Below are positions 1 to 64,000 of a stretch of DNA of 64,000 nt, piece by piece. Positions within the stretch are counted from its first letter, which is position 1. Every line of letters begins with the position of its first letter. Source of the DNA: Zasmidium citrigriseum (Eukaryota > Ascomycota > Dothideomycetes > Mycosphaerellales > Mycosphaerellaceae); contig NHNW01000003.1 of the NCBI GenBank assembly GCA_002786025.1, positions 868,001 to 932,000 of the forward strand. The letters are read 5' to 3'. The notes under the pieces are model-generated. The model was not told the origin of the DNA, did no database searches, and saw only the letters and a program-made list of their open reading frames with translations. A program made the translations under genes and the position numbers.

Positions 1-177
1 AACTGCGCCCAGATAATAGGCTCTGAGCGTGCCTAATCTCGTCATACTTCCCATCCCCATCATGCTGTCGCTCGGTCGTCCGTCGTTGTCCAGCAACGGT
101 TGCTCAGATTCGGCGTCTTGTCGAAGAGAAGGAGGAGCATCACGAACACCTCGCGAAGAAGATGAAGACTGCGCCAT
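1..177 (-). CDS. 5' end of a truncated gene, possibly a membrane transporter
   Basis: An open frame starts at ATG (177-175, minus) and runs without a stop off the left edge, giving 59 residues. The first 40 or so are Ser/Arg/Asp-rich and look disordered and cytosolic. The visible end, LRAYYLGAV, resembles the run-in to the first membrane helix of major facilitator sugar transporters. That is inference from one short stretch; only the N-terminus is in the window. The gene points away from the sulfatase gene, with about 1 kb between the two starts. It could also be a spurious frame, since 59 codons is short. Confidence 0.5.
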   Translation of the reverse strand, partial: MAQSSSSSRGVRDAPPSLRQDAESEQPLLDNDGRPSDSMMGMGSMTRLGTLRAYYLGAV

Positions 178-1175
178 CTTTGACACAACCTTGGAACTGG
201 AACGGTAACAGGAGCAGAGAGTTCAGGTGCAACATCAGGGTCGCGAAGTCAAAGAATTATTTTAGGGTCACGCAAGCCTCCAATTGGTTGAGGGCAGCAG
301 CACGCACGACATTGCTGCTTGAGAGGGACAGGATGATGGTGGTTGTCGTTGCACATTCCTTGTCGATGGACGAGGTGTTGTTGTCGGTCCGGTCAATCGG
401 CAGGGTCGGCCCAGATTTCTGGGGGAGCTGTGGAGATCCGGTGAACTCAATTCCTGTTTGGGATTGGATATTCGTGGTTGTAGCCGGTCTGTTAAAACTA
501 CGTCTGCTTCCATGTTCTTTCCTATTCAAGTCCTTCTCAAACATTGAGTGATTTGACATACACAAGTCTCTTCGATGCTGTCCGACGAACCGATTCTTTG
601 AGCAGTGAGCACGGAATAACGCCATCGAGGCCAATCCCCAGACTCGGCAACCTGCTCGGCTCCACCAAAGCATCCCCGGATGGCTCAGAAGCGGACGCGT
701 GTTGAGGAGAACAGATCTCTTCTGCAATTCTCCAATTCGACTATCATGCCAGCAAAGTCAGCAATGGGCCATCCCGGAGCTCATGGCATCCACGGGGTTG
801 ATACGCCGATCGTCACATGAGATCAAGGTGTCGGCATCTGCAGCGATCCCCAGCTTTCTCGCAAGGGAATGAGCTCGCAACAAGCTCTTTGATGGGTAAG
901 AGATGGCTGTTTCTGAGGAGAGGGCTGCATCGCCAGCCTGATGAGAAGAGGAATCAATGCGGATGGTCGGCATTTGACACGCGTGAGGGGCATGGCGGCA
1001 CGTCGATGTTACACCAGGTCAGGTACAGCCCACTTATCTCCTTCCCTCGTGCTCACCGAAACGATTGCGTGCTCTGTCTTGACACCCCAGTCTCAAACAA
1101 CTTGCCTGGGATCTCGCACTCACCTCACCTCACCACTCAAACACACACTCCATTTGATGCTCGTGGGCAGCAAAC
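178..1175. other. intergenic region between divergent genes
   Basis: About 1 kb upstream of both the truncated leftward gene and the sulfatase gene. Both strands carry overlapping frames of up to 156 codons, but none shows a domain, a signal peptide or a consistent splice pattern. The last 50 bases before the sulfatase start are rich in CAC/CTCACC, as is common in fungal leaders. I see no RNA gene here. Confidence 0.5.
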
Positions 1176-3101
1176 ATGAGCGCGTCAAAGGCTTCAAGCG
1201 GAACCGCTGGCGCCGGCAAGAGACCCAACTTCCTGGTCATTGTCGCCGATGATCTGGGCTTCAGCGACCTGAGCTGCTTCGGCGGCGAGATCAGGACTCC
1301 CAACCTCGACAAGCTCGCCAGCAATGGCCTGCGTTTCACCGACTTCCATGCTGCGGCCGCCTGCTCGCCCAGCCGTGCCATGCTCATGACTGGCACCGAT
1401 CACCACATTGCTGGCCTGGGAAACCTCATCGAATGGACGAACCGCTCCGACCAGAATGCTCCCTCCGAAGGTGAGATCAAGTACTGGTCTACCGCTCCGC
1501 AGCGTGGAATGCCGGGCTATGAGGGCTATCTCAACGATCGTGTCGCTGCTCTGCCAGAGCTGCTCCACGATGCTGGATACCTCACCCTCATGGCGGGCAA
1601 GTGGCATCTGGGTCTGACTCCAGAGCGCTTCCCACACAAGCGTGGCTTCGAACGCAGCTTTGCCCATCTGCCTGCCTGCTCCAACCACTATGCCTACGAG
1701 CCACAACTTGAAGGCAGAGACCAGATCCCCGACTTCATGACCATGTCCTTCATTGCCCTGCACTCTGAAGATGGCGAGTATGTCAAGAAGCTACCTGAAG
1801 GTTGGTATAGCAGCAACGGCTACGGCGACAAGATGCTGCAGTATCTCAAGGACCGTAAGGACAAGAACGATGAGCGGCCTTTCTTTGCCTACTATCCTTT
1901 TACTGCTCCGCATTGGCCTCTGCAAGCACCCGATGAGTACATTGCTCACTACAAGGGTGTCTACGACGACGGTCCAGACGTGTTGCGGGAGAGACGTCTA
2001 CAGCGGATGAAAGAGATGGGCTTGTGTCCAGAAGATGTTGTGCCTCATCCTGTGGTGGCCGATGAGGTGAAAGAGTGGAAGGACTTGACACCAGAAGAGA
2101 AGGCCAAATCTTGCAAGGCCATGGAAGTGTTCGCTGCCATGGTCGAATGCATCGACGCCAACGTGGGCAAGGTCGTCAAGTACCTGGAAGAGACTGGCGA
2201 GCTGGACAATACATTCGTCTGCTTCATGTCAGACAATGGCGCTGAGGGCGCTGCGTACGAGGCATACCCTATCGTGCAAGGAAGCATGATTGGACATCTC
2301 AAGAAGTACTACAACAACACTCTTGAGAACCTTGGTCGTGGAGACAGCTTCATCTGGTACGGCCCACGCTGGGCTCAGGCAGCTACCGCTCCTAGCAGGC
2401 TGTACAAGGCATTCACGACTGAAGGCGGTGTCCGCGTTCCATTCCTGGCCAAGTTCCCCACGGGGATGAGTGTGCGGGCTGACGGCGAAGGCATGAGCAC
2501 CGGCATTGTCGAGACGAAGGGAGCTGGTTCTCATGTGACCAACGAGAAGGGCAGCATTACCAACCAGTTCAGTACTATCATGGACCTGGCTCCGACGATT
2601 CTTGAGATGGCTGGCGTCAAGCATCCCGCTCCCACCTACCAAGGCCGCGAGGTCGTGCACATGCGAGGAAAGAGCATGCTTCCATATCTCCAAGGTACGG
2701 CACCATCGATCCACCCAGCCGACTTCATCAACGGCTGGGAGACCTGCGGTCGAGCTGCCGTGCGCTGCGGAGACTGGAAGATCGTCTTCATTCCCAAGCC
2801 CAAGGGCCCTGAGAAGTGGCAGATGTACAACCTCGCCAAGGATCCTGGCGAGGTGAACGATCTGGCCGACCAAGATCCTGAGCGCCTCCAGAAGATGATC
2901 AAGATGTGGGACCAATACGTGCTCGAGACTGGCGTCATTCCTCTTGCGCCGGCTTTGGGCAACTGGATCGCGGCCATGGAGGAGCAAATGCCAGAGGACG
3001 CGTGGATGGAGTATGAGTACTGGAAGGAGGGTGCGAGAGACCAGCCCGAGAAGTTCAGAAGGGAAATCCCGAAGTTCCAACGTACCGTGACGGCTATTTG
3101 A
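1176..3101 (+). CDS. Sulfatase (arylsulfatase family), intronless
   Basis: The 641-residue protein is a formylglycine-dependent sulfatase, which hydrolyses sulfate esters. It opens with the family N-terminus FLVIVADDLGFSDL, whose paired Asp (about residues 25-26) bind the metal. The signature CSPSR follows at about residues 63-67; its Cys is the residue converted to formylglycine. AGKWHLG, APHWPLQAP and FMSDNGAEG are further active-site and metal-site segments. No signal peptide is visible, so the enzyme is probably cytosolic, as in fungal sulfur-scavenging arylsulfatases. Length is normal for the family. The start is the first ATG of the frame that leads directly into the domain. The substrate (choline sulfate, aryl sulfate or alkyl sulfate) cannot be decided from the sequence. 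Confidence 0.93.
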   Translation: MSASKASSGTAGAGKRPNFLVIVADDLGFSDLSCFGGEIRTPNLDKLASNGLRFTDFHAAAACSPSRAMLMTGTDHHIAGLGNLIEWTNRSDQNAPSEGEIKYWSTAPQRGMPGYEGYLNDRVAALPELLHDAGYLTLMAGKWHLGLTPERFPHKRGFERSFAHLPACSNHYAYEPQLEGRDQIPDFMTMSFIALHSEDGEYVKKLPEGWYSSNGYGDKMLQYLKDRKDKNDERPFFAYYPFTAPHWPLQAPDEYIAHYKGVYDDGPDVLRERRLQRMKEMGLCPEDVVPHPVVADEVKEWKDLTPEEKAKSCKAMEVFAAMVECIDANVGKVVKYLEETGELDNTFVCFMSDNGAEGAAYEAYPIVQGSMIGHLKKYYNNTLENLGRGDSFIWYGPRWAQAATAPSRLYKAFTTEGGVRVPFLAKFPTGMSVRADGEGMSTGIVETKGAGSHVTNEKGSITNQFSTIMDLAPTILEMAGVKHPAPTYQGREVVHMRGKSMLPYLQGTAPSIHPADFINGWETCGRAAVRCGDWKIVFIPKPKGPEKWQMYNLAKDPGEVNDLADQDPERLQKMIKMWDQYVLETGVIPLAPALGNWIAAMEEQMPEDAWMEYEYWKEGARDQPEKFRREIPKFQRTVTAI

Positions 3102-3664
3102 GAAGACAAGAGCTCTCGCCGTACAAGCACACCCAGCTCAGCGCTTGAAGGGCATATTGCGCCCTTAGTCCCTTGCTGGCAACTTCAATATACGAGGCAT
3201 GTCTTTAAGAGCCTCTGCATTTTGAAAGAAACGATGCAGTCCCAGCCTATCCAAATTTCTTGAATCATGCAGTGGTACGCCTTGATGGAATATAGAGAAC
3301 GCCTCGTTCGTCTTCCTGCAACCCGCGATCTAGCCCGTGCCTCGGTCCATGCGAGATACCACATTTCCGTCCACGACTGACCTCTTGATTGGCTCTACCG
3401 TACGTACAAGTTCCTCTTTGGGGATCCCCGCTGGAGAAGAACGTTGATCAGCAGCCACGAGATCGTCGTTGCTCGGCGTGGAGGCTATCCCCAGACCCTT
3501 CGACATCACCTCGTGCCGTGTTTTCATATGGGAGGGGCTATAGTCGAGGTAGGGCGTTCGAGAGGTGGCGAACTTCTACCCATGTTGGTGTTTCGTCTTC
3601 CAAGAAGTGTTCACTTCCCTCTTGACCACCTTTGACCCATTGCCTCTTCGACAGGCTCGCCAAA
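3102..3664. other. intergenic region with a short inverted repeat
   Basis: This is the sulfatase 3' flank and the carboxylesterase promoter. At 3139-3166 there is an imperfect inverted repeat (CTTGAAGGGC ... GCGCCCTT) 38 bases past the sulfatase stop, a candidate 3'-end structure. Similar motifs lie behind two genes near 48.4 and 49.75 kb. Nothing else stands out. Confidence 0.4.
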
Positions 3665-5389
3665 ATGCACACCCCACTCCTCGCCCTTCTCTCCCTCCCT
3701 CTCCTCGCCATCGCCGCTCCCCGTGAACCAAGAGCAGCTAATCCAACGGTCACAATTGCCTCAGGTGTCGTCGTCGGCACCGCAACGAGGGTCTCCAATC
3801 AACCTAGCGTTACCGGCCTCGCGAACGCATACCTTGGAATTCCTTTCGCGAAGAGTCCGCCTGTGCGATTCGCTCCTCCCGAAGCCCCAGCCAAATGGAC
3901 GAAACCACTGAAAGCCCAAACTTTACCTCCGGCCTGCCTGCAGCAGTTCCTACCTGGCGGCGATGGCGAGAGGGAGGCCAAGTTCTTCAACAATCCTGGC
4001 CTGCCACCACCGCCAGAAAGCGAGGACTGTCTCTACCTTAATGTCTTCGCGCCGCCAAGTGCCAGCCCAAAGAACTTGAAGAGCGTGATGTTCTGGATCT
4101 TTGGAGGTAATCTGCAGATTGGCACGGCGAGTCTGGCGTATTACAATGGGAGTAGCTATGCGGTGAATCATGATGTCGTGGTTGTTGCAGTCAACTACAG
4201 AACGAACAGTAAGTTCCAACAGAGTTTGGCCTTGACGAGGCTGACATGTGACGATCCAAGTGTTCGGCTTCTCCAACTCCCCCGAGATCCCCAAGAACCA
4301 GCAGAACTCCGGCTTCCTGGACATTCGCTTCGGACTGCAGTGGGTCCAGGACAACATCAAGAAGTTCGGTGGCGATCCGACGAAAGTCACCATCTTCGGC
4401 GAGTCGGCAGGAGGGAATTGCGTCAAACAACTCCTCGCCCAGCCTCCTTCGCCTTTGCCTTTCCGTGCCGCTATCATGGAATCTGAAGCTACGGCTGCAA
4501 CGGGCAATGGCCTCGTCAGTTACAATCAAGTCGCTGCGAACTTTGGCTGCGCTTTGAATGTTTCGCCCCTGAACTGTCTCCGCAAGGTCGACGGAAAAGC
4601 TATCCAAAAGTACATCACGGATAACGGTGTAGGATTCTTCCCGGTCAACGATAATACCAATGTCGGGTATAACTCTCTGCCAGCCATCACTGCAGGCACG
4701 TTTGCCAACGTTCCGATCTTGATGGGCACGAACAAGAACGAAGGGAACGTGTTCGCGGAGATCTTTGGACTGGGGAGTGATTTGGCCATCATTGGGGATA
4801 TCCTCCAACCTTTGGGAATTCCGTTGTTGGGGAACATAACGGACGCATTGGTTGATAGCTATGTTGGACAAGGCGTCGCTAACACCTCTTCCGCTCTGGT
4901 CGGACAGTAAGTATCCCTCCTCCCCTAATTGACCACTTCACTAACAAATTCTGTCCCAGAGTCATCACAGACACCTTCTTCACCTGCCCCGCCAAATCCC
5001 TCTCCACAGCAATCGCCAACGGCCCCAACCACCAACCCATCTGGCGCTACCGCTACGACGCCTCCTTCCCCAACACCGAGCTCTTCCCCAACGCAGGCGC
5101 CTACCACTCCTCAGAGATTCCCGAGGTCTGGGGAACGTACCAACTGAACGGTGCCACGCAGACCCAGATCCAGCTCAGCAAGTATATGCAGACGGTTTGG
5201 ACGAATTTTGCGAAGAATCCGGGTGCTGGGCCGGGTTGGCCGAAGTTGGGGAGTAATGGTGGGAAGGAGTTGGGGGTTCTGGGGGGTGTGAATAGGACGA
5301 CGGGGGAGTATACGACGGATTTGATTGTGGCGGACTATCCTTGTGTTGTGCTGGGGCCGGTTTTGATTGCGGCAGGAATGGCCTTTTGA
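3665..5389 (+). CDS. Secreted carboxylesterase type B (three exons)
   Basis: The exons are 3665-4208, 4261-4906 and 4960-5389, giving 539 residues. The introns are 52 and 53 bp with GTAAGT 5' sites and AAG or CAG 3' ends, and joining them keeps one frame through the whole family fold. A hydrophobic signal peptide (MHTPLLALLSLPLLAIAAP) implies secretion. EDCLYLNVFAP is the second family signature. The nucleophile Ser sits in FGESAGG at about residue 230, the acid is probably the Glu in TNKNEGN, and the His lies in AYHSSEIPEVWG, as in the cholinesterase/lipase fold. Length is normal. The protein hydrolyses carboxylic esters; the substrate is unknown. It lies between the sulfatase and a small secreted protein, but nothing shows a functional link. 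Confidence 0.92.
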
Positions 5390-5560
5390 GATGATGGTAT
5401 GATTTGATGAAAATATTGTAAATGTTGCTTGATGTATGTGTAGATATGTGTTGTACAAAGCCATGTCAACCAGAAAAGGAGTGAACTCAGTTAAACTGCT
5501 TTCTGCAAAGGAGTGTCCACACAACTTTTACAATCCCAGATCCATCGTATCTCGTCGCCC

Positions 5561-6167
5561 CTACTTCGAAGGCAGGACGGTCCCATTCGGGTACGTGACC
5601 TTGAGCCCAGTATCAAGCCCCCAAGCAATGCTATCAAACTCAATATACAAGTCCTCAACCTGCAGCTGATGGCCCTTGCGCTTCATATGGAAGAGGTTGA
5701 AGCCAGTGACGGGGTACTGAGCACTTCCAATACCGGTGAAGACCCAGTACCAGACGATCTTGTCGCAGGCGACAATGACTTCGAGGGTCTTGATGCCCTT
5801 GGACTGCGGGGCGTGAATGATGCCTTGGATCCAGTCTTGTTTGGTTGGAGCTGAGATGCCGGGGGTGCCGAGCTGGAGAGTGGATTAGTAGAGAGAGGGA
5901 GCGTAAGGGAAAGAGCAAAGGATGGCGTACAGGGAGGGCTTGGAGGGAGAGGATGGAGTTGGAGTACTCCTTGAAGTCATCAGCGATGATCTTGTTGGCG
6001 GTCGACTGGAGGTTTGGGTCTGTCTTGCCGAGGACGCCGATGAATTGCTGGAGCCACTTGTTGCCCTCTTGTTGGGAGATGCACTGGTTGCCGTAGGAGG
6101 GAATGTTTGGTGCGGCGGACACCATGCCAACGAGGGCGAGGGCTGAGGCGAAGAAAGTGGCCTTCAT
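5561..6167 (-). CDS. Small secreted NTF2-like protein (two exons)
   Basis: Exon 1 is 6167-5931 and exon 2 is 5872-5561 on the minus strand, giving 182 residues. The 58 bp intron starts GTACGC and ends in a pyrimidine-rich CTACTAATC...CAG, a textbook fungal branch site. The frame continues in phase 0. The N-terminus (MKATFFASALALVGMVSAAP) is a clear signal peptide. The mature part (WLQQFIGVLGKTDPNL, then an alternating hydrophobic strand pattern with WYWVFTGIG and VTGFNLFHM) matches the cone-shaped NTF2-like/SnoaL-like fold found in many small fungal secreted proteins. No catalytic activity can be assigned. I chose the inner ATG because it begins the signal peptide; an upstream ATG at 6305 would add a non-hydrophobic leader. 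Confidence 0.82.
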
Positions 6168-7200
6168 GTTGAAAGTGAGAGTTGGTGGATCGAAAAGATT
6201 GAGAAGACAGGTATGAGATGCGCTGATGAACTGCACCTGTGAAGAATGGACAGCCAAGACGAGACCTTTATATCTTGCGTCTCTGTAAGAGAAGTGACGA
6301 GCCAAATGTCAGCTCGCATGCATTTTACGCCTCAAGGCTCAAGACCATGCAGGTTTCGTTCAGCCCGTGTCTGTTATAGGCGAAACGGGAGTGAGGTCAG
6401 AGAGTACACTTCCAAAGAGGGCAATGCTGAGGGAATCGGAGAGTCAGAACAGTGTACAAGATTCTCACGTCGTGCGTCTGGAAATGAGCAGGACATGCCC
6501 CAGACCGTGTGATGGATCGAGGGCATTGAATCAGATATCTCCACGTGGTTGATCTAATGTTTGCGAGTGTTGGTTCTGACAGGATGCTTTGGCGGATTGA
6601 ACTGATCCTTGTTCTTGATTCCCTCTTATGGTCGTTGAAGAGTAATACGTCTGCCAATAGGATCCAACAGCCTGGTAGCGGCAACCGCATGCGTAGATTT
6701 CGAAGGGAGAACTTACCTGCACATCTCGCATTCGATTAGTCGTCTACCTTTTGCGATTCATGATCTGTTTCAGCCACATCGCACCAGCACTTCAGGTGAT
6801 GGCTTCTCGCAAAAATAGGCCTCTCTTCTGGACGTGGAACTGCTCAAAATCTCCGGATCGATCAGTCGTTGCATGATCAGTCTGAGACTCGATGGCGTGC
6901 TCAGTGAGGCAATTTGAGGCCGAGAGCTTTTCCTGCCTTCGCGGTGAGATTCATGGACGAAGCATGTCAGAGGGGCGTGCAGTGGAGGAAGGTCCAATGG
7001 ACCCGGATCAGGCGGTGGGAAAAGGTGCGCATCTTCATTGCTCAATCGGATGCAGCTCGCTTGCTGACTGCGGCATGCAGGTGATCAGGAAGGAGAAGTG
7101 AGAGGTTTGTGAAAAGTGGTGTCTTCTCCCTCGAAGGAGCTGCCAATAAACTCTAATGCCACGTTGATCTCAGCCGCTCGGAGAATTTGATTGATCCGAG
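6168..7200. other. intergenic region left of the mobile element
   Basis: This is the promoter of the NTF2-like gene and the left flank of the large element. Overlapping frames of 60-97 codons exist on both strands, but none has recognisable content. Base usage is normal here (CpA and TpG are common), so RIP has not spread left of the element. No partner for the coding-like remnant on the element's right side is seen. Confidence 0.45.
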
Positions 7201-7283
7201 GGTAGCCTGGACGTTTGAGTTTATTAAAACTATCGTCACCTAATCACCTTAACACTTTCGTTATCTAATTACCTTAACCTCCG
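7201..7283 (+). repeat. Left terminal inverted repeat
   Basis: It begins GGTAGCCTGGACGTTTGAG and aligns with the reverse complement of 25471-25381. Most differences are C/T or G/A transitions. It contains two direct sub-repeats, TCACCTAATCACCTTAAC at 7236 and TTATCTAATTACCTTAAC at 7261, the second looking like a RIP-mutated copy of the first. Such sub-repeats are typical transposase or integrase binding sites. The repeat still contains CpA, unlike the interior. Confidence 0.82.
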
Positions 7284-8400
7284 TCCCAATTGGGCCTAGT
7301 GTAACGGGCAGATCCGCTCCTCTAACCTTACCTCTCGACTTTAATAAACCTTTATCCTATTATAGTTTTACTATAAAGTAAGATTCGTACTTCGTAAAGA
7401 AATAGGCTAGAGTTATAATTAGGCTATTATTATTTAGAGTAGGGATATATTAGACCTACGCCTACGTATAAGGGAGAGTAAAGGAGTAAGCCGTTAGAGA
7501 CTATAATTAAAAGCTTACTATTATTACTACTCGATTTAATCGCTTAGAATTACGCTATCCTATATTTAGTATTAGTTAGGTAAAGGATTCTCTATTTAGT
7601 TCTTCCGCGAAGTAAGGGCTCTACTTCGTAGAAGAATAATAATAGGGAGTAAAGTAAAGAAGCGTATATAAATAGGGATAATAGAAGCTAAGAAATTAAA
7701 AAGGCTACTTTTTACTTATAGACCTCTACCTTCCTTCTTCTACCTATATATCTACTTTCGATAACTATCTTAAATACTATCTATATTATAATAGTTACTA
7801 TAAATATACTACCGCCGCTACTACCTACTATACCTAGCGCTTATTATTTCGTCCTATCCTTTATTAAGGATAATAAAGTTAGTCTTCTATCTCTTAAGTA
7901 GCATTAAGCGAGTTTAGAGCTAACTAGCGGTATAGGGTATTACTATCGGCTGCGCTAATAGCCTCTTCTATAGCGAGCTTCGCTTATAGTTTAATAAGAA
8001 TAGTAATCGTCGTCCTAGCCTTAGTCCTTATAAGTATACTTTTACGCGCTAGGCTTTAGCCTTTACCCGTACTCGCTCTATTAGTATATCTTCTTCTAGC
8101 GAACGATTAAACTTTAGATAATAGTATACTAACTTTAATATAGGCCGTCTCTTCCTTACTTACGCTTACGCTTATATCGCTACTTATCGTCTAGCTACTT
8201 ATACTACTCTACTTACTAGTACTCGCGCTTATCTCCTCGCCTACTCCTTTAGTACGTATTTAAATATTAGACTTTAGACGGTAGCTTACTAATATTAATA
8301 TAGGCTATAATCTACTCGCCTACGCCCGCGCCTATATTACTACTCGTTATTTAGCTACTACTTATCGTTTTACTAGTACTACTAGCGCTCTTCTCTTTAG

Positions 8401-9330
8401 TAAGTCTCTAATAACTACTTAAACTTTAAAGGATAGTAAGCTAATATTAATATAGTCTATCGCTTATAGGTACGCGCTTATAAGTATAGAGCTACTACTA
8501 CTACTAATACTCCTTCGCTATCTCTATCGGATTTCGATAACGAAATTAATAACTTATAAGTCTTCTAGTCCTTACTTAATCTATAGCTAGACTAGTAGCT
8601 AATATATAGATATAGCTTTATACCTAACGACGACGACTTTATAGGCCCTAAGCTTAATAATACTACTACTACTACTACTATTACTAGCTAGCCTACTATT
8701 AGCGATCCCTCTAGTTCTAGTCTAGTCGCTAGCTCTCTCTCCGCCTCCGCCGTCTCTATTATAGCCCTAGTAGCCTCTAAGTCTACTACTACTACTACTA
8801 TACTACGCCCTATTAGTTAGCTAAAGGGGTCGACGAAGGTTACTCTTCGTCGCCCTAAGTAGGAGAGTAAGTAGTAGTTAGTCCCTAAGTATAAGTAGGG
8901 TAAGCTAGAGGACTAGAAGAAGTCTAATAAGGATAGGCGCTACGCCTAGTCTAAGGTAAGTAATTTAGATCCTAAGCTAGCTATAAATCGATAGATCGCT
9001 AACGTTTTATAGACTAGCCGCCTTATAGAGGAGGATAGTATTCTATAGGCTACTAGGCCTTACGAGAACTACCGTTATAATAGTACGTAGTACTTAGTAC
9101 TACTAGAGGGCGGTAAATATATAAAGTACGTCTTTAACGTTAAGCCCTATAAGTCGTAGATAGCCGTTATTTTAGGTTACTATATAGCGTCTATCTACTA
9201 TACTATAAGCGTTTTACTATAGGCGTTTTACTATATTACGTCTATCTACTAGGTCCCTATACTTTAAGCTAGGCCTTAGAGCCCTATAAATAATAAAAGC
9301 TTACTCTATCTATATCTTCTTAGTTTCCTA
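8401..9330 (+). pseudogene. Latent frame B, unrecognised protein, RIP-inactivated
   Basis: In the frame starting at 8401 the translation reads like protein if TAA/TAG are taken as former Gln/Trp codons. An Asp-rich patch is followed by a Thr run (about 8671-8688), a Ser/Ala-rich linker, and a basic, hydrophilic domain with segments such as DPKLAINR, SRLIEEDSI and YIKYVFNVKPYKS. Upstream, three copies of a roughly 150 bp unit (near 8100, 8270 and 8420) carry the same sequence block but are not all in one frame. I do not recognise the family. It is transcribed toward the element's centre. True ends are uncertain because real stop codons cannot be told from RIP stops. Confidence 0.45.
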
Positions 9331-10116
9331 CTATCTTAATATTAAGTAACTCGTCTTAATCGCCTATCTTAGTTAATTAGTATTAACTCGCTCTTAAAGT
9401 ATAGCTTCGAGTATACTTCTAATTACTAGGATTCTTCTATAAAGCGGCGTATATATATCGTAGAAGAATTACTTATATTTAGAATATACGCTTACGTATA
9501 CTACGAATCGAATAGGTAGCTATACTCCTTATTCCTAACCTACGTATATATTTCTAAGGACTAGGATTTTTCTATAAAGTAGCGTATATATATTATAGAA
9601 AAATTACTTACCTTTAAAGTATATAGCTAAGCCCTTAAATCCTTAAATTAAATCGTTATCCTATATATACTACGAGTCGATTAAGCGACGCTATCCTCCT
9701 CCTTCTTAACCTCTAGCCTAGTAGTATACTTCTTCTTAACCTCTAGCCTAGTAGTATAATCCTTCTTCTTAACCTACTTCGCTAGAATAGTAACGCTAAG
9801 TAGTAGGAAGGATTAGACATCTAGTATAGCGATACGGGAGTAAGACGTAGGCTAGTCGAGTTATTATAAGTTACGCGTAGGAGTAGAAGATATTATAAGA
9901 TAGATAAGTTCTTCTATAGGATAATAGTATACTATACGTACTAACGGGGATCCTTATAGCTTAGTAGTATATAGAGTATCGAATTCTCCTACGAAGTAAC
10001 GGCCTAGCTTTATAGAACTAAGAAGAATTAGTAACCTTACTAAAGAAACGGAACTTAGGTACCTCTTATATTAAGTATTTCTATTAGTAATAGTACTATC
10101 TAATATATCTTTTACG

Positions 10117-10680
10117 AGCCCTACTACTTACGTCCGCGCGATTAGTAACTTCGGAGAGATAACGTTAAGTACTAGTATTACCGTTAAGAGTCGTAAATAT
10201 TATAATCGCGTCGTTCTAGCTCCTTAGGAAGGCTCTACGCTTATAGCTAGTTTTCCCGCTCGAGTCTCTAATATATTAGAAGTTATTTAGGAGCGGGCTA
10301 ATAAGATATAGGCGTATAGAGGTTATAGATTAAAGATTAAAGATAGAGGATATAGAGGTATAGAAGTCCTAGATACGTTAATAAAGCTATAGTAGGTAAA
10401 TAAGCTACTAACGCGTATTAAAATATAAGTTACGCTATAGATAATAGATATACGCTATATCTAGTATAATATCTATAGTAACTCGAGAGATCTTAGCCTA
10501 AAGTACTAGGGTTACTTAGGGTAAATATATCTACTAGGGTTAGGGACTATAAGGTTAGTATACTATTAATATAGCTTAGAGGTAGCTCGTTTTTAAAAGA
10601 ATAACTAATAGATCGATTTAAAAAATTACTATATAGTTAAGGAAGCTAGTATAAGAAGTAGAGTATCTAAGGGGTAAGTC
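10117..10680 (+). pseudogene. Latent frame G, unrecognised protein, RIP-inactivated
   Basis: The frame from 10117 (triplets in step with AAG at 10501) gives about 188 codons interrupted only by TAA/TAG. Segments such as GEITLSTSITVKSRK, GSTLIASFPARVSN and RGYRLKIKDRGYRG have normal protein composition, with basic and hydrophobic residues alternating. No domain is recognised. The preceding hairpin-rich sequence and the 57 bp tandem array behind it probably mark non-coding spacers. Confidence 0.4.
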
Positions 10681-10974
10681 TTTAATTTTACTATAAAGTA
10701 GAATATATATTTTATAGAGAAATAGTTAGCCGAGCTAGGTATTAAAGGACTTCTAAGATATAAATATAAGTAGAAGGGATAGATAAGGCTAGAGTAGTAA
10801 TCGACGAAACTCGTAGACTCGGTCTAATATAAAGTAAGTAACTATAGTTAAAGAGTAACGAAAAGGGGTAAGCTAGTTAAAGAAACGATTTACTATACTA
10901 GTAGTTAGGGAAGATTACTATATTCTAGCTACGAAGACGGCTCTCTTACTACTAAGATAGCTCTAAAGGCTTAA

Positions 10975-11225
10975 AATAGCTACTATCTAATAGTAGGGAG
11001 AGCTCTAATACTTAAGATCTACTACTATCTAACCTTAGGGGCGGCGAGATACTTAAGATCTACTACTATCTAGCCTTTAGGAGCGTTCTAATACTCGAGA
11101 TCTACTACTATCTAGCCTTTAAGAGCGTTCTAATACTCGAGATCTACTACTATCTAGCCTTTAGGAGTATTCTAATACTCGAAATCTACTACTATCTAGC
11201 CTTAAGGGCGGTAAGATACTCTAAA
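10975..11225. repeat. Tandem repeat, unit about 57 bp, five copies
   Basis: Units share AGATCTACTACTATCTAGCC followed by TT(T)AGGAGCGTTCTAATACTCG or a RIP-diverged version. The copies are close to identical apart from C/T and G/A changes. Confidence 0.75.
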
Positions 11226-11654
11226 TAGTCCGCTATCTATCGTTAGTAATAGCTCTAATACCTAAGATACTATAGTTATATTATAAAGAGTAGCTACTAA
11301 GACTCTAGCCTAGGAAACGATAATTATATATAATTTTCTATAGGTTAAGGTATAGTATATTCGTATTATATATATATATATATAGCTCGCCTAGCGTAAG
11401 ACGCTAACCGCTAGGCGTAGAGACTAGCTAGTAGCTAGCTCTAAAATTAAGAAATAAGTATAACTTTAAATATTATTAAATTAATACCTATACCTATACC
11501 TATATCTATATCTATATCTATACCTATACTTATACTTATACTTATACCTATATTAGTCTATATACTACTAGCCTACCTATTATATTATATTAGTATTCTT
11601 AGTATTAAACGCCTACTTCTACCTTATAATTATTACCTTACGCCGCTTTACTAG

Positions 11655-12105
11655 AGTACGCGGACTAACTACTATAGCTAGTAGCTATCTATACGCCTCC
11701 GAAGGAAATATAAAGTAGTAGTTCGGTCCCTCCTAGTACTACCCCTCTCTAGGTAGATCCGTCTTAGTATAGTTATCTAGAATCGGTAGAGATAAGTAAC
11801 GCCTAGTTAGCGTAAAACGGTTTATAGAGTCTAGTAGGTAGTAGTACTCGAGGTTAATATCCTTAGTACTAGCGACTTTAACGAATTAATAGTAGATAGT
11901 AACCTTACGAATAATATTATAGACGTTAGGAATACGATCCTTAGTATACTCGAGCTATATTATATTAGTATCTACTAAAGTAAACTAATAGATAGAATAA
12001 GTAACCTAGCGCTACTAATACTTATAGTATACGTCGTCCTTATACTAGAGTCTTAGCGTCTTAGGCTTAGTCGAGAATAAGCTCTATATCTTCGAAGAGC
12101 CGGGT
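11655..12105 (-). pseudogene. Latent frame F, unrecognised protein, RIP-inactivated
   Basis: Read leftward from 12105, the frame gives about 150 codons with only TAA/TAG interruptions. Segments include STKPKTLRL, TKDRIPNVYNIIRKVTI, VKVASTKDINLEYYYLLD and RRYLSLPILDNYTKTDLP. The alternation of charged and hydrophobic residues and the clear LLDSINRF helix speak for a former globular protein. It is the leftmost member of the minus-strand block that includes the integrase. The family is not recognised. Confidence 0.45.
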
Positions 12106-12584
12106 AGAGTATTTAAGAACTTAATATTAGGCGAGAGTAACTTATAGTCGGCTATTATCTACTATACGTTAGTATAGTAGCTAGTATAGTAGCGATTAGA
12201 TATACTACTTCGAGAAATAAGTTAGTATAGGAGTATAATTTAAAGTATAATTAAAGGGCTATATATTTAAAGGAGGTAGTTATTACTATTATCGTTAGTA
12301 TCGTAAGGAAGAAGAGGAAGAGGTTAAGAGCCTATATATATAGCTAGCTCCTACCTCTATATATACCCGAATTAATACCTATTATGTATAATTAGGAGAT
12401 TACTAGCGCTAAGGGTACTTATAATACCTATTATAGATTTAGGCTACTATTAAGGCGGCGTCCTTATAAAAGCTAAGCTATATATAATACTCGAGTATAG
12501 TAGCTTATATTATCGATATTAGGATACTAGTAGCCTTACGAATCGATCTAAGGTATACTATCTCTCGAGATATCTCTATAGCTT

Positions 12585-12663
12585 AAAGTAAGAAAGAGGA
12601 TTAAATTTCTCTACGAAGCTAGGCTATTACTTCGTAGAGAAATTTAATCCTCTTCCTTACTTT
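12585..12663. repeat. 79 bp near-perfect inverted repeat (hairpin family)
   Basis: The arms AAAGTAAGAAAGAGGATTAA... and ...TTAATCCTCTTCCTTACTTT surround the family core (CTCTACGAAG ... CTTCGTAGAG) with an 11 base loop. Arm mismatches are few. The outer arms are unrelated to those of the 24293 palindrome apart from the core. Confidence 0.8.
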
Positions 12664-13634
12664 CTCTAACCCTATATTTATTAGAGATACTATACTAATT
12701 ACTAATATATAGTAGGTTTATCTAACGAGTAATCCTACTAGCCGTAATAGTAAACGATAATAGTAGATAAAGCTTAAATAATACCTAGGAATATAATACT
12801 CGAATTTCTCTACGAAGGTATCTCTATTACTTTATAGAAGAACTCGAGCGTTATAAGGTTAGGTAAAGTACTATAGAATAGGTTAAAGAGAATAAGATAA
12901 GATAGTAATTGTATTTAGAGAAGTATATATATTATATATCTAGTTCGTTTATTACTACTTCTTTATTAACTTTATCTCGCGTTAAGATACTAATACTTTC
13001 TATACCTACTATAGCTTCTTCCCTTTCTATTAGTAAATACCTTCCTACTAGACGCTATCCTCCTAGACGCCCTTCTACTAAATACTATACTACTAAATAC
13101 CCTCTTATAGAACGTCTTCTATATCTATATCTACTATTAATAGTATATAGCTCGACCTAGTCCTAGAATCGAGAGCCGTCGAGAGTAGTTCCTACTACTA
13201 GTATAATCCTTACTAGTATCGATAGATATTAGATATCTAGTTTAACTAAGGCGACTAATAACCTATAGGCGGGAGTATAGTAGGGATAGGGTCTTTATTA
13301 TAAGTAAACGAAATCTTAGTCTATTCGACGATAGTATCTATTATATTAAGTAGAGGCTTTAGCGGCGGCTACTTCGTCTTCTTACTCTTCTTACCGCCTA
13401 ACTTAGCTAAGCTAGAACCTTTCGAGCCTAGAGCTATCTTCGAGCCTATAGAGAGTATAGTAGACTTTAAAGCTTTAGATAGTTTAGTCTTCGAGTTACC
13501 TAAGTCTTAAGTCTTTCTAGTATATAGTTTAGGGATAGTATTAGGCTTATCTAGTAGTAGTCGAAACGTAGGCTATAGCTTCCCTATCTTAGCTAGAACT
13601 AGCCTTACTAAGCTCGAGCCTTTACTAATATTAG

Positions 13635-13740
13635 ACTCTTACTTAATACCCGCCTCTTACTTAATACCCTCCTACTTAATACCCTCCTACTTAATACCCT
13701 TCTACTTAATACTCTCCTACTTAATACTCTCCTACTTAAT
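13635..13740. repeat. 15 bp minisatellite inside latent frame A
   Basis: Seven copies of CTACTTAATACCCTC and close variants; one copy is longer by three bases. On the minus strand it is in frame with latent frame A and would encode a five-residue repeat of the Ile/Met-Lys-Gln-Glu-Gly/Ser type. Confidence 0.75.
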
Positions 13741-15392
13741 ATAAACTACTTCGCTAGTATTATTACGTACTAGCTACTTACGTATAGAAGGATCCTTTAC
13801 TATTTATAAAACCTCTACTATTATAGGGAGTATTTCTTCTCTATCTAAGTTAATAAAGATAACGTTAAATAATAGTTCTCTACGAGAATTATTAATATTA
13901 ATTACTATTTCTATTAAACTACCTATATTATTATTTCCTATAGGCCGTTAGGCTTTAGAGGTTAGCTAGTCGTCGCTCTAGCTAACTAGGCGTAGCCGCT
14001 TTAGATTATCTAGCCGGACTATAGATATCTTACTACTTAGTTATAGTTAGGCTAAAGGGATCTTATAGGTTAGTTAAGTCGTAGGGATCTTAAAGATTAG
14101 TTAGATAGTCTAATAGATTAGTTAGGCTATAAGAAATTCGTCGAGTTATTAGCTTCTTAAGATTATTAGTAATATATTACTTTCGTCGTCTAACGATACG
14201 CTAGGAGAGAGGTAGTTACGCTCTATTAGACTATTATTATAGAAGAGGCTCTTATTATTAGTAATACCTAGAATCGGACTTAATCGTCGAAACTACGCTA
14301 GCGAAGAACGTACTATAGTAGAAGTCTAAGTACTAGTAGGTAGTTTAATAGGTACTTAAGTACTAGCGGGTAGATTAATAGGTAGTTCGATTATAGCGTA
14401 GACGTTAGGAGATACGTCGAGCTTAGGCTCGGACTCCTCTTCTATATTATAAAGTAACGTAATCTTAACTTAACGTTCCTACTACTTAGTTAAGCGTTTA
14501 TTTAAGAGTTTAAAAGGTAGAAGTATATTATCTAGGTTATTAGCCTCTCGAGAGGTAAGACTAGGGTATTAAGGCTTATTCGTATAGCTATCGAATCTAG
14601 TAATAAGGAAGCCGTCGAAGTAGTTCTTTTCTACCTACGTAATCGTAAAATCGTCCCTTACGTCCTAGTATAAGCGGAAATATAAGCGCGAGTTACGCTA
14701 ATTAGCTAGCTAGTTCTTAATTACGAAGTTATATAATTTATCTCTATATACTATTAACTAGAAGTTAAAGGTAATCTTACCCTTATCGTACTTCTAAGTC
14801 TAAGGGTTATTAACGTTCCCTATAGTTACTAGAACTATATAGATATTAACTTAGAACTTAATCTCCCTAGGAGCTACCTTCGATTAGAATAGATAAGAAG
14901 GCTCTACTAACGAAGTATAAGGTAGAAACGAGGGTAGTAATAAGCGATCTTTAGTTAGTCGAGGCGGGCGAGTAGACGCTACTAGTCTAAGCGGATTACC
15001 TTTAGTACTACTAATCTTCCGTTTTTTAGGCTTCTTCTTATTCTTATTAAGAAGATCCTAGGCTCGTCTATTAATAAAGGCCTAAAAATCTATAGTAGTA
15101 GTCGTTAATAGGCTAGGCGTAGAAGCGTTTATAGGTAGGCTAGACGTAGAAGCGTTTAAAGGTAGGCTTAGTAGACTATTATATATAGTAGCTCCGAACT
15201 CTAGCTCGTATAGCCTAGGTTCTAAATTCGTATTAATTAGGCTATATTATAGGTAGACTTCGAGACTTTTATCGTATCTTAATAGCTAACTACGTAGGAG
15301 TTTAGAATAGAAAGGGGTCTAATTAGTAACTAGTAGAGGTATATTTAATATTAGAGGTAGATAAGTATATTATCGATAAATAAGCTATATAC

Positions 15393-15651
<259 letters not shown>

Positions 15652-16164
15652 GCGAGGTAGATACGTACCTAGTACTAGTAAAGTATATATCTATATATAA
15701 CGTCCTTAATTTAGTAGCTTACTAGTAGTAGTAAAGACGGCGACTATACGATCCTACGGCTATAACTCGTATCGATTAGGGGGCTTAAACTTATCGAGTT
15801 TACCGCTAGCGTTAAGGAAATTAGTAGCTCGATCGTAGAGGTAGTAATATACCCGTAAATAGAGCTTCTTCTCTAGGTTATTAGGGTCTAGCTTACTACT
15901 ATAGAATCGTAGCGGGAAACCTATAGCCTATAGCTCTCTATTATACTAATTAAGAGTACCTAATAGTAGATAGGAGTTAAGGTCTAGATTCGTTAGCGTA
16001 TATACTACTTAGGCCGTATATCTAAATATAGCGAGTTCCTCTTAGCGATTAACTCGACTTAGCGATTAACTCGACGTAGCGTACTAGCGTAGCTATAATC
16101 GTAGCTAATCGCTAATAAATAGCTAGTACTCTACTATTATTATATTAAGGCTTAATTTAAAATT

Positions 16165-17450
16165 AAGTTACTATAACTATAGTCTATAACCTTAGTACTA
16201 AAGACTAACTCCTAAGCCGTATTAATAGGAAGATATACGTACTAAATAACTCTACCCTCTCTAGCTATTACTATACTATAGAGTCGTTAGTATTAAGTAG
16301 TACGCTATAGAACTCGGCCTCTTTAAGCTTAGGGTAGTCGTAGAGTACCTTTAGAATTCCTTAAGGGCCCCTAGTTTCGAGATTTTACTTACGAATACTA
16401 TATAAGTTCTAGCTTAATACGAACTTATAGATAGTATACTAAAGGATAGGTATATAGATAGTAAGCTAGGTAACCCGATAGGCCTTATTTATACTATTAT
16501 AGGCGCGTATAGCTACTATACGATCCTATAAGTTACGCTATTAGTTAATTATAGCCTTTACGATCTCGCCCTACTAGTATTCGATAGTCTAGTTTCCCTT
16601 ACTTATTATATACTAGAAGTAGTCGTTAAACTCGAGCTTAGTCCCTTCTATAAGTTTATAGAGCTATAGATATATATCTACTAGTATTAGTATCTTAACC
16701 CCTTAATTAGAACGTATAATTCGAGGGAGCCGTCCTAATAGATATATAGTAAGTATATAATACGTAAAGACTAAGAACTTCGTCTTAGCTAGGTATCTAA
16801 TATAATACTATATAATCTTCCGCGAGTATACGTTAATATAAGTATATACCGTAATTCTAAAATACGGGTAGATCTTATAGAAGGTATTAATAGAGTATAT
16901 ATTATCTAGTCTAATTACTTATAGGCGTATACTTTAGGGACGACGCTTCTTTCCTAGGCGCCGTACTTTAAATACTAATTTTACTTTTAATCGTACGAGT
17001 CGATAGATACGATCCCTTCTAATAAGGCGCTATATTCGATAAAGTATCGCTATAAGCTCTTAGTATCTAATATTCTATTTTATACTATAGCTAAGGATAT
17101 AATCTAACGCTATATTAATCTCTTAGTTAACCTCTTTAGGATTTCGGTTCGTATACTATTAGTAGAGGTTTATCTTATAGCGAAGTTATTTAAGTCGATA
17201 TACTAATAGTACGAATCCGTCTAGTCTTAGTATATCTAAGGTCGTCTTATTATTAAGCTATATATCCTAGAAGAGCTTAATAATCCTCGCCTTTAGGCGT
17301 CTCTCTACTTAGCCCTCTCTATACTCTCCCTTCGGTTACGTTAAGATACTCTAGTCTACTAATCGTCTATTAAGAGTAGCTAATAAGATACGAATACTAT
17401 CTACGCGGAGGTTAGAGCGGACTTTATCTATAGTAAAGCTATTATACTTA
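16165..17450 (-). pseudogene. RIP-inactivated DDE integrase (integrase core domain family)
   Basis: The minus-strand frame, with RIP stops read as Gln/Trp, shows the layout of fungal and metazoan cellular integrase core proteins (rve-like fold). A helical N-terminal region contains RLRYKINLY and later IRRDRIYRL. The core follows with YSINTFYKIYPYF, VYTYINVYSRKIIWYYI, LPRIIRSN and, after RIP stops, TIEYWWGEIVKAII, then a C-terminal stretch IYIPIL...SWNLYSIRKQ. The catalytic positions are N, N, E now: codons 16886-16888 and 16706-16708 read AAT, each preceded by T, so both are explained by GAT to AAT at TpG. The Glu at 16580-16582 is intact. D-D spacing is 60 residues and D-E 42. This would be the recombinase that moved the element. 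Exact start and stop are uncertain. Confidence 0.78.
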
Positions 17451-19939
17451 ATTTTCCTCTCGATTTTAGTACGCTTTACGTCGAGGTTTAGTCTTAGGCG
17501 AGGTATCCTATCGTTCTTACTTAAAGAGTATTAAAGAGAAAGGGGCTATAGTCGCCTCGATAATAATATTTATATTACCTACTCTTCTATTAAGGGCTAG
17601 AAATACGGAAGCGCTAGTAGATATTTAAAACTTTTAATTATTCTATAAAGCGTAAAGACTATAAAGTAGTAAATAATATCTACTAGCTTCCGCGGCTACT
17701 TAGAAGGATCGTCGTCTTATAGACTAAGTTAGTATTATTAAGACTCCGAGAAGTACTCGCTTACTTATTATTACTATAGGTAGTAGGTTAAGTTATAATT
17801 ATAGGCTATATTAGGGCTAGCGGGTTTATTACTCTTCCCTAAAGTAAGATAAGTCGCCTAGGCTACTAAAAGGAGGTACGACGTCGCTTAGATAAGGATC
17901 TATACGGCTTAAGTTAGCCTATAAAAAGGGCGAGGCTTTAAATTTATCTATAAAGTAAGAAACGTACTTTATAGATAAATTAAAGATTATAGCTACTTCT
18001 CTTATTCTTTAGTAGCTATTAATAGTAGTAGCGAGTAGGCTATTAATATTCTCTAATATACTAGACTTAGAATATATATTACGGTTAGCGATAGCGATAA
18101 CGATATTAGCGTATATACGTCGATTAGCTAAAGAATAAATAACGCTAGTTTATATATAAAAGATTATTCTTCTATAAAGTATTCCTATAGATATCTATTA
18201 GCGCCTATTCCGCCTAGCTAATAAGTAGATTTAATATATCTATATCGTACTAGAAGATATTTAATTATAGGTATATTATCTTTAACTTCGTAGAAGAGTT
18301 AAAACTTTAGATACCTACTAGCGCGTAGGTAGATTAGGCGAATAGTTAGGAAAGCGCTTTTTCTACGAAGTAAGAGCGCTACTTTATAGAAAAATAGCTT
18401 TCCTAAAAATTCTATATAATATCCTATCTTAGCTCTACTATTAATAAATATATTAATACTACTACCTCTCTCTATTAGAGCGCTATTATTCTTCTATAAA
18501 GCGATACGTATACGTCCGAATCGAATTCGTAAGCTCTACTAATAAGTTTCCTTTCTACTACTATCCTTCTACTACTCTTATCGCCTTTACCGCTAAGTCC
18601 CTCTATTACTACTAAGTCTCTCTATTACTATTTCTATTACCTAGAGTCCTTCCTACTAGCCTAAGTATTATAGAAGAGGAGGATTACGCTTAAAGAGAAG
18701 GGTTATTTAGCTACTAGGTATAATAAGTACTTTATAAAGGAAATACTTACCTCTACTATCGTAATTATATACTTATTAACTAGGCTAAGGCTAGGGAAAT
18801 ATATATAGTACTACTATCTATATTAATATTAAAGTATTAGGTAGACGGGCGGAACGGGAACCTTATATATAGGCTATAAGGATATAGAGATCTAAGGTTT
18901 AGTATAAGATCCTCTTCTCTACTAGGTATCGTATTAACTAGCTAGAGCTAGGAAATAATACCTTTCGCTACGACTAATCTAATAGCTATAGTTAATAACT
19001 AAAGCCGGATAGTATAGATTATTAGTATACCGTAGAGGATAAGGATAATAATATTCTTATAAGTAAGTAAAGTACTAACTATTACTAACTAGGGCTATTA
19101 GTTCTATAAATAAACTAGTATTCCCTAGTAGACCTTTAAGTAAAAGAGTATAAAAGGGCTAAGGAGATATATAGCGCTAGTCGTTATTAAGCGTAAACGT
19201 CTTTAGGCTTTATTAAAAAGTACCTAGGACCTAAGTATACTCTTATAACTAATAGTACTAGATAACGACTAGTATAAGCCGCCTCTTTTATAGTCGAGAT
19301 TAAGACTATATATAGTAAATAGTACCTCTCGTAATAATAGTATAGATAGTTTAACGCCTTAACGCTAGAGTATTATTATAATAGGCGGAGCGTAGCTATT
19401 AAGGTCGTTATAAGTAGTAACTAATATAGCTAAAGGTAGGTAACCCGAAGGCGACTCGTAGGCTCGCTTACTAGTACCCTATTAATAACTAATAGACTTA
19501 GATAGACTAAGTAAGAAGGATAGTAATACTTTTATAGTTAGTAACGCCTACTAATCTACTAGAATCTTATCGATTCTAGTACTAGATAAGAGGATATATT
19601 ACGCTATAGCTAGCGGCTAACTAAATAAGAAGGATAAGGTATAAGGCCGACTAAGTAGAATCTTATCGATTCTAGGTAGATAGCGATAGTACTAAGTAAA
19701 GGAAGTAAAGCGGTCTAGCGATATCTACTTTTCCTAACCTTTATACTAAAGTATAAAGTAGTCTAGCGTCTATTACCTTCCTAGCCTTCGTAGAAGCTAA
19801 TAACCTAATAGACGAAGCGGTCTAGTAGTCTTCGCCTTTCCTAACCTCTACTAAAGTAGAGTAGTCTAGCGTCTACTACCTTTCTAGCCTTTATAGAAGC
19901 TAATAGCCTATAAGCTAAAACCTTTTAGGTACTTAGTTA

Positions 19940-20280
19940 TTTAGTAAGGTAGATAGTAGCTAGCCTACCGCTTAGTTTAACGTCGTAAAGCTAGACGGAA
20001 ACTAATACCTATTAGCTATTACTACTACTATTAACGAGACGGGTAGTAACTAGGTTATCGTCCTATACTAGTAGGTATTAGAGGTTAATAAAAGGAAGAA
20101 GAAGGAAGAGCGCGCGTAATAAAGTTTTAAGCTCGTATAGGTAGCCGCGTAATATAACGTTAGTATAGGTAAGGTAAGGTATTTAATAGTAATAGATATC
20201 TATATAAATAGCTAGAGTTTATAGAGTTTAGACTTAGGCGTTTTTAAGAAAGAGTTAGAGGTAGGAAAGGATAATTTAGC
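19940..20280 (+). pseudogene. Latent frame E, unrecognised, RIP-inactivated
   Basis: A plus frame in step with TTT at 19976 gives about 110 codons with only TAA/TAG interruptions. Segments are FNVVKLDGN, YLLAITTTINETGSN, VLEVNKRKKKEERA and FKLVQVAAQYNVS. The composition is protein-like and ends in a basic, then mixed, helix. It is bounded on the right by a hairpin copy at 20282. No family recognised. Confidence 0.38.
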
Positions 20281-20821
20281 TATTCTTCTATAAAGTAGTA
20301 GCTTTACTTTATAGAGAAATTCGAACGTAGGACTATCCTAGCGCCTATAGGTAGGTTATTATTAGGCTTATCGCTCGTAATAGGTATTACTACTAGCTAC
20401 TAAAGTTACCTATTTTTCTACGAAGTACTAGCCTAGCTTCGTAGAAAAGTTCTAAGCTCTAATAGCTAGTATAGACTCCCGCCTTTAATAATAGATAGTA
20501 ATATAATCTATCCTTAACCTTTCTACGTTTAACTTTATAGCCGCCTAGGCCTACGTTAGTAGTCTTATATAAAGAGGAGAACTATAGTTATAATATAAAG
20601 AAGGATAATAATAGCTAGATAGAGTAGGGTAAGGAGTAGGCTAGAGATACTAATATCTAGAGCTATACCTATTTAATATAAGTAATTCTCCTACGATATA
20701 TATATACCGCTTCGTAGAAGAACTATAGTAATTAGAGGTATACTTAGAGTTATAAGTTAAGAAAGATTTATACTAATTAACTAAGATAAGCGACTAAGAT
20801 AGGCTAGCGATTTATTTATAT

Positions 20822-21500
20822 ACTAAATTCTCTTCTTCTTCTCCTACTTCTTCCTCGTCTTCTCGTCCTCGACCTTTACCTAGCTCTCCTTAATATAGTA
20901 TCTATACGTATATTATCGCTAGAGTATAATTCTTCGTTAGTAATACTAGAGGCTATATTCCTAACTATATCTTTACTAAATCTCTTAATAAGCTACTCTT
21001 TCGTCTCGACTAGTAGAGATTCTCTATATAGTCTAGTCTTAATCTAGTAGAGGTAGTAGATTACCTAACTACTAGCTAGTCCTAGTATTATTAGGAAAAG
21101 AAGAGAGGAAGGGGAAGAGAGAGCTAAAGAAAAGGAGGGGGTTAAAGAAGAGGCTAGGCCTAAAGGTTATTATTTCTCTAAGTATAGCTAGAATCCTCTT
21201 CCTCTAGCTTCTTTAGTATACTACTATCTATATTAGTAGTCTTAGGTAGTAGATAGTATAGAATAGTATAAACGCCCGTCTCCTCCCTAATCTCCTATTA
21301 CCTTCTCTACTACTAGCCTAACTCTACTACTAGCCTAATATAGTAGCCTAGGACTACGACTATATAGTACTTAAGGACATAGATAGCGTTAGTCTTAGGT
21401 AGTAGATAGTATAGAATAGTATTAACGCCCGTCTCTCTCTAATCTCCTATTACCTTCTCTACTACTAGCCTAATATAGTAGCCTAGAACCGCGACTATAT
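20822..21500 (+). pseudogene. Latent frame C, Ser-rich to Arg/Gly-rich protein, RIP-inactivated
   Basis: The frame in step with 20822 begins with a Ser/Pro-rich stretch, then a globular-looking part (IYTYIIARV, FFVSNTRGYIPNYIFTKSLNKLLFRLD, SSLNLVEVVDYLTTS), then a strongly basic EKKRGRGRES segment and a Ser run. The far end runs into a direct duplication of about 150 bp (21239-21391 and 21392-21510). I cannot assign a family. Interruptions are only TAA/TAG. Confidence 0.42.
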
Positions 21501-21510
21501 AGTACTCGAG
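21239..21510. repeat. Direct tandem duplication, unit about 120-150 bp
   Basis: The block starting GTCTTAGGTAGTAGATAGTA at 21239 recurs at 21392 with the same order of sub-blocks. The second copy lacks about 20 bases in the CTACTACTAGCCTAA part. Differences are otherwise mainly transitions. Confidence 0.75.
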
Positions 21511-21954
21511 GATAGAGAGCTATATACTTTCTAGGAGTCCTAGTTAGGGTAGAGGAGTTAGTAAAGTTAGTAATTTCTCTATAAAGAGTAACTACTACTT
21601 CGTAGAGAAACTACCTACCTCTTCGATTCCTATCGCTCTATATAATACCTCTAGTACTTTAACCTATATACCTAACGGTCGTCGATAGTAGTACTACTAG
21701 TAGTATATACGAATAAGATATTAAGGAATCTAAAGATAGTATATACCTAACCTAGTTATATAGCTTTAAGAAGTTCTCCTTTAGTAATATAATAATATAT
21801 CTTAAACCTAGTAATATCTCCTATAATAGCCGTATATTAATATATATAGTCGCTATAGTTACGCGACCTACTTATTATACTCTCTAACTCTCGCGACGTT
21901 TAGATACGTCCGTACTACCTTTTAACTAGTTCTATATAGCCGTTATCTAGTTTA

Positions 21955-22175
21955 TAATTCTATAAGTAAAGGCTCGTCTTCTCTAGTATCTTATACTTAT
22001 AATACTTTAAGTAAAGGCTAGTCTTCCCTAGCCTCTACTAGCTTAGCCGTTATTTTATACTTATAATACTTTAAGTAAAGGCTCGTCTTTAAGTAAGGTC
22101 TCGCCTTTTAGCCGTTATCTTATACTTATAATACTTTAAGTAAAGGCTCGTCTTACCTAGCCTCTCTAGAACTCT
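21955..22175. repeat. Tandem repeat built on a 30 bp block, four copies
   Basis: TTAAGTAAAGGCTCGTCTT preceded by ACTTATAATAC recurs near 21960 (partial), 22000, 22060 and 22125, with spacers of about 30-40 bases. Confidence 0.65.
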
Positions 22176-23184
22176 AGGATATAGCTAGAGGTAAGCCTAT
22201 TATACGTAATAGGACCGTCTATCTATTCCGCTCTACTGTCTATAGCGATAGTATCGTAGAAGATAGTACTAGTAGTACTCTTCTCTAACCCCTTATTAGG
22301 ATTAAAATAGATTAGGTTATTAAAGGAAGAAGAGTCTAGTAGCTATAAGGAGTCTAATATAGGCTAGAAGGTAGCCTCTATATTAGAGCCTATAGAGCCT
22401 ATACCCGCCTAGCTATCCTAGCCTAAAGGGTAGCCTAAGGGGGGGTCCTACTACTCCGCTCTACTAGCGCTACTATCTATAGGGGGCCTAGGGAGTCCTC
22501 CGCCTAAGTAAGGAATATATAGTATTCGCTAGCTAAAGGAAAAGGATTAGAGTAGTATAAGAGTAGTAGATATAGGCTAGCTAGTAGTCTATACGTCGTC
22601 TATATTACTAAAAGTCGCTTATAGTAATAGTAAACGCTAATTATATATAGTAGTAGGTAGTCTAATACTCCTATAGAGTTACGAATTCTCCTATAAAGCT
22701 ATACTATTACTTCGTAGAATAATTCGATATTCTAGTAACTAGTAACGACGCCTACTATTACGTATATTATACTAACCCTTAGAATTACGACTATAAGCTC
22801 TATATAGCCTTCTTCCTTCTACCTTCTTCTTCCTCTATAACGAATAGTTAGACCTAAGTATATCTAGGAAGCTTTCTAATACCTATAGAAGCTAGGCCTA
22901 CGTTAGTAGTCTTAGATTAAGAAGGACGAGAATATTACCTAAGCGAAGTAACTTAAGAAGAAAGATAGGTTAATTTAATCTTTAGTAAGGTATTAAATTT
23001 TTCTATAAAGTCGGACTAGTACTTTATAGAAAAACTCGATCTCTATTTATTAGTAAGGACCCTCTAGTACTATTATTAGTACTTTAGCCTCGACTTCTTA
23101 TCTTCGCCTACTTACTATTAAATACTATAGGGCGGACGAAGTTATAAGACGTTAAGTATAAACGGACTAAGGTAGTTTCTAGGC

Positions 23185-23585
23185 CTAGTAATTATATTAT
23201 AGTCCTTAGCGTTAGTAGAGACTTCGAATCGATCTACCTCTATACTAGTATTATATTATAGTCCTTAGCGTTAGTAGAACCTCTATACTAGTACGGCGAT
23301 TATATTATAGTCCTTAGCGTTAGTAGAACCTCTATACTAGTACGGTAATTATATTATAGTCCTTAGCGTTAGTAGAACCTCTACGCTAGTACGGCGATTA
23401 TATTATAGTCCTTAGCGTTAGTAGACTTCGAATCGATCTACTTCTATACTAGTATAGCGACTATATCCTAGTCCTTAGTATAGCGACTATATTATAGTCC
23501 TTAGTATTATTAGAGACTTCGAATCGATCTACCTCTATACTAGTATAGCGACTATATTAAAGTCCTTAGCGTTAGTAGAGCCTAC
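23185..23585. repeat. Tandem repeat, unit about 48-60 bp, about eight copies
   Basis: Each unit has TATATTATAGTCCTTAGCGT TAGTAGA, then either ACCTCTATACTAGTACGGCG or a longer form with ACTTCGAATCGATCTACCTC. Long and short unit types alternate irregularly. Confidence 0.75.
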
Positions 23586-24292
23586 GCCGCTACTAGACTA
23601 AAAAACTTTAAACTAGCCGAGTTAAGTCGATTACCGCTATTTCTAGCGTCGGCTAATTAGAGGGCGAGAAACCGTATTAGATATTCGCGTAATTCTTATA
23701 TTAGATAGACGTATTAACGCGATCTACTAGTATATAGCCTAAGTAATTAATATAGGTATTACTACCCTCTATACTACCTTTACTACTATCTCCGCCCTCT
23801 ACTATATCTTCTCGTACTATACCTAACCCCCTTATCCCTAGGATCTAACGACTATCTACCCTATCCTAGGATCTATTACTCTACTACTCTTTTCGTCCCT
23901 ATCGCCCCTTCTATCCTTCTACTACCCCTATCTACCTTATAGCGAGTTAATACTAAGCCTAAACGAGATATTATATACTATCTACTATCCCTATCCCCTA
24001 ATATATAGTAAATTACGCTCTTATATTATATATTAGGTTAGTATAGCTTAGCTAGTATAACTCTAGTTTCTCTAAATAATAAAGTTTATTAAAAGATCTC
24101 TAAATACCTATATTATATAACGATATCGATTAATCTAATTTAATTAATTAATTTAAATTAATTTAAATCGATCGATTTAATAAACTCTAATAGTAGGTAA
24201 TTTAGGGTAATAAGTACTTCTTTTTTACCCTCTATTACCCTTTAATTAATATATAAGTTTAGTTCTATACCTAGCTCTAAGGAATACGAGTA

Positions 24293-24376
24293 TTAGGAAA
24301 GGCGAGGTAGCTCTATTCTTCTACGAAGTAGTAGCTACTACTTCGTAGAAGAATAGAGCTACCTCGCCTTTCCTAA
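24293..24376. repeat. 84 bp perfect palindrome (member of the hairpin family)
   Basis: Two 41-base arms meet at a GC centre. The left arm begins TTAGGAAAGGCGAGG and ends ACGAAGTAGTA; the right arm is its exact reverse complement. One base further out the pair is A against G, which again fits a RIP transition. It lies about 95 bases from another hairpin copy (24436-24473), just beyond the 3' end of a latent minus-strand frame. Confidence 0.85.
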
Positions 24377-24470
24377 CCTTAGTCTTAGTACTACGATTAG
24401 CTCTATATATAGGCCTAGGAAGGGAAATAAGCTACGTTCTTCTATAAAGTAAGTATATTACTTCGTAGAA

Positions 24471-24861
24471 GAACCGCTACCGACGATTATCCTAACTAGA
24501 ATCTAATATATCTCTACTTAATATAACTCTACTATTATCTAATATAAGCTAGAATAAACTTCTATTATATTCCTCTTAGTTAAGCTAAAGGGCTACCTAT
24601 ACGTTAGCTATTTCTTACTCTAACTTACTAATACGAGATAGAGCTATATCTAATTACTCCCTTATCCTACTATAATCCTTCGTCTTAAGCTACTCTTCGC
24701 CTACCGCCTCTTTTAACGCCGCTATATACCCTATCTTATCTATCCTTTTATAGTAAGTATAGGCTATATTACCTCTTTTCTAGTAGACTCGATAAGGTAT
24801 ATTATTACTAGGCTAGAGATACTAAGAATATAGCGACGGAGCCGCCTTACCTATAGTACGT
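24471..24861 (-). pseudogene. Latent frame D, small coiled-coil protein with paired Tyr/Cys positions, RIP-inactivated
   Basis: Read leftward from about 24861, where an ATA may be a former ATG, the frame gives about 130 codons interrupted only by TAA/TAG. It contains YRVY, then YTYYKR; TAC here can be former TGC (RIP at TpG), so these could have been Cys pairs of a small zinc site. A strong coiled coil follows (SRIREQLDIALSRISKLE, then EIANVQVAL and NQEEYNRSL). Cys-pair plus coiled-coil layouts occur in many fungal DNA-binding or element-linked proteins. This is the latent gene nearest to the right inverted repeat. Family assignment is inference. Confidence 0.48.
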
Positions 24862-25380
24862 TAGCTACTTAGGTAGTTAGCCTTTAGTATAAGCGGTATA
24901 AGACTTACTTTTGTCTGTTTCTATTATTTAACCTATACTATCGAACTTCTATATTTAATTAAGAGCGTTTATTCTCTTAGTACTACTACGCTTAATATCG
25001 TTAACGTAGCTATTCTACTACTCTTAGCTAATATACTAGAAGTCGCTAGGAGTCGTCGTATCGGGCTTCTAGAACTCGTATATCTTAATCTATTAAACGT
25101 CGATATATTATATTAGTAGTAGTATAGTAATAGTAGTAGTAGTAGTAGTAGTAGGTATTAAATTAATACGTAGAGTAGTTAGGCGGGCGGTAGCTTAATA
25201 AGGGCGATAGATAATAGATATACGGTAGAAGGAAGGGTATATATTAATAGTATACTTCGTAGATTAAAGAAGAAGGCGTTATATAATAAATATATATAGA
25301 AATAATAATAACTTATTAACGCTTAGATTAAAAGGGTAATAGATTGACGGGCAGAGGTGCGACGAGGTGATCAGAAGAGC

Positions 25381-25471
25381 GGAGGGTTAAGCTAAGGAGG
25401 TGATTAGATGACAAAAGGGTTGAGGTGATTAGGTGACAAAGGTTTTGATAAACTCAAACGTCCAGGCTGCC
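25381..25471 (-). repeat. Right terminal inverted repeat
   Basis: Read on the minus strand it begins GGCAGCCTGGACGTTTGAG and follows the left repeat for about 80 bases. It differs from the left end mainly by C where the left has T, so it is the less mutated copy. The sub-repeat TCACCTAATCACCTCAAC lies at 25436-25419 and a second, TCATCTAATCACCTCC, at 25412-25397. The coding-like right flank starts immediately outside. Confidence 0.82.
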
Positions 25472-25510
25472 GCCATCCGCGCCGCCGACGAGATCGGCAT
25501 CGTTGTGTAA
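25469..25510 (+). pseudogene. Possible 3' remnant of a gene cut by the element
   Basis: Directly against the right inverted repeat is a 13-codon stretch with GC-rich third positions, ending AAIRAADEIGIVV and TAA (25508-25510). It overlaps the last three bases of the repeat. The codon usage resembles real genes in the window, but 13 codons are weak evidence, and no matching 5' part is seen left of the element. Confidence 0.3.
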
Positions 25511-25970
25511 CCAGTACGCTTCTTGACTTCACCTCCTTCTCACTTCCATCAACAATCGTCTCATCCATCACAGTGGCAAGAATCTTTTATCAAACATGCT
25601 TCCCCATTTTGCACAGACACTGTCCGATGCTGATCCGGGTTCTTGGGCCGAGGAGGCTAGATCAAGCCACAAACACGAGCCCAGCAGCGTGCTTCCCGGA
25701 ACGTGAAGCGCTAAACGCTTGCAAGAATGCTCCCGCTTACGAGCACCTATCATGGACGTCCACCTCACCTTTGCGGGCTCTAGTCGTCTTTGCGGCGCTC
25801 AGAGAGTTCAAAATGCGTCTTGATGCCATGCATCGCCATGCCACGAGGATGCAGAGTCCCACTGATAGTGGCCTCGAAGGATGCCACCTCTCGTGTTCCA
25901 AAATCTGCCATCAGGGCGACGGTACAGTCTTCTTCAGCTTCATGCCTGAATCATTACTCTCATTATCGTC
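25511..25970. other. Promoter region of the WSC peroxidase gene
   Basis: Normal base usage returns here. A 142-codon plus frame (25573-26001) overlaps the start of the next gene and has no recognisable content. No other feature is visible. Confidence 0.4.
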
Positions 25971-28192
25971 ATGTTCTCACTATATCTACTGTCCCTGTTA
26001 GGGACTGTGTCTGCTAACAGCATCCTACTCACCCCACGCGCAACACAGAGCTGGACCTATCAAGGCTGCTATCTAGATAGCACGAGCAAGCGAACATTGG
26101 CCCGCAGCTCAGGACAAAATTACAATAATCAGACAGTAGAGACGTGTACGAGCTATTGCCAGACGAACGGCTACAGCTATGCCGGGCTCGAATACGGGTC
26201 GGTTCACAAGAGTGTTACAGCGAGTAAAGTACTAATGATACTCGCAGGCAAGAATGTTGGTGTGATTACCAACTCTCTGGAGCCACGCAACAGCCTGATT
26301 CGGATTGTTCAATGCCATGTGCCGGCAACTCATCCGAAACATGTGGCAACGGTGACAGGCTAAGCGTATACTACAATGGCAATACCTATACTGGACCATC
26401 GACCAACCCGGGGCCCTCTGGATGGGCTTATCTCGCATGCTATACCGATAGTGGTAGTGCCAGAACTTTGAGGACATCGCAAGGCGTAAGCGCTGGAGCA
26501 GACAACATGACTGTGGCCCAGTGTACCGATGCTTGTGCCGACGCTGGATATGGCATGGCTGGCGTGGAGTACGGCCGCGAATGCTGGTGTGACGATGCCA
26601 TTCAGAACTTGGCTGCCACTGCACAAAGCGGATGTGACATGACCTGCACCGGCAACTCAACCGAGTATTGTGGGGGCTCTAACCGAATCAATGTATACCA
26701 AGTAGCAAATGCCTCTGGGCCTGGCAATGGCGGATCACCGACAGGCTGGACGGCGCTCGGATGCTACACGGACAACGCCGGTTCTCGAACTCTCGAGTCG
26801 TCGCCAGGAGTCCCAGGAGGCTCAGCAAACATGACGATCGAAGGATGTCTCAGCGTCTGTAGCAGTCAGGGCTATGTCTACGCTGGCTTGGAGTTTGCGC
26901 AAGAGTGCTTCTGCGGCGACTCATTGCAAAATGGGGGCAGCTGTGCTTCGGATCAGACGACCTGCTACCAGCCTTGTAAAGGCAACAGGGCTGAGATTTG
27001 TGGTGGTCCCAACCGCCTCAACATGTACTACGCGAGTTCAGATTCGGCTGTATCGGCCTGTTCGGCGTCAAGTGCATCGACTTCAAGTGTGCCATCGTCA
27101 ACGAGCACCAGTACAAGCTTGAGCAGCGCCACGGCAATCACTCTTTCGACGCTCACGTCTTCCACCACGAGCTCCGTTCCCACCTCGACGTCAAGCAGCA
27201 GCTCTTCTAGCTCAAGTCAGACCACTTCAAGCACATTAAGCTCATCAACATCATCATCGAGCTCGATCATCACCAGCACTTCGACGACGACGACATCATC
27301 CTCGACAACGACCTCGAAGACCAGCACTTCTACCTCTCCCGCATCGACAGTCTGCCCAAGCTTTTGGTCCAACGTTGTCTCCGATCTAGCACCCCAAATG
27401 CGAATCAACGGCCAGTGCACCAACCTCGCCCGCGCAGCCATTCGCTATGCCTTCCACGATGCCTCCACATTCTCCACCAAGCTCCCAACCTACGCTCCAG
27501 CATCCGGAGGCGCAGATGGCTCTCTCATGCTCTCGGCGGACGAAATCAACCGCACCGACAACAACGGCCTTCACGACTACCACGGTACGATCAAGCAGAA
27601 GTTCGCCGATTACCAGGCAGCAGGCTATACCATTGGTGCGGCAGATCTCATTCAAGTCGCAGGTGCTCTCGGTGTCCTTGCGTGTCCCGGCGGTCGAATC
27701 GGTAGAGTCTTGGTTGGCCGCATCGACACAACAACAGCAGCACCAGACGGACTCCTCCCACAAGCCTTCGGCCCAGGTTCCGACCACGATACCATCTTCC
27801 AGATGTTCAGCGACAAAGGCTTTGTCGCTCGAGACCTGGCAGCCCTTCTCGGCGCCCACAGCACCTCCATCTCAAACTTCCAAACAGCGAATGGGATCCC
27901 TGTTGGCACACCTCAAGATGACACACCGGGACTATGGGACGTTTCGTACTACAACCAAACGTACTTCCCCGTCTCCGGAATGGCCCGCTTCGACAGCGAT
28001 ATCAATCTCAGCAAGAACGTAAGCAGCGCAGTAGGCAAGCAGTTCAAGAGTTTTGTCGGGGCACAGGGAGCGTGGGGAGCGAGTTTCTCGAGCGCATTTC
28101 AGCTCATGAGTTTGTTGGGCGTGCCGAGCAGTGTGAAGAAGAATATGCAGGATTGCTCGAGTGTGGTTTCAGGGGCGTTCCCTGCTAGTTAG
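25971..28192 (+). CDS. Secreted WSC-domain (x3) heme peroxidase (two exons)
   Basis: Exon 1 is 25971-26197 and exon 2 is 26248-28192; the 50 bp intron ends TACTAATGATACTCGCAG. The join restores EYGQECWCD in the middle of the first WSC domain, which fixes the splice. The 723-residue product has a signal peptide, three cysteine-rich WSC domains (openings GCYLDSTSKRTL, ACYTDSGSARTL, GCYTDNAGSRTL), a Ser/Thr-rich linker of about 100 residues likely to be O-glycosylated, and a C-terminal plant/fungal-type (class II-like) peroxidase domain. The distal heme site is in RYAFHDA and the proximal His in LLGAHSTS. WSC domains bind cell-wall glucans, so the enzyme probably acts on phenolic or wall substrates while anchored to wall polymers. 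It lies 500 bp from the RIP-destroyed element but shows no RIP itself. Confidence 0.93.
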
Positions 28193-28422
28193 TCAGACGT
28201 TTGAATGGCATTGAGAAGACCTTGTTGTTGGCGTGGCGTTTGGGATAGATAGGAATCATGCTCAGGACCTCTATACAGTTGGAATCAACTACATTCAAAT
28301 CATCAAATCGCTCACCGGGGTATTCTCTATCAACAGACAACGCTCAAACAAACAGACAAACATATCAGAAGACGCCCCTAAGAGCATCCCCATCAAACGT
28401 ATACTCCTTCGCTTAACATCCA

Positions 28423-30189
28423 CTACATCGTCTTCAAATACCTCAAGACCTCATCCCGCAACACCGGCCTATTCCTGAAATTCCTCTTCACAACCTCCGA
28501 CATCTTAGACCCCTCCGGATTGATCCCATCTCCCTTCCTCCACCCCTTCTCTTTCAGAACTCTCAAGACTCTCACCACATCATCCGCTCCATCCTTTCCC
28601 GTCATCCTCAACCACCGCTCACTCACCAACCACAGCGGCGGCGCGGAGACTTTGTCCCTGGCAGGAAGACGCGTGGTGGCGTAGAAGTCCGCACCTTTGG
28701 AGCTTAGGAGACGGACCATTTCGATGTTCTGCGCTCCGATAGCACAGTGCATGGGGAGGATGCCGGGAAGGAGGGATTTGCCGTTGGAATGGGTTGCCGT
28801 ACAGGGTTCGGTTGGGTCGGCGCCGGCGGCGAGGAGAGCGGTTGCGATTGTGACTTCGTTGAAGAGCGCGGCGATGTGCAGAGCGGGAGCTGCAGGGCGG
28901 GCAGGATTGGACTTCAGGATTTTGGTAACGTTGGCGATGTCACCGGAGCGGATTGCTTGTTCCAGACTTGAGTCGAGAGGTTTACCGCTGACAGGAGTGA
29001 GTTGGAGGCTCGAAAGCCAGGCGCTACGTTTTGACGGGTCGACGGTGTTGGGATCTTTTGGTTGTGGTTCGTCGACTTTGGCATCTGGTCGCTTGCCCTT
29101 AGTTCTCATGGTCCAGATGGGTAGCAGCTCCGTTGCCGGCTCCTCGAGCATGTACGGGACGTTCTCAGGTTCGTTACCAGCTGGCAAGGCTTTCAGCTTC
29201 GAGTACGCCTTGATCAATGCTTTTCGAACACTCGCATCTTGGATCTTCTCTGCCGCCAATTCCGCCCCGAACCTGTCTTTCTGCAGCTGAAGGATCTGTG
29301 CTTGAAGTGCACGGGATTGGGAGAGGCGATTGGAATTCTCGGGAAGATATTGGCGTCTCATGGTATTGGATCGCTGCCACATCTCATGCGCATCTTGAAG
29401 TCTGTTCTGTCCGATGTAGACTTGAGCTAGGAGATGCTGGGCGTGAGCTAGACCCAACATATCGTCGCGGCCGCTGGCATTGGAGAAGGGGCCTTCTACA
29501 AAGCTCAAAAGTGATGCTTCAGAAGCAGCAAGATCGTTGATGTAGGCTCCACAGATTGCCATCTGGTATCGGAACTCCCGATTGTCGTATAAGGGTCGCC
29601 GAGACGCCGGTAGCTCCAAGATCTTCTTCTGAGCTTCTTTCAATACAGACAGGGCACCAGGAAAGTCGTAGTCCTTGAACTTCTTCGTACCGCTGGTCAG
29701 TCGCGAACGGATCAGATCCTCAGAGTCATTGGCTGGTTGATTTTGTCGATTCCTCTCTGCTTCTTGTCCATCCTTGTAGCCTTTGCCGTAATTGTCGCTA
29801 GCTTTCAGCTCAGCAGCCTTCAGCCCACTGTTGATTCTGGTGATCGTTGCCACATGCTTCCTAATCGTATCTTGTTGCAGTTTGATATTCTCCAGAAGTG
29901 TCTGCTCTCGTTGCTGTGCGTCAACTTTGGCTCGCTTTTCGAGATCGTATTTTCTTTGAAGGGAGGCATTCTCTTCTCGAAGATTGCTGTTCTGTTGTCG
30001 AAGGCTGTTGACCTCTTCATTGCTTCGTTTCAATGTGGAGCGGAACCCAGTTATGCGAGTGAGCACGTCGGATAGATCTTGTGCGAGGCTATACCATTCG
30101 TCACGGTAGAGTCTTTCTCGAGCCTTGTTGACGAGCACCTGGCATCGAGCGATGCTGTACTCGAAGTCGTCCGTCGGCATGATCGCCAC
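28423..30189 (-). CDS. Coiled-coil, TPR-like and ankyrin-repeat protein
   Basis: The intact 588-residue frame begins with a short helical domain (DDFEYSIARCQVLVNKARERLYRDEWYSLAQDLSD). A long coiled coil of heptad-like Leu/Glu/Gln residues covers about 55-125. A helical repeat region (about 165-330), with SRLTSGTKKFKDYDFPGAL and LAHAQHLLAQVYIGQNRLQDA, resembles tetratricopeptide repeats. At the C-terminus ankyrin-like units include ALHIAALFNEVTIATALLAAGADP and MHCAIGAQNIEMVRLLSSKGAD. This makes it a probable scaffold protein; no enzyme domain is present. Convergent with the upstream WSC peroxidase gene. Function unknown. Confidence 0.85.
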   Translation of the reverse strand: MAIMPTDDFEYSIARCQVLVNKARERLYRDEWYSLAQDLSDVLTRITGFRSTLKRSNEEVNSLRQQNSNLREENASLQRKYDLEKRAKVDAQQREQTLLENIKLQQDTIRKHVATITRINSGLKAAELKASDNYGKGYKDGQEAERNRQNQPANDSEDLIRSRLTSGTKKFKDYDFPGALSVLKEAQKKILELPASRRPLYDNREFRYQMAICGAYINDLAASEASLLSFVEGPFSNASGRDDMLGLAHAQHLLAQVYIGQNRLQDAHEMWQRSNTMRRQYLPENSNRLSQSRALQAQILQLQKDRFGAELAAEKIQDASVRKALIKAYSKLKALPAGNEPENVPYMLEEPATELLPIWTMRTKGKRPDAKVDEPQPKDPNTVDPSKRSAWLSSLQLTPVSGKPLDSSLEQAIRSGDIANVTKILKSNPARPAAPALHIAALFNEVTIATALLAAGADPTEPCTATHSNGKSLLPGILPMHCAIGAQNIEMVRLLSSKGADFYATTRLPARDKVSAPPLWLVSERWLRMTGKDGADDVVRVLRVLKEKGWRKGDGINPEGSKMSEVVKRNFRNRPVLRDEVLRYLKTM

Positions 30190-30900
30190 TCAATGTAGTC
30201 GTCGTCGATAAAATGTCTGTCGATCCCTGTACCGATCCCCGATCGTATAAATGGTTGATCGAATGTCTGAAGTCGATCCAAACAATCCGTTTTGAAGTAG
30301 ATCAAGTTTCTCCTGAAACCAAAACCAAAACCGACGAACCTTCTTTCTTTTATGTTATTACCACCCATGTTCACCAGCGGGCGGCCATATCGCTACGTCT
30401 CTGAGAGGCCGGCTGCCTGAGGCGGCCCCTAGCTCAGCCAGCAGCACCAGCTTCACAGCTCTGTGCAGCTGAAATCGGTTTGGGGGCCACGCCGCCCACA
30501 CAGCTGTGGCGAAGCATGCGAGGCCGCAACTTCTGCCTGTTTTTCGTGCGTACTTGCTCGGCGGCTGTACATTTCGTGCACACCCTCTTGGCGGCTTTGC
30601 AAGGTCATTTTGTAAGCACTGCCGGCTTTTGGAGTAGGAGGGATGGTGTTTGCGTCGTGCAAAATCCGAGGACACCCGTTGCAAGTTGCAGGTAGCTTTG
30701 AGGTCTTGGTGTTCAGCTGATGGAGGGTCTCTCGGAAAGCAGATGTCCACGAGCATGGCTCGGCCGGCAGAGGACGTCGACTGGACATGGAGGAAGATTT
30801 CCTTTCGTCAGTGGCAACTGAAGCAAACAGCTAGGGTCTACCGTATCAATACAGAGGCGAGCGAGAAAAACAGGTATTATCCCAATCGTGTTGGAACCAA
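30190..30900. other. intergenic region
   Basis: This is the 5' flank of the ankyrin gene and the 3' flank of the HET gene. Minus-strand frames of 111-132 codons overlap one another in different phases with no domain. Nothing supported. Confidence 0.4.
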
Positions 30901-32637
30901 TCAGACGATTCGAACCGACTCTTTTTCCTTTGCCGGACGTAGCCCACTCGCAAAGTGGTGCAGATAAAGCTTTGGCACATAGTGCAGCAGAACATAAGAT
31001 CCCACACCATTCACCTGCCTGAGCACCAGCACGTTAGGGCAATATGTCGACAAAAGTTCGTTCATCAGCAGATCATTGTCGAAGGCAACGAAGACATCGC
31101 CTTTCCTTGCCAAAGAAGCGTAGTGGGAATAGACTATGGCATGGGTTCGAGTGAAATGGCGACGGGATTTGTTGCCAGCCCTGGGGCTCGTGAGGTGCAC
31201 GTCGTCCCTAACTTTCGACACGATGCCAATCTGATAGACGTTGCAGGTCAGAGAGCCGTCGTCGTTGACTTTGGCATCCAGGGGTTGATACAAGCTGTGG
31301 CGCCATTGGGAAAGCTCGAAGCCACTTCGTAGGTCCACGACCCAAGACGGGAGATGTTTCATCGGGATCAGGAAGTTCCTGATCTCCTCATCAGGTGGAC
31401 GGTCCTTAAAGCGGGCTTCGCTCTGTGTCTGGAGGTTCTCCAGGAGCAACTCGAGCAGCTTGTACTTGACCAGGCATCGAGAGAATGCTATGCACACCTG
31501 CTCAATCGACAGATTGTAGTCAGGCCGCAATCCGCATTTCGGGCTCAAGCTGGTCAGGGCGAAGATGATGTCTCTCGGGTCGGAGCATCCCAGCGCAGAG
31601 CAATTAGCCACAATCTCGTGAAAAGGTACCGCTTTGCCTTCAGCCAGCGCGATTTCTCGCATCTCCAGGATTTGCAGGGCAGCATGCACTGGCCGCGGTG
31701 TGGAGGCCGGTCGTGAGTACTTGTTGATCAGCCTCAAGAGCCTTCGCAGACTGGCGATGAACATGTCCATGAACACCATACGTGGGCCCCAAACGAATAA
31801 CACCTCTTCGGCGTGGTATATCTCTTGTACGATCCAGCGTCTTTGAAAGTAACGTCTTTCCAAGAGGCGAGAGACCGTCGTGACCATGGCGGCGAGCACA
31901 GCGTGCCGTCGGTTCTCATCCTTGGCCTCGAGTCTGGCTGTAGGCTGAATCCTCTGAGAGTCAGTGGACCAAATCCCCTCCCTTCGGAGTTTGCAGAGAT
32001 CTAGCAGAGCGCCACCTGGACTGCGATAAACGTGCTCGGTAGAGCATGCAACACCGTGATCAAGCCCCAAACACTCCAGCACGCACAAGGCCTGCTCATC
32101 GTCTTCTTCCCCAAGCCAGGCAGTGACGCTCCTTGCACTTGCGAAGATCAAGCTCATTTGAGCGACTTGGTCGTTGCGCTCATGGATGTCTGCTTGATTG
32201 ATGCAGATGGCGTCGACCCACATGCGGACGACACAGTCAGGTCTCCGCACTCGGAGAAGAGCATCGTGGAGGTTGCGGGTTATCATCATGCGCCATCCTC
32301 CCTCCAAGTAGATGTTTTCACTCTTGGTGATGTCTCCATCTTGCATCGCCCAGCTGTATGACAGCGCTCCAAAGTCGTTTCGATGGTGTAACCGTTGAAT
32401 TTCAATACTGCACTCCAGGTTTTCGGAATGCCAGTCGATCCTGTAAGGGTAGATGTTGAGGATACGAATCCATCCGGTCCCAGGCAGTGGTTTGTAGTCA
32501 TAGTCACCGTAGCGTTGGAGCTGATGGTGAGCATTTTTTCCCCACTCATCCATCCGATCCGGTGCGGACAAGGGCAAAGGCAAGTAGTCATTCTCATTGT
32601 ATGAATCTGCCATGATTGATGGACATGCTTCTTCCAT
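30901..32637 (-). CDS. HET-domain (heterokaryon incompatibility) protein
   Basis: The single-exon, 578-residue frame has the HET domain at about residues 88-250. It contains FGALSYSWAMQDGD, the block MWVDAICINQADIHERNDQV, and MSLIFASARSVTAWLG, the usual order of HET motifs. HET proteins trigger cell death or defence after fusion with unlike strains. The C-terminal half (about 250-578) has no clear partner domain such as NACHT or WD repeats, as in many stand-alone HET proteins. A second in-frame Met lies at residue 9. It is transcribed in the same direction as its neighbours on both sides but spaced from them, with no operon-like link. Confidence 0.92.
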   Translation of the reverse strand: MEEACPSIMADSYNENDYLPLPLSAPDRMDEWGKNAHHQLQRYGDYDYKPLPGTGWIRILNIYPYRIDWHSENLECSIEIQRLHHRNDFGALSYSWAMQDGDITKSENIYLEGGWRMMITRNLHDALLRVRRPDCVVRMWVDAICINQADIHERNDQVAQMSLIFASARSVTAWLGEEDDEQALCVLECLGLDHGVACSTEHVYRSPGGALLDLCKLRREGIWSTDSQRIQPTARLEAKDENRRHAVLAAMVTTVSRLLERRYFQRRWIVQEIYHAEEVLFVWGPRMVFMDMFIASLRRLLRLINKYSRPASTPRPVHAALQILEMREIALAEGKAVPFHEIVANCSALGCSDPRDIIFALTSLSPKCGLRPDYNLSIEQVCIAFSRCLVKYKLLELLLENLQTQSEARFKDRPPDEEIRNFLIPMKHLPSWVVDLRSGFELSQWRHSLYQPLDAKVNDDGSLTCNVYQIGIVSKVRDDVHLTSPRAGNKSRRHFTRTHAIVYSHYASLARKGDVFVAFDNDLLMNELLSTYCPNVLVLRQVNGVGSYVLLHYVPKLYLHHFASGLRPAKEKESVRIV

Positions 32638-33028
32638 TCATCCAACTGACAAGTGGTGTAGATCTCGTTCAGCTCCAATGTCTTGGTTATCGACTCCTCG
32701 CCTGACCGGTCGGATTGGGGAATGTCCTCATTTCCAGTCCTACAACGCAGAGGCCAGATACCCACCTCATAAGCGAAAAGTTCTGTCAACCCACGTACTC
32801 GTGTCTGCAGTCCTGCTCTGCCGAAGACGCCGCCCACAAGCAGGTGCAGGTGCAGGAGGCTTGGGGGGGCTGTGAACAGCCACCCCTCCTTGGCTTCGGA
32901 TCGAGACCTCGAGCTAAATGTCGAAGGTGTGGTGGGCTGACAGTCGCAGAAGATAAGAAGCGACAGTTTCCGCGAGATCGAGCAAAGACTTCAGACGTCG
33001 TCTGTACAGCTCAGTTCGCGCTATGCAT
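32638..33028. other. intergenic region
   Basis: This is the HET gene promoter and LCCL gene 3' flank. It includes a G-rich run (GGGGGG) near 32865. No gene seen. Confidence 0.4.
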
Positions 33029-35086
33029 TCACAGACTCGGCCCAGGTTTCATCCCAACCCACCGGCCCTCCTCATCCCACTTCCCAGCCTTACTGTAATC
33101 CGCCACTCGGCTCCCACTCATATAACCAAACCTGAAATATTCAGGCAATTGCTTCTTCAACAGCTCGACATCCTCTTCTGACACGACTTGATCATCATCC
33201 TCACTCTGCCCTCTCTTCAACTCATGCCTATTCCAAGTCCACGTAAAATTCTGACCCAGAACAGCGCCATCATCCCAATAGCTCCGATCATCACCATAGC
33301 CTCTGAACCGCTCAACATCATTGACTAGCACGCTGATGCCGTCGTATGTGATATCATTCTTGGCGTCGTAGGCTGGGAGAGAGCCCATGTTGAAGGTGAT
33401 GTTCTTCGCTCCAATACCCAGAACTTCGACGGCAGGTAGAAGTGTGTTCTGCTGGGCTCCCTTCAGCAAAGAAGCAGGCGTTTCTAGGATACTCGCGAAA
33501 CCCCATCGTGCAACACCGTTGATGAAGAGACCCAGGAGGAGGCCTTGGTAGAGTAAGCTGGGACGATTCTGAAAGCTGGTGCCAGGGATAAGTAGAAGCC
33601 CCAGGATATAGTGATGTATTCGCAGGTTCAATCCAGGTATCGCGAGCATGAACAGTAGCGTGAAGACGAAGATCCCGTAGATGACCAGATATCTCGGCAT
33701 GCGGCCTTCGACTCGGAATGACCAGGCTTGGCCAAGGGCGATGAAGACTATTGCCAGAATGATGATGATCAGGGCAGGCACGGCTCCAGGCTGAGCCTTG
33801 ATATCGTGAGGCGTTAGTCGTTGGATAGGGATCCTGTCGAAGGTATAGTTGTTCAAAGATCCAACCCACGCGGCTCCAAGCCAGAGGACAGTCTTCTCCA
33901 CCTGTGCTGTAAGTCCAGTGAGAGACCGCTTCACGGTATACTTGTATGTCACCCAAGCACAGAAGCAAGCCGGCAGAAAGCGTCCAAAAGCAATGCTGAG
34001 AAGCCCGTAGTAAGTGGTATTCGCCGGTGGATCAGAGACCAGAGCCACATGGAAGAACAGGGCCACAAACAAGCTCCAGAAATGCACCCCAGGATCCGTC
34101 GTGCAAAGACTCAGCAGTGCAGTAAAGAAGACCGAAGGCACCAGAGTCGGCCACCTGAGATCCTGACATTGCGCCCTCGTGCCCGCCAGGAAGCCAAAAG
34201 TGTGCGGGAAATAGCTGTCGAAACCAACACTCTCAATCCCGTTCCTCTTGCTTCCAGGCAAATCCGCCTGCTCGCCCGTCAAGGTCAAAACACCACACCC
34301 TCCCTCAACATTCTTGATGAAACCCGAATGCACCGCGCTCGCGCAGACGAAACTGTCCCCACGATAGACCGCATTCTCCACAAGCTCATCTTCAAACCCA
34401 GTCTGCTCTTTCGTCGGTCCCCCAACAACCAACGGCTTATACACGACCTCCTGATCGCCCACCGCATGCGGATTCAGAACCTGAATCTTGTGACAATCCG
34501 CCGGACAGCGAAACGCCAGCGAGGCGTTCGTAAAAGGCCGGCATTGATCGCCATTCAACCCACATTCATTCCCATCGCTCCAGTATCTTGCTCCACAGCT
34601 CAGTCTCACAGGTGTGCCGTATCCAGGAATCTGTGCCGCGAAAGAGCTCTTCCAGAGCATCATCGAGAAGACGAATAACCAGCATGCATAGAGCAGTATG
34701 AGCAACCAGAACCTCTGCCTCCTCTTCGGCGCGTAGCGATCCAATAACGCGATCGGCGCATGTTGGATCGTAGGGAAAATGGGCGTGATGTGATATATCC
34801 TAGGAGGCTGGGGTCCATTCACCCATTCCACTGTCTTGCTCCACGCCGTCTTCAGACCAGATGGTATTCTTTCTGAGACTCTTTCTTGCCAGGACGGTCT
34901 GCTCCCTCGTCCAGACAGTCCATCGAATTCGGTCGAGGGCCGCAGAGGCGCATCGGCGCTAGCGTTCTCGTCTTCGTCCGAGTCATCGCGGTACCGTTCG
35001 GGGAAGGTATTGCCGTTCTCGTGGGCGGTTGTATCGAGTGAGGTCTCTTCGTCGTCACGCTGCTGCCCGGGTTTGAGAGGTGCCAT
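33029..35086 (-). CDS. LCCL-domain multipass membrane protein
   Basis: The 685-residue protein has an acidic, disordered N-terminus (about 1-95), a first membrane segment (FWLLILLYACWLFVFSMML) and an LCCL domain at about 160-305. The domain has several Cys, with SCGARYWSDGNECGLNG, RCPADCHKIQVL and EGGCGVLTLTG. Several further membrane helices follow, among them FFTALLSLC, ALIIIILAIVFIALGQAW and YGIFVFTLLFMLAIPG, and a hydrophilic tail. This is the standard fungal LCCL membrane protein layout; the domain is probably lumenal or extracellular. Function in fungi is unclear. No introns are needed, and the start ATG directly precedes a hydrophilic N-terminus typical of this family. Confidence 0.9.
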   Translation of the reverse strand: MAPLKPGQQRDDEETSLDTTAHENGNTFPERYRDDSDEDENASADAPLRPSTEFDGLSGRGSRPSWQERVSERIPSGLKTAWSKTVEWVNGPQPPRIYHITPIFPTIQHAPIALLDRYAPKRRQRFWLLILLYACWLFVFSMMLWKSSFAAQIPGYGTPVRLSCGARYWSDGNECGLNGDQCRPFTNASLAFRCPADCHKIQVLNPHAVGDQEVVYKPLVVGGPTKEQTGFEDELVENAVYRGDSFVCASAVHSGFIKNVEGGCGVLTLTGEQADLPGSKRNGIESVGFDSYFPHTFGFLAGTRAQCQDLRWPTLVPSVFFTALLSLCTTDPGVHFWSLFVALFFHVALVSDPPANTTYYGLLSIAFGRFLPACFCAWVTYKYTVKRSLTGLTAQVEKTVLWLGAAWVGSLNNYTFDRIPIQRLTPHDIKAQPGAVPALIIIILAIVFIALGQAWSFRVEGRMPRYLVIYGIFVFTLLFMLAIPGLNLRIHHYILGLLLIPGTSFQNRPSLLYQGLLLGLFINGVARWGFASILETPASLLKGAQQNTLLPAVEVLGIGAKNITFNMGSLPAYDAKNDITYDGISVLVNDVERFRGYGDDRSYWDDGAVLGQNFTWTWNRHELKRGQSEDDDQVVSEEDVELLKKQLPEYFRFGYMSGSRVADYSKAGKWDEEGRWVGMKPGPSL

Positions 35087-35514
35087 GGTTGCTCCCTGGG
35101 ATAGCTCCGTCTAATCTCCGCCGGTTCGCGCTGGTGCTGGGTTACGCCTGGTCAGAGATGCCGCATGTCGAAGGCCTTGATGCTCAAATATAGCGAGTGG
35201 AATGAGATGGTATCATCATCGTGGAAGTGGTCTAGCAAACACGAAGGAGCGTGCCCAGAGACGCGATGTGTGATGCGCGCATCCGATGGAGCCGATTGTT
35301 GCTTCCTTCGACGTCGACATGTGGGGCCACGATTCGCTGTAGGCAAGTGGTATGCCGTAGTTCAATCCATCGATATCGATCTCACAATCTAACCTGTGGA
35401 TTCCATTTGAAGGCAGGATATACCCAATCCCCACGGATTACAACTGGATCCAAGCCATCGATCGGTGCAATGCAACGATCTCGAGAAACACTGCGAAACG
35501 GGGAATGAACCAAC
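35087..35514. other. upstream region of the LCCL gene
   Basis: Short overlapping frames only. No RNA gene or regulatory motif that I can support. Confidence 0.35.
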
Positions 35515-35815
35515 ACGTAAGTTAAGCGAGTAAGGCGAAGTAAGGGCAGAAGTAAGGGGGATGTAAGGGTAGAAGGTCTAGAAGTAAAGGGGGAAGTAAA
35601 AGGAGAAGTAAAGGGGGAAGTGAAGGGGGAAGTCAAGGTGGAAGTGAAGGGAAAGTAAAGGGAGAAGTAAAGGGAGAAGTAAAGGGAGAAGTAAAGGGAG
35701 AAGTAAAGCGAGAAGTAAAGCGAGAAGTAAAGCGAGAAGTAAAGCGAGAAGTAAAGCGAGAAGTGAAGCGAAAAGTAAAGCGAAAAGTAAAGCGGGAAGT
35801 GAAGTGTGTACGTAA
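35515..35815 (+). repeat. Purine-rich 12 bp minisatellite
   Basis: About 25 units of GAAGTAAAGSGA and variants; the plus strand is almost pure purine plus T. Unit variants form blocks (GGGGGAAGT, then AGGGAGAAGT, then AGCGAGAAGT), suggesting stepwise expansion. The long frames across it are artefacts of the repeat. Confidence 0.88.
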
Positions 35816-35979
35816 ACATTCATGATCTATGTATGCGGACATCTAGACCTATCAACTGCCGTATCTCAGATCTTCTCAACCACAAAGACAACACATGCGC
35901 TATGCCCAAGACTCCCAATTAAACCCCCCTTTTTTCGCTCGCGATGCCCCGTATGTATAGCCCAAAAACAATAGAACAA

Positions 35980-37998
35980 TCAGATGAACTTGAACCTCTT
36001 CGCAAGCGTAACGCAAGTGACTCCCAGGACAAGTACAACCCCGACAATACCGAACCACCATCCCAAGTTGGTGCCGTCTTGGCCAGGAACACGAACGTTC
36101 ATGCCAAAGAGACCGGCGATCAAATTCATGGGGACGAGAACGGTGGCCAGGACGGTGATCTTGCCAAGCAGCTCGTTAGCTCGCGAGCCTTGCTCGGTGT
36201 GTTGAAGGGTGATCTGCGTGAGGTGGTTGGTGTGGCTTCGGCTGAGCATCTTCTCAAAGTGGCCCAGATTGGACATCATCGTCACAATGTGGTCCTGAAC
36301 GTCAGAGAGGTAAAGGCCGACATCGCCACGCGGTGCCACTGAGTATGCTTCGTTGCACTTCTTTGCAAAAGACTTGATGACATCTGCCTTGCCGCCGATG
36401 AGGCGAGTCAAGGCCATGATCTTCTTGCGACATTCTCCAATCTGCTTCAACATATTCCGCGAGTCTTCGAAGCGCGCTGTGAAGACCGAGTCCTCGATGG
36501 CATCCGTCTCGATTTCGAGTTCTCGAAGGACGGGCCCGAAGGAGTCGACAATCTCGTCAATCAAGGCGTAACAGACCCAGTCTGCGGATAGGTTGACATA
36601 ATCCCGCAGACGCCCAATACGCTTCCGAACAGTGGCGGCGTGGTTGTTCTGGCAGAACGAGAAGGTAAGCAGTCCCTCGCGGAAGACGACGGCGTAGATG
36701 TTGATCGGCTCCAGGTAGTCATCGCTTGTCTTGTCGAGTGCGTAAAAGCTGCGGAAGCAGAGGAAGTAGTAGCTCTTGAACAGCTCGACCTTCTCGCGAG
36801 TCTCCTGTGTCGTGATGTCCTCTCTCGTCAGGGGATGGACCCGGAAAGCCGAGCAGACTGCAAAAATCTCCTCTTCCGAAGGGTTCAGCATGTCAAGCCA
36901 CCAAACACCACCCTCGGGTCCCAGCTCGAAGAGGTCTCGGAAGCTCTCGCCAGGCATCAGTAGGCCACCAAGCTCCGGGGCGTGGATCGTCTCGTCAATC
37001 TCGGAAGAGAAAAACGTCCATCGGTTGATCTGCTCAGAGTTGCTCGGGATCCGGCGAAGCACGTCCTCCGAGTCCTCGCTGTCTCCAGTCTTCTCATCGT
37101 CAGTCTGATTGCCCATGCCGTGCTTGTCCATGTCCGGGAAGTAACCTTGGGATTGGCTGTTGAAGACCCTCTGCTGTTCATTCTGCTTCGTGAAATGCGG
37201 CATGAAGGGGTGAGCAACAGGCGTCTTCGTATGAGTCTGCGACACAAACTCCTCCAGATCCTCGTAGTCAATAGTGTACGTGTTCGGCGGCTCCTCTGGA
37301 GGAAAGCAGACGTCGTCTTCCACCGAGCTACGTCTGGACGCCGCGTCAGATCGCAAAGGGGGAGCAAGAACAGACGCATTCTCCTCGCCAAACGTGGGCC
37401 TCCGTCGTGGGTGAGTACGATGCGTGGCGTTCGAGTTCGTCCTATGCAGCGACAATTTCTCCACGGATACGGCCTTGCTGTTGACGGTTCCAGATCGTCC
37501 CCTCTTCGCAGGAGCGAAAGCATCCACGGAGTTTGGTGGCGAAGTCGATCGATCAGAGCTCTGCGAATGGATTGACTCGGCATCTCCCTCCTTTCGCGGG
37601 TGCATTGGTCGGCGCAGCTGTGTGCGTCTCGGAGCAACGGGGCTTGCAGAACCCCCAGTCTCGCGCCTCTCCTTATGCCAATCCTCATCGGCGGAGCGCA
37701 GTCTCCCAGAGCGGGCCGAGTTCTTGCTCTTGATACTCGCTCCATCATCGATAGCTTGCTCGTAGAAATCCCGCACCTGCGATCCGTGCGATGCTGGATG
37801 GTCCATTGGTGGCACGTTCAAGGTCGGTCGCTGCGGTCTCTCGCCGTCCACGAGACTGGCCAGAGTCCCGCGACGTCCTTGCATCTGCGCGTCATTGAGT
37901 GGTGGTAGGCTCTCGGCCTGGAAGCGGTGGTCGTCCAGATCAGGCTCCGGGGTGGAGTATCTGGTCTGCGACCTCTCCGATCGGGGAGTGAATGACAT
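35980..37998 (-). CDS. CorA-family magnesium transporter (Mnr2/Alr-like)
   Basis: The 672-residue protein has a long basic, Ser-rich cytosolic N-terminus (about 1-290) and the CorA soluble domain. RVHPLTREDITTQETREKVELF is partly visible, with YALIDEIVDSFGPVL and ELLGKITVLATVLVPM. Two C-terminal membrane helices follow, with the diagnostic GMN motif (LFGMNVRVPG, about residue 633) after the first. It carries Mg2+ (and possibly other divalent ions) across the plasma or vacuolar membrane. The extended N-terminus is typical of the fungal Mnr2/Alr subgroup rather than mitochondrial Mrs2. Which membrane it serves cannot be read from sequence. The start is the first ATG and no intron is needed. Confidence 0.93.
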   Translation of the reverse strand: MSFTPRSERSQTRYSTPEPDLDDHRFQAESLPPLNDAQMQGRRGTLASLVDGERPQRPTLNVPPMDHPASHGSQVRDFYEQAIDDGASIKSKNSARSGRLRSADEDWHKERRETGGSASPVAPRRTQLRRPMHPRKEGDAESIHSQSSDRSTSPPNSVDAFAPAKRGRSGTVNSKAVSVEKLSLHRTNSNATHRTHPRRRPTFGEENASVLAPPLRSDAASRRSSVEDDVCFPPEEPPNTYTIDYEDLEEFVSQTHTKTPVAHPFMPHFTKQNEQQRVFNSQSQGYFPDMDKHGMGNQTDDEKTGDSEDSEDVLRRIPSNSEQINRWTFFSSEIDETIHAPELGGLLMPGESFRDLFELGPEGGVWWLDMLNPSEEEIFAVCSAFRVHPLTREDITTQETREKVELFKSYYFLCFRSFYALDKTSDDYLEPINIYAVVFREGLLTFSFCQNNHAATVRKRIGRLRDYVNLSADWVCYALIDEIVDSFGPVLRELEIETDAIEDSVFTARFEDSRNMLKQIGECRKKIMALTRLIGGKADVIKSFAKKCNEAYSVAPRGDVGLYLSDVQDHIVTMMSNLGHFEKMLSRSHTNHLTQITLQHTEQGSRANELLGKITVLATVLVPMNLIAGLFGMNVRVPGQDGTNLGWWFGIVGVVLVLGVTCVTLAKRFKFI

Positions 37999-38959
37999 TG
38001 CGCCGGTATTGCCGTCTACGATGTATAATCCCCAGCTTTCTCGACAACGGTTGAGAGCGTGACAAGCTCTCCGATGGCTTAAAACCGTGTGCTCTCGCGG
38101 GGATGACGCTCTCGCAGCCTTTCTCTAGGCCTGCACTTAACCCATCGGTTATGAACAATACTTCTTCGCGCTGTGTCGCAGTCGGTCCAATTATGGCGGC
38201 TGCTTGATATCGCCTCCGACGAACCAGAAAGGTCCGAGCAGAGGTCGGACGTGGGAGAACTGGAGAACTTGGAGTCCCGCCAACTTGGTGGTGTTGATGA
38301 TGATGTCGCGATCGCCGCGACGGTGGAACACGGGCGTGTGGTGCGAGGCGGTGGAAAATGCCTCAGATGTGGCTGCCAGCTTCGGGTGGCAGTCGTCGTC
38401 GGGTGCGTTGAGGAGGTCGGATAGTCAACAGTGGGACATTGGTTATGTTCAGCGACGGTATCGAGGTGGTGGAATGGTTTCGGGGACAGGGTGGCGTGGG
38501 TGGGTGTGGTGTGGAAACGAGCAGAGGCCGTTGGGGAAGAAAGAGGAAAGAAACAAGAGAAACTTCAAGGACGCCGTCCTCCTTAGCCGCGCTTCACGTG
38601 CACGGGCGGGCCAGATCTGTTGGCGCCCAATCGAGTGCCACGCTTTCAGCATCGTGCACGAGCTGGTGAATCGGACACCGGAAAGCCCATGAGAAGAGTC
38701 ATACCAAGACGCCGCATCAACTGCCCAGATCCATGCCAATCTCCGACACATGCTGCTGATTCCTCGTGCAACACAGCGGAATCACTCGCATTCGATGCCG
38801 ATGGAGTGACGTTTCGCTTGTGCTTTTAGTGTGAAGCTTGGCTAAGTTTGCCCGCTTGCCCCAGCTCTGGTGCTGCAGCCGGCGAGATCCACTCTCAGGA
38901 ACACCTTGCTATACTAATCGCATACCAACAGTTCCCAAGCGAACGACCAACACTCAGCC
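37999..38959. other. intergenic region between divergent CorA and SPC1 genes
   Basis: About 960 bp serving as a likely shared promoter. Frames of up to 162 codons lie on both strands without domain content. A pure ACACGGGCGTGTGG-type patch near 38330 and CACGTG at 38596 may be regulatory, but that is guesswork. Confidence 0.35.
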
Positions 38960-39334
38960 ATGGACGCCATTATCGAGCAAGCGAGGACCATATACGAGGG
39001 GGAGATTGTACGTTGTGTTCATACCACCTTCCAACATGTGACATCCTGCTGACACCTGGCATCACAGGACTTCGAAGGTCAACGACTCGCCGAGTACATC
39101 ACCTATGGGCTGCTCTCCGTAGCCGGCGCGATCGCCTTCCTGGTCGGCTTCTCCACCCAAGACATCTACCAAACCCTCTACATCGGCCTCGGCGGCACCG
39201 CTCTCACATTCCTCATCGTCGTCCCGCCATGGCCGTTCTTCAACAAGCACCCACAGCCCTTCCTACCACCCAAGACAACGAATTCAGCATTGCAGGGCAT
39301 TAGTATTGAGGTTGATGGAAAGAAAGTGAGCTGA
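38960..39334 (+). CDS. SPC1: Signal peptidase complex subunit 1 (two exons)
   Basis: Exon 1 is 38960-39007 and exon 2 is 39068-39334; the 60 bp intron starts GTACGT and ends ATCACAG. The joined frame gives 104 residues. The fold is short N-terminal, cytosolic IDFEGQRLAEYI (the conserved family opening), two membrane helices (GLLSVAGAIAFLVGF and YIGLGGTALTFLIVV) and a short tail with WPFFNKHPQPFLPP. This matches the SPC12/SPCS1 family, an accessory subunit of the ER signal peptidase. The tiny first exon ends exactly before the conserved DFEG motif, which supports the splice. Confidence 0.9.
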
Positions 39335-39698
39335 GTAGGAAATGATATCAAGCATGGAGTCTGGCGTTCAAGGAGGCAAGCAATCCCCAACGTTGTCACG
39401 AAGGACGAGGGTGCAACAAGCCCTTCAAGCGCTTGGTGTCTTGTAGACGTGCGGGGATAGGAGAGTCAGAATTGAAACTGATCTCAAAGATCAATATCTC
39501 TGCTTCTGCATAGCCACTCTGGGCCACCAGCTATGCTAACCGCAACTTCTGTGCTGCGCGACTTTCCTGAGAACGCTTTTCTCATATCATGACCCATCGT
39601 ATCATAAGGCTCAGCGCCATGCAAATGCTCTTGTGAAGTGTCCCACCTGCGCCGACTCCGTGTCCGTATACCATGCTTTCCCCATGTCCTTTCCCTCT
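39335..39698. other. intergenic region between convergent genes
   Basis: A 364 bp gap between the 3' ends of SPC1 and RBX1, with no gene. It contains CTTCAAGCGCTTGG at 39425, similar to the 3'-flank motif noted elsewhere. Confidence 0.35.
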
Positions 39699-40155
<457 letters not shown>

Positions 40156-40906
40156 GTTGTGCGATGTGTGTGATTAATGGAAGGTCGGTAGTGTATGTGT
40201 CGGTCGGTGACGAGTCGTTTCAAGAGGTGGATTTGCAGAAGTGTCGGGTGTTTGGGTTGAAGGCTCCAGCTGCAGTCACTTGCGAGCCTGAGGGTTCAAA
40301 TCGATAAGCGCACGGACGCAAGGTTGCCTTAGCAGCAGCAAACATCCCACCTTTGGACCTTCACTCAAGACACTGAACATGTGATCAAAATGCTAATCAA
40401 GCATTGTATTGAAAATTATAGTCACATGTAATCTGTGTCTTCACCGATTATACATATGAAGCTCTCTTCCGTTGCAACACTTGAAAGTCGAAGCTACTAG
40501 ATCCGGTTTATCTCTCGATGCGAGCATATGACTCTTGAGCTCGTGAAGGTCTTCTCAACAGTAGGTTTGCACGCTTGTCAATAGACCCGGATATCGATGA
40601 GGAACATCGAGCGTAGTCTGAACATAAACATGTGATTCTGCACATGACAGTGCCATGATGATAAAAAGTGCAAGCTTGCTGTCAGAAACTCCTTGATGGT
40701 GTGATACGTAAGAAGACACGAAGGAGAAAAGCCCACAGTTCCCATCCACTCCACAGTCCATTCAGACACACAACAGACCGCCGCATAACGCCTTTCCGTA
40801 ACCTCGTGCGCACAGGCTTGCACAGCTCACGTCATCCGTGACTTGTCGCCTGCAGGGCGCGACCTTGGGTATCCTTTTGCATATGAGAGAAAGTGGTGTC
40901 GAGGGC
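40156..40906. other. intergenic region
   Basis: This is the RBX1 promoter and H2A.Z 3' flank. AT-rich stretches (for example TGTATTGAAAATTATAGTCAC near 40405) look like UTR sequence. No gene seen. Confidence 0.35.
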
Positions 40907-41600
40907 TTATGCCTCGAGCTTCTTTCCCTTCTTCTGCTCCACCTTGAGGAGAAGAGCCCTGTTGATATGTGGGAGGACACCACCGAAGGCGATAGTGGCG
41001 CGGATGAGAGTGTCCAGCTCCTCGTCTCCGCGGATGGCAAGCTGGAGATGGCGGGGAGTGATACGCTTGACCTTGAGATCTTTGGCGGCGTTTCCGGCAA
41101 GCTCGAGGACTTCGGCAGTCAGGTACTCGAGAACGGCAGTGACATAGACGGCAGCCTTAGCACCGACACGCATCTTGTTCTGCGTCTGCGACTTGAGGAA
41201 ACGCTTGACACGACCGCATGGGAACTGCAAAGCCGCAAGTCAGTACAGATCATCTCTTTGTTGTTTTTGAAGTCGCGTCATGGTTGGGCGCTCTCCGAGC
41301 ATCACCAAGGGCTGGTAGGCTGCGTTGCTGGCAAGTTTCGCTGCCCATTCATGCGACCGAGTCACGGAATGTAGTTTGCGACGCGCCAGCCTCGGCGAGC
41401 TCGCTGCCCTCGATAACACGCTGAAAGTGGCTCGAGACATACCTGGAGACCAGCCTTGGCCGAGTGAGACTTCTGAGTCTTTCCAGAGTCCGCGCCGCCC
41501 GCCTTTCCGCCGGTCTTGCCACCGGTCTTTCCTGTCCAACTGTCAGAAACCAGCGCTCTGTGTCATGCTCGCGCCGTCTCGTACCCTTTCCTCCTGCCAT
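40907..41600 (-). CDS. HTZ1: Histone variant H2A.Z (three exons)
   Basis: The minus-strand exons are 41600-41585, 41531-41443 and 41224-40907, with introns of 53 and 218 bp, giving 140 residues. The product has the Gly/Lys-rich N-terminal tail, then [19 protein letters not shown] and [20 protein letters not shown], followed by [20 protein letters not shown] and [22 protein letters not shown] and the absence of an SQE tail mark H2A.Z rather than canonical H2A. It replaces H2A in nucleosomes flanking promoters. The 16-base first exon encodes only MAGGK plus one base, a small exon that simple ORF finders miss. The larger second intron may hold regulatory sequence. Confidence 0.96.
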
Positions 41601-41775
41601 TGCTGCGGCGGATAGTCCTGTTGCTTCGTATGAATTCGCTAAGCTCTTGCTGAGGTTGTGGGAGCGTTCCGAGTCGACGCGCTTTGTTGTTGATGAGTTG
41701 CGCGAGGTTGGTGTGGTGTTGTGAGTTGGAGAAAGCGCGCGTCCAGCCTAGACTGTGGAAAGTTTGGCGGGACGC

Positions 41776-42324
41776 TTAGCCTGATTGGACGGCGAGATAT
41801 GTGCCTAGGGCCCGTGCGAGCTTCGGATCGTTGGGAGGGCAAGTCGACGGCGACGATGGCGATGGGGTTTGTCGGCGTAGTAGATAGGTTGACTTGTACT
41901 CCAGGTGCGTAAGGGTCTGCAAACATCGTTAGGGTTGTTCGACGTTTCCATCGAAAGGACAAAGAGCATATACTCACCAAGTTGACCAGTAGATCCAATG
42001 CCAAGGCTGGAGGTCAGCTATGGGGGTAGAATAGAGAAGGGGATATTCAGACAACGAAAGGGACAGAATAAATCTTTGCGGGGACGGATGAGTAAGAATT
42101 GAGGACAGATAGATATAGGGAGTTGAACAAACCATGAGACTGGATGATGGAGCCGGTATGCCTGCCTGGAGCAGTCTTCAGTGTGCTTTCGGTCTGGGCC
42201 TGTGACTGCTCTTCGTTAGCCCAAAATCGCCGAGAACGTGTCGAGAGGCTGTCAGACTTACCAGCGTCCTGTAGCCATCTATCAGGCCGGGCTTCTGCCT
42301 CTCCCCGAAGACTGCTTGGTCCAT
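41776..42324 (-). CDS. Small unrecognised protein, four exons
   Basis: Proposed minus-strand exons are 42324-42262, 42205-42133, 42006-41978 and 41916-41776, giving 101 residues. Introns begin GTAAGT, GTTTGT and GTGAGT and end in AG, and the frame stays open across all joins (phases 0, 1, 0). The product starts MDQAVFGERQKPGLIDGY and contains a helical middle (ALALDLLVNLTLTHLEY) and a Pro/Ser-rich tail. I do not recognise the family. A Met 18 codons further upstream (42378) is possible. It is on the same strand as H2A.Z and directly upstream of it. The consistent splicing is the main evidence that it is a gene. Confidence 0.55.
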
Positions 42325-42362
42325 TGGCAGCGATATCTGGCTCGGGCTCTCCCAGACTGGGC

Positions 42363-43133
42363 TCAAACGAGTAGGCAAGATGGCTGGAGTTGAGGTCTCA
42401 ATAGAGCCCGCCAGCGAGCTTCAATATTCATGAAGCTCGATACAGCGGTAGTCGCCATGGTGGTCTCCCGATTCATCGGCTTTTGAGGCCTGATATCGGA
42501 AATGCTGATGATGTTATGGTCTTTCTTCCAGTTGGTATCCTCTTCGTCTATGCCAGCAATTGTAACAGCGCTAGACTTGAAATGGGGGCTTTTGGCGAGA
42601 GCGGAAGAGGCCGATACCAGGCCCTCTAACTCAACTTCGCCTGCTGAGTGTTCCTCTCTTGCATATCTTTTGCTGTTACTGTTGGTCAGGAAGTTTGTGT
42701 ACAAGCCATGAGTGAAGGCTCTGTGTGGAGCATAACCCGCCAGGTCTCTGGTCGCTGCTGGAGACGACCCTGAGTGCTGCGTGGCAGACGTGAAGGACTG
42801 TTGCAGCTTCCCTTCGATGATGAGAGACTGGCCGCCGTCATGATGGCGATGGCGGGAGCGATAGCATGGGGAGCGTGAGGAGGGGAAAGAGATGTGGTGG
42901 AAGTGCTTGGACTGGCGGAAGAAGTGCGACAGCCAGGCCGCCCTTCCACTTACCGTTGATCTGACCGTGAGAAGAAGCTGATGCTTTTGGATTGTGTTCT
43001 CATACCCTGTCTCTAATGCTGACGATGATCTCCGGCGTGCTTTGGGTGTGTTGGTTGGATGTCGAGGTCGTTGTCGAGAAGTGGTCTCGAAGCAAGAGCT
43101 CAAAGAAAGCCGACGGACATGGCTTGGCACCAC
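42363..43133 (-). CDS. Hypothetical protein, doubtful
   Basis: An open frame of 256 codons without recognisable domain. Composition is Ser/Arg/His-rich in the first half; the second half (GEVELEGLVSASSALAKSP, TIAGIDEEDTNWKKDHNI) looks more protein-like. It could be a real gene with unrecognised introns, or a chance frame in GC-rich DNA. Its 3' end lies only 39 bases from the start of the four-exon gene. Confidence 0.28.
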   Translation of the reverse strand: MVPSHVRRLSLSSCFETTSRQRPRHPTNTPKARRRSSSALETGYENTIQKHQLLLTVRSTVSGRAAWLSHFFRQSKHFHHISFPSSRSPCYRSRHRHHDGGQSLIIEGKLQQSFTSATQHSGSSPAATRDLAGYAPHRAFTHGLYTNFLTNSNSKRYAREEHSAGEVELEGLVSASSALAKSPHFKSSAVTIAGIDEEDTNWKKDHNIISISDIRPQKPMNRETTMATTAVSSFMNIEARWRALLRPQLQPSCLLV

Positions 43134-45502
43134 CGCTCCGCCGCCGACGACACTTCTACGAGCCTCCCACTACCTCCTTTGATGCTTTACGACCTCGAGT
43201 TCGATCACGACTCCCTCCTCTGTCTCCCTGATTCCATGTTCCGTTGCGTGACGATCGAAAAACCAGCGGGCCCGAGAACGACCTACCTCTCCCATCCTCC
43301 ACCCTCGCATCTGCCAGTGTCTCGTGGTCTAGCTCTGGCCTAGCAAGCCACGACAGCACCGCCAGGTGGTATAGAGAGGCCTTCCTCCTGGATAAGAGCC
43401 AGAGTGTCTGATTCTGGAAGACCAGAACAATGATCGTGGGTGCGGACACGGCTGACTGCCGCCGGACGGCTACCTGCGTCCTTGGATACCGACGCTGGGA
43501 AGAAGCTTTTGGATTGATCGAACGTGACTGGGAGACCATGACATCTTGCGAAAAGAAATAGGAGATACGAGAGATCCTCAAGGCTGGCTCAATGATCGGC
43601 TGGAGGGCATCCTGTATGCGGCCACCACCACACTGGCTTCTTGCTGCACTCACAAGCTCGTTCGTCAGTGCCTGCCAATGGTCACGGCGTGCTTGGGCTT
43701 GAAAGATTGGGATCGGACTGGGACGCTAGGGCTCGTACCACCCTCACAGGTTCATAGACCGGGACAGAGCGTGCTGTATCCAGTCGTGATCGGGGCTTTA
43801 GATAACATCGCCCGCAGGTATTCGAAGACAAGGTTCCAAGTCCCAGGTGCTGCTCGCAACTTTGATCGTTCGCCAGTACGACGGAGTCCGGCTCTCCTAC
43901 CAGCTCGATGGATTCCGGATCCTTGGTAGCGATCTCATCCGGCAGAGGACATGGTATGAAAAGCCCTTGATACCCGCATCGAGGACCTGGGATCGCGCTC
44001 TGTTCAATTCAACAGGACCTCGCCTCTAACATCTGGATATACCGCCGAAGAGCTGATACGGACCCTGGATCGCGGAGCTCTATGACCGATTCCAGCGGTA
44101 CGGGATTGAAGACAGTCTTCTAGTCAGCCCAGCTTTGCACACATCTTCAGGTAAGCTACGATGGTACTTCATGGCTTGATCAAGTTTGGAGGCCAGGCAT
44201 GGCAACTGGGATCCTTGTTCCCAGACCAATTAGATGGCCATGGCACAGAGGTCCATGATGACTTGGACGCTATGATTCCAGGAGGGGCAACGACTGGATC
44301 AATGTGGCTTGTCAAGACGTTGAGGAGCGCCAGGCCGTCCGCAGCGTTATTCGCTTCAGAGAAGCGCATGGCCAATCATTCAGGATCACTCAATGGTGGC
44401 TCGATATGAACAACCTCAGAGGACGGCAAGTCCTGGCCTGTGGTCTTGGAGCACCTGGTGCCGCGTCGTTGGTCTAGATTGAACAGGAGCCATCGTTTTT
44501 GCCATCAACCTTGCGAACATGAACGGCATGACATCCAGCTACTGTGGGGTATGCCGGCGAATCAACAACGGGATCAGTTCCCGGACTAAGAATCTTCGCC
44601 TGTGTAGCCAGGCAGAGGGACCGGAACAACGATTGCCGATCAAGACGATGTCCAGTGCTCAAGATCCAGCGCCTGTCCTCCTGGTCATATTCCTGCCATT
44701 GAAGTCCGGAAAATCGACGACAGCTGTTTCATCGTGATGGGCCGATAGGAGGCTTCAGGGACAGACCCTCCAGTCATCTAAGATCTCTTTTCTGGCGACT
44801 CAAATGGCGAATGACTCCCAGGGAACGGCAAATCAGTTCTGTCCTGTATCCAGTGGCTTCTGAAAAGCCTGACGCTTTGGGCCCGGTATCCTTGTTTAGC
44901 TGGCCACTTCGAATTGTTTTTCTGCACAGGAGAAGTATTGTCCGCCTTTGTAGGAGCTCATTGCCACTATTGGGGAATCCGCATCGCTCTCTTCTTTCTG
45001 TGTGCTCTGAACGCATCGGTTGCACAGCACTCAGGTCTCTCTTCCATCGCTGTGTCGCCACCCATGCTTTCCAGTCTTCCGATGGAGCTGAAGCTTGCGA
45101 GTGCTATGCGTGGGAACGAGTTGGGGGTAATCGGCGCCATCGGCGCTCGGCTGCTGCTGGCCTTCTCGCGGTTGTGGAATGATCTGATGGCGGTATCTTC
45201 GCGATTTCTTCCGCTGAAACTGGATCAGCTCTCTCCCGACGAGTACAGGCATCCAAGCTTTTCGAAGGCTCGCTGGACGATCAATCGGTGTCAACTAGCT
45301 GCGGGATCCATGTTGCTGGGAACATCTTTCAATTCGAGCGCAAGAACGAGGGTAAGGCCGTGTGATGCATGGCTTCCATTCGATCGCGCTGTGGAAGTGG
45401 AGGCGGGCTGCAGACTGGCTGCAATGCGGGCTTTGTGCCTGTTTGAGCAGTAAGTAACAACAGTGCAGAAGGAGGATGAGATGGATTCGATTCTCAGGGC
45501 TA
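43134..45502. other. gene-poor region
   Basis: About 2.4 kb with many overlapping frames of 60-179 codons on both strands and none convincing. The longest (44914-45453 plus, 43156-43653 minus) lack domains and typical codon usage. Base usage is normal, so this is not a RIP island. It may hold decayed genes or a non-coding transcript; I see no positive evidence for either. Confidence 0.35.
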
Positions 45503-46111
45503 TTATCGCGAGGTCCTCCGGCCAGCAAGTGAGCGGACTGCCGCTCTCAAGCGGCTTGCATTCGGCCTCCTCGCCTCAGGTCTTTCTGCCTCCTCCTCCC
45601 GCTCCAGCATCACCAAAACAATACTCCTCACATCACGCGCCGCCCGCACGCACTTGTCCAACTCCTTCCAAATCCTCGCCTTGGGGTCCTTCAGGATCAC
45701 CCTCTCCGTCCGTCGCCGGCCTTCGTACTCAACTGCCAGTCTCCGAGCGCCCTGCCCAACGCCCAGCCGCATCTCCACTTCCTCCACCCGTACATCTGCT
45801 ATCCTGACCGCAAACTGCTCATCTTGCCGCCGCAGGATCACCCTTTTCGCGTAGCAGGGCAGGAGATAGTACTCGTCCTCTGCGGTTTCGAGAACGGCAC
45901 GGTCGTAGCCAAGGAAGGGGAGGATGCGGAAGTGGATTTGGGTATCGCCCTGGCGTTGGACGGCATCGGCGAAGACGGGAGAGTTTGTTGAGCTTCTCAG
46001 GGACACCAGGCTGGGATTGATCTCGTCGCCGCGCACGAAGTTCAAGGTTGAGAAGGAATATTGCGAGGAGGCGCTTCTAGGGGTTCCAGGGATTTCAGGG
46101 GCTTCTGACAT
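45503..46111 (-). CDS. Hypothetical protein, basic C-terminus
   Basis: The 202-residue frame starts at the ATG at 46111 (MSEAPEIPGTPRSASSQYSF). I prefer this start because the 55 codons upstream of it look like leader sequence (TIVTITP etc.). The middle has alternating strand-like segments (IHFRILPFLGYDRAVLE, EYYLLPCYAKRVILRRQDE, FAVRIADVRVEEVEMRL), then EYEGRRRTERVILKDPKARIWK. The end is helical and Arg/Glu-rich. No family recognised. It is divergent from the 138-residue gene, with 612 bp between starts. Confidence 0.6.
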   Translation of the reverse strand: MSEAPEIPGTPRSASSQYSFSTLNFVRGDEINPSLVSLRSSTNSPVFADAVQRQGDTQIHFRILPFLGYDRAVLETAEDEYYLLPCYAKRVILRRQDEQFAVRIADVRVEEVEMRLGVGQGARRLAVEYEGRRRTERVILKDPKARIWKELDKCVRAARDVRSIVLVMLEREEEAERPEARRPNASRLRAAVRSLAGRRTSR

Positions 46112-46723
46112 TGGAGTGATAGTGACGATAACGGGTGTGAAAGAGGCAAAGAAAGGGAACGTGGAAAGCAGCAGCAGCTTTGCGGCCTTGTTTGATGCAT
46201 CGCATTGGGGAAATCGCGATCTCTTTGCTATGGACTTCTGCTGGAGCAAACCGGGCCATGGCAAGCGATCCGCCACGATCAGGCTTGGAAACCGTTCTTC
46301 AAATTAACGCAAACCCTCCCAGAACCATATGACAATCTGTCAAATGCGGTCATGCCGCGGCCAACTCAGCTCCAATGCCAATCAAACGATCGTCTCCGCC
46401 GGGGCTTCACGAGTACATCCAGGCTTGTAGATTGGGAGGCTGCGGACCAGAAGACCCAATAAACATAGCACAACGAGATTGGCCTCTCGAAGTCTTCGAT
46501 TGCTGCACCAGTTGTTGCGACCCAAATGGCCTATGGCGTCAGTTCGAGCTCAGCGGCGAGGACTACACTGCTGATCACAGCATTTTGCGGCTATTTAAAC
46601 AACTTTCAAAGAAGGAGCCTACTTTTCTCCAGAGTTGGCTCTCATTGACCACTTCGCTCCAGCACAACGACTCTCGAACGACGTTACTACGAACCGCAAC
46701 TACACACAAGCGAGTCTCGCACG
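46112..46723. other. divergent promoter region
   Basis: The gap between two head-to-head genes. A 163-codon plus frame crosses it without recognisable content. No other feature seen. Confidence 0.35.
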
Positions 46724-47140
46724 ATGGGCCAGCAAGCCAACTCCGAGAAGGCAGTCCCTGGCCATCGCGGATCAGCTCCAGGAATCGAAGAGTTCGGGGA
46801 CAAGATTTCCAGCGCTCTAGAGCACGAAGGCTTTCCCATGGGCATGCTGCAAGAGGCCTTGGCTGAGGCGCGCATTTGGCTCAACATGGACGACCAACAG
46901 ATCATATCGAAGGAAGACCGCAGGAACAGAGAGTCTGCGGAGATCGTTGAGGCTGTATGGCAGCATGGAATGAAAGTTGCAAAGGAAGTCCACAAGAAGG
47001 CGGGTGGTGATTCTGATGCACTCGCTATCGGCATGGAGCATGCGAAGAGCAACCCCTGGCCCGGTGATCCGGAAAGGGGGGAGCAAGCGTTCATAGAGAT
47101 GGCTGCAGGTGCTAAGATTAGAAAGATGCTGGATGCCTGA
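46724..47140 (+). CDS. Small hypothetical protein (138 residues)
   Basis: An intact frame, MGQQANSEKAVPGHRG onward. It is helical and highly charged in the middle (LEHEGFPMGMLQEALAEARIWLNM, SKEDRRNRESAEIVEAVWQHGMKVAKEV), with a short C-terminal helix. No signal peptide, no membrane segment, no recognised domain. The regular amphipathic pattern makes it more likely real than the overlapping frames. Confidence 0.6.
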   Translation: MGQQANSEKAVPGHRGSAPGIEEFGDKISSALEHEGFPMGMLQEALAEARIWLNMDDQQIISKEDRRNRESAEIVEAVWQHGMKVAKEVHKKAGGDSDALAIGMEHAKSNPWPGDPERGEQAFIEMAAGAKIRKMLDA

Positions 47141-47535
47141 CGACCTGAAGTCTCTCACGGCCGACATCGACGACCAAGCGACCAATTCGGAGGCTGAAGG
47201 CAGAAACGGTGAACGTGTATGAGAGACAGGAATGGTGCGAGTGGAGGCCTTCCTTGAAGTTTCTTGCAACATACACTGCTCTGTCTACGGATGTGCATGT
47301 TCTGCAACATGGAATGCTCAAAGGCAGCATACTCAATGGCCCATACAATACCATTCTATGCTGTGCACTTCAGTCTTACAGTATGGTCTCCTGCAATTCG
47401 TGCTAAGTCCAAGGTATTTAGGGGTCTCTTCAGCCCACGATCCAAGGCAACTACTTCGGAGAACGATCAACTCATCAGTCCAAACCACCAACATCAAACC
47501 ACGAAACCACAGATCAACTTCATCACATAATCGCC
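47141..47535. other. intergenic region
   Basis: The 3' flank of the 138-residue gene and promoter of the 250-residue gene. The leader just before the next start is CA/AC-rich (ACCACGAAACCACAGATCAA), typical for this genome. No gene seen. Confidence 0.4.
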
Positions 47536-48288
47536 ATGTCTGACCAAATCAAAGCTCACCAAGCCCTTTACGGCATCAGAGCTCGGAGCCAGTATCTCGA
47601 CTACATCCTCGATACTATCGAGGCCGTCATTCGACAGAGACTGCTCGATGAAGAAGACGAGGCATTCGCATCTTCTCCTGCTACCGAAAACGAACTTGAG
47701 CAATACCTCGAGCACTTTGATCGGGAGAGCGCCAGAATCGAGGATGCCAGAGACGGAGCCAATGAGGCCATGGAGTCGATTACTTCTCTGATGGAAGAGC
47801 ACCGCGACAGCCTGCGCAAGTCGAAGAAGAGAGTGCCACGCCTGGGTAGTGTTGAGGCGGAGCGTCACCTTCCTGATATCTCCTTGGAAGATGCTTGCTA
47901 CTTGTGGTACATGGTCGACTCTGTCCTGCCAATAGAGGCTGTTGATGGTACCGGCTTTTTGTTCACTGCTGACACTCCTCGCTTTGTCAACTTCCAATCT
48001 GGCCGATCACGCCGTCGAAGCTCTGAGCCACGTGGAGTGTACGTTTACCGTGCTTCCCCTGACGATAAATGGAAGCCAGCGGAGGTGAGAGATGGTTCAG
48101 CTCCAGCAGAAGGTGAGGCCGGTCCATCGACCGGTCCTGGCACGATTCAGGAGCACGTTAGCTCGCCAGCCCCTCAGGCTGCGACCGTTGAAAGCGACCG
48201 TGAGGAGAGCCAGGATGGACAGGAAGGTACTACAGTTCCCCTGCCTGATTCTGACTCTGCCTACGGCTCTGGCTCGGACAGACACTAG
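47536..48288 (+). CDS. Hypothetical acidic protein (250 residues)
   Basis: The intact frame starts in a good context (CGCCATGTCTGACC). Residues 1-110 form a mainly helical domain with heptad-like spacing (RARSQYLDYILDTIEAVIRQ, ENELEQYLEHFDRESARIED). Residues 115-165 look globular (DISLEDACYLWYMVDSVLP). The last 80 residues are acidic, Pro/Ser/Gly-rich and disordered. No family recognised. Layout (helical N-terminus, disordered tail) is similar to the next gene downstream, which might be a distant paralogue. A CTTGAAGGGC inverted repeat lies 120 bases past the stop. Confidence 0.68.
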   Translation: MSDQIKAHQALYGIRARSQYLDYILDTIEAVIRQRLLDEEDEAFASSPATENELEQYLEHFDRESARIEDARDGANEAMESITSLMEEHRDSLRKSKKRVPRLGSVEAERHLPDISLEDACYLWYMVDSVLPIEAVDGTGFLFTADTPRFVNFQSGRSRRRSSEPRGVYVYRASPDDKWKPAEVRDGSAPAEGEAGPSTGPGTIQEHVSSPAPQAATVESDREESQDGQEGTTVPLPDSDSAYGSGSDRH

Positions 48289-48803
48289 AGAGCGAGTCCT
48301 ATCTATGACTGATCGTTAGCTTTTGTAATCAAGTATGCCATTATCTGCCCTCGCTCTTGTGCTCAAACTGGAAGATCTGCTCTCTCGAGAAAAGCGATTG
48401 ACATCAAGCTCTTGAAGGGCTCAATGCACCCTTAAGCCTTTCCCAGAAAGTAGGAGACCGCTGCGAACATCTTCCACTTGACCGGAAACACTGAGGGCAT
48501 GCCTCGATCTACTTGCCTCATGCGTTCGATATGGCTATCGTGACCCTATGACCTTGTATCATGGTATACCTCCAAAGGCGTGACTCAAAAGCATGGTCAG
48601 CAATGTCTGACCATGTGTTCGAAACTGCAACATTGAATGAACGCTATCCTGGAGGAGTAGCCAAAGATGCCTTCACCGCAAAGACCGTCGGCTCTCACCG
48701 TTCAATACAGCAAGACATACCTCCAGCGATCCTTCAAGTACCACTGCTCTTACCTGTGTGGCTGAGAATCAGAACTCGCCAATCTATAACCACCTCAAAC
48801 ACA

Positions 48804-49670
48804 ATGTCCGCTCTCAAGGAACTCATCTTCCCAATCCTCAACAGCTCAACACAAGCCACTGTTCAAATCAATCACCTGCCATGGAACGGTCTTCGTGCCC
48901 GGGAACTTTTCCTCACGATCCACCTCCTTGCCACCGAAATCCGTGCCCGCGAACGGCTCCTGGACGCCGAGCTGGTGAACCTCGCAGAGAACACTCCACC
49001 GGATGGTGAGTACGACCACGAGCTCTTGTCCGAGTTCAAGGCTTTGATCGAGGAAGCGAGAGAGTCGCTGGAGGAGATGGTCGAGGGACTGGAGGATTTG
49101 CAGGATGAGTGGAATGTGATGCAGTTAGAGAGGCCAGGTTACTTGAGGGAGGCTACCAGGGCCAGATGTGTCCCCGTCCTGGAAAGAGGGATGGAGAGGT
49201 TTATTCGGGAAGGCGTGAGCATGGTCAGTAGTGAAGATGACGGGGAGCTGGATCTTTGGACGAGGAATGCAAGACAGGCGTTGGCTGGTGATGCTGGTGA
49301 GAGGACACCTGCAAGGCTTCCTTCTTCGCCGGAGTCCAGCGATGGGGAGACAACACCTAAAGGAAGTGACAAGACTCCACCTCAACGTGATCCGACATCA
49401 TCGGCGACTACTAACACAGGCCCAATTGTTCGCGACTTCGCCCACCCTTCGAGCCCGGCAACCCCAGCACCTGACGACATCTTCGAAGAGTATCTGGGCG
49501 ACGTGGCCCATCGGATGCCAAGAACTGAGGAAGTCGTTGACCTGAGCGGAGCGTACATGCCGGGAAACGATGTTGAAATCTCGCGTGCACCAGAGGACTC
49601 CAAAGATGATGGCAAGACTCCAGGACTTCGGGCTCGAAAGTCTTTTGCAGCACGCGCAGGCGACGACTGA
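48804..49670 (+). CDS. Hypothetical acidic protein (288 residues)
   Basis: The frame extends upstream to 48561, but I place the start at 48804 (CACAATGTCCGCTCTC), where a clean leader ends and a helical domain begins (MSALKELIFPILNSSTQ). Residues 20-140 are helical and charged (HLLATEIRARERLLDAELV, FKALIEEARESLEEMVEG). The rest is Ser/Thr/Pro/Asp-rich and disordered. No family recognised. Similar layout and orientation to the gene at 47536 suggest an old tandem duplication, but the sequence identity by eye is low. An inverted repeat (GCCCTTCAAGGGC) lies 77 bases past the stop. Confidence 0.65.
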   Translation: MSALKELIFPILNSSTQATVQINHLPWNGLRARELFLTIHLLATEIRARERLLDAELVNLAENTPPDGEYDHELLSEFKALIEEARESLEEMVEGLEDLQDEWNVMQLERPGYLREATRARCVPVLERGMERFIREGVSMVSSEDDGELDLWTRNARQALAGDAGERTPARLPSSPESSDGETTPKGSDKTPPQRDPTSSATTNTGPIVRDFAHPSSPATPAPDDIFEEYLGDVAHRMPRTEEVVDLSGAYMPGNDVEISRAPEDSKDDGKTPGLRARKSFAARAGDD

Positions 49671-49800
49671 TCTATACACATCCGTTCTGGCCAATGTAGA
49701 TATCTTGCAATCCCAAACTTCATTGTTGAGCAATAACAGTGTAATACGCCCTTCAAGGGCTTGAATATGTATGCTCGTACGGAGATAGAGGGGGTATCAA

Positions 49801-52800
49801 TCAAAGCCACTCACAGTTCGCAACAAACAACGCCTTCTTCCGGGTATCATCAAAAACAGTCGCTCCAATAAAATGCTTCTTGATCGTGTCCTCTGCTCTG
49901 TCGTGTTTCTTGCAATCCTCCAGAACTCTCCAGTCGTAGACGTCTATCCTCTCGCGGAACTGACCGCCGTTGAGCTTTTGAATCTTCTGTACGATGGCTT
50001 TGACAGCCGCTCGCCGCTTGCGTTCAACCAAAACGATCTTGCGCATCCCAGGGTGTGATTGGCTCTCCGAGACGATGTGGGAACGTGGGCCATGTGCGAA
50101 GCTGTTGCGATCCCAGTGTGACAGGTCGCTTGTGGGGATGATGTTGTGGGAACATAGAAGGTCTTCGGAGATGTACAGTGCTTTGCTGATGCAGGGCGCG
50201 AGATACACCGTGGATGATGAGAACGGACACCTTTTGCCTGCACAATTAGTCCTAGAGATACCATCACTGGACTGTGACTCGGGTGTCTTGCTTGGGCGTA
50301 TGAGTGCGACCACTTTCCGGGTGAGATCAGAGAGAGCTCGTGATCGTTGATTGTGCCTGGATGCCTCGCGAGCCGAAGGAGGATCAGTGTTATTGGTGAG
50401 CTCGGCAAGGGGGCTAGAACGCCTCGATGCATCGTCGATGTTGGCCAAAGTCGTGTCTATAGAGGTAAGTCGAACCTTCTTGGAGACATGCTGTTCCATA
50501 ATGCCCTCCTCACGCCGTCTTTTGGGGGCTTGGGCGCGGCTTTCGACGTTCAGCACTCGTGGCAATGGAGAGCTCGGCAACCTTTCCACTCCTGACGATG
50601 GTAAAGGGGTTGGCAAAGCGTTGGCTACATGTCTAGTGCGTGGCTTCGATGGACTCTCTATCCGCCGACAAAGTGTCGGCGGTGTTATCGTCTTCCTCGG
50701 CGTTGGCGTTGCAGTCCTGTCCCTTTCAGCCTTTCTCTGATGCTTGGGCAGGAGCTCTTCAAGCTTTCGGAGCCATGTACGAGTCTCCTGAGACTCAGAG
50801 TCTTCAGGCAAGTCTCGAGCAGCTCGGCCCTGGTTTTGCAGCTCCTGGAAAGTCACACAATCCAGCCAACTCCGGTCTTGATGCATTTTCTTGACCCGAG
50901 GATGGCGCAGCATCAGAAAATCGCAATTGGAAGGCTTCTCAAAACCAGAGCCAAGGACTTCGAACACGAGTGGATCGCTGAGCACCACGTCCATTTGTAC
51001 CATCCTGCTCGATTGAATATCGAAAGCGTCTGGCGCCTGCATCCTGTCATATGGGTTTGCTCGAAATGCCGCTTCGGCGTCGGCGGCTTCGAGGATCGCC
51101 TTCGGAATGCACTGGTCTTGGTCGATGGAACCAACATGCTTGAACATTGGCCGCGCGTTCAACCTGCGCACTTCTTCCTCGTTGATTAGGCACCCTAGAT
51201 GGAAAGTCGTCCACTTGACTGCTCTCAATCGGCTCGTTGATGCCTGTTGTGCATTGTAACTCGCTCCAATGATCGCAAAGTCGGCCTCATCACCCATGCC
51301 TTTGAGAAAGTCCTTCTTCAGCTTGATGAAGCGATTCTCGCGATCTTGGCCGTCGAGGGTGAAATACGGCATTTCCAACGGCTTCAGAACTAGTCCCTCA
51401 GTCCGACGAGCGATGGCGGCCGCAAGCTGCTCGAGCAATTTTCCTTCACCGCGTGCAATATCAGCGAAATCGATGATTTTCCATTCGGCACCCATGGCAC
51501 GACCATGAATCTTGAAGTAGGTCTCTCGAAGCCCATTGCGACGCTCGTTGACTGGCCTGTTCATGACAACTTCGTCATCCAACAGAAGCAAGTCGAAGTA
51601 GACGATTGCAAGATGCTCATGAGAATGAGGCTGGGAGTCGGCGTCGGTTCCAATATGGACCCCAGATCGAGCAACGTGTTTCCGAATTTTCTCGAAGGGC
51701 AGGATGTCGTTGTCCTTGTCAGACCAGACCACCATTTCTCCGAGAAGGATAGCTTGGCGGCTGATGCGGCAGTCAGGCCGTCCCAATCTCAGGCTGTTAA
51801 CAATAGTGTCGTGGAGGCCTCTCTTGTCCTGAGTCGAGTCTTTGCCGCTCTTCGCGAAAATCGTGATGCATTTGCGTGGGTCTTCCGACCTCTGAAGGTC
51901 GATGTGGATCTCACAATACTCCCCATCATACTTGCGCTCCAATGCCCATTCCTTGCCAGACAAGGTCGACAGCAGGTACTTGACGTCTCTGGCTTTGTCG
52001 AACTTCGGCCTGCCAATCTTGGTGCCAACGACTGGACGCATACGAGCCGCCACCCCCTTCTTGTGGAGCTTCTCGGACATGCGATCTGGGCAGCAGGGAT
52101 AGTCGCGCAGCTCGCCTTTGAGAAGACTTGCAGCTGCATGGAAGTCTCGTTGGAAGTTGAGCAGGTCTGGCAGAAGGAAATGGAAGTTCTTTTGAACGAG
52201 CTTCTCATCGACTCGAACGGGAGAGAAGTCCTTCAGGATCAGACGAGCAAGCCATTTGCCTTCATGCTTGTCCCAGGCGCATCGTTTCAGGATGTTGCCA
52301 ACCGTCTGGTCTCTCTGTTCAGAGGAGCTTGGCGGAAGCTTAGATATAGAAGGGCCGGAGTGCCGATTGCCTCCTGCTAGCATCTGCAGCATTTCGTCGA
52401 CTTCCTCGAGCATGAGAGGTGGCCTTGCTGGAGGACCAAGATCCTTCAGAACCCTGTCCAGGCATGTTCCAATGTCTCCGAGGCCAGCTTGCTTGTACCT
52501 CCCGAGGATAGAGATGCTTTCCTTTCCCAAATTCAGGGACCGGCAAACAATGCGATATAAGTTAGGGGCCTTGATACTGTATACTCGATCCGTGCGCCAT
52601 TCTGGAAGTAAAGTTGAGAGGAAAGCAGTCGTGCCGTCCACGTCGAGCTCATTGATCGGCCTGCGGTGAGACTTGAACCAGCTCTGGACGGTCTCCCAGG
52701 TCCTCTTCTTCTTCTCATCTTGGAGAAACGGCGGGTCGTGTGTCTCGATGTCCTCGAGGCGCGAGAGTAAAGTGCATATTTCCGCGAATGAGAGGGGCAT
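49801..52800 (-). CDS. Divergent ATP-dependent DNA ligase
   Basis: The single 999-residue frame has an N-terminal helical DNA-binding region (about 1-240) and the nucleotidyltransferase core with KYDGEYCEIH. Its Lys (about residue 290) is the expected AMP-binding residue. HLAIVYFDLLLLDDE matches motif III and EGLVLK matches motif IV. The motif V region is FIKLKKDFL. An OB-fold-like stretch follows, then a disordered basic part (about 690-850) and a C-terminal region that may be a BRCT domain. The KYDGE core and long C-terminal extension resemble the ligase IV side of the family, but KYDGEY instead of KxDGER and other departures make it look like the fungal-specific ligase paralogue rather than canonical Lig4. 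It seals DNA nicks; the pathway is not certain. Confidence 0.85.
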   Translation of the reverse strand: MPLSFAEICTLLSRLEDIETHDPPFLQDEKKKRTWETVQSWFKSHRRPINELDVDGTTAFLSTLLPEWRTDRVYSIKAPNLYRIVCRSLNLGKESISILGRYKQAGLGDIGTCLDRVLKDLGPPARPPLMLEEVDEMLQMLAGGNRHSGPSISKLPPSSSEQRDQTVGNILKRCAWDKHEGKWLARLILKDFSPVRVDEKLVQKNFHFLLPDLLNFQRDFHAAASLLKGELRDYPCCPDRMSEKLHKKGVAARMRPVVGTKIGRPKFDKARDVKYLLSTLSGKEWALERKYDGEYCEIHIDLQRSEDPRKCITIFAKSGKDSTQDKRGLHDTIVNSLRLGRPDCRISRQAILLGEMVVWSDKDNDILPFEKIRKHVARSGVHIGTDADSQPHSHEHLAIVYFDLLLLDDEVVMNRPVNERRNGLRETYFKIHGRAMGAEWKIIDFADIARGEGKLLEQLAAAIARRTEGLVLKPLEMPYFTLDGQDRENRFIKLKKDFLKGMGDEADFAIIGASYNAQQASTSRLRAVKWTTFHLGCLINEEEVRRLNARPMFKHVGSIDQDQCIPKAILEAADAEAAFRANPYDRMQAPDAFDIQSSRMVQMDVVLSDPLVFEVLGSGFEKPSNCDFLMLRHPRVKKMHQDRSWLDCVTFQELQNQGRAARDLPEDSESQETRTWLRKLEELLPKHQRKAERDRTATPTPRKTITPPTLCRRIESPSKPRTRHVANALPTPLPSSGVERLPSSPLPRVLNVESRAQAPKRRREEGIMEQHVSKKVRLTSIDTTLANIDDASRRSSPLAELTNNTDPPSAREASRHNQRSRALSDLTRKVVALIRPSKTPESQSSDGISRTNCAGKRCPFSSSTVYLAPCISKALYISEDLLCSHNIIPTSDLSHWDRNSFAHGPRSHIVSESQSHPGMRKIVLVERKRRAAVKAIVQKIQKLNGGQFRERIDVYDWRVLEDCKKHDRAEDTIKKHFIGATVFDDTRKKALFVANCEWL

Positions 52801-53358
52801 TGCTCAAGAGTAATATGGTGTTTTGATAACGGGTAGTTGAATGTCTCTGGAGCCGTTCAGTAATGTCGCGATCATGGTTACAGAGTCCAGTATCCAAAGG
52901 AGACTAAGCAACACGTGATAGCGCGGCAGTGGCGAGAAATGGGATGAATGAAAGGAAGGAAGGGAGCATGTGATGGACGCGAAGTCGCGTCTGATGAACG
53001 TGGGGCAAACAAAGCGGTGGGACAACAAAGAGCCGATCAAAAGCCGCCAAAAGCCGTCACAAGCCGACCTCACACGTTTCTTTCGAATCCGTGGAGAAGA
53101 CATCTACTTGCACACCCGACTTCTGGCGTTGTAATAGCATTATGATGCGCCATTGTTCATGCACTTCAGGCGATGTCAATTCCCAACTTGGTTCTGCCAA
53201 AAGCGCTCGAGACCGCCAACGCCGTTGACATTCGTACGGGCTCCTCGTTCTGCGTCTCCAGCGCCTATCCAACTGTGCTCGCCGCTGCGAAGAGTCTGGT
53301 TAGCACGTCCGAATGAAGATCAGAGAACTATCATATGGACCTACTCTTCGATCGCAGG
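52801..53358. other. intergenic region
   Basis: This is the ligase promoter and 3' flank of the secreted cysteine-rich gene. It includes a pair of GCCGCCAAAAGCCGTCACAAGCC-like short repeats near 53040-53065. No gene seen. Confidence 0.35.
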
Positions 53359-53619
53359 CTAGTCTTCCCAGTCTTCCTCCGGGTAGCATGCATGCTCGTC
53401 GTCTTTGCAGCAGAAGCATTTGTCCTTGAGCTTCTCGAGGAATCCCTTCTTGCCCCAGCAAGCAGTGAGGCCGGATGGATTTGCGTCGCTTCTACAGCGC
53501 TTTTCGAGCTTCCAGACGGCGAACCTGTGACCATTTCCGTTCTCCGCTGGGACTGCTACAGAAACGGCCAGGAAGGGAAAGAGAATGGCAAGCACGAAGA
53601 TGAGGCGTTGAGTGCGCAT
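53359..53619 (-). CDS. Small secreted cysteine-rich protein, candidate effector
   Basis: The 86-residue product has a strong signal peptide (MRTQRLIFVLAILFPFLAVS). The mature part of about 63 residues has six Cys in the pattern C, C, C-x-C-C, C and an acidic end. Size, export signal and even Cys number match fungal secreted effectors or defensin-like proteins. No family is recognised and no function or toxicity can be claimed. A related, frameshifted copy lies about 600 bp upstream (54222-54475), with matching sequence around the start codon (CGACGGTCGTG in both leaders). Confidence 0.7.
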   Translation of the reverse strand: MRTQRLIFVLAILFPFLAVSVAVPAENGNGHRFAVWKLEKRCRSDANPSGLTACWGKKGFLEKLKDKCFCCKDDEHACYPEEDWED

Positions 53620-54221
53620 ATCGACGGTCGTGTGTGAGTGGAACAGCTTGAAGTGGTTGGGATAGCAATTGCTCGAAGCTCTGACTTTTGGATCCGTAGG
53701 TGCGTTGTGCTGACCTTCTTGCAGACGCTGTCTGGCTGGGCAAGATCACATGCATCAATTTTGAACATAAGCAAAGACTCTTTCTTTGAAAGGTCATCGG
53801 TCACGTCCAAGCCGCACGATGAACGGCAAATGTTGGTCAAAGTCCCGCGAGCACGGCAGCTTCTTGCAGTCTTGTGTTTAAGGTGATAACATGCTGTGCG
53901 CGATTGATTGTTGTACTCTCGTAAGTGTCTCGGGCAAACCGCATACGTCCCCATCTTCATCTCCCCAAACTGTGACAAGTCTCTCGAGAGCTTGAGCTCA
54001 TGCACACGTCCAAAAAGGAGAGATGTTGTGGCACTTGAGAAGGGTGCCAACCGCCCAAAAAGGTCTCCAACGCTTTCACTTCTCGCGGCTCCATCCTCGC
54101 TTTGAAGCTATGCCAGTCCAGCTATTCTCGGAACTACAGAGCAGGTCAGCGACTCGTCACGAAAGTCCACAACATGGCCGGGTCGACATACTGTCAATCC
54201 CGAGATGACGATCCCCTAAGG
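53620..54221. other. Spacer between tandem secreted-protein copies
   Basis: This is the promoter region of the intact copy. Blocks such as GACCTTCT...GATCAC.TGCAT near 53715-53760 recur upstream of the second copy (near 54618-54660), so the duplication includes regulatory sequence. Confidence 0.45.
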
Positions 54222-54475
54222 CTAGCCATTGCCTTCATGACCCGGGGGGCGGCAAGAAAATCCCTCGTCTTGGTCGCAGCACCAACACTCGTCGAACTTC
54301 GCGTTCACCAAACTGTGATTGAACCAACGGACAGCGAGTCCGCCAGGGTTGTTGTCGGTCTTGCAGCGCTTGTAGTGGGTATGGCGAGTGTGTCCGTTCC
54401 TGAACCCATAGCGGGAATTGCAGCAGCTAGGGTCAGGAGGGTGAAGAGGATGGCAAGGAGGACTTGAAAGTGCAT
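54222..54475 (-). pseudogene. Frameshifted paralogue of the small secreted cysteine-rich protein
   Basis: The ATG at 54475 opens a signal peptide (MHFQVLLAILFTLLTLAAA). About 23 codons in, the frame that matches the neighbour's mature Cys pattern continues one base out of phase and ends at a TAG at 54222-54224. In that second frame the Cys spacing (C, C-x-C-C, C) and the start KRC agree with the intact gene, though one Cys position is Arg. A single missing base therefore separates signal peptide and mature part. It is a pseudogene or a sequencing error. I do not join the two parts here. Confidence 0.62.
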
Positions 54476-55145
54476 TTCGACGGTCGTGAGCGGAGGCGTA
54501 CGAACGTATGAGATCGAAGCTGTATCTGAGATAGCAATAACAAGAACCTGTGCACTGTGCATGTCTCCTTTGTCCCGATTTTGTGCATCCCGTGACTCAC
54601 GTGTGAGATGCCGACCTTCTGAGAGATGCTACGTCGCTGGTAAAGATCACGCGCATGTATTTTGAACCATTCTTTCGCGACAATTTGGGCGAGGACGGCG
54701 TGCCTTCGAAAAGCCATCAGTACCGTATCTCTCCATGGCTGCACAGAGAGTGGAAGAGCTCGCCAGCACGTTATGCAACGATGCCCATGTAGCAAAAATG
54801 TATACTCGTCTCCAGTTCCTGAATCTCGCATGTTGGTGACGGAGGATGGATGACGTGAAGTCGAGCTTCATGAAGTTGAAGGTTTGGCTTCTCCAGCCAC
54901 AAAATTTTGAAGATCAAGCCTCCTCTCTCCGCAACTTCACGCGAAGACTGTGGCCCTGAAAAGCCATCAACCACCTGAAACCACAAGAGCTGCGCGGAGA
55001 TCGTGTAGGCGCAAAGGCTTCAGTTGCTCTCGACGGGCTTGCCGGAAGCTGCGAGTCTGCGACAGCGACAGCGACAGCGTCGTAAGTGCCACCTTCTCCT
55101 CGTTCTCCGACTCTCGTACTTTGCGCCGTGCAACTCAACGCAGCC
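54476..55145. other. Divergent promoter region (secreted copy / WDR70)
   Basis: Contains duplicated blocks shared with 53640-53800 (see the spacer entry) and, near 54950-54990, GAAAAGCCATCAACCACC, which resembles 54709. There is no convincing gene. The stretch before WDR70 has CGACAGCGACAGCG repeats. Confidence 0.4.
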
Positions 55146-56876
55146 ATGGCCGACCGCGATTCCGACGTCGAGGTGGAGAACGACGATGAGCTTCAGAAGT
55201 TCCTAGGCACTCAATCCTTCGGCAAGCAGTCGCGCGAGGCCAACGTGCAGAAGCAGATCGACCTCAGCAAGCGGCCAGGAAACAGCGATCCCCGCGCCGA
55301 CAGCACACCACAAGGCAATGAATCGGACGACGACGACTCGGACAATGACTCGGATGACGGGGATGACGAGTTTCCTGTATCCCACGAAATGGTCATCAAG
55401 ACACACGAGAAGCCGGTTACAGCCTTATCCCTTGATCCCTCGGGAGGGCGATTGATTACAGGCTCTATGGATTGTACATTGAAATTCCACGATTTCTCTT
55501 CAATGACGCCTACTACGATACGGGCGTTCAAATCCATCGATCCTAACGCTTCGAAGAACTCCTCGAATGTGGAAGTACACCCAGTAAACCAGGTTCTCTT
55601 CAATCCCCTATCGGCTAGCCATGTCCTCGTAGCCACAGCCTTGCCGCAAGCAAAGGTGTTATCAAGAGATGGAGAGGCTGTGGTGGAGTTTGCGAAAGGA
55701 GATATGTACCTACGGGATATGCACAATACGAAGGGCCACATCTCGGAGGTTACCACGGGAACGTGGCATCCTACAGACAGGAATCTCTGTGTAACGGCTG
55801 GAACGGATAGCACGTTGCGAATATGGGATATCAACAATCCTCGGCAGCAAAAGGAGGTTATTGTGCACAAATCGAGAGCCGCAGGATCGGCTGGCAGAAC
55901 CAGAATGACTGCTGTGCAGTGGGGCTCGCCTATGCAGGGAGGAAACAATCTCTTGGTCTCAGCAGCTCTTGATGGCAGCCTCGTTATGTGGAGTGGGGAG
56001 GGACCATATGCAAGGCCAGCAGCTGAAGTTCGAGATGCTCATACGCCGAATACTTGGACCAGCGGTCTGGATATCAGTGCTGATGGCCGCCTGGTTGTGA
56101 CAAGGGGAGGAGACGACACCATCAAGCTCTGGGATACGAGAAAGTTCAAGAGCCCAGTCACAACCGTCTCGCACGCCTCAACATCCTCTCAATACCCAAC
56201 AACAAACATCCGCTTCTCGCCAACGTCCGCAAACATCCTCACAGGCTCCCAGGACGGCTCCCTGCACATTCTCAACCCAGGGACTCTCAAGCCAGAGCTC
56301 ACGACCCCTGTAACACCAGGCAGTCCTCTCATAACGGTCCTTTGGCATCCAAAGCTCAACCAGATCGTGACGGGCTCTGCGAATGCCGAAACACACATCC
56401 TCTACAACCCCAACACGTCCTTCAACGGCGCCAAGACAGTCATGTCTAGAGCACCAAAGCGCAGACACATCGACGACGACCCATCTCTGACCACAGATAC
56501 CTCTCAAGGCGTCTCCGGGGACGCCATCATAACGCCAGGTGGCTCCGTTCCAGCAACAGCATCATTCGCCTCTCGCCACCCAACCGTTGGCTTGACGGCC
56601 AGTGGCCGCAGCCGAGATCCAAGACGACCTCACATCCCAGCCACAACGCCATTCGCGAAGAATAACCCAGATCAAGAATACGTCAAGTCGCAGATCCCCT
56701 TGAGCAGTCTCCGCGATGAAGATCCCCGCGAAGCGTTGCTTAAGTATGCCGATAAGGCGAAGAACGACCCATTATTTACGAATGCTTGGAAGGAGACGCA
56801 GCCGAAGACGATCTACGCGGATCTGAGCGACGATGAGGGGGAGGAGGAGCCGGCAGCCAAGAAGCAGAAACAGTAG
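55146..56876 (+). CDS. WDR70: WD-repeat protein 70 homologue
   Basis: I place the start at 55146 (CAGCCATGGCCGACC), which gives 576 residues; an in-frame ATG 20 codons upstream is less likely. An acidic N-terminus with DDDDSDNDSDDGDDEFP leads into the family opening SHEMVIKTHEKPVTALS. Seven or so WD repeats follow, for example GRLITGSMDCTLKFHDF, NLCVTAGTDSTLRIWDI and RLVVTRGGDDTIKLWD. A basic/acidic tail ends EEEPAAKKQKQ, a likely nuclear signal. The order and spacing match WDR70 (Gad-1), which works in histone H2B ubiquitylation and DNA double-strand break processing with CUL4-type ligases in animals and fission yeast. Function here is by homology. The nearby RBX1 would be in the same class of ligases. 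Confidence 0.92.
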   Translation: MADRDSDVEVENDDELQKFLGTQSFGKQSREANVQKQIDLSKRPGNSDPRADSTPQGNESDDDDSDNDSDDGDDEFPVSHEMVIKTHEKPVTALSLDPSGGRLITGSMDCTLKFHDFSSMTPTTIRAFKSIDPNASKNSSNVEVHPVNQVLFNPLSASHVLVATALPQAKVLSRDGEAVVEFAKGDMYLRDMHNTKGHISEVTTGTWHPTDRNLCVTAGTDSTLRIWDINNPRQQKEVIVHKSRAAGSAGRTRMTAVQWGSPMQGGNNLLVSAALDGSLVMWSGEGPYARPAAEVRDAHTPNTWTSGLDISADGRLVVTRGGDDTIKLWDTRKFKSPVTTVSHASTSSQYPTTNIRFSPTSANILTGSQDGSLHILNPGTLKPELTTPVTPGSPLITVLWHPKLNQIVTGSANAETHILYNPNTSFNGAKTVMSRAPKRRHIDDDPSLTTDTSQGVSGDAIITPGGSVPATASFASRHPTVGLTASGRSRDPRRPHIPATTPFAKNNPDQEYVKSQIPLSSLRDEDPREALLKYADKAKNDPLFTNAWKETQPKTIYADLSDDEGEEEPAAKKQKQ

Positions 56877-56885
56877 GTAGACAGT

Positions 56886-58135
56886 GTATTGAGGGCGGCA
56901 CGATCCCCGAGTTTGGGGTTGTCTATCAGGAGTCCAGCAAACTCTCGACAGCATGGATCAAGCTCTGTTTCAAGGAGAGAGAGAGAGCATCTCGGGTCTC
57001 AGCTCGACAGAGTGATTGAAGGCAGCTCGACAGAATGATTGAAGGCAGCACAATCCCCGGGTTTTGAGTTGCCTCTTGATAGTTCAGCGTGCTCTCGACG
57101 GCATAGATGAAGCTCCGTTTCACGGAGAGAGCCTCTCAAGTCTTAGCTCGACAGGAATATCAAGGGCGACCCGCTTCCGAGTCTGGGATCGTCTCGCAAT
57201 AGGTCGGCATGCTCACGACGGCATGAATGAAGCTCAGTCTCGCAAAGAGAGTAGCTCGACTGGAAGATTGAGGGCAGCTCGATCCCCGAGTATGGAATGG
57301 TCTCTCAGTAGGCCAGTATGATCTCAACGGCGTGGATGGAGCTCTATTTCGCAGAGAGCCTCTCGATAGAGATATTGAAGGCGGCACGATCCCCAAGGAC
57401 TCGACTGTCTCTCAACAGGCCAGCATGATCTTAATGGCCTGGATGAAGCACTGTATCATGGGGAGAGCCGCTCGAGTCTCAGCTCGATAGAAACTTAAGA
57501 GCGGCGCGATCCCCCAGTTTCGAGTGGTATCTCAATAGGCCAGCATGCTCTTAACGGCATGGATCAGCTCTGTCTCGAGGAGAGCGAGCCTCTCGATACT
57601 CAGCTCGATAGGAAGGATGACTACTCTGGGTGGGAGAGAGGATTCGTGAAGGTGTGAAGGAATCTCAGGTCTCGAATTCTTAGGTTCTGTCTGTCTGTCT
57701 GTCTCAGGTTCATCTCAGGTATCTGAGCCATCGAAAAGAATCTCCATCTACTTAAACGCCTCGCTGAGCCGTAGGGATCGCTGCAATCAATCATTTCTTT
57801 TTCTGACTTCACTTCTGACTTCACTTCTGACTTCACTTCTGACTTCACTTCTGACTTTACTTCTAACTTCACTTCACTTCTAACTTCACTTCTGACTTCA
57901 CTTCGGGCTGGACTAGGCTTTACTTTAGGCCTAGTCTGGCTTCATTTTTAACTTCATTCTCTTTAAGATACAGCTCACTCCGAGGAACCCTTCCCTTTAC
58001 TTCTGGCACTATCCCCGGGGATTCGACTAACTCTCAACAGGCCAGCACGATCTTGATGGCCTAAACGAGGCTCTATTTCAAGGAGAGAGCCTCGTAGCTC
58101 GATAGAGGGAGCTGATCTAGTAGCTGAGAGAGGAT
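56886..58135 (+). repeat. Degenerate tandem repeat, unit about 115 bp, seven copies
   Basis: Units begin near 56898, 57050, 57168, 57280, 57387, 57507 and 58010. Each has ATCCCCGAGT (variable), CTCTCAATAGGCCAGCATG, CGGCATGGATGAAGCTC, then AGGAGAGAGCCTCTCGAGT and AGCTCGATAG. Copies diverge by scattered substitutions, not RIP-type only. There is no reliable coding potential. Confidence 0.78.
57798..57910 (+). repeat. Pyrimidine-rich 12 bp minisatellite
   Basis: About nine units of ACTTCTGACTTC / ACTTCTAACTTC on the plus strand. It is the opposite-strand counterpart in base type of the purine array at 35515. It sits between repeat copies six and seven of the 115 bp array. Confidence 0.85.
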
Positions 58136-58277
58136 TCGTGAAGCCTTGCCCGGCTCTGCATTTGCCATTCATACATTTGGAGCTATCTCCGCGCCAATCT
58201 CAGGCTTCGAGCCATGGAAACGCTTGCCAATCTACCTAAACGCCTCGCTAAACCGTGGGGATCGCTTTTTCAACCTA

Positions 58278-59366
58278 TCATTTCTTCTTTCTGAGTGTCT
58301 GGCCCTCTCCCGTAAAGTACTGTTTCTTCTCCTGCTCCTTCGTCTCCTCCGGGTTCTTCAGCGGCTTGATCTCATAGCCGAAGAAGAGCTTGCCTGGTGG
58401 AAGGCGAAGCGGCTGAGGACCGTTGCGCTTCTTTGATGTGTTCCCCATCCCTGGGATGCCGACCGAGCCACCAGCACCTTGCACTGGAGTCGATGTGCCA
58501 GGGGTCGACGCGGGAGTGGCTGATTTTCCCTTCTTCGCCACCAAACGCTGACCAGAGCCGCCGAAGTTGGAGGAGGCCTTGGAGGCGCCCTTAGCTGCCT
58601 CGGTCGAGTTTGGAGCGATCGACGAGTAGTTGATTGCTTGTGCCATGCTTCCCTCCGTATGCACCATTCCGCCCTTGCTAGCCATCGTAGAGCCGATGCT
58701 CCGAGGCGTGCTAGTACCGCTGTTCTTCTGTGGCTCCTGATATCCCACTGGCGCAGCAAAATCCACCTCTAGATCCGTCTCCTGCACGCTGATGGCATGC
58801 TTTGGTCCGTCTGGCTTGACCTCCAGCACCGCAATCTCGTAGGTCGTGTCGTTGTAAGAGAACGTGAAGACGTCGCCGAGGGACAGGCAGGAGAAGTTGC
58901 GGAAAGCGGTCTCGAGGACGGCCTTTGGGTCGCTGATGTCGAGGAAGTTGACGTTCTGGGGCTGTAGCTTGATGAAGTTGCCCGCCGGCAGATCCGTGCT
59001 CTTGATTTCCATCAAATCGCCTGGGTCGAGGCTCAGGACCGTCATGATCCAGTATGGTAGGTAGCACCGGCCCTCCTCGGCCGTAAACTCCAATACTCCA
59101 GCATGTGTGCTCTTCTCTTTTCCTCCGTTGATCAGCTCGAAGAGCATGGGATACGTAATGTGAAGCTGCGTGAGCTTATCGAGGGCGGAGGCTGGCAGGA
59201 AGATCTTTCCGCCATGGTTGGCGGCTTCGCGTTCTGGGCCCGGCATCATGGCGATAGGATAGCACCGGTAGTACTCATCGAAGCGGCGCTGGCGGCCGCC
59301 GCCACGGTTCATCATGGCGTTGCGATACATGGCCATGGGGTCGGTGTCGTCGTAGTAGTAGGACAT
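58278..59366 (-). CDS. UFD1: Ubiquitin fusion degradation protein UFD1
   Basis: The intact single-exon frame gives 362 residues. The conserved double-psi barrel N-domain covers about 25-210: RCYPIAMMPG, GGKIFLPASALDKLTQLHI, YPMLFELI, LEFTAEEGRCYLPYWIM, then TDLPAGNFIKLQPQNVNFLD and VFTFSYNDTTYEIAVLEV. The C-terminal third is Ser/Gly-rich with FFGYEIKPLK, the short Cdc48-binding type segment. With Npl4 it recruits ubiquitylated proteins to Cdc48 for extraction and proteasome delivery. The gene is embedded between two tandem-repeat fields but shows no damage. Confidence 0.96.
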   Translation of the reverse strand: MSYYYDDTDPMAMYRNAMMNRGGGRQRRFDEYYRCYPIAMMPGPEREAANHGGKIFLPASALDKLTQLHITYPMLFELINGGKEKSTHAGVLEFTAEEGRCYLPYWIMTVLSLDPGDLMEIKSTDLPAGNFIKLQPQNVNFLDISDPKAVLETAFRNFSCLSLGDVFTFSYNDTTYEIAVLEVKPDGPKHAISVQETDLEVDFAAPVGYQEPQKNSGTSTPRSIGSTMASKGGMVHTEGSMAQAINYSSIAPNSTEAAKGASKASSNFGGSGQRLVAKKGKSATPASTPGTSTPVQGAGGSVGIPGMGNTSKKRNGPQPLRLPPGKLFFGYEIKPLKNPEETKEQEKKQYFTGEGQTLRKKK

Positions 59367-59559
59367 TGTTGATGGTCGATCCTATCCCCAGCTTTCTCGA
59401 GGATGTTGAAGGGTTGAAGAAGCCGATCGAGAGCACGGAGGAAGGTGGTTTCGCGGAGAGAGCGACTCAGGAAGGTGCAGCTGGCCAGCTACGTAATCAG
59501 CGGCAGGCATCAGCGGAGCGAGGTCCGGCCCGTGACAGCTTCGCGTCCTTCACATGCGC

Positions 59560-62450
59560 GAGTCGATCCCCGCAGACATCAGCTTCATCCACGCCATCAA
59601 TCGGTCCATTGGCTACCTCGAGACAGGTATTAATCTGGGGATTGCCTCGTCAGACCATCGATCGCCTCTTTCATCAATCATCAGCCTCAAGATCTTGAAC
59701 ATCGGTCAAAAGCTCCTTGCGACCCTCTCTCGCAGACAATGACCTATCCTAAGCCCCTCAAAGGGCTTGTCGCATGCTCAGTGTGTTGTGAGAATGCTGG
59801 GGATCGCCTTGTCCGACCCTCAATCGACCCTTCGACCACCTCTTAAGCATCGGCCTCAAGATCTTGAACATCGGTCAAAAGACCCTTGCGACCCTCTCTC
59901 CACGGACACCGAGCTATCTCAAAGCTTTCAATAGCCTTCTCAATGCCTTGGCCCCTTTTGAAGAAGCTGGTGATGGCTTCGTCGTACCCATGATCTACCC
60001 GTCAGCCAGCTCTTCGTTTATTCTCTCGTCGAGTAGCTCGAGCATCCAGTCCAGAGCTCATCAATCGCTAGGCATTCGATCTCACAGACATCAGCTCCAT
60101 CCACGCCATCAATAGACCTATTGGCTACCTCGAGACCCAACATCAATCTGGGGATCGACTCGCCAGACGATCGATCGCCTCTTTCATCAGCTTCAATCAT
60201 CGGCCTCAAGATCTTAAACATCGGTCAAAAACTCCTTGCGACCCTCTCTCTCGCAGGAATCAGCTTCATCCACTCCACCAATGGATCTATTGGCTACCTT
60301 GAGACTCGATATCAACCCGGGGATCGCCTCTTCAGACCATCAATCCGCCCTGTGACCACCTCTCAATCACTAGCCTCAAGATTTTGAGCGTTGGTTACAA
60401 GCTCCTTGTCTCCCTCTCTCTCGCAGGAATCAGCTTCATCCACGGCACCAATCGATCTATCAGCTACCTCGAGACTCGATGGCATTCTGGAGATTGCCTC
60501 GTCAGTCTATCGATCGACTCTTCGGCCTCCCTTCGATTCTCGGCCTATGACCTCGAGCATCAGCACCAGATGGATCATCCATCTCTGTGAATCCGTTCTC
60601 CCAGACAAGGACCAATCTCCAAGCTCCTAAATGGCTCATCGTAGGCTTGGTCTCTTGTGAGAATGCTGGGGATTGCCTCGACAGACCGTGGGTCAGTTTG
60701 ACCACCTTCCATCTATCGGCCTCAAGACCTCAAGCATTAGCCATCCCTATCTCACAGACCGCGGCCCATCTCTAACCTCTCAAAGGCTTTCTGACAGGCC
60801 TAGCTTCTGACCTAGAAAACGGAGATCGCTTCGCTAGATCTTGGAGCAAGCACGTCACTAGCCGTCCACTCGCCGGCCCATGGATCTCGAGCATCAGCCA
60901 CGAGGGAATCCGTCTCCTTGTCTTTCTGTCTTACGGACAACGATCTATCTCTAACCCCTTAAAGGGCTGTTTGCTAGCCTAGTCGCTTGAGAGAAAGCCG
61001 GAGATCGCCTCGCTAGAGCATCCATCGACCCGTCAACCCATCGATCCTTCGACCAGCCTTTTCTCCATCGCCGTCACGGTCTCGGGCATCAGCTCTTTGC
61101 ACTGCTTTCTCACAGACAACAAAACATTCCGAGTCTCTCCATAGCCATTTCGTAGGCTTGATCCGTGCTCAACAAGGTGGAGAGAGCTACGCCAAACTAT
61201 CGATCCGCTCTATGGCCACCTTTCAAACATCGACCTCAAAACCTCCAGCATTGGCCAAAGGCTCCTTGCACTGCTTTCTCACAGAGAACGGCCAAACTCA
61301 AGTCTCTTGATAGCCTTTTCATAGGCTTTGTCTCTTCAAGAGAAGCCGGGAATAGGCTCGTCAGACAATCGACGGACCTATGAATCAGTCTTATTCATCG
61401 AGGGTATCCATCGCCGAACATCCGTTCTCCACGGACTCGACCAATGTTCAGGCTTACGGTAGCCCTCTCATAGGCTTAGTCCCTTCTCGACGAACTGGGG
61501 ATCATCTCGCTTGCGGCAGTCTTCATCCAGCGGCCTCAGGCCCGACTTTGAGCATTAGCCAGAGGCTCCTTGCATCGCTATCTCACAGATAACGGCCTAT
61601 CTCTAATCCCGCCGACTCTCGACCCATCCACGCCATTGTTGTGTCTATTGACTCCTTTGCTATCGATGGCTTCCTGGGGATCGCTTCGCCAGACCACTGA
61701 TCGACGCTTGACCAACCTTTCAATCGTCGGCCTTCTGGATTTCCTTCTCTAACCTCGGCTAGAGGGCATTCATCTTCATACACTTAATCTCACGGACAAT
61801 AACCTATCTCTACTTCTATCTCCAAAACTCTCAAATCATCCGCCCGACAATGACCTATTCGCAGCCTACTAAAGGACCTGTTGCAAGCTTCGTCGCTTCC
61901 AGAATGCTGCGGACCGCCTCGCCAGGCCATCGGCCCCTTGGTTTCGAGCGATGGACATTCAAGTTCTCGCACCCCTCTATCACCGACAACGTGCTATTTC
62001 AAACCTCCTAAACGGCTTACTGCGAGCCCAGTCGCTTCCGGAAAGGCTGACGATCGCCTCGTCGAACTTTTCGTCGTTGCATCGACCTTTGCTCGTCCAT
62101 GATCTGGCAAACCCGCTCTTGAGAGTCCCCATGTCCATTGCAGCCCTGTCTCTATCGAACAACGGCTCATATGATCTCTCAATGATCTTCTTATATGCTT
62201 GATCCCTCGTGAAAAGGCTGGAGACGGCTTTGCTCTTCCGCAATTCCGGTCGAGCATCCCGGGTACTCTTGATGCAGCTCGCTGTGAGGGCCGCCTGCCC
62301 AACTGGAATGAAAGTCGGAGTATACCAACACATTCGAGGCAAAGGCAGTGTTGTTCGAAGCGGCGCAGGCGGTCAGATAGCTGAACGGCAAGCTCTGGCG
62401 GAACCGATCGCCAATTGACACGGGCGTGAAGAATTCCGTGGTGAAGTCGA
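59560..62450 (-). repeat. Degenerate tandem-repeat field, unit about 165-190 bp
   Basis: On the plus strand the unit contains CAGCTTCATCCACGCCA, GGCTACCTCGAGAC, TGGGGATCGCCTCG and TCAAGATCTTGAACATCGG plus TCCTTGCGACCCTCTCTC. Clear copies lie near 59570, 60075, 60240 and 60415; partial or diverged ones at 59700, 59870, 60190, 61060-61300, 61500-61700 and 61850-62150. The minus-strand unit shares GGCGTGGATGGAGCT with the array left of UFD1, so the two fields may be one family in opposite orientation. Short frames in it are artefacts. Confidence 0.7.
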
Positions 62451-62606
62451 CGAGATGCGTAGACGGAAGAAAGGAGATGGTACGCCTGGATCAGGCGCGT
62501 CAAAAAGGGGATATGCTCTCCCATTGGCGCGGCCGGTGACGGACCCGGTGAGCATTTCTTCATCCCAGAACTGTGGCAAAGCGGACGGTAGGCCCAGAGC
62601 TTCCAA
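62191..62606 (-). pseudogene. Possible broken coding fragment
   Basis: Two adjoining minus-strand frames (62606-62373 and 62421-62191) have protein-like composition: one with FWDEEMLTGSVTGRANG and LFDAPDPGVPSPFF, the next with IGDRFRQSLPFSYLTACAAS and VYSDFHSSWAGGPHSEL. They are out of phase with no plausible intron between them. They may be the remains of one gene with a frameshift inside the repeat field. Family unknown. Confidence 0.3.
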
Positions 62607-63013
62607 TCTGGAGACCTACGCTTCTTGGTATCACCATAAGATCATTGCTTACGGGAAAAGAAACAAACCTGAAAGACGAGGCTTGCAGATCGCAAGAGGA
62701 GCTGGGGATCGCTGCACTAGACCATTGTCCCTTGAGTCTCGAGCAAAGGGCATCTGCGTTCTTGTGCCCCTTCTTACGGACAACAGCCTTTCCGAGACGT
62801 CTCAGTGGCCCAGCTCATTGTTCAGCTCACTCCTTGGGATGCTCTGGCTCACTTCCCAGCTCAATTCTTAGGACTGTCTGGCTTACTCTCCAGCTCACTT
62901 CCTAGGGATCTCTGGCTCATTTCCCAGCTCACTTCTTGGGACTCTCTGGCTCACTTCCTAGCTCACTTATTCCCATCTTCGCCTTTAGCTACCCGCCTCA
63001 TCATTGACGAATA
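62607..63013. other. intergenic region with short CAGCTCACTTC repeats
   Basis: From 62815 to 62975, TCCCAGCTCACTTCTTGGGA-like units recur about six times (GCTCACTTCC, GGCTCACTTCCC). No gene. Confidence 0.5.
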
Positions 63014-64000
63014 TCATCGTGAGAAGGCGTCTATCTCCAGCTCAAACGAGCATTCACCCGCCTTCTCTCGGCCCAATTTCGATACAATAGACCGCACATC
63101 GTCACACATGCTGGCTGGGCCGCAAACTATAACAGCGATCTTGGACCACCCCATATTAGCCTCTGCTAGAAGTAGCGCATCCAGCTCAAGCCTCTGACCG
63201 ACCACAATCTCTTTCTCGTGGATGTCATCCAAGACGCTCCCAAGAGCCTCTACAAGGCACTGATCCGCTGCCTTGACCCCATACATGAGCTTGATGTTTG
63301 CATGGCGATCCACAAACGGCATGAGCCCGGTGATACCGATGCCACCTCCGATGAGCAGCAGGCGATCGCTCCGCAGTGCGGCCTTGGTAGGGCTTGTCGG
63401 ATACGGGCCTTCAAGCAGCACTGGCATCCTCTTGATTTCTCGCAGATACCTGGTTGTGCCGGTGCTCCTACGAACAAAGAGCGTTAAGCCAGAGTTAGTA
63501 TACGCTCTGCTGTCGACGTGAGTACTTAATCCGACTGGACCCCCTGTCACGCTCTTCTCCAAATCTTTTGGCTTTGTGTCAATATTCTCGTGGTGTTCGT
63601 GTCTGGCTAGTAGCTCGGTTGGGATCGTCGAGAACGGGTGATTTTCCCAAGGCTTGAACGGGCTGAGCGATGGGAAGTAAACATACACGCACCGACCAGG
63701 CTCTGCCCAGCGGATGTTTGGAATATCGATCCGGACAATGGTCGAGCCTATCTCGGTAACCTGGGCGTGTCGAATACCGGTATCGATGATGCGTCCGACT
63801 CGGACCAGTCTATCGAAGAACCATACGGCGATTGTGGCGTACAACCACGTTTCGTACCCAAACGTGTTCTCGTATCCGATATACACATGGTACCAGCAAC
63901 CCACTACGACGATAACAGCCATAATGACATGAGTGACCAGAAACAACTCGTAGGCTTCCCTACGGATGACGAGGAAGCTGGTCACAACGATGACGACAGC
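63014..64000 (-). CDS. Ferric reductase-like transmembrane oxidoreductase, 5' part missing
   Basis: The frame runs off the right edge on the minus strand, so the N-terminal membrane part is missing. What is present starts in a membrane helix (TSFLVIRREAYELF) and continues with another (HVIMAVIVVVGCWYHVY, containing a likely heme-ligand His) and an FAD-binding segment with ENHPFSTIP. The NADPH-binding parts are LLIGGGIGITGLMPF and VCGPASMCDDVR, and the protein ends LEIDAFSR. This is the FRE/NOX-like fold that reduces extracellular Fe(III) or Cu(II) with cytosolic NADPH. Substrate and localisation are not decidable here. There is no start codon inside the window. Confidence 0.9.
   Translation of the reverse strand, partial: AVVIVVTSFLVIRREAYELFLVTHVIMAVIVVVGCWYHVYIGYENTFGYETWLYATIAVWFFDRLVRVGRIIDTGIRHAQVTEIGSTIVRIDIPNIRWAEPGRCVYVYFPSLSPFKPWENHPFSTIPTELLARHEHHENIDTKPKDLEKSVTGGPVGLSTHVDSRAYTNSGLTLFVRRSTGTTRYLREIKRMPVLLEGPYPTSPTKAALRSDRLLLIGGGIGITGLMPFVDRHANIKLMYGVKAADQCLVEALGSVLDDIHEKEIVVGQRLELDALLLAEANMGWSKIAVIVCGPASMCDDVRSIVSKLGREKAGECSFELEIDAFSR

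Follow-up and report, generated by a model that had tools for sequence, protein, structure and literature searches.

A probable 18-kb integrase-type DNA transposon family of mosaic structure, degraded by RIP, in the fungus Zasmidium citrigriseum

The element and its boundaries

The window, a stretch of 64,000 nucleotides from Zasmidium citrigriseum (assembly GCA_002786025.1, contig NHNW01000003.1, positions 868,001 to 932,000), houses an AT-rich element of 18,277 bp (7198-25474) bounded by terminal inverted repeats, together with the further features collected in Table 1. The host sequence to its left includes a sulfatase gene at 1176-3101, which shares 90% identity with Pseudocercospora musae and 88% with Dothistroma septosporum and so places the fungus near Mycosphaerellaceae. 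An earlier note, made from the sequence alone, had described matching inverted repeats at either end of a block nearly devoid of CpA and TpG, and had taken the whole to be a mobile element killed by RIP; the repeats and the depletion are both borne out. In the window the repeat measures 74 nt (7201-7274 and 25398-25471, 86% complementary), but sister copies on contigs C127 and C73 match the window for 3 nt past it, so the element reaches 3 bp further on either side than first noted. The target site duplication just outside these ends, ATCC, supports the same extension.

Inside the element the observed/expected ratio is 0.01 for CpA and 0.02 for TpG, against 1.15 and 1.24 in the left flank and 1.15 and 1.09 in the right. 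The GC content of 1-kb windows is 0.26-0.38 where they lie wholly inside the element and 0.49-0.59 where they lie wholly outside it. The block that is low in GC and poor in CpA and TpG spans about 7,320 to 25,350: RIP fades some 120-150 nt inside each tip, and the outermost 120-150 nt retain some CpA and TpG. The fading point lies about where the sequence common to the different types of copy begins. Dispersed palindromes and internal repeats are also present within the element.

Table 1. Features of the element, in window coordinates
Feature	Position	Strand	Evidence or remark
Target site duplication, left copy	7194..7197	.	ATCC
Left terminal inverted repeat	7198..7274	+	~77 nt; tip GAGGGTAGCCTGGACGTT
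Shared backbone, left part	7320..13107	.	alignment of copies
Possible coding block (hint)	8400..9000	.	7/8 indels vs three copies multiples of three
Internal inverted repeat, left arm	9354..9479	+	present in C127, C13 and C110 copies too
Probable coding block adjoining integrase	13410..15400	.	6/6 indels vs C127 multiples of three
9-bp tandem repeat	15305..15700	.	C127 copy 243 bp shorter here
Latent DDE integrase	16301..17650	-	codon-position and synonymy signal, relatives, catalytic spacing
Integrase aligned core	16364-17080	-	
Integrase catalytic codons	16832-16834 (D, reads N), 16706-16708 (D, reads N), 16580-16582 (E)	-	
Shared backbone, right part	17696..25056	.	alignment of copies
Internal inverted repeat, right arm	20661..20799	-	repeat comparison
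Right terminal inverted repeat	25398..25474	-	~77 nt; tip GGCGGCAGCCTGGACGTT
Target site duplication, right copy	25475..25478	.	ATCC
Element tips			sequence GRGRGKRGCCTRRACGTT

Other copies and target site duplications

The search for relatives covered this one genome (44.4 Mb, 148 contigs). The left end of the element recurs at C127:1010392 with 94% identity and the right end at C73:423202 with 89%; C127 is colinear with the window from the left tip to 25,100, and C73 takes over at 25,096 and continues as far as the right tip. The insert found at the break is flanked by AACGT on either side and, judged by eye, is a nested insertion, possibly of LTR type. A search with the whole element gave at least 130 matches on at least 15 contigs, with long matches on C13, C91, C1, C110 and C2; these figures are lower bounds, since scoring covered 25 of the 88 candidates and both the window and C127 are themselves absent from the matches. 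The copy on C13 is uninterrupted (167828-185860, 18,033 bp), and the matching parts of the relatives fetched have also undergone RIP.

All five copies with two readable ends have an exact 4-bp duplication, and their flanks differ: ATCC in the window, CTTT in C127/C73, CTAC in C13, CCTA in C91 and CTAC in C110/C75. Of all lengths from 2 to 8 bp, 4 bp is the one at which the flanks match in each case. Two of the five were pieced together from two contigs each; the pairing of C127 with C73 rests on the common break point and AACGT, while that of C110 with C75 is weaker, the two having been joined after CTAC had been noticed. On C1 and C2 one end was read per copy. A duplication of 6 bp was considered and rejected: C13 and C91 would be compatible with it if the terminal CC were counted as target, but the other three copies are not, and the recurrence of the right tip GGC in five copies also opposes it. 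Inversion between internal repeats was likewise discarded for the blocks on C90, C13 (1-10 kb) and C123, beside which no integrase was found.

The element thus belongs to a mobile family with several insertions in this genome. Of the outcomes that would have counted against the earlier proposal, the absence of any other copy is excluded by these matches, and an origin of the two ends from unrelated insertions is excluded by the sister copies and the target duplication.

A latent DDE integrase

Transversions were used as the measure of divergence, because RIP does not make them. The stretch at 16.2-17.7 kb has the strongest and longest bias towards one codon position, with chi-square values of 11-30 across four 600-nt windows that overlap and of 15-32 in a second test, and here synonymy is highest in the minus-strand frame assigned to the integrase, with 79 of 164 and 59 of 152 differing codons, against 59 of 170 and 44 of 156 in the next best frame. 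The D-41-D-41-E spacing is present in all four aligned rows examined, the catalytic D reading N at one or both places in three of them and the E reading K in one. This pattern of substitution indicates that the frame was under selection before RIP. At the amino acid level the window integrase is 90% identical to that of C127, 61% to that of C13 and 57% to that of C110.

The integrase appears from sequence comparison to be related to the Pfam family rva_4 (PF24764) through intermediates. The integrase pieces of the window, C110 and C91 gave no match to rva_4, so that the assignment of the window integrase runs via two loci, L041 and L043, which score 26.2 and 25.8 bits where the cut-off is 26; three of seven aligned integrase rows matched at E values up to 10. 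The rva_4 search of the genome listed four loci, none over the cut-off, and an E. coli control likewise matched below it; the window integrase is 40% identical to L041, 30% to L042, 27% to L043 and 30% to L044. Pfam as a whole gave no match to the window integrase pieces. A protein database searched with the window integrase yielded 3526 candidates, none at E 1, and among the 7997 best-word-sharing candidates scored with the seven aligned rows none reached E 10. As a control, a host sulfatase with simulated RIP, whose family is large and conserved, was used as query and matched 971 proteins, of which many are fungal; the database therefore holds no close intact relative of the integrase at that sensitivity, though distant intact relatives may have escaped. 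Solved structures gave one chance-like match (E 1.1), the predicted structure model has a mean pLDDT of 59, and literature searches on rva_4/PF24764 returned unrelated matches.

Other possible coding parts

The earlier note had listed several long latent frames and hence a multi-gene element. The integrase stands, and next to it the 13.4-15.4 kb block, to judge from its indels, is probably coding sequence with in-frame repeats; its strand and frame are ambiguous, and most of it can no longer be aligned at the DNA level with C13 or C110. Compared with C13, a plus frame of this block scores 231 bits and a minus frame 216. A plus frame has the fewest stops (56 of 799), while synonymy slightly favours the minus frame up to 13.7 kb and another frame beyond. 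A second minus-strand frame at this position looked convincing initially, but a plus frame outscores it, and the minus-strand reading has no Pfam match. Since the frame tests conflict, we call it a coding block and no more. The indels at 8.4-9.0 kb give a hint of another such block; the indel comparison with C127 leaves out 11.4-13.2 kb. What was mobile and of about 18.3 kb in the earlier account is upheld by size, copies and 4-bp duplications, and "multi-gene" reduces to one gene and one probable block.

The remaining frames, and the rest of the element with them, show no consistent coding signal in codon position or synonymy ratios, and stop density, six-frame comparison and synonymy ratios reveal no further gene. 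Weaker codon-position windows at 7680, 19200, 19440 and 23280 (chi-square 10-18), and seven weak windows elsewhere in a second test (chi-square 6.4-8.8), have no frame behind them. This missing signal is weak evidence against coding, because complete copies differ little in their backbone; its more distant relatives look neutrally decayed. A Pfam search of six X-masked frames of the whole element, taken in halves, found no match. When RIP was simulated to saturation in four host genes, 73-76% of the residues were retained, and of the three genes searched the sulfatase (2e-27) and CorA (1e-26) were still found, while a WD40 protein matched weakly (best 2e-5; WD40 itself 0.017). This search would probably have revealed a polymerase, helicase or recombinase that was conserved and unbroken; a divergent or split gene would be missed, as the element's own integrase exemplifies.

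Mosaic structure of the family

Four copies (the window, C127, C13 and C110) were compared in detail, with transversions counted in window coordinates. In the left backbone at 7.9-9.07 kb the window differs from C13 by 5 transversions in 1167 positions and from C110 by 2 in 1167, against 96/879 and 144/1073 in the integrase (Fisher p 2e-30 and 1e-45). The opposite holds for the window and C127, whose ends are of one type: the backbone has 44/1145 transversions, most of them in one patch at 7.8-8.4 kb, and the integrase 4/1100 (p 1e-9). At 11.2-12.9 kb, where C127 is uncovered, the window differs from C13 at 8/1693 and from C110 at 77/1635. The five pairs that combine copies of different type have 1.1-3.4% transversions in the stretches 7.3-10.1 and 17.7-21.9 kb, with single 600-nt backbone windows reaching up to 9.5%, highest beside the right end and in the C127 patch; in the integrase the same five pairs have 11-14%.

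The ends follow the integrase. The first 120 nt differ by 0% between the window and C127 and by 20-26% between types, the latter being hardly alignable, with the C13 and C110 slices shifted by a few bases relative to the tip. The tips of C91 are of the C110 type; its integrase shares 94% identity over 267 aa with the C110 integrase and 62% with that of the window. Three end types therefore pair with three integrase types, namely window and C127, C110 and C91, and C13, a count of types that rests on few members, as four copies were compared in detail. Since end type and integrase type match in every grouping, both travel together on the shared backbone, which groups the copies differently. The pattern suggests that the integrase and both ends changed together and that most of the remainder is common to the types. 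Exchange between copies is the simplest reading of this mosaic; selection is not, because divergence is greater in the coding part.

Origin of the element

The explanation that we favour, with a probability of roughly four in five, is that the element is a dead 18-kb integrase-type DNA transposon from a family made mosaic by exchange between copies and then subjected to RIP. The centrally encoded DDE integrase would have recognised both inverted repeats and integrated the element at a 4-base stagger, so duplicating the target; after the family had inserted several times in the genome, copies would have swapped sequence, giving one backbone with at least three integrase-plus-ends types, and RIP would afterwards have destroyed them. 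The ends, the 4-bp duplications in five copies, the integrase frame with its catalytic spacing, the mosaic and the effect of RIP are shown; that the integrase moved the element, and did so by cut-and-paste, we infer.

The silent backbone could in principle have another explanation, a small integrase transposon that engulfed DNA, about 13 kb in all, which was unrelated to it and in part repeated, to give a non-autonomous or composite element. The lack of a consistent coding signal in the backbone, its internal repeats and dispersed palindromes, and the differing histories of backbone and integrase are all in keeping with such an origin, but the backbone recurs at many other loci and has a similar length in C13 and in the window despite their different end types, and we regard this origin as improbable. 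As the source of the mosaic, exchange between copies seems preferable to repeated capture of the backbone by different transposons. Slightly less probable than the composite origin is a virus-like element, of the Polinton/Maverick kind or another, in which RIP has made the genes for polymerase and capsid unreadable: a size within 15-20 kb, inverted ends and an integrase fit, and much of the element is unexplained in a search in which Pfam misses even its integrase, yet neither a polymerase nor any other Pfam match appeared in six frames, though the control sulfatase and CorA survived simulated RIP, and the duplication is 4 bp against the 6 bp of Polintons. Segmental duplication or an assembly repeat, which the likeness of the copies along most of their length might bring to mind, is dismissed by their unrelated flanks and by different 4-bp duplications at the same tips.

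The favoured reading of an exchanged, RIP-degraded transposon family leaves an element that is real and well bounded, and unusual in its size and modular history. It is tempting, though on balance doubtful, to go further and propose a new superfamily of giant integrase-type fungal transposons, in which integrase, adjoining block and both ends are exchanged on a backbone of about 13 kb; if true, transposases differing in specificity would have taken turns in carrying one cargo. Should the family itself hold up, it would be a large integrase-type addition to the giant mobile elements known in fungi, the joint change of transposase and ends, with the remainder of the element common to lineages, would become directly askable, and RIP would be seen to stop about where sequence common to the copy types begins.

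Comparison with known systems

Starships are large multi-gene mobile elements that use a tyrosine recombinase, and Polintons/Mavericks are large and multi-gene, with an integrase, inverted ends and 6-bp duplications. The element has a DDE integrase and inverted ends in place of the DUF3435 of Starships, for which six frames gave no Pfam match; nor did they match polymerase B of Polintons/Mavericks, an absence that the RIP control supports short of proof. To the same extent these results support the earlier opinion that the element is not a Starship, Helitron or Polinton. Among the papers listed in literature searches, which covered few subscription journals, there is no fungal element of the integrase type that combines a length of 18 kb with 4-bp duplications.

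Among described elements Styx of Zymoseptoria is also fungal, with inverted ends, an integrase called a transposase and further open reading frames, and is likewise described with two groups of ends (PMC10853768). As described there, Styx is set apart by its 7,927 bp, 36-bp ends and 6-bp duplications, against 18.3 kb, ~77-nt ends and 4-bp duplications here, and its GATA, CCHC and DUF3577 domains were not found in the element. Ginger1 and Ginger2/Tdd elements have an integrase-type transposase and inverted ends, with 4-bp duplications in Ginger1 and in most Ginger2; Ginger1 is given as 2.6-7 kb long, with a CCGG or CCGT target and a TGTNR start (PMC2836005). By that account the Ginger1 features fail, the targets here being ATCC, CTTT, CTAC, CCTA and CTAC, the tips G-rich and starting with G, and the length 18 kb, while Ginger2/Tdd, compared by description, have the 4-bp duplication in common with the element. 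IS3EU/GingerRoot and IS481EU also have integrase-like DDE transposases without an LTR element; the former are characterised by mainly TA..TA tips and 6-bp duplications, the latter, from parabasalids, by duplications of about 4, 15 or 25 bp (PMC10045372). On this description the IS3EU/GingerRoot features fail too, since the tips of the element start with G and its duplications are 4 bp.

The broad kind, an integrase-like DDE frame between inverted ends with a short target duplication, is nevertheless that of the element, and the suggestion of the earlier note that it might represent an undescribed type was too strong, because its transposase falls in a group of integrase-type DDE enzymes that other DNA transposons are already known to carry. 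The element represents a new, unusually large and mosaic family of a known kind, and not a new class.

Structure of the element and related sequences

RIP fades some 120-150 nt inward of each tip of the element (window 7198-7320 and 25350-25474), and on the left side this fade roughly coincides with the start of the sequence that the element has in common with other end types (7288-7320). In the relatives on contigs C90, C13 and C123 (loci L030, L027 and L034), the equivalents of the 7.6-9.1 and 18.3-20.8 kb blocks lie near each other, in opposite orientation. Some of the dispersed short palindromes are present in the C13 and C127 copies too; under a strict pattern, none of this kind was found in the flanks of the element.

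Within the DNA nested in copy 2, RIP is even and of intermediate degree over C73 427-444 kb (CpA+TpG about 22-52 per kb), so that this stretch may be a different, younger insertion. The additional integrases belonging to the rva_4 group, also RIPed, share 27-40% identity with that of the element and represent other families of integrase type within this genome.

Coordinates of the features (G000, the Z. citrigriseum assembly)
Feature	Location
Internal inverted repeats	window 9354-9479, 20661-20799
Short palindromes, TTCTAYRAAGTA..TACTTYRTAGAA, dispersed	window 7356-24478
Perfect palindrome, 42-nt arms	window 24293-24376
RIPed DNA nested in copy 2	G000:C73:423572-453000, C127:1027755-1029636
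RIPed rva_4-group integrases, further loci	G000:C79:368993-369493; C70:488766-488927; C94:1172093-1172248; C76:247297-247476
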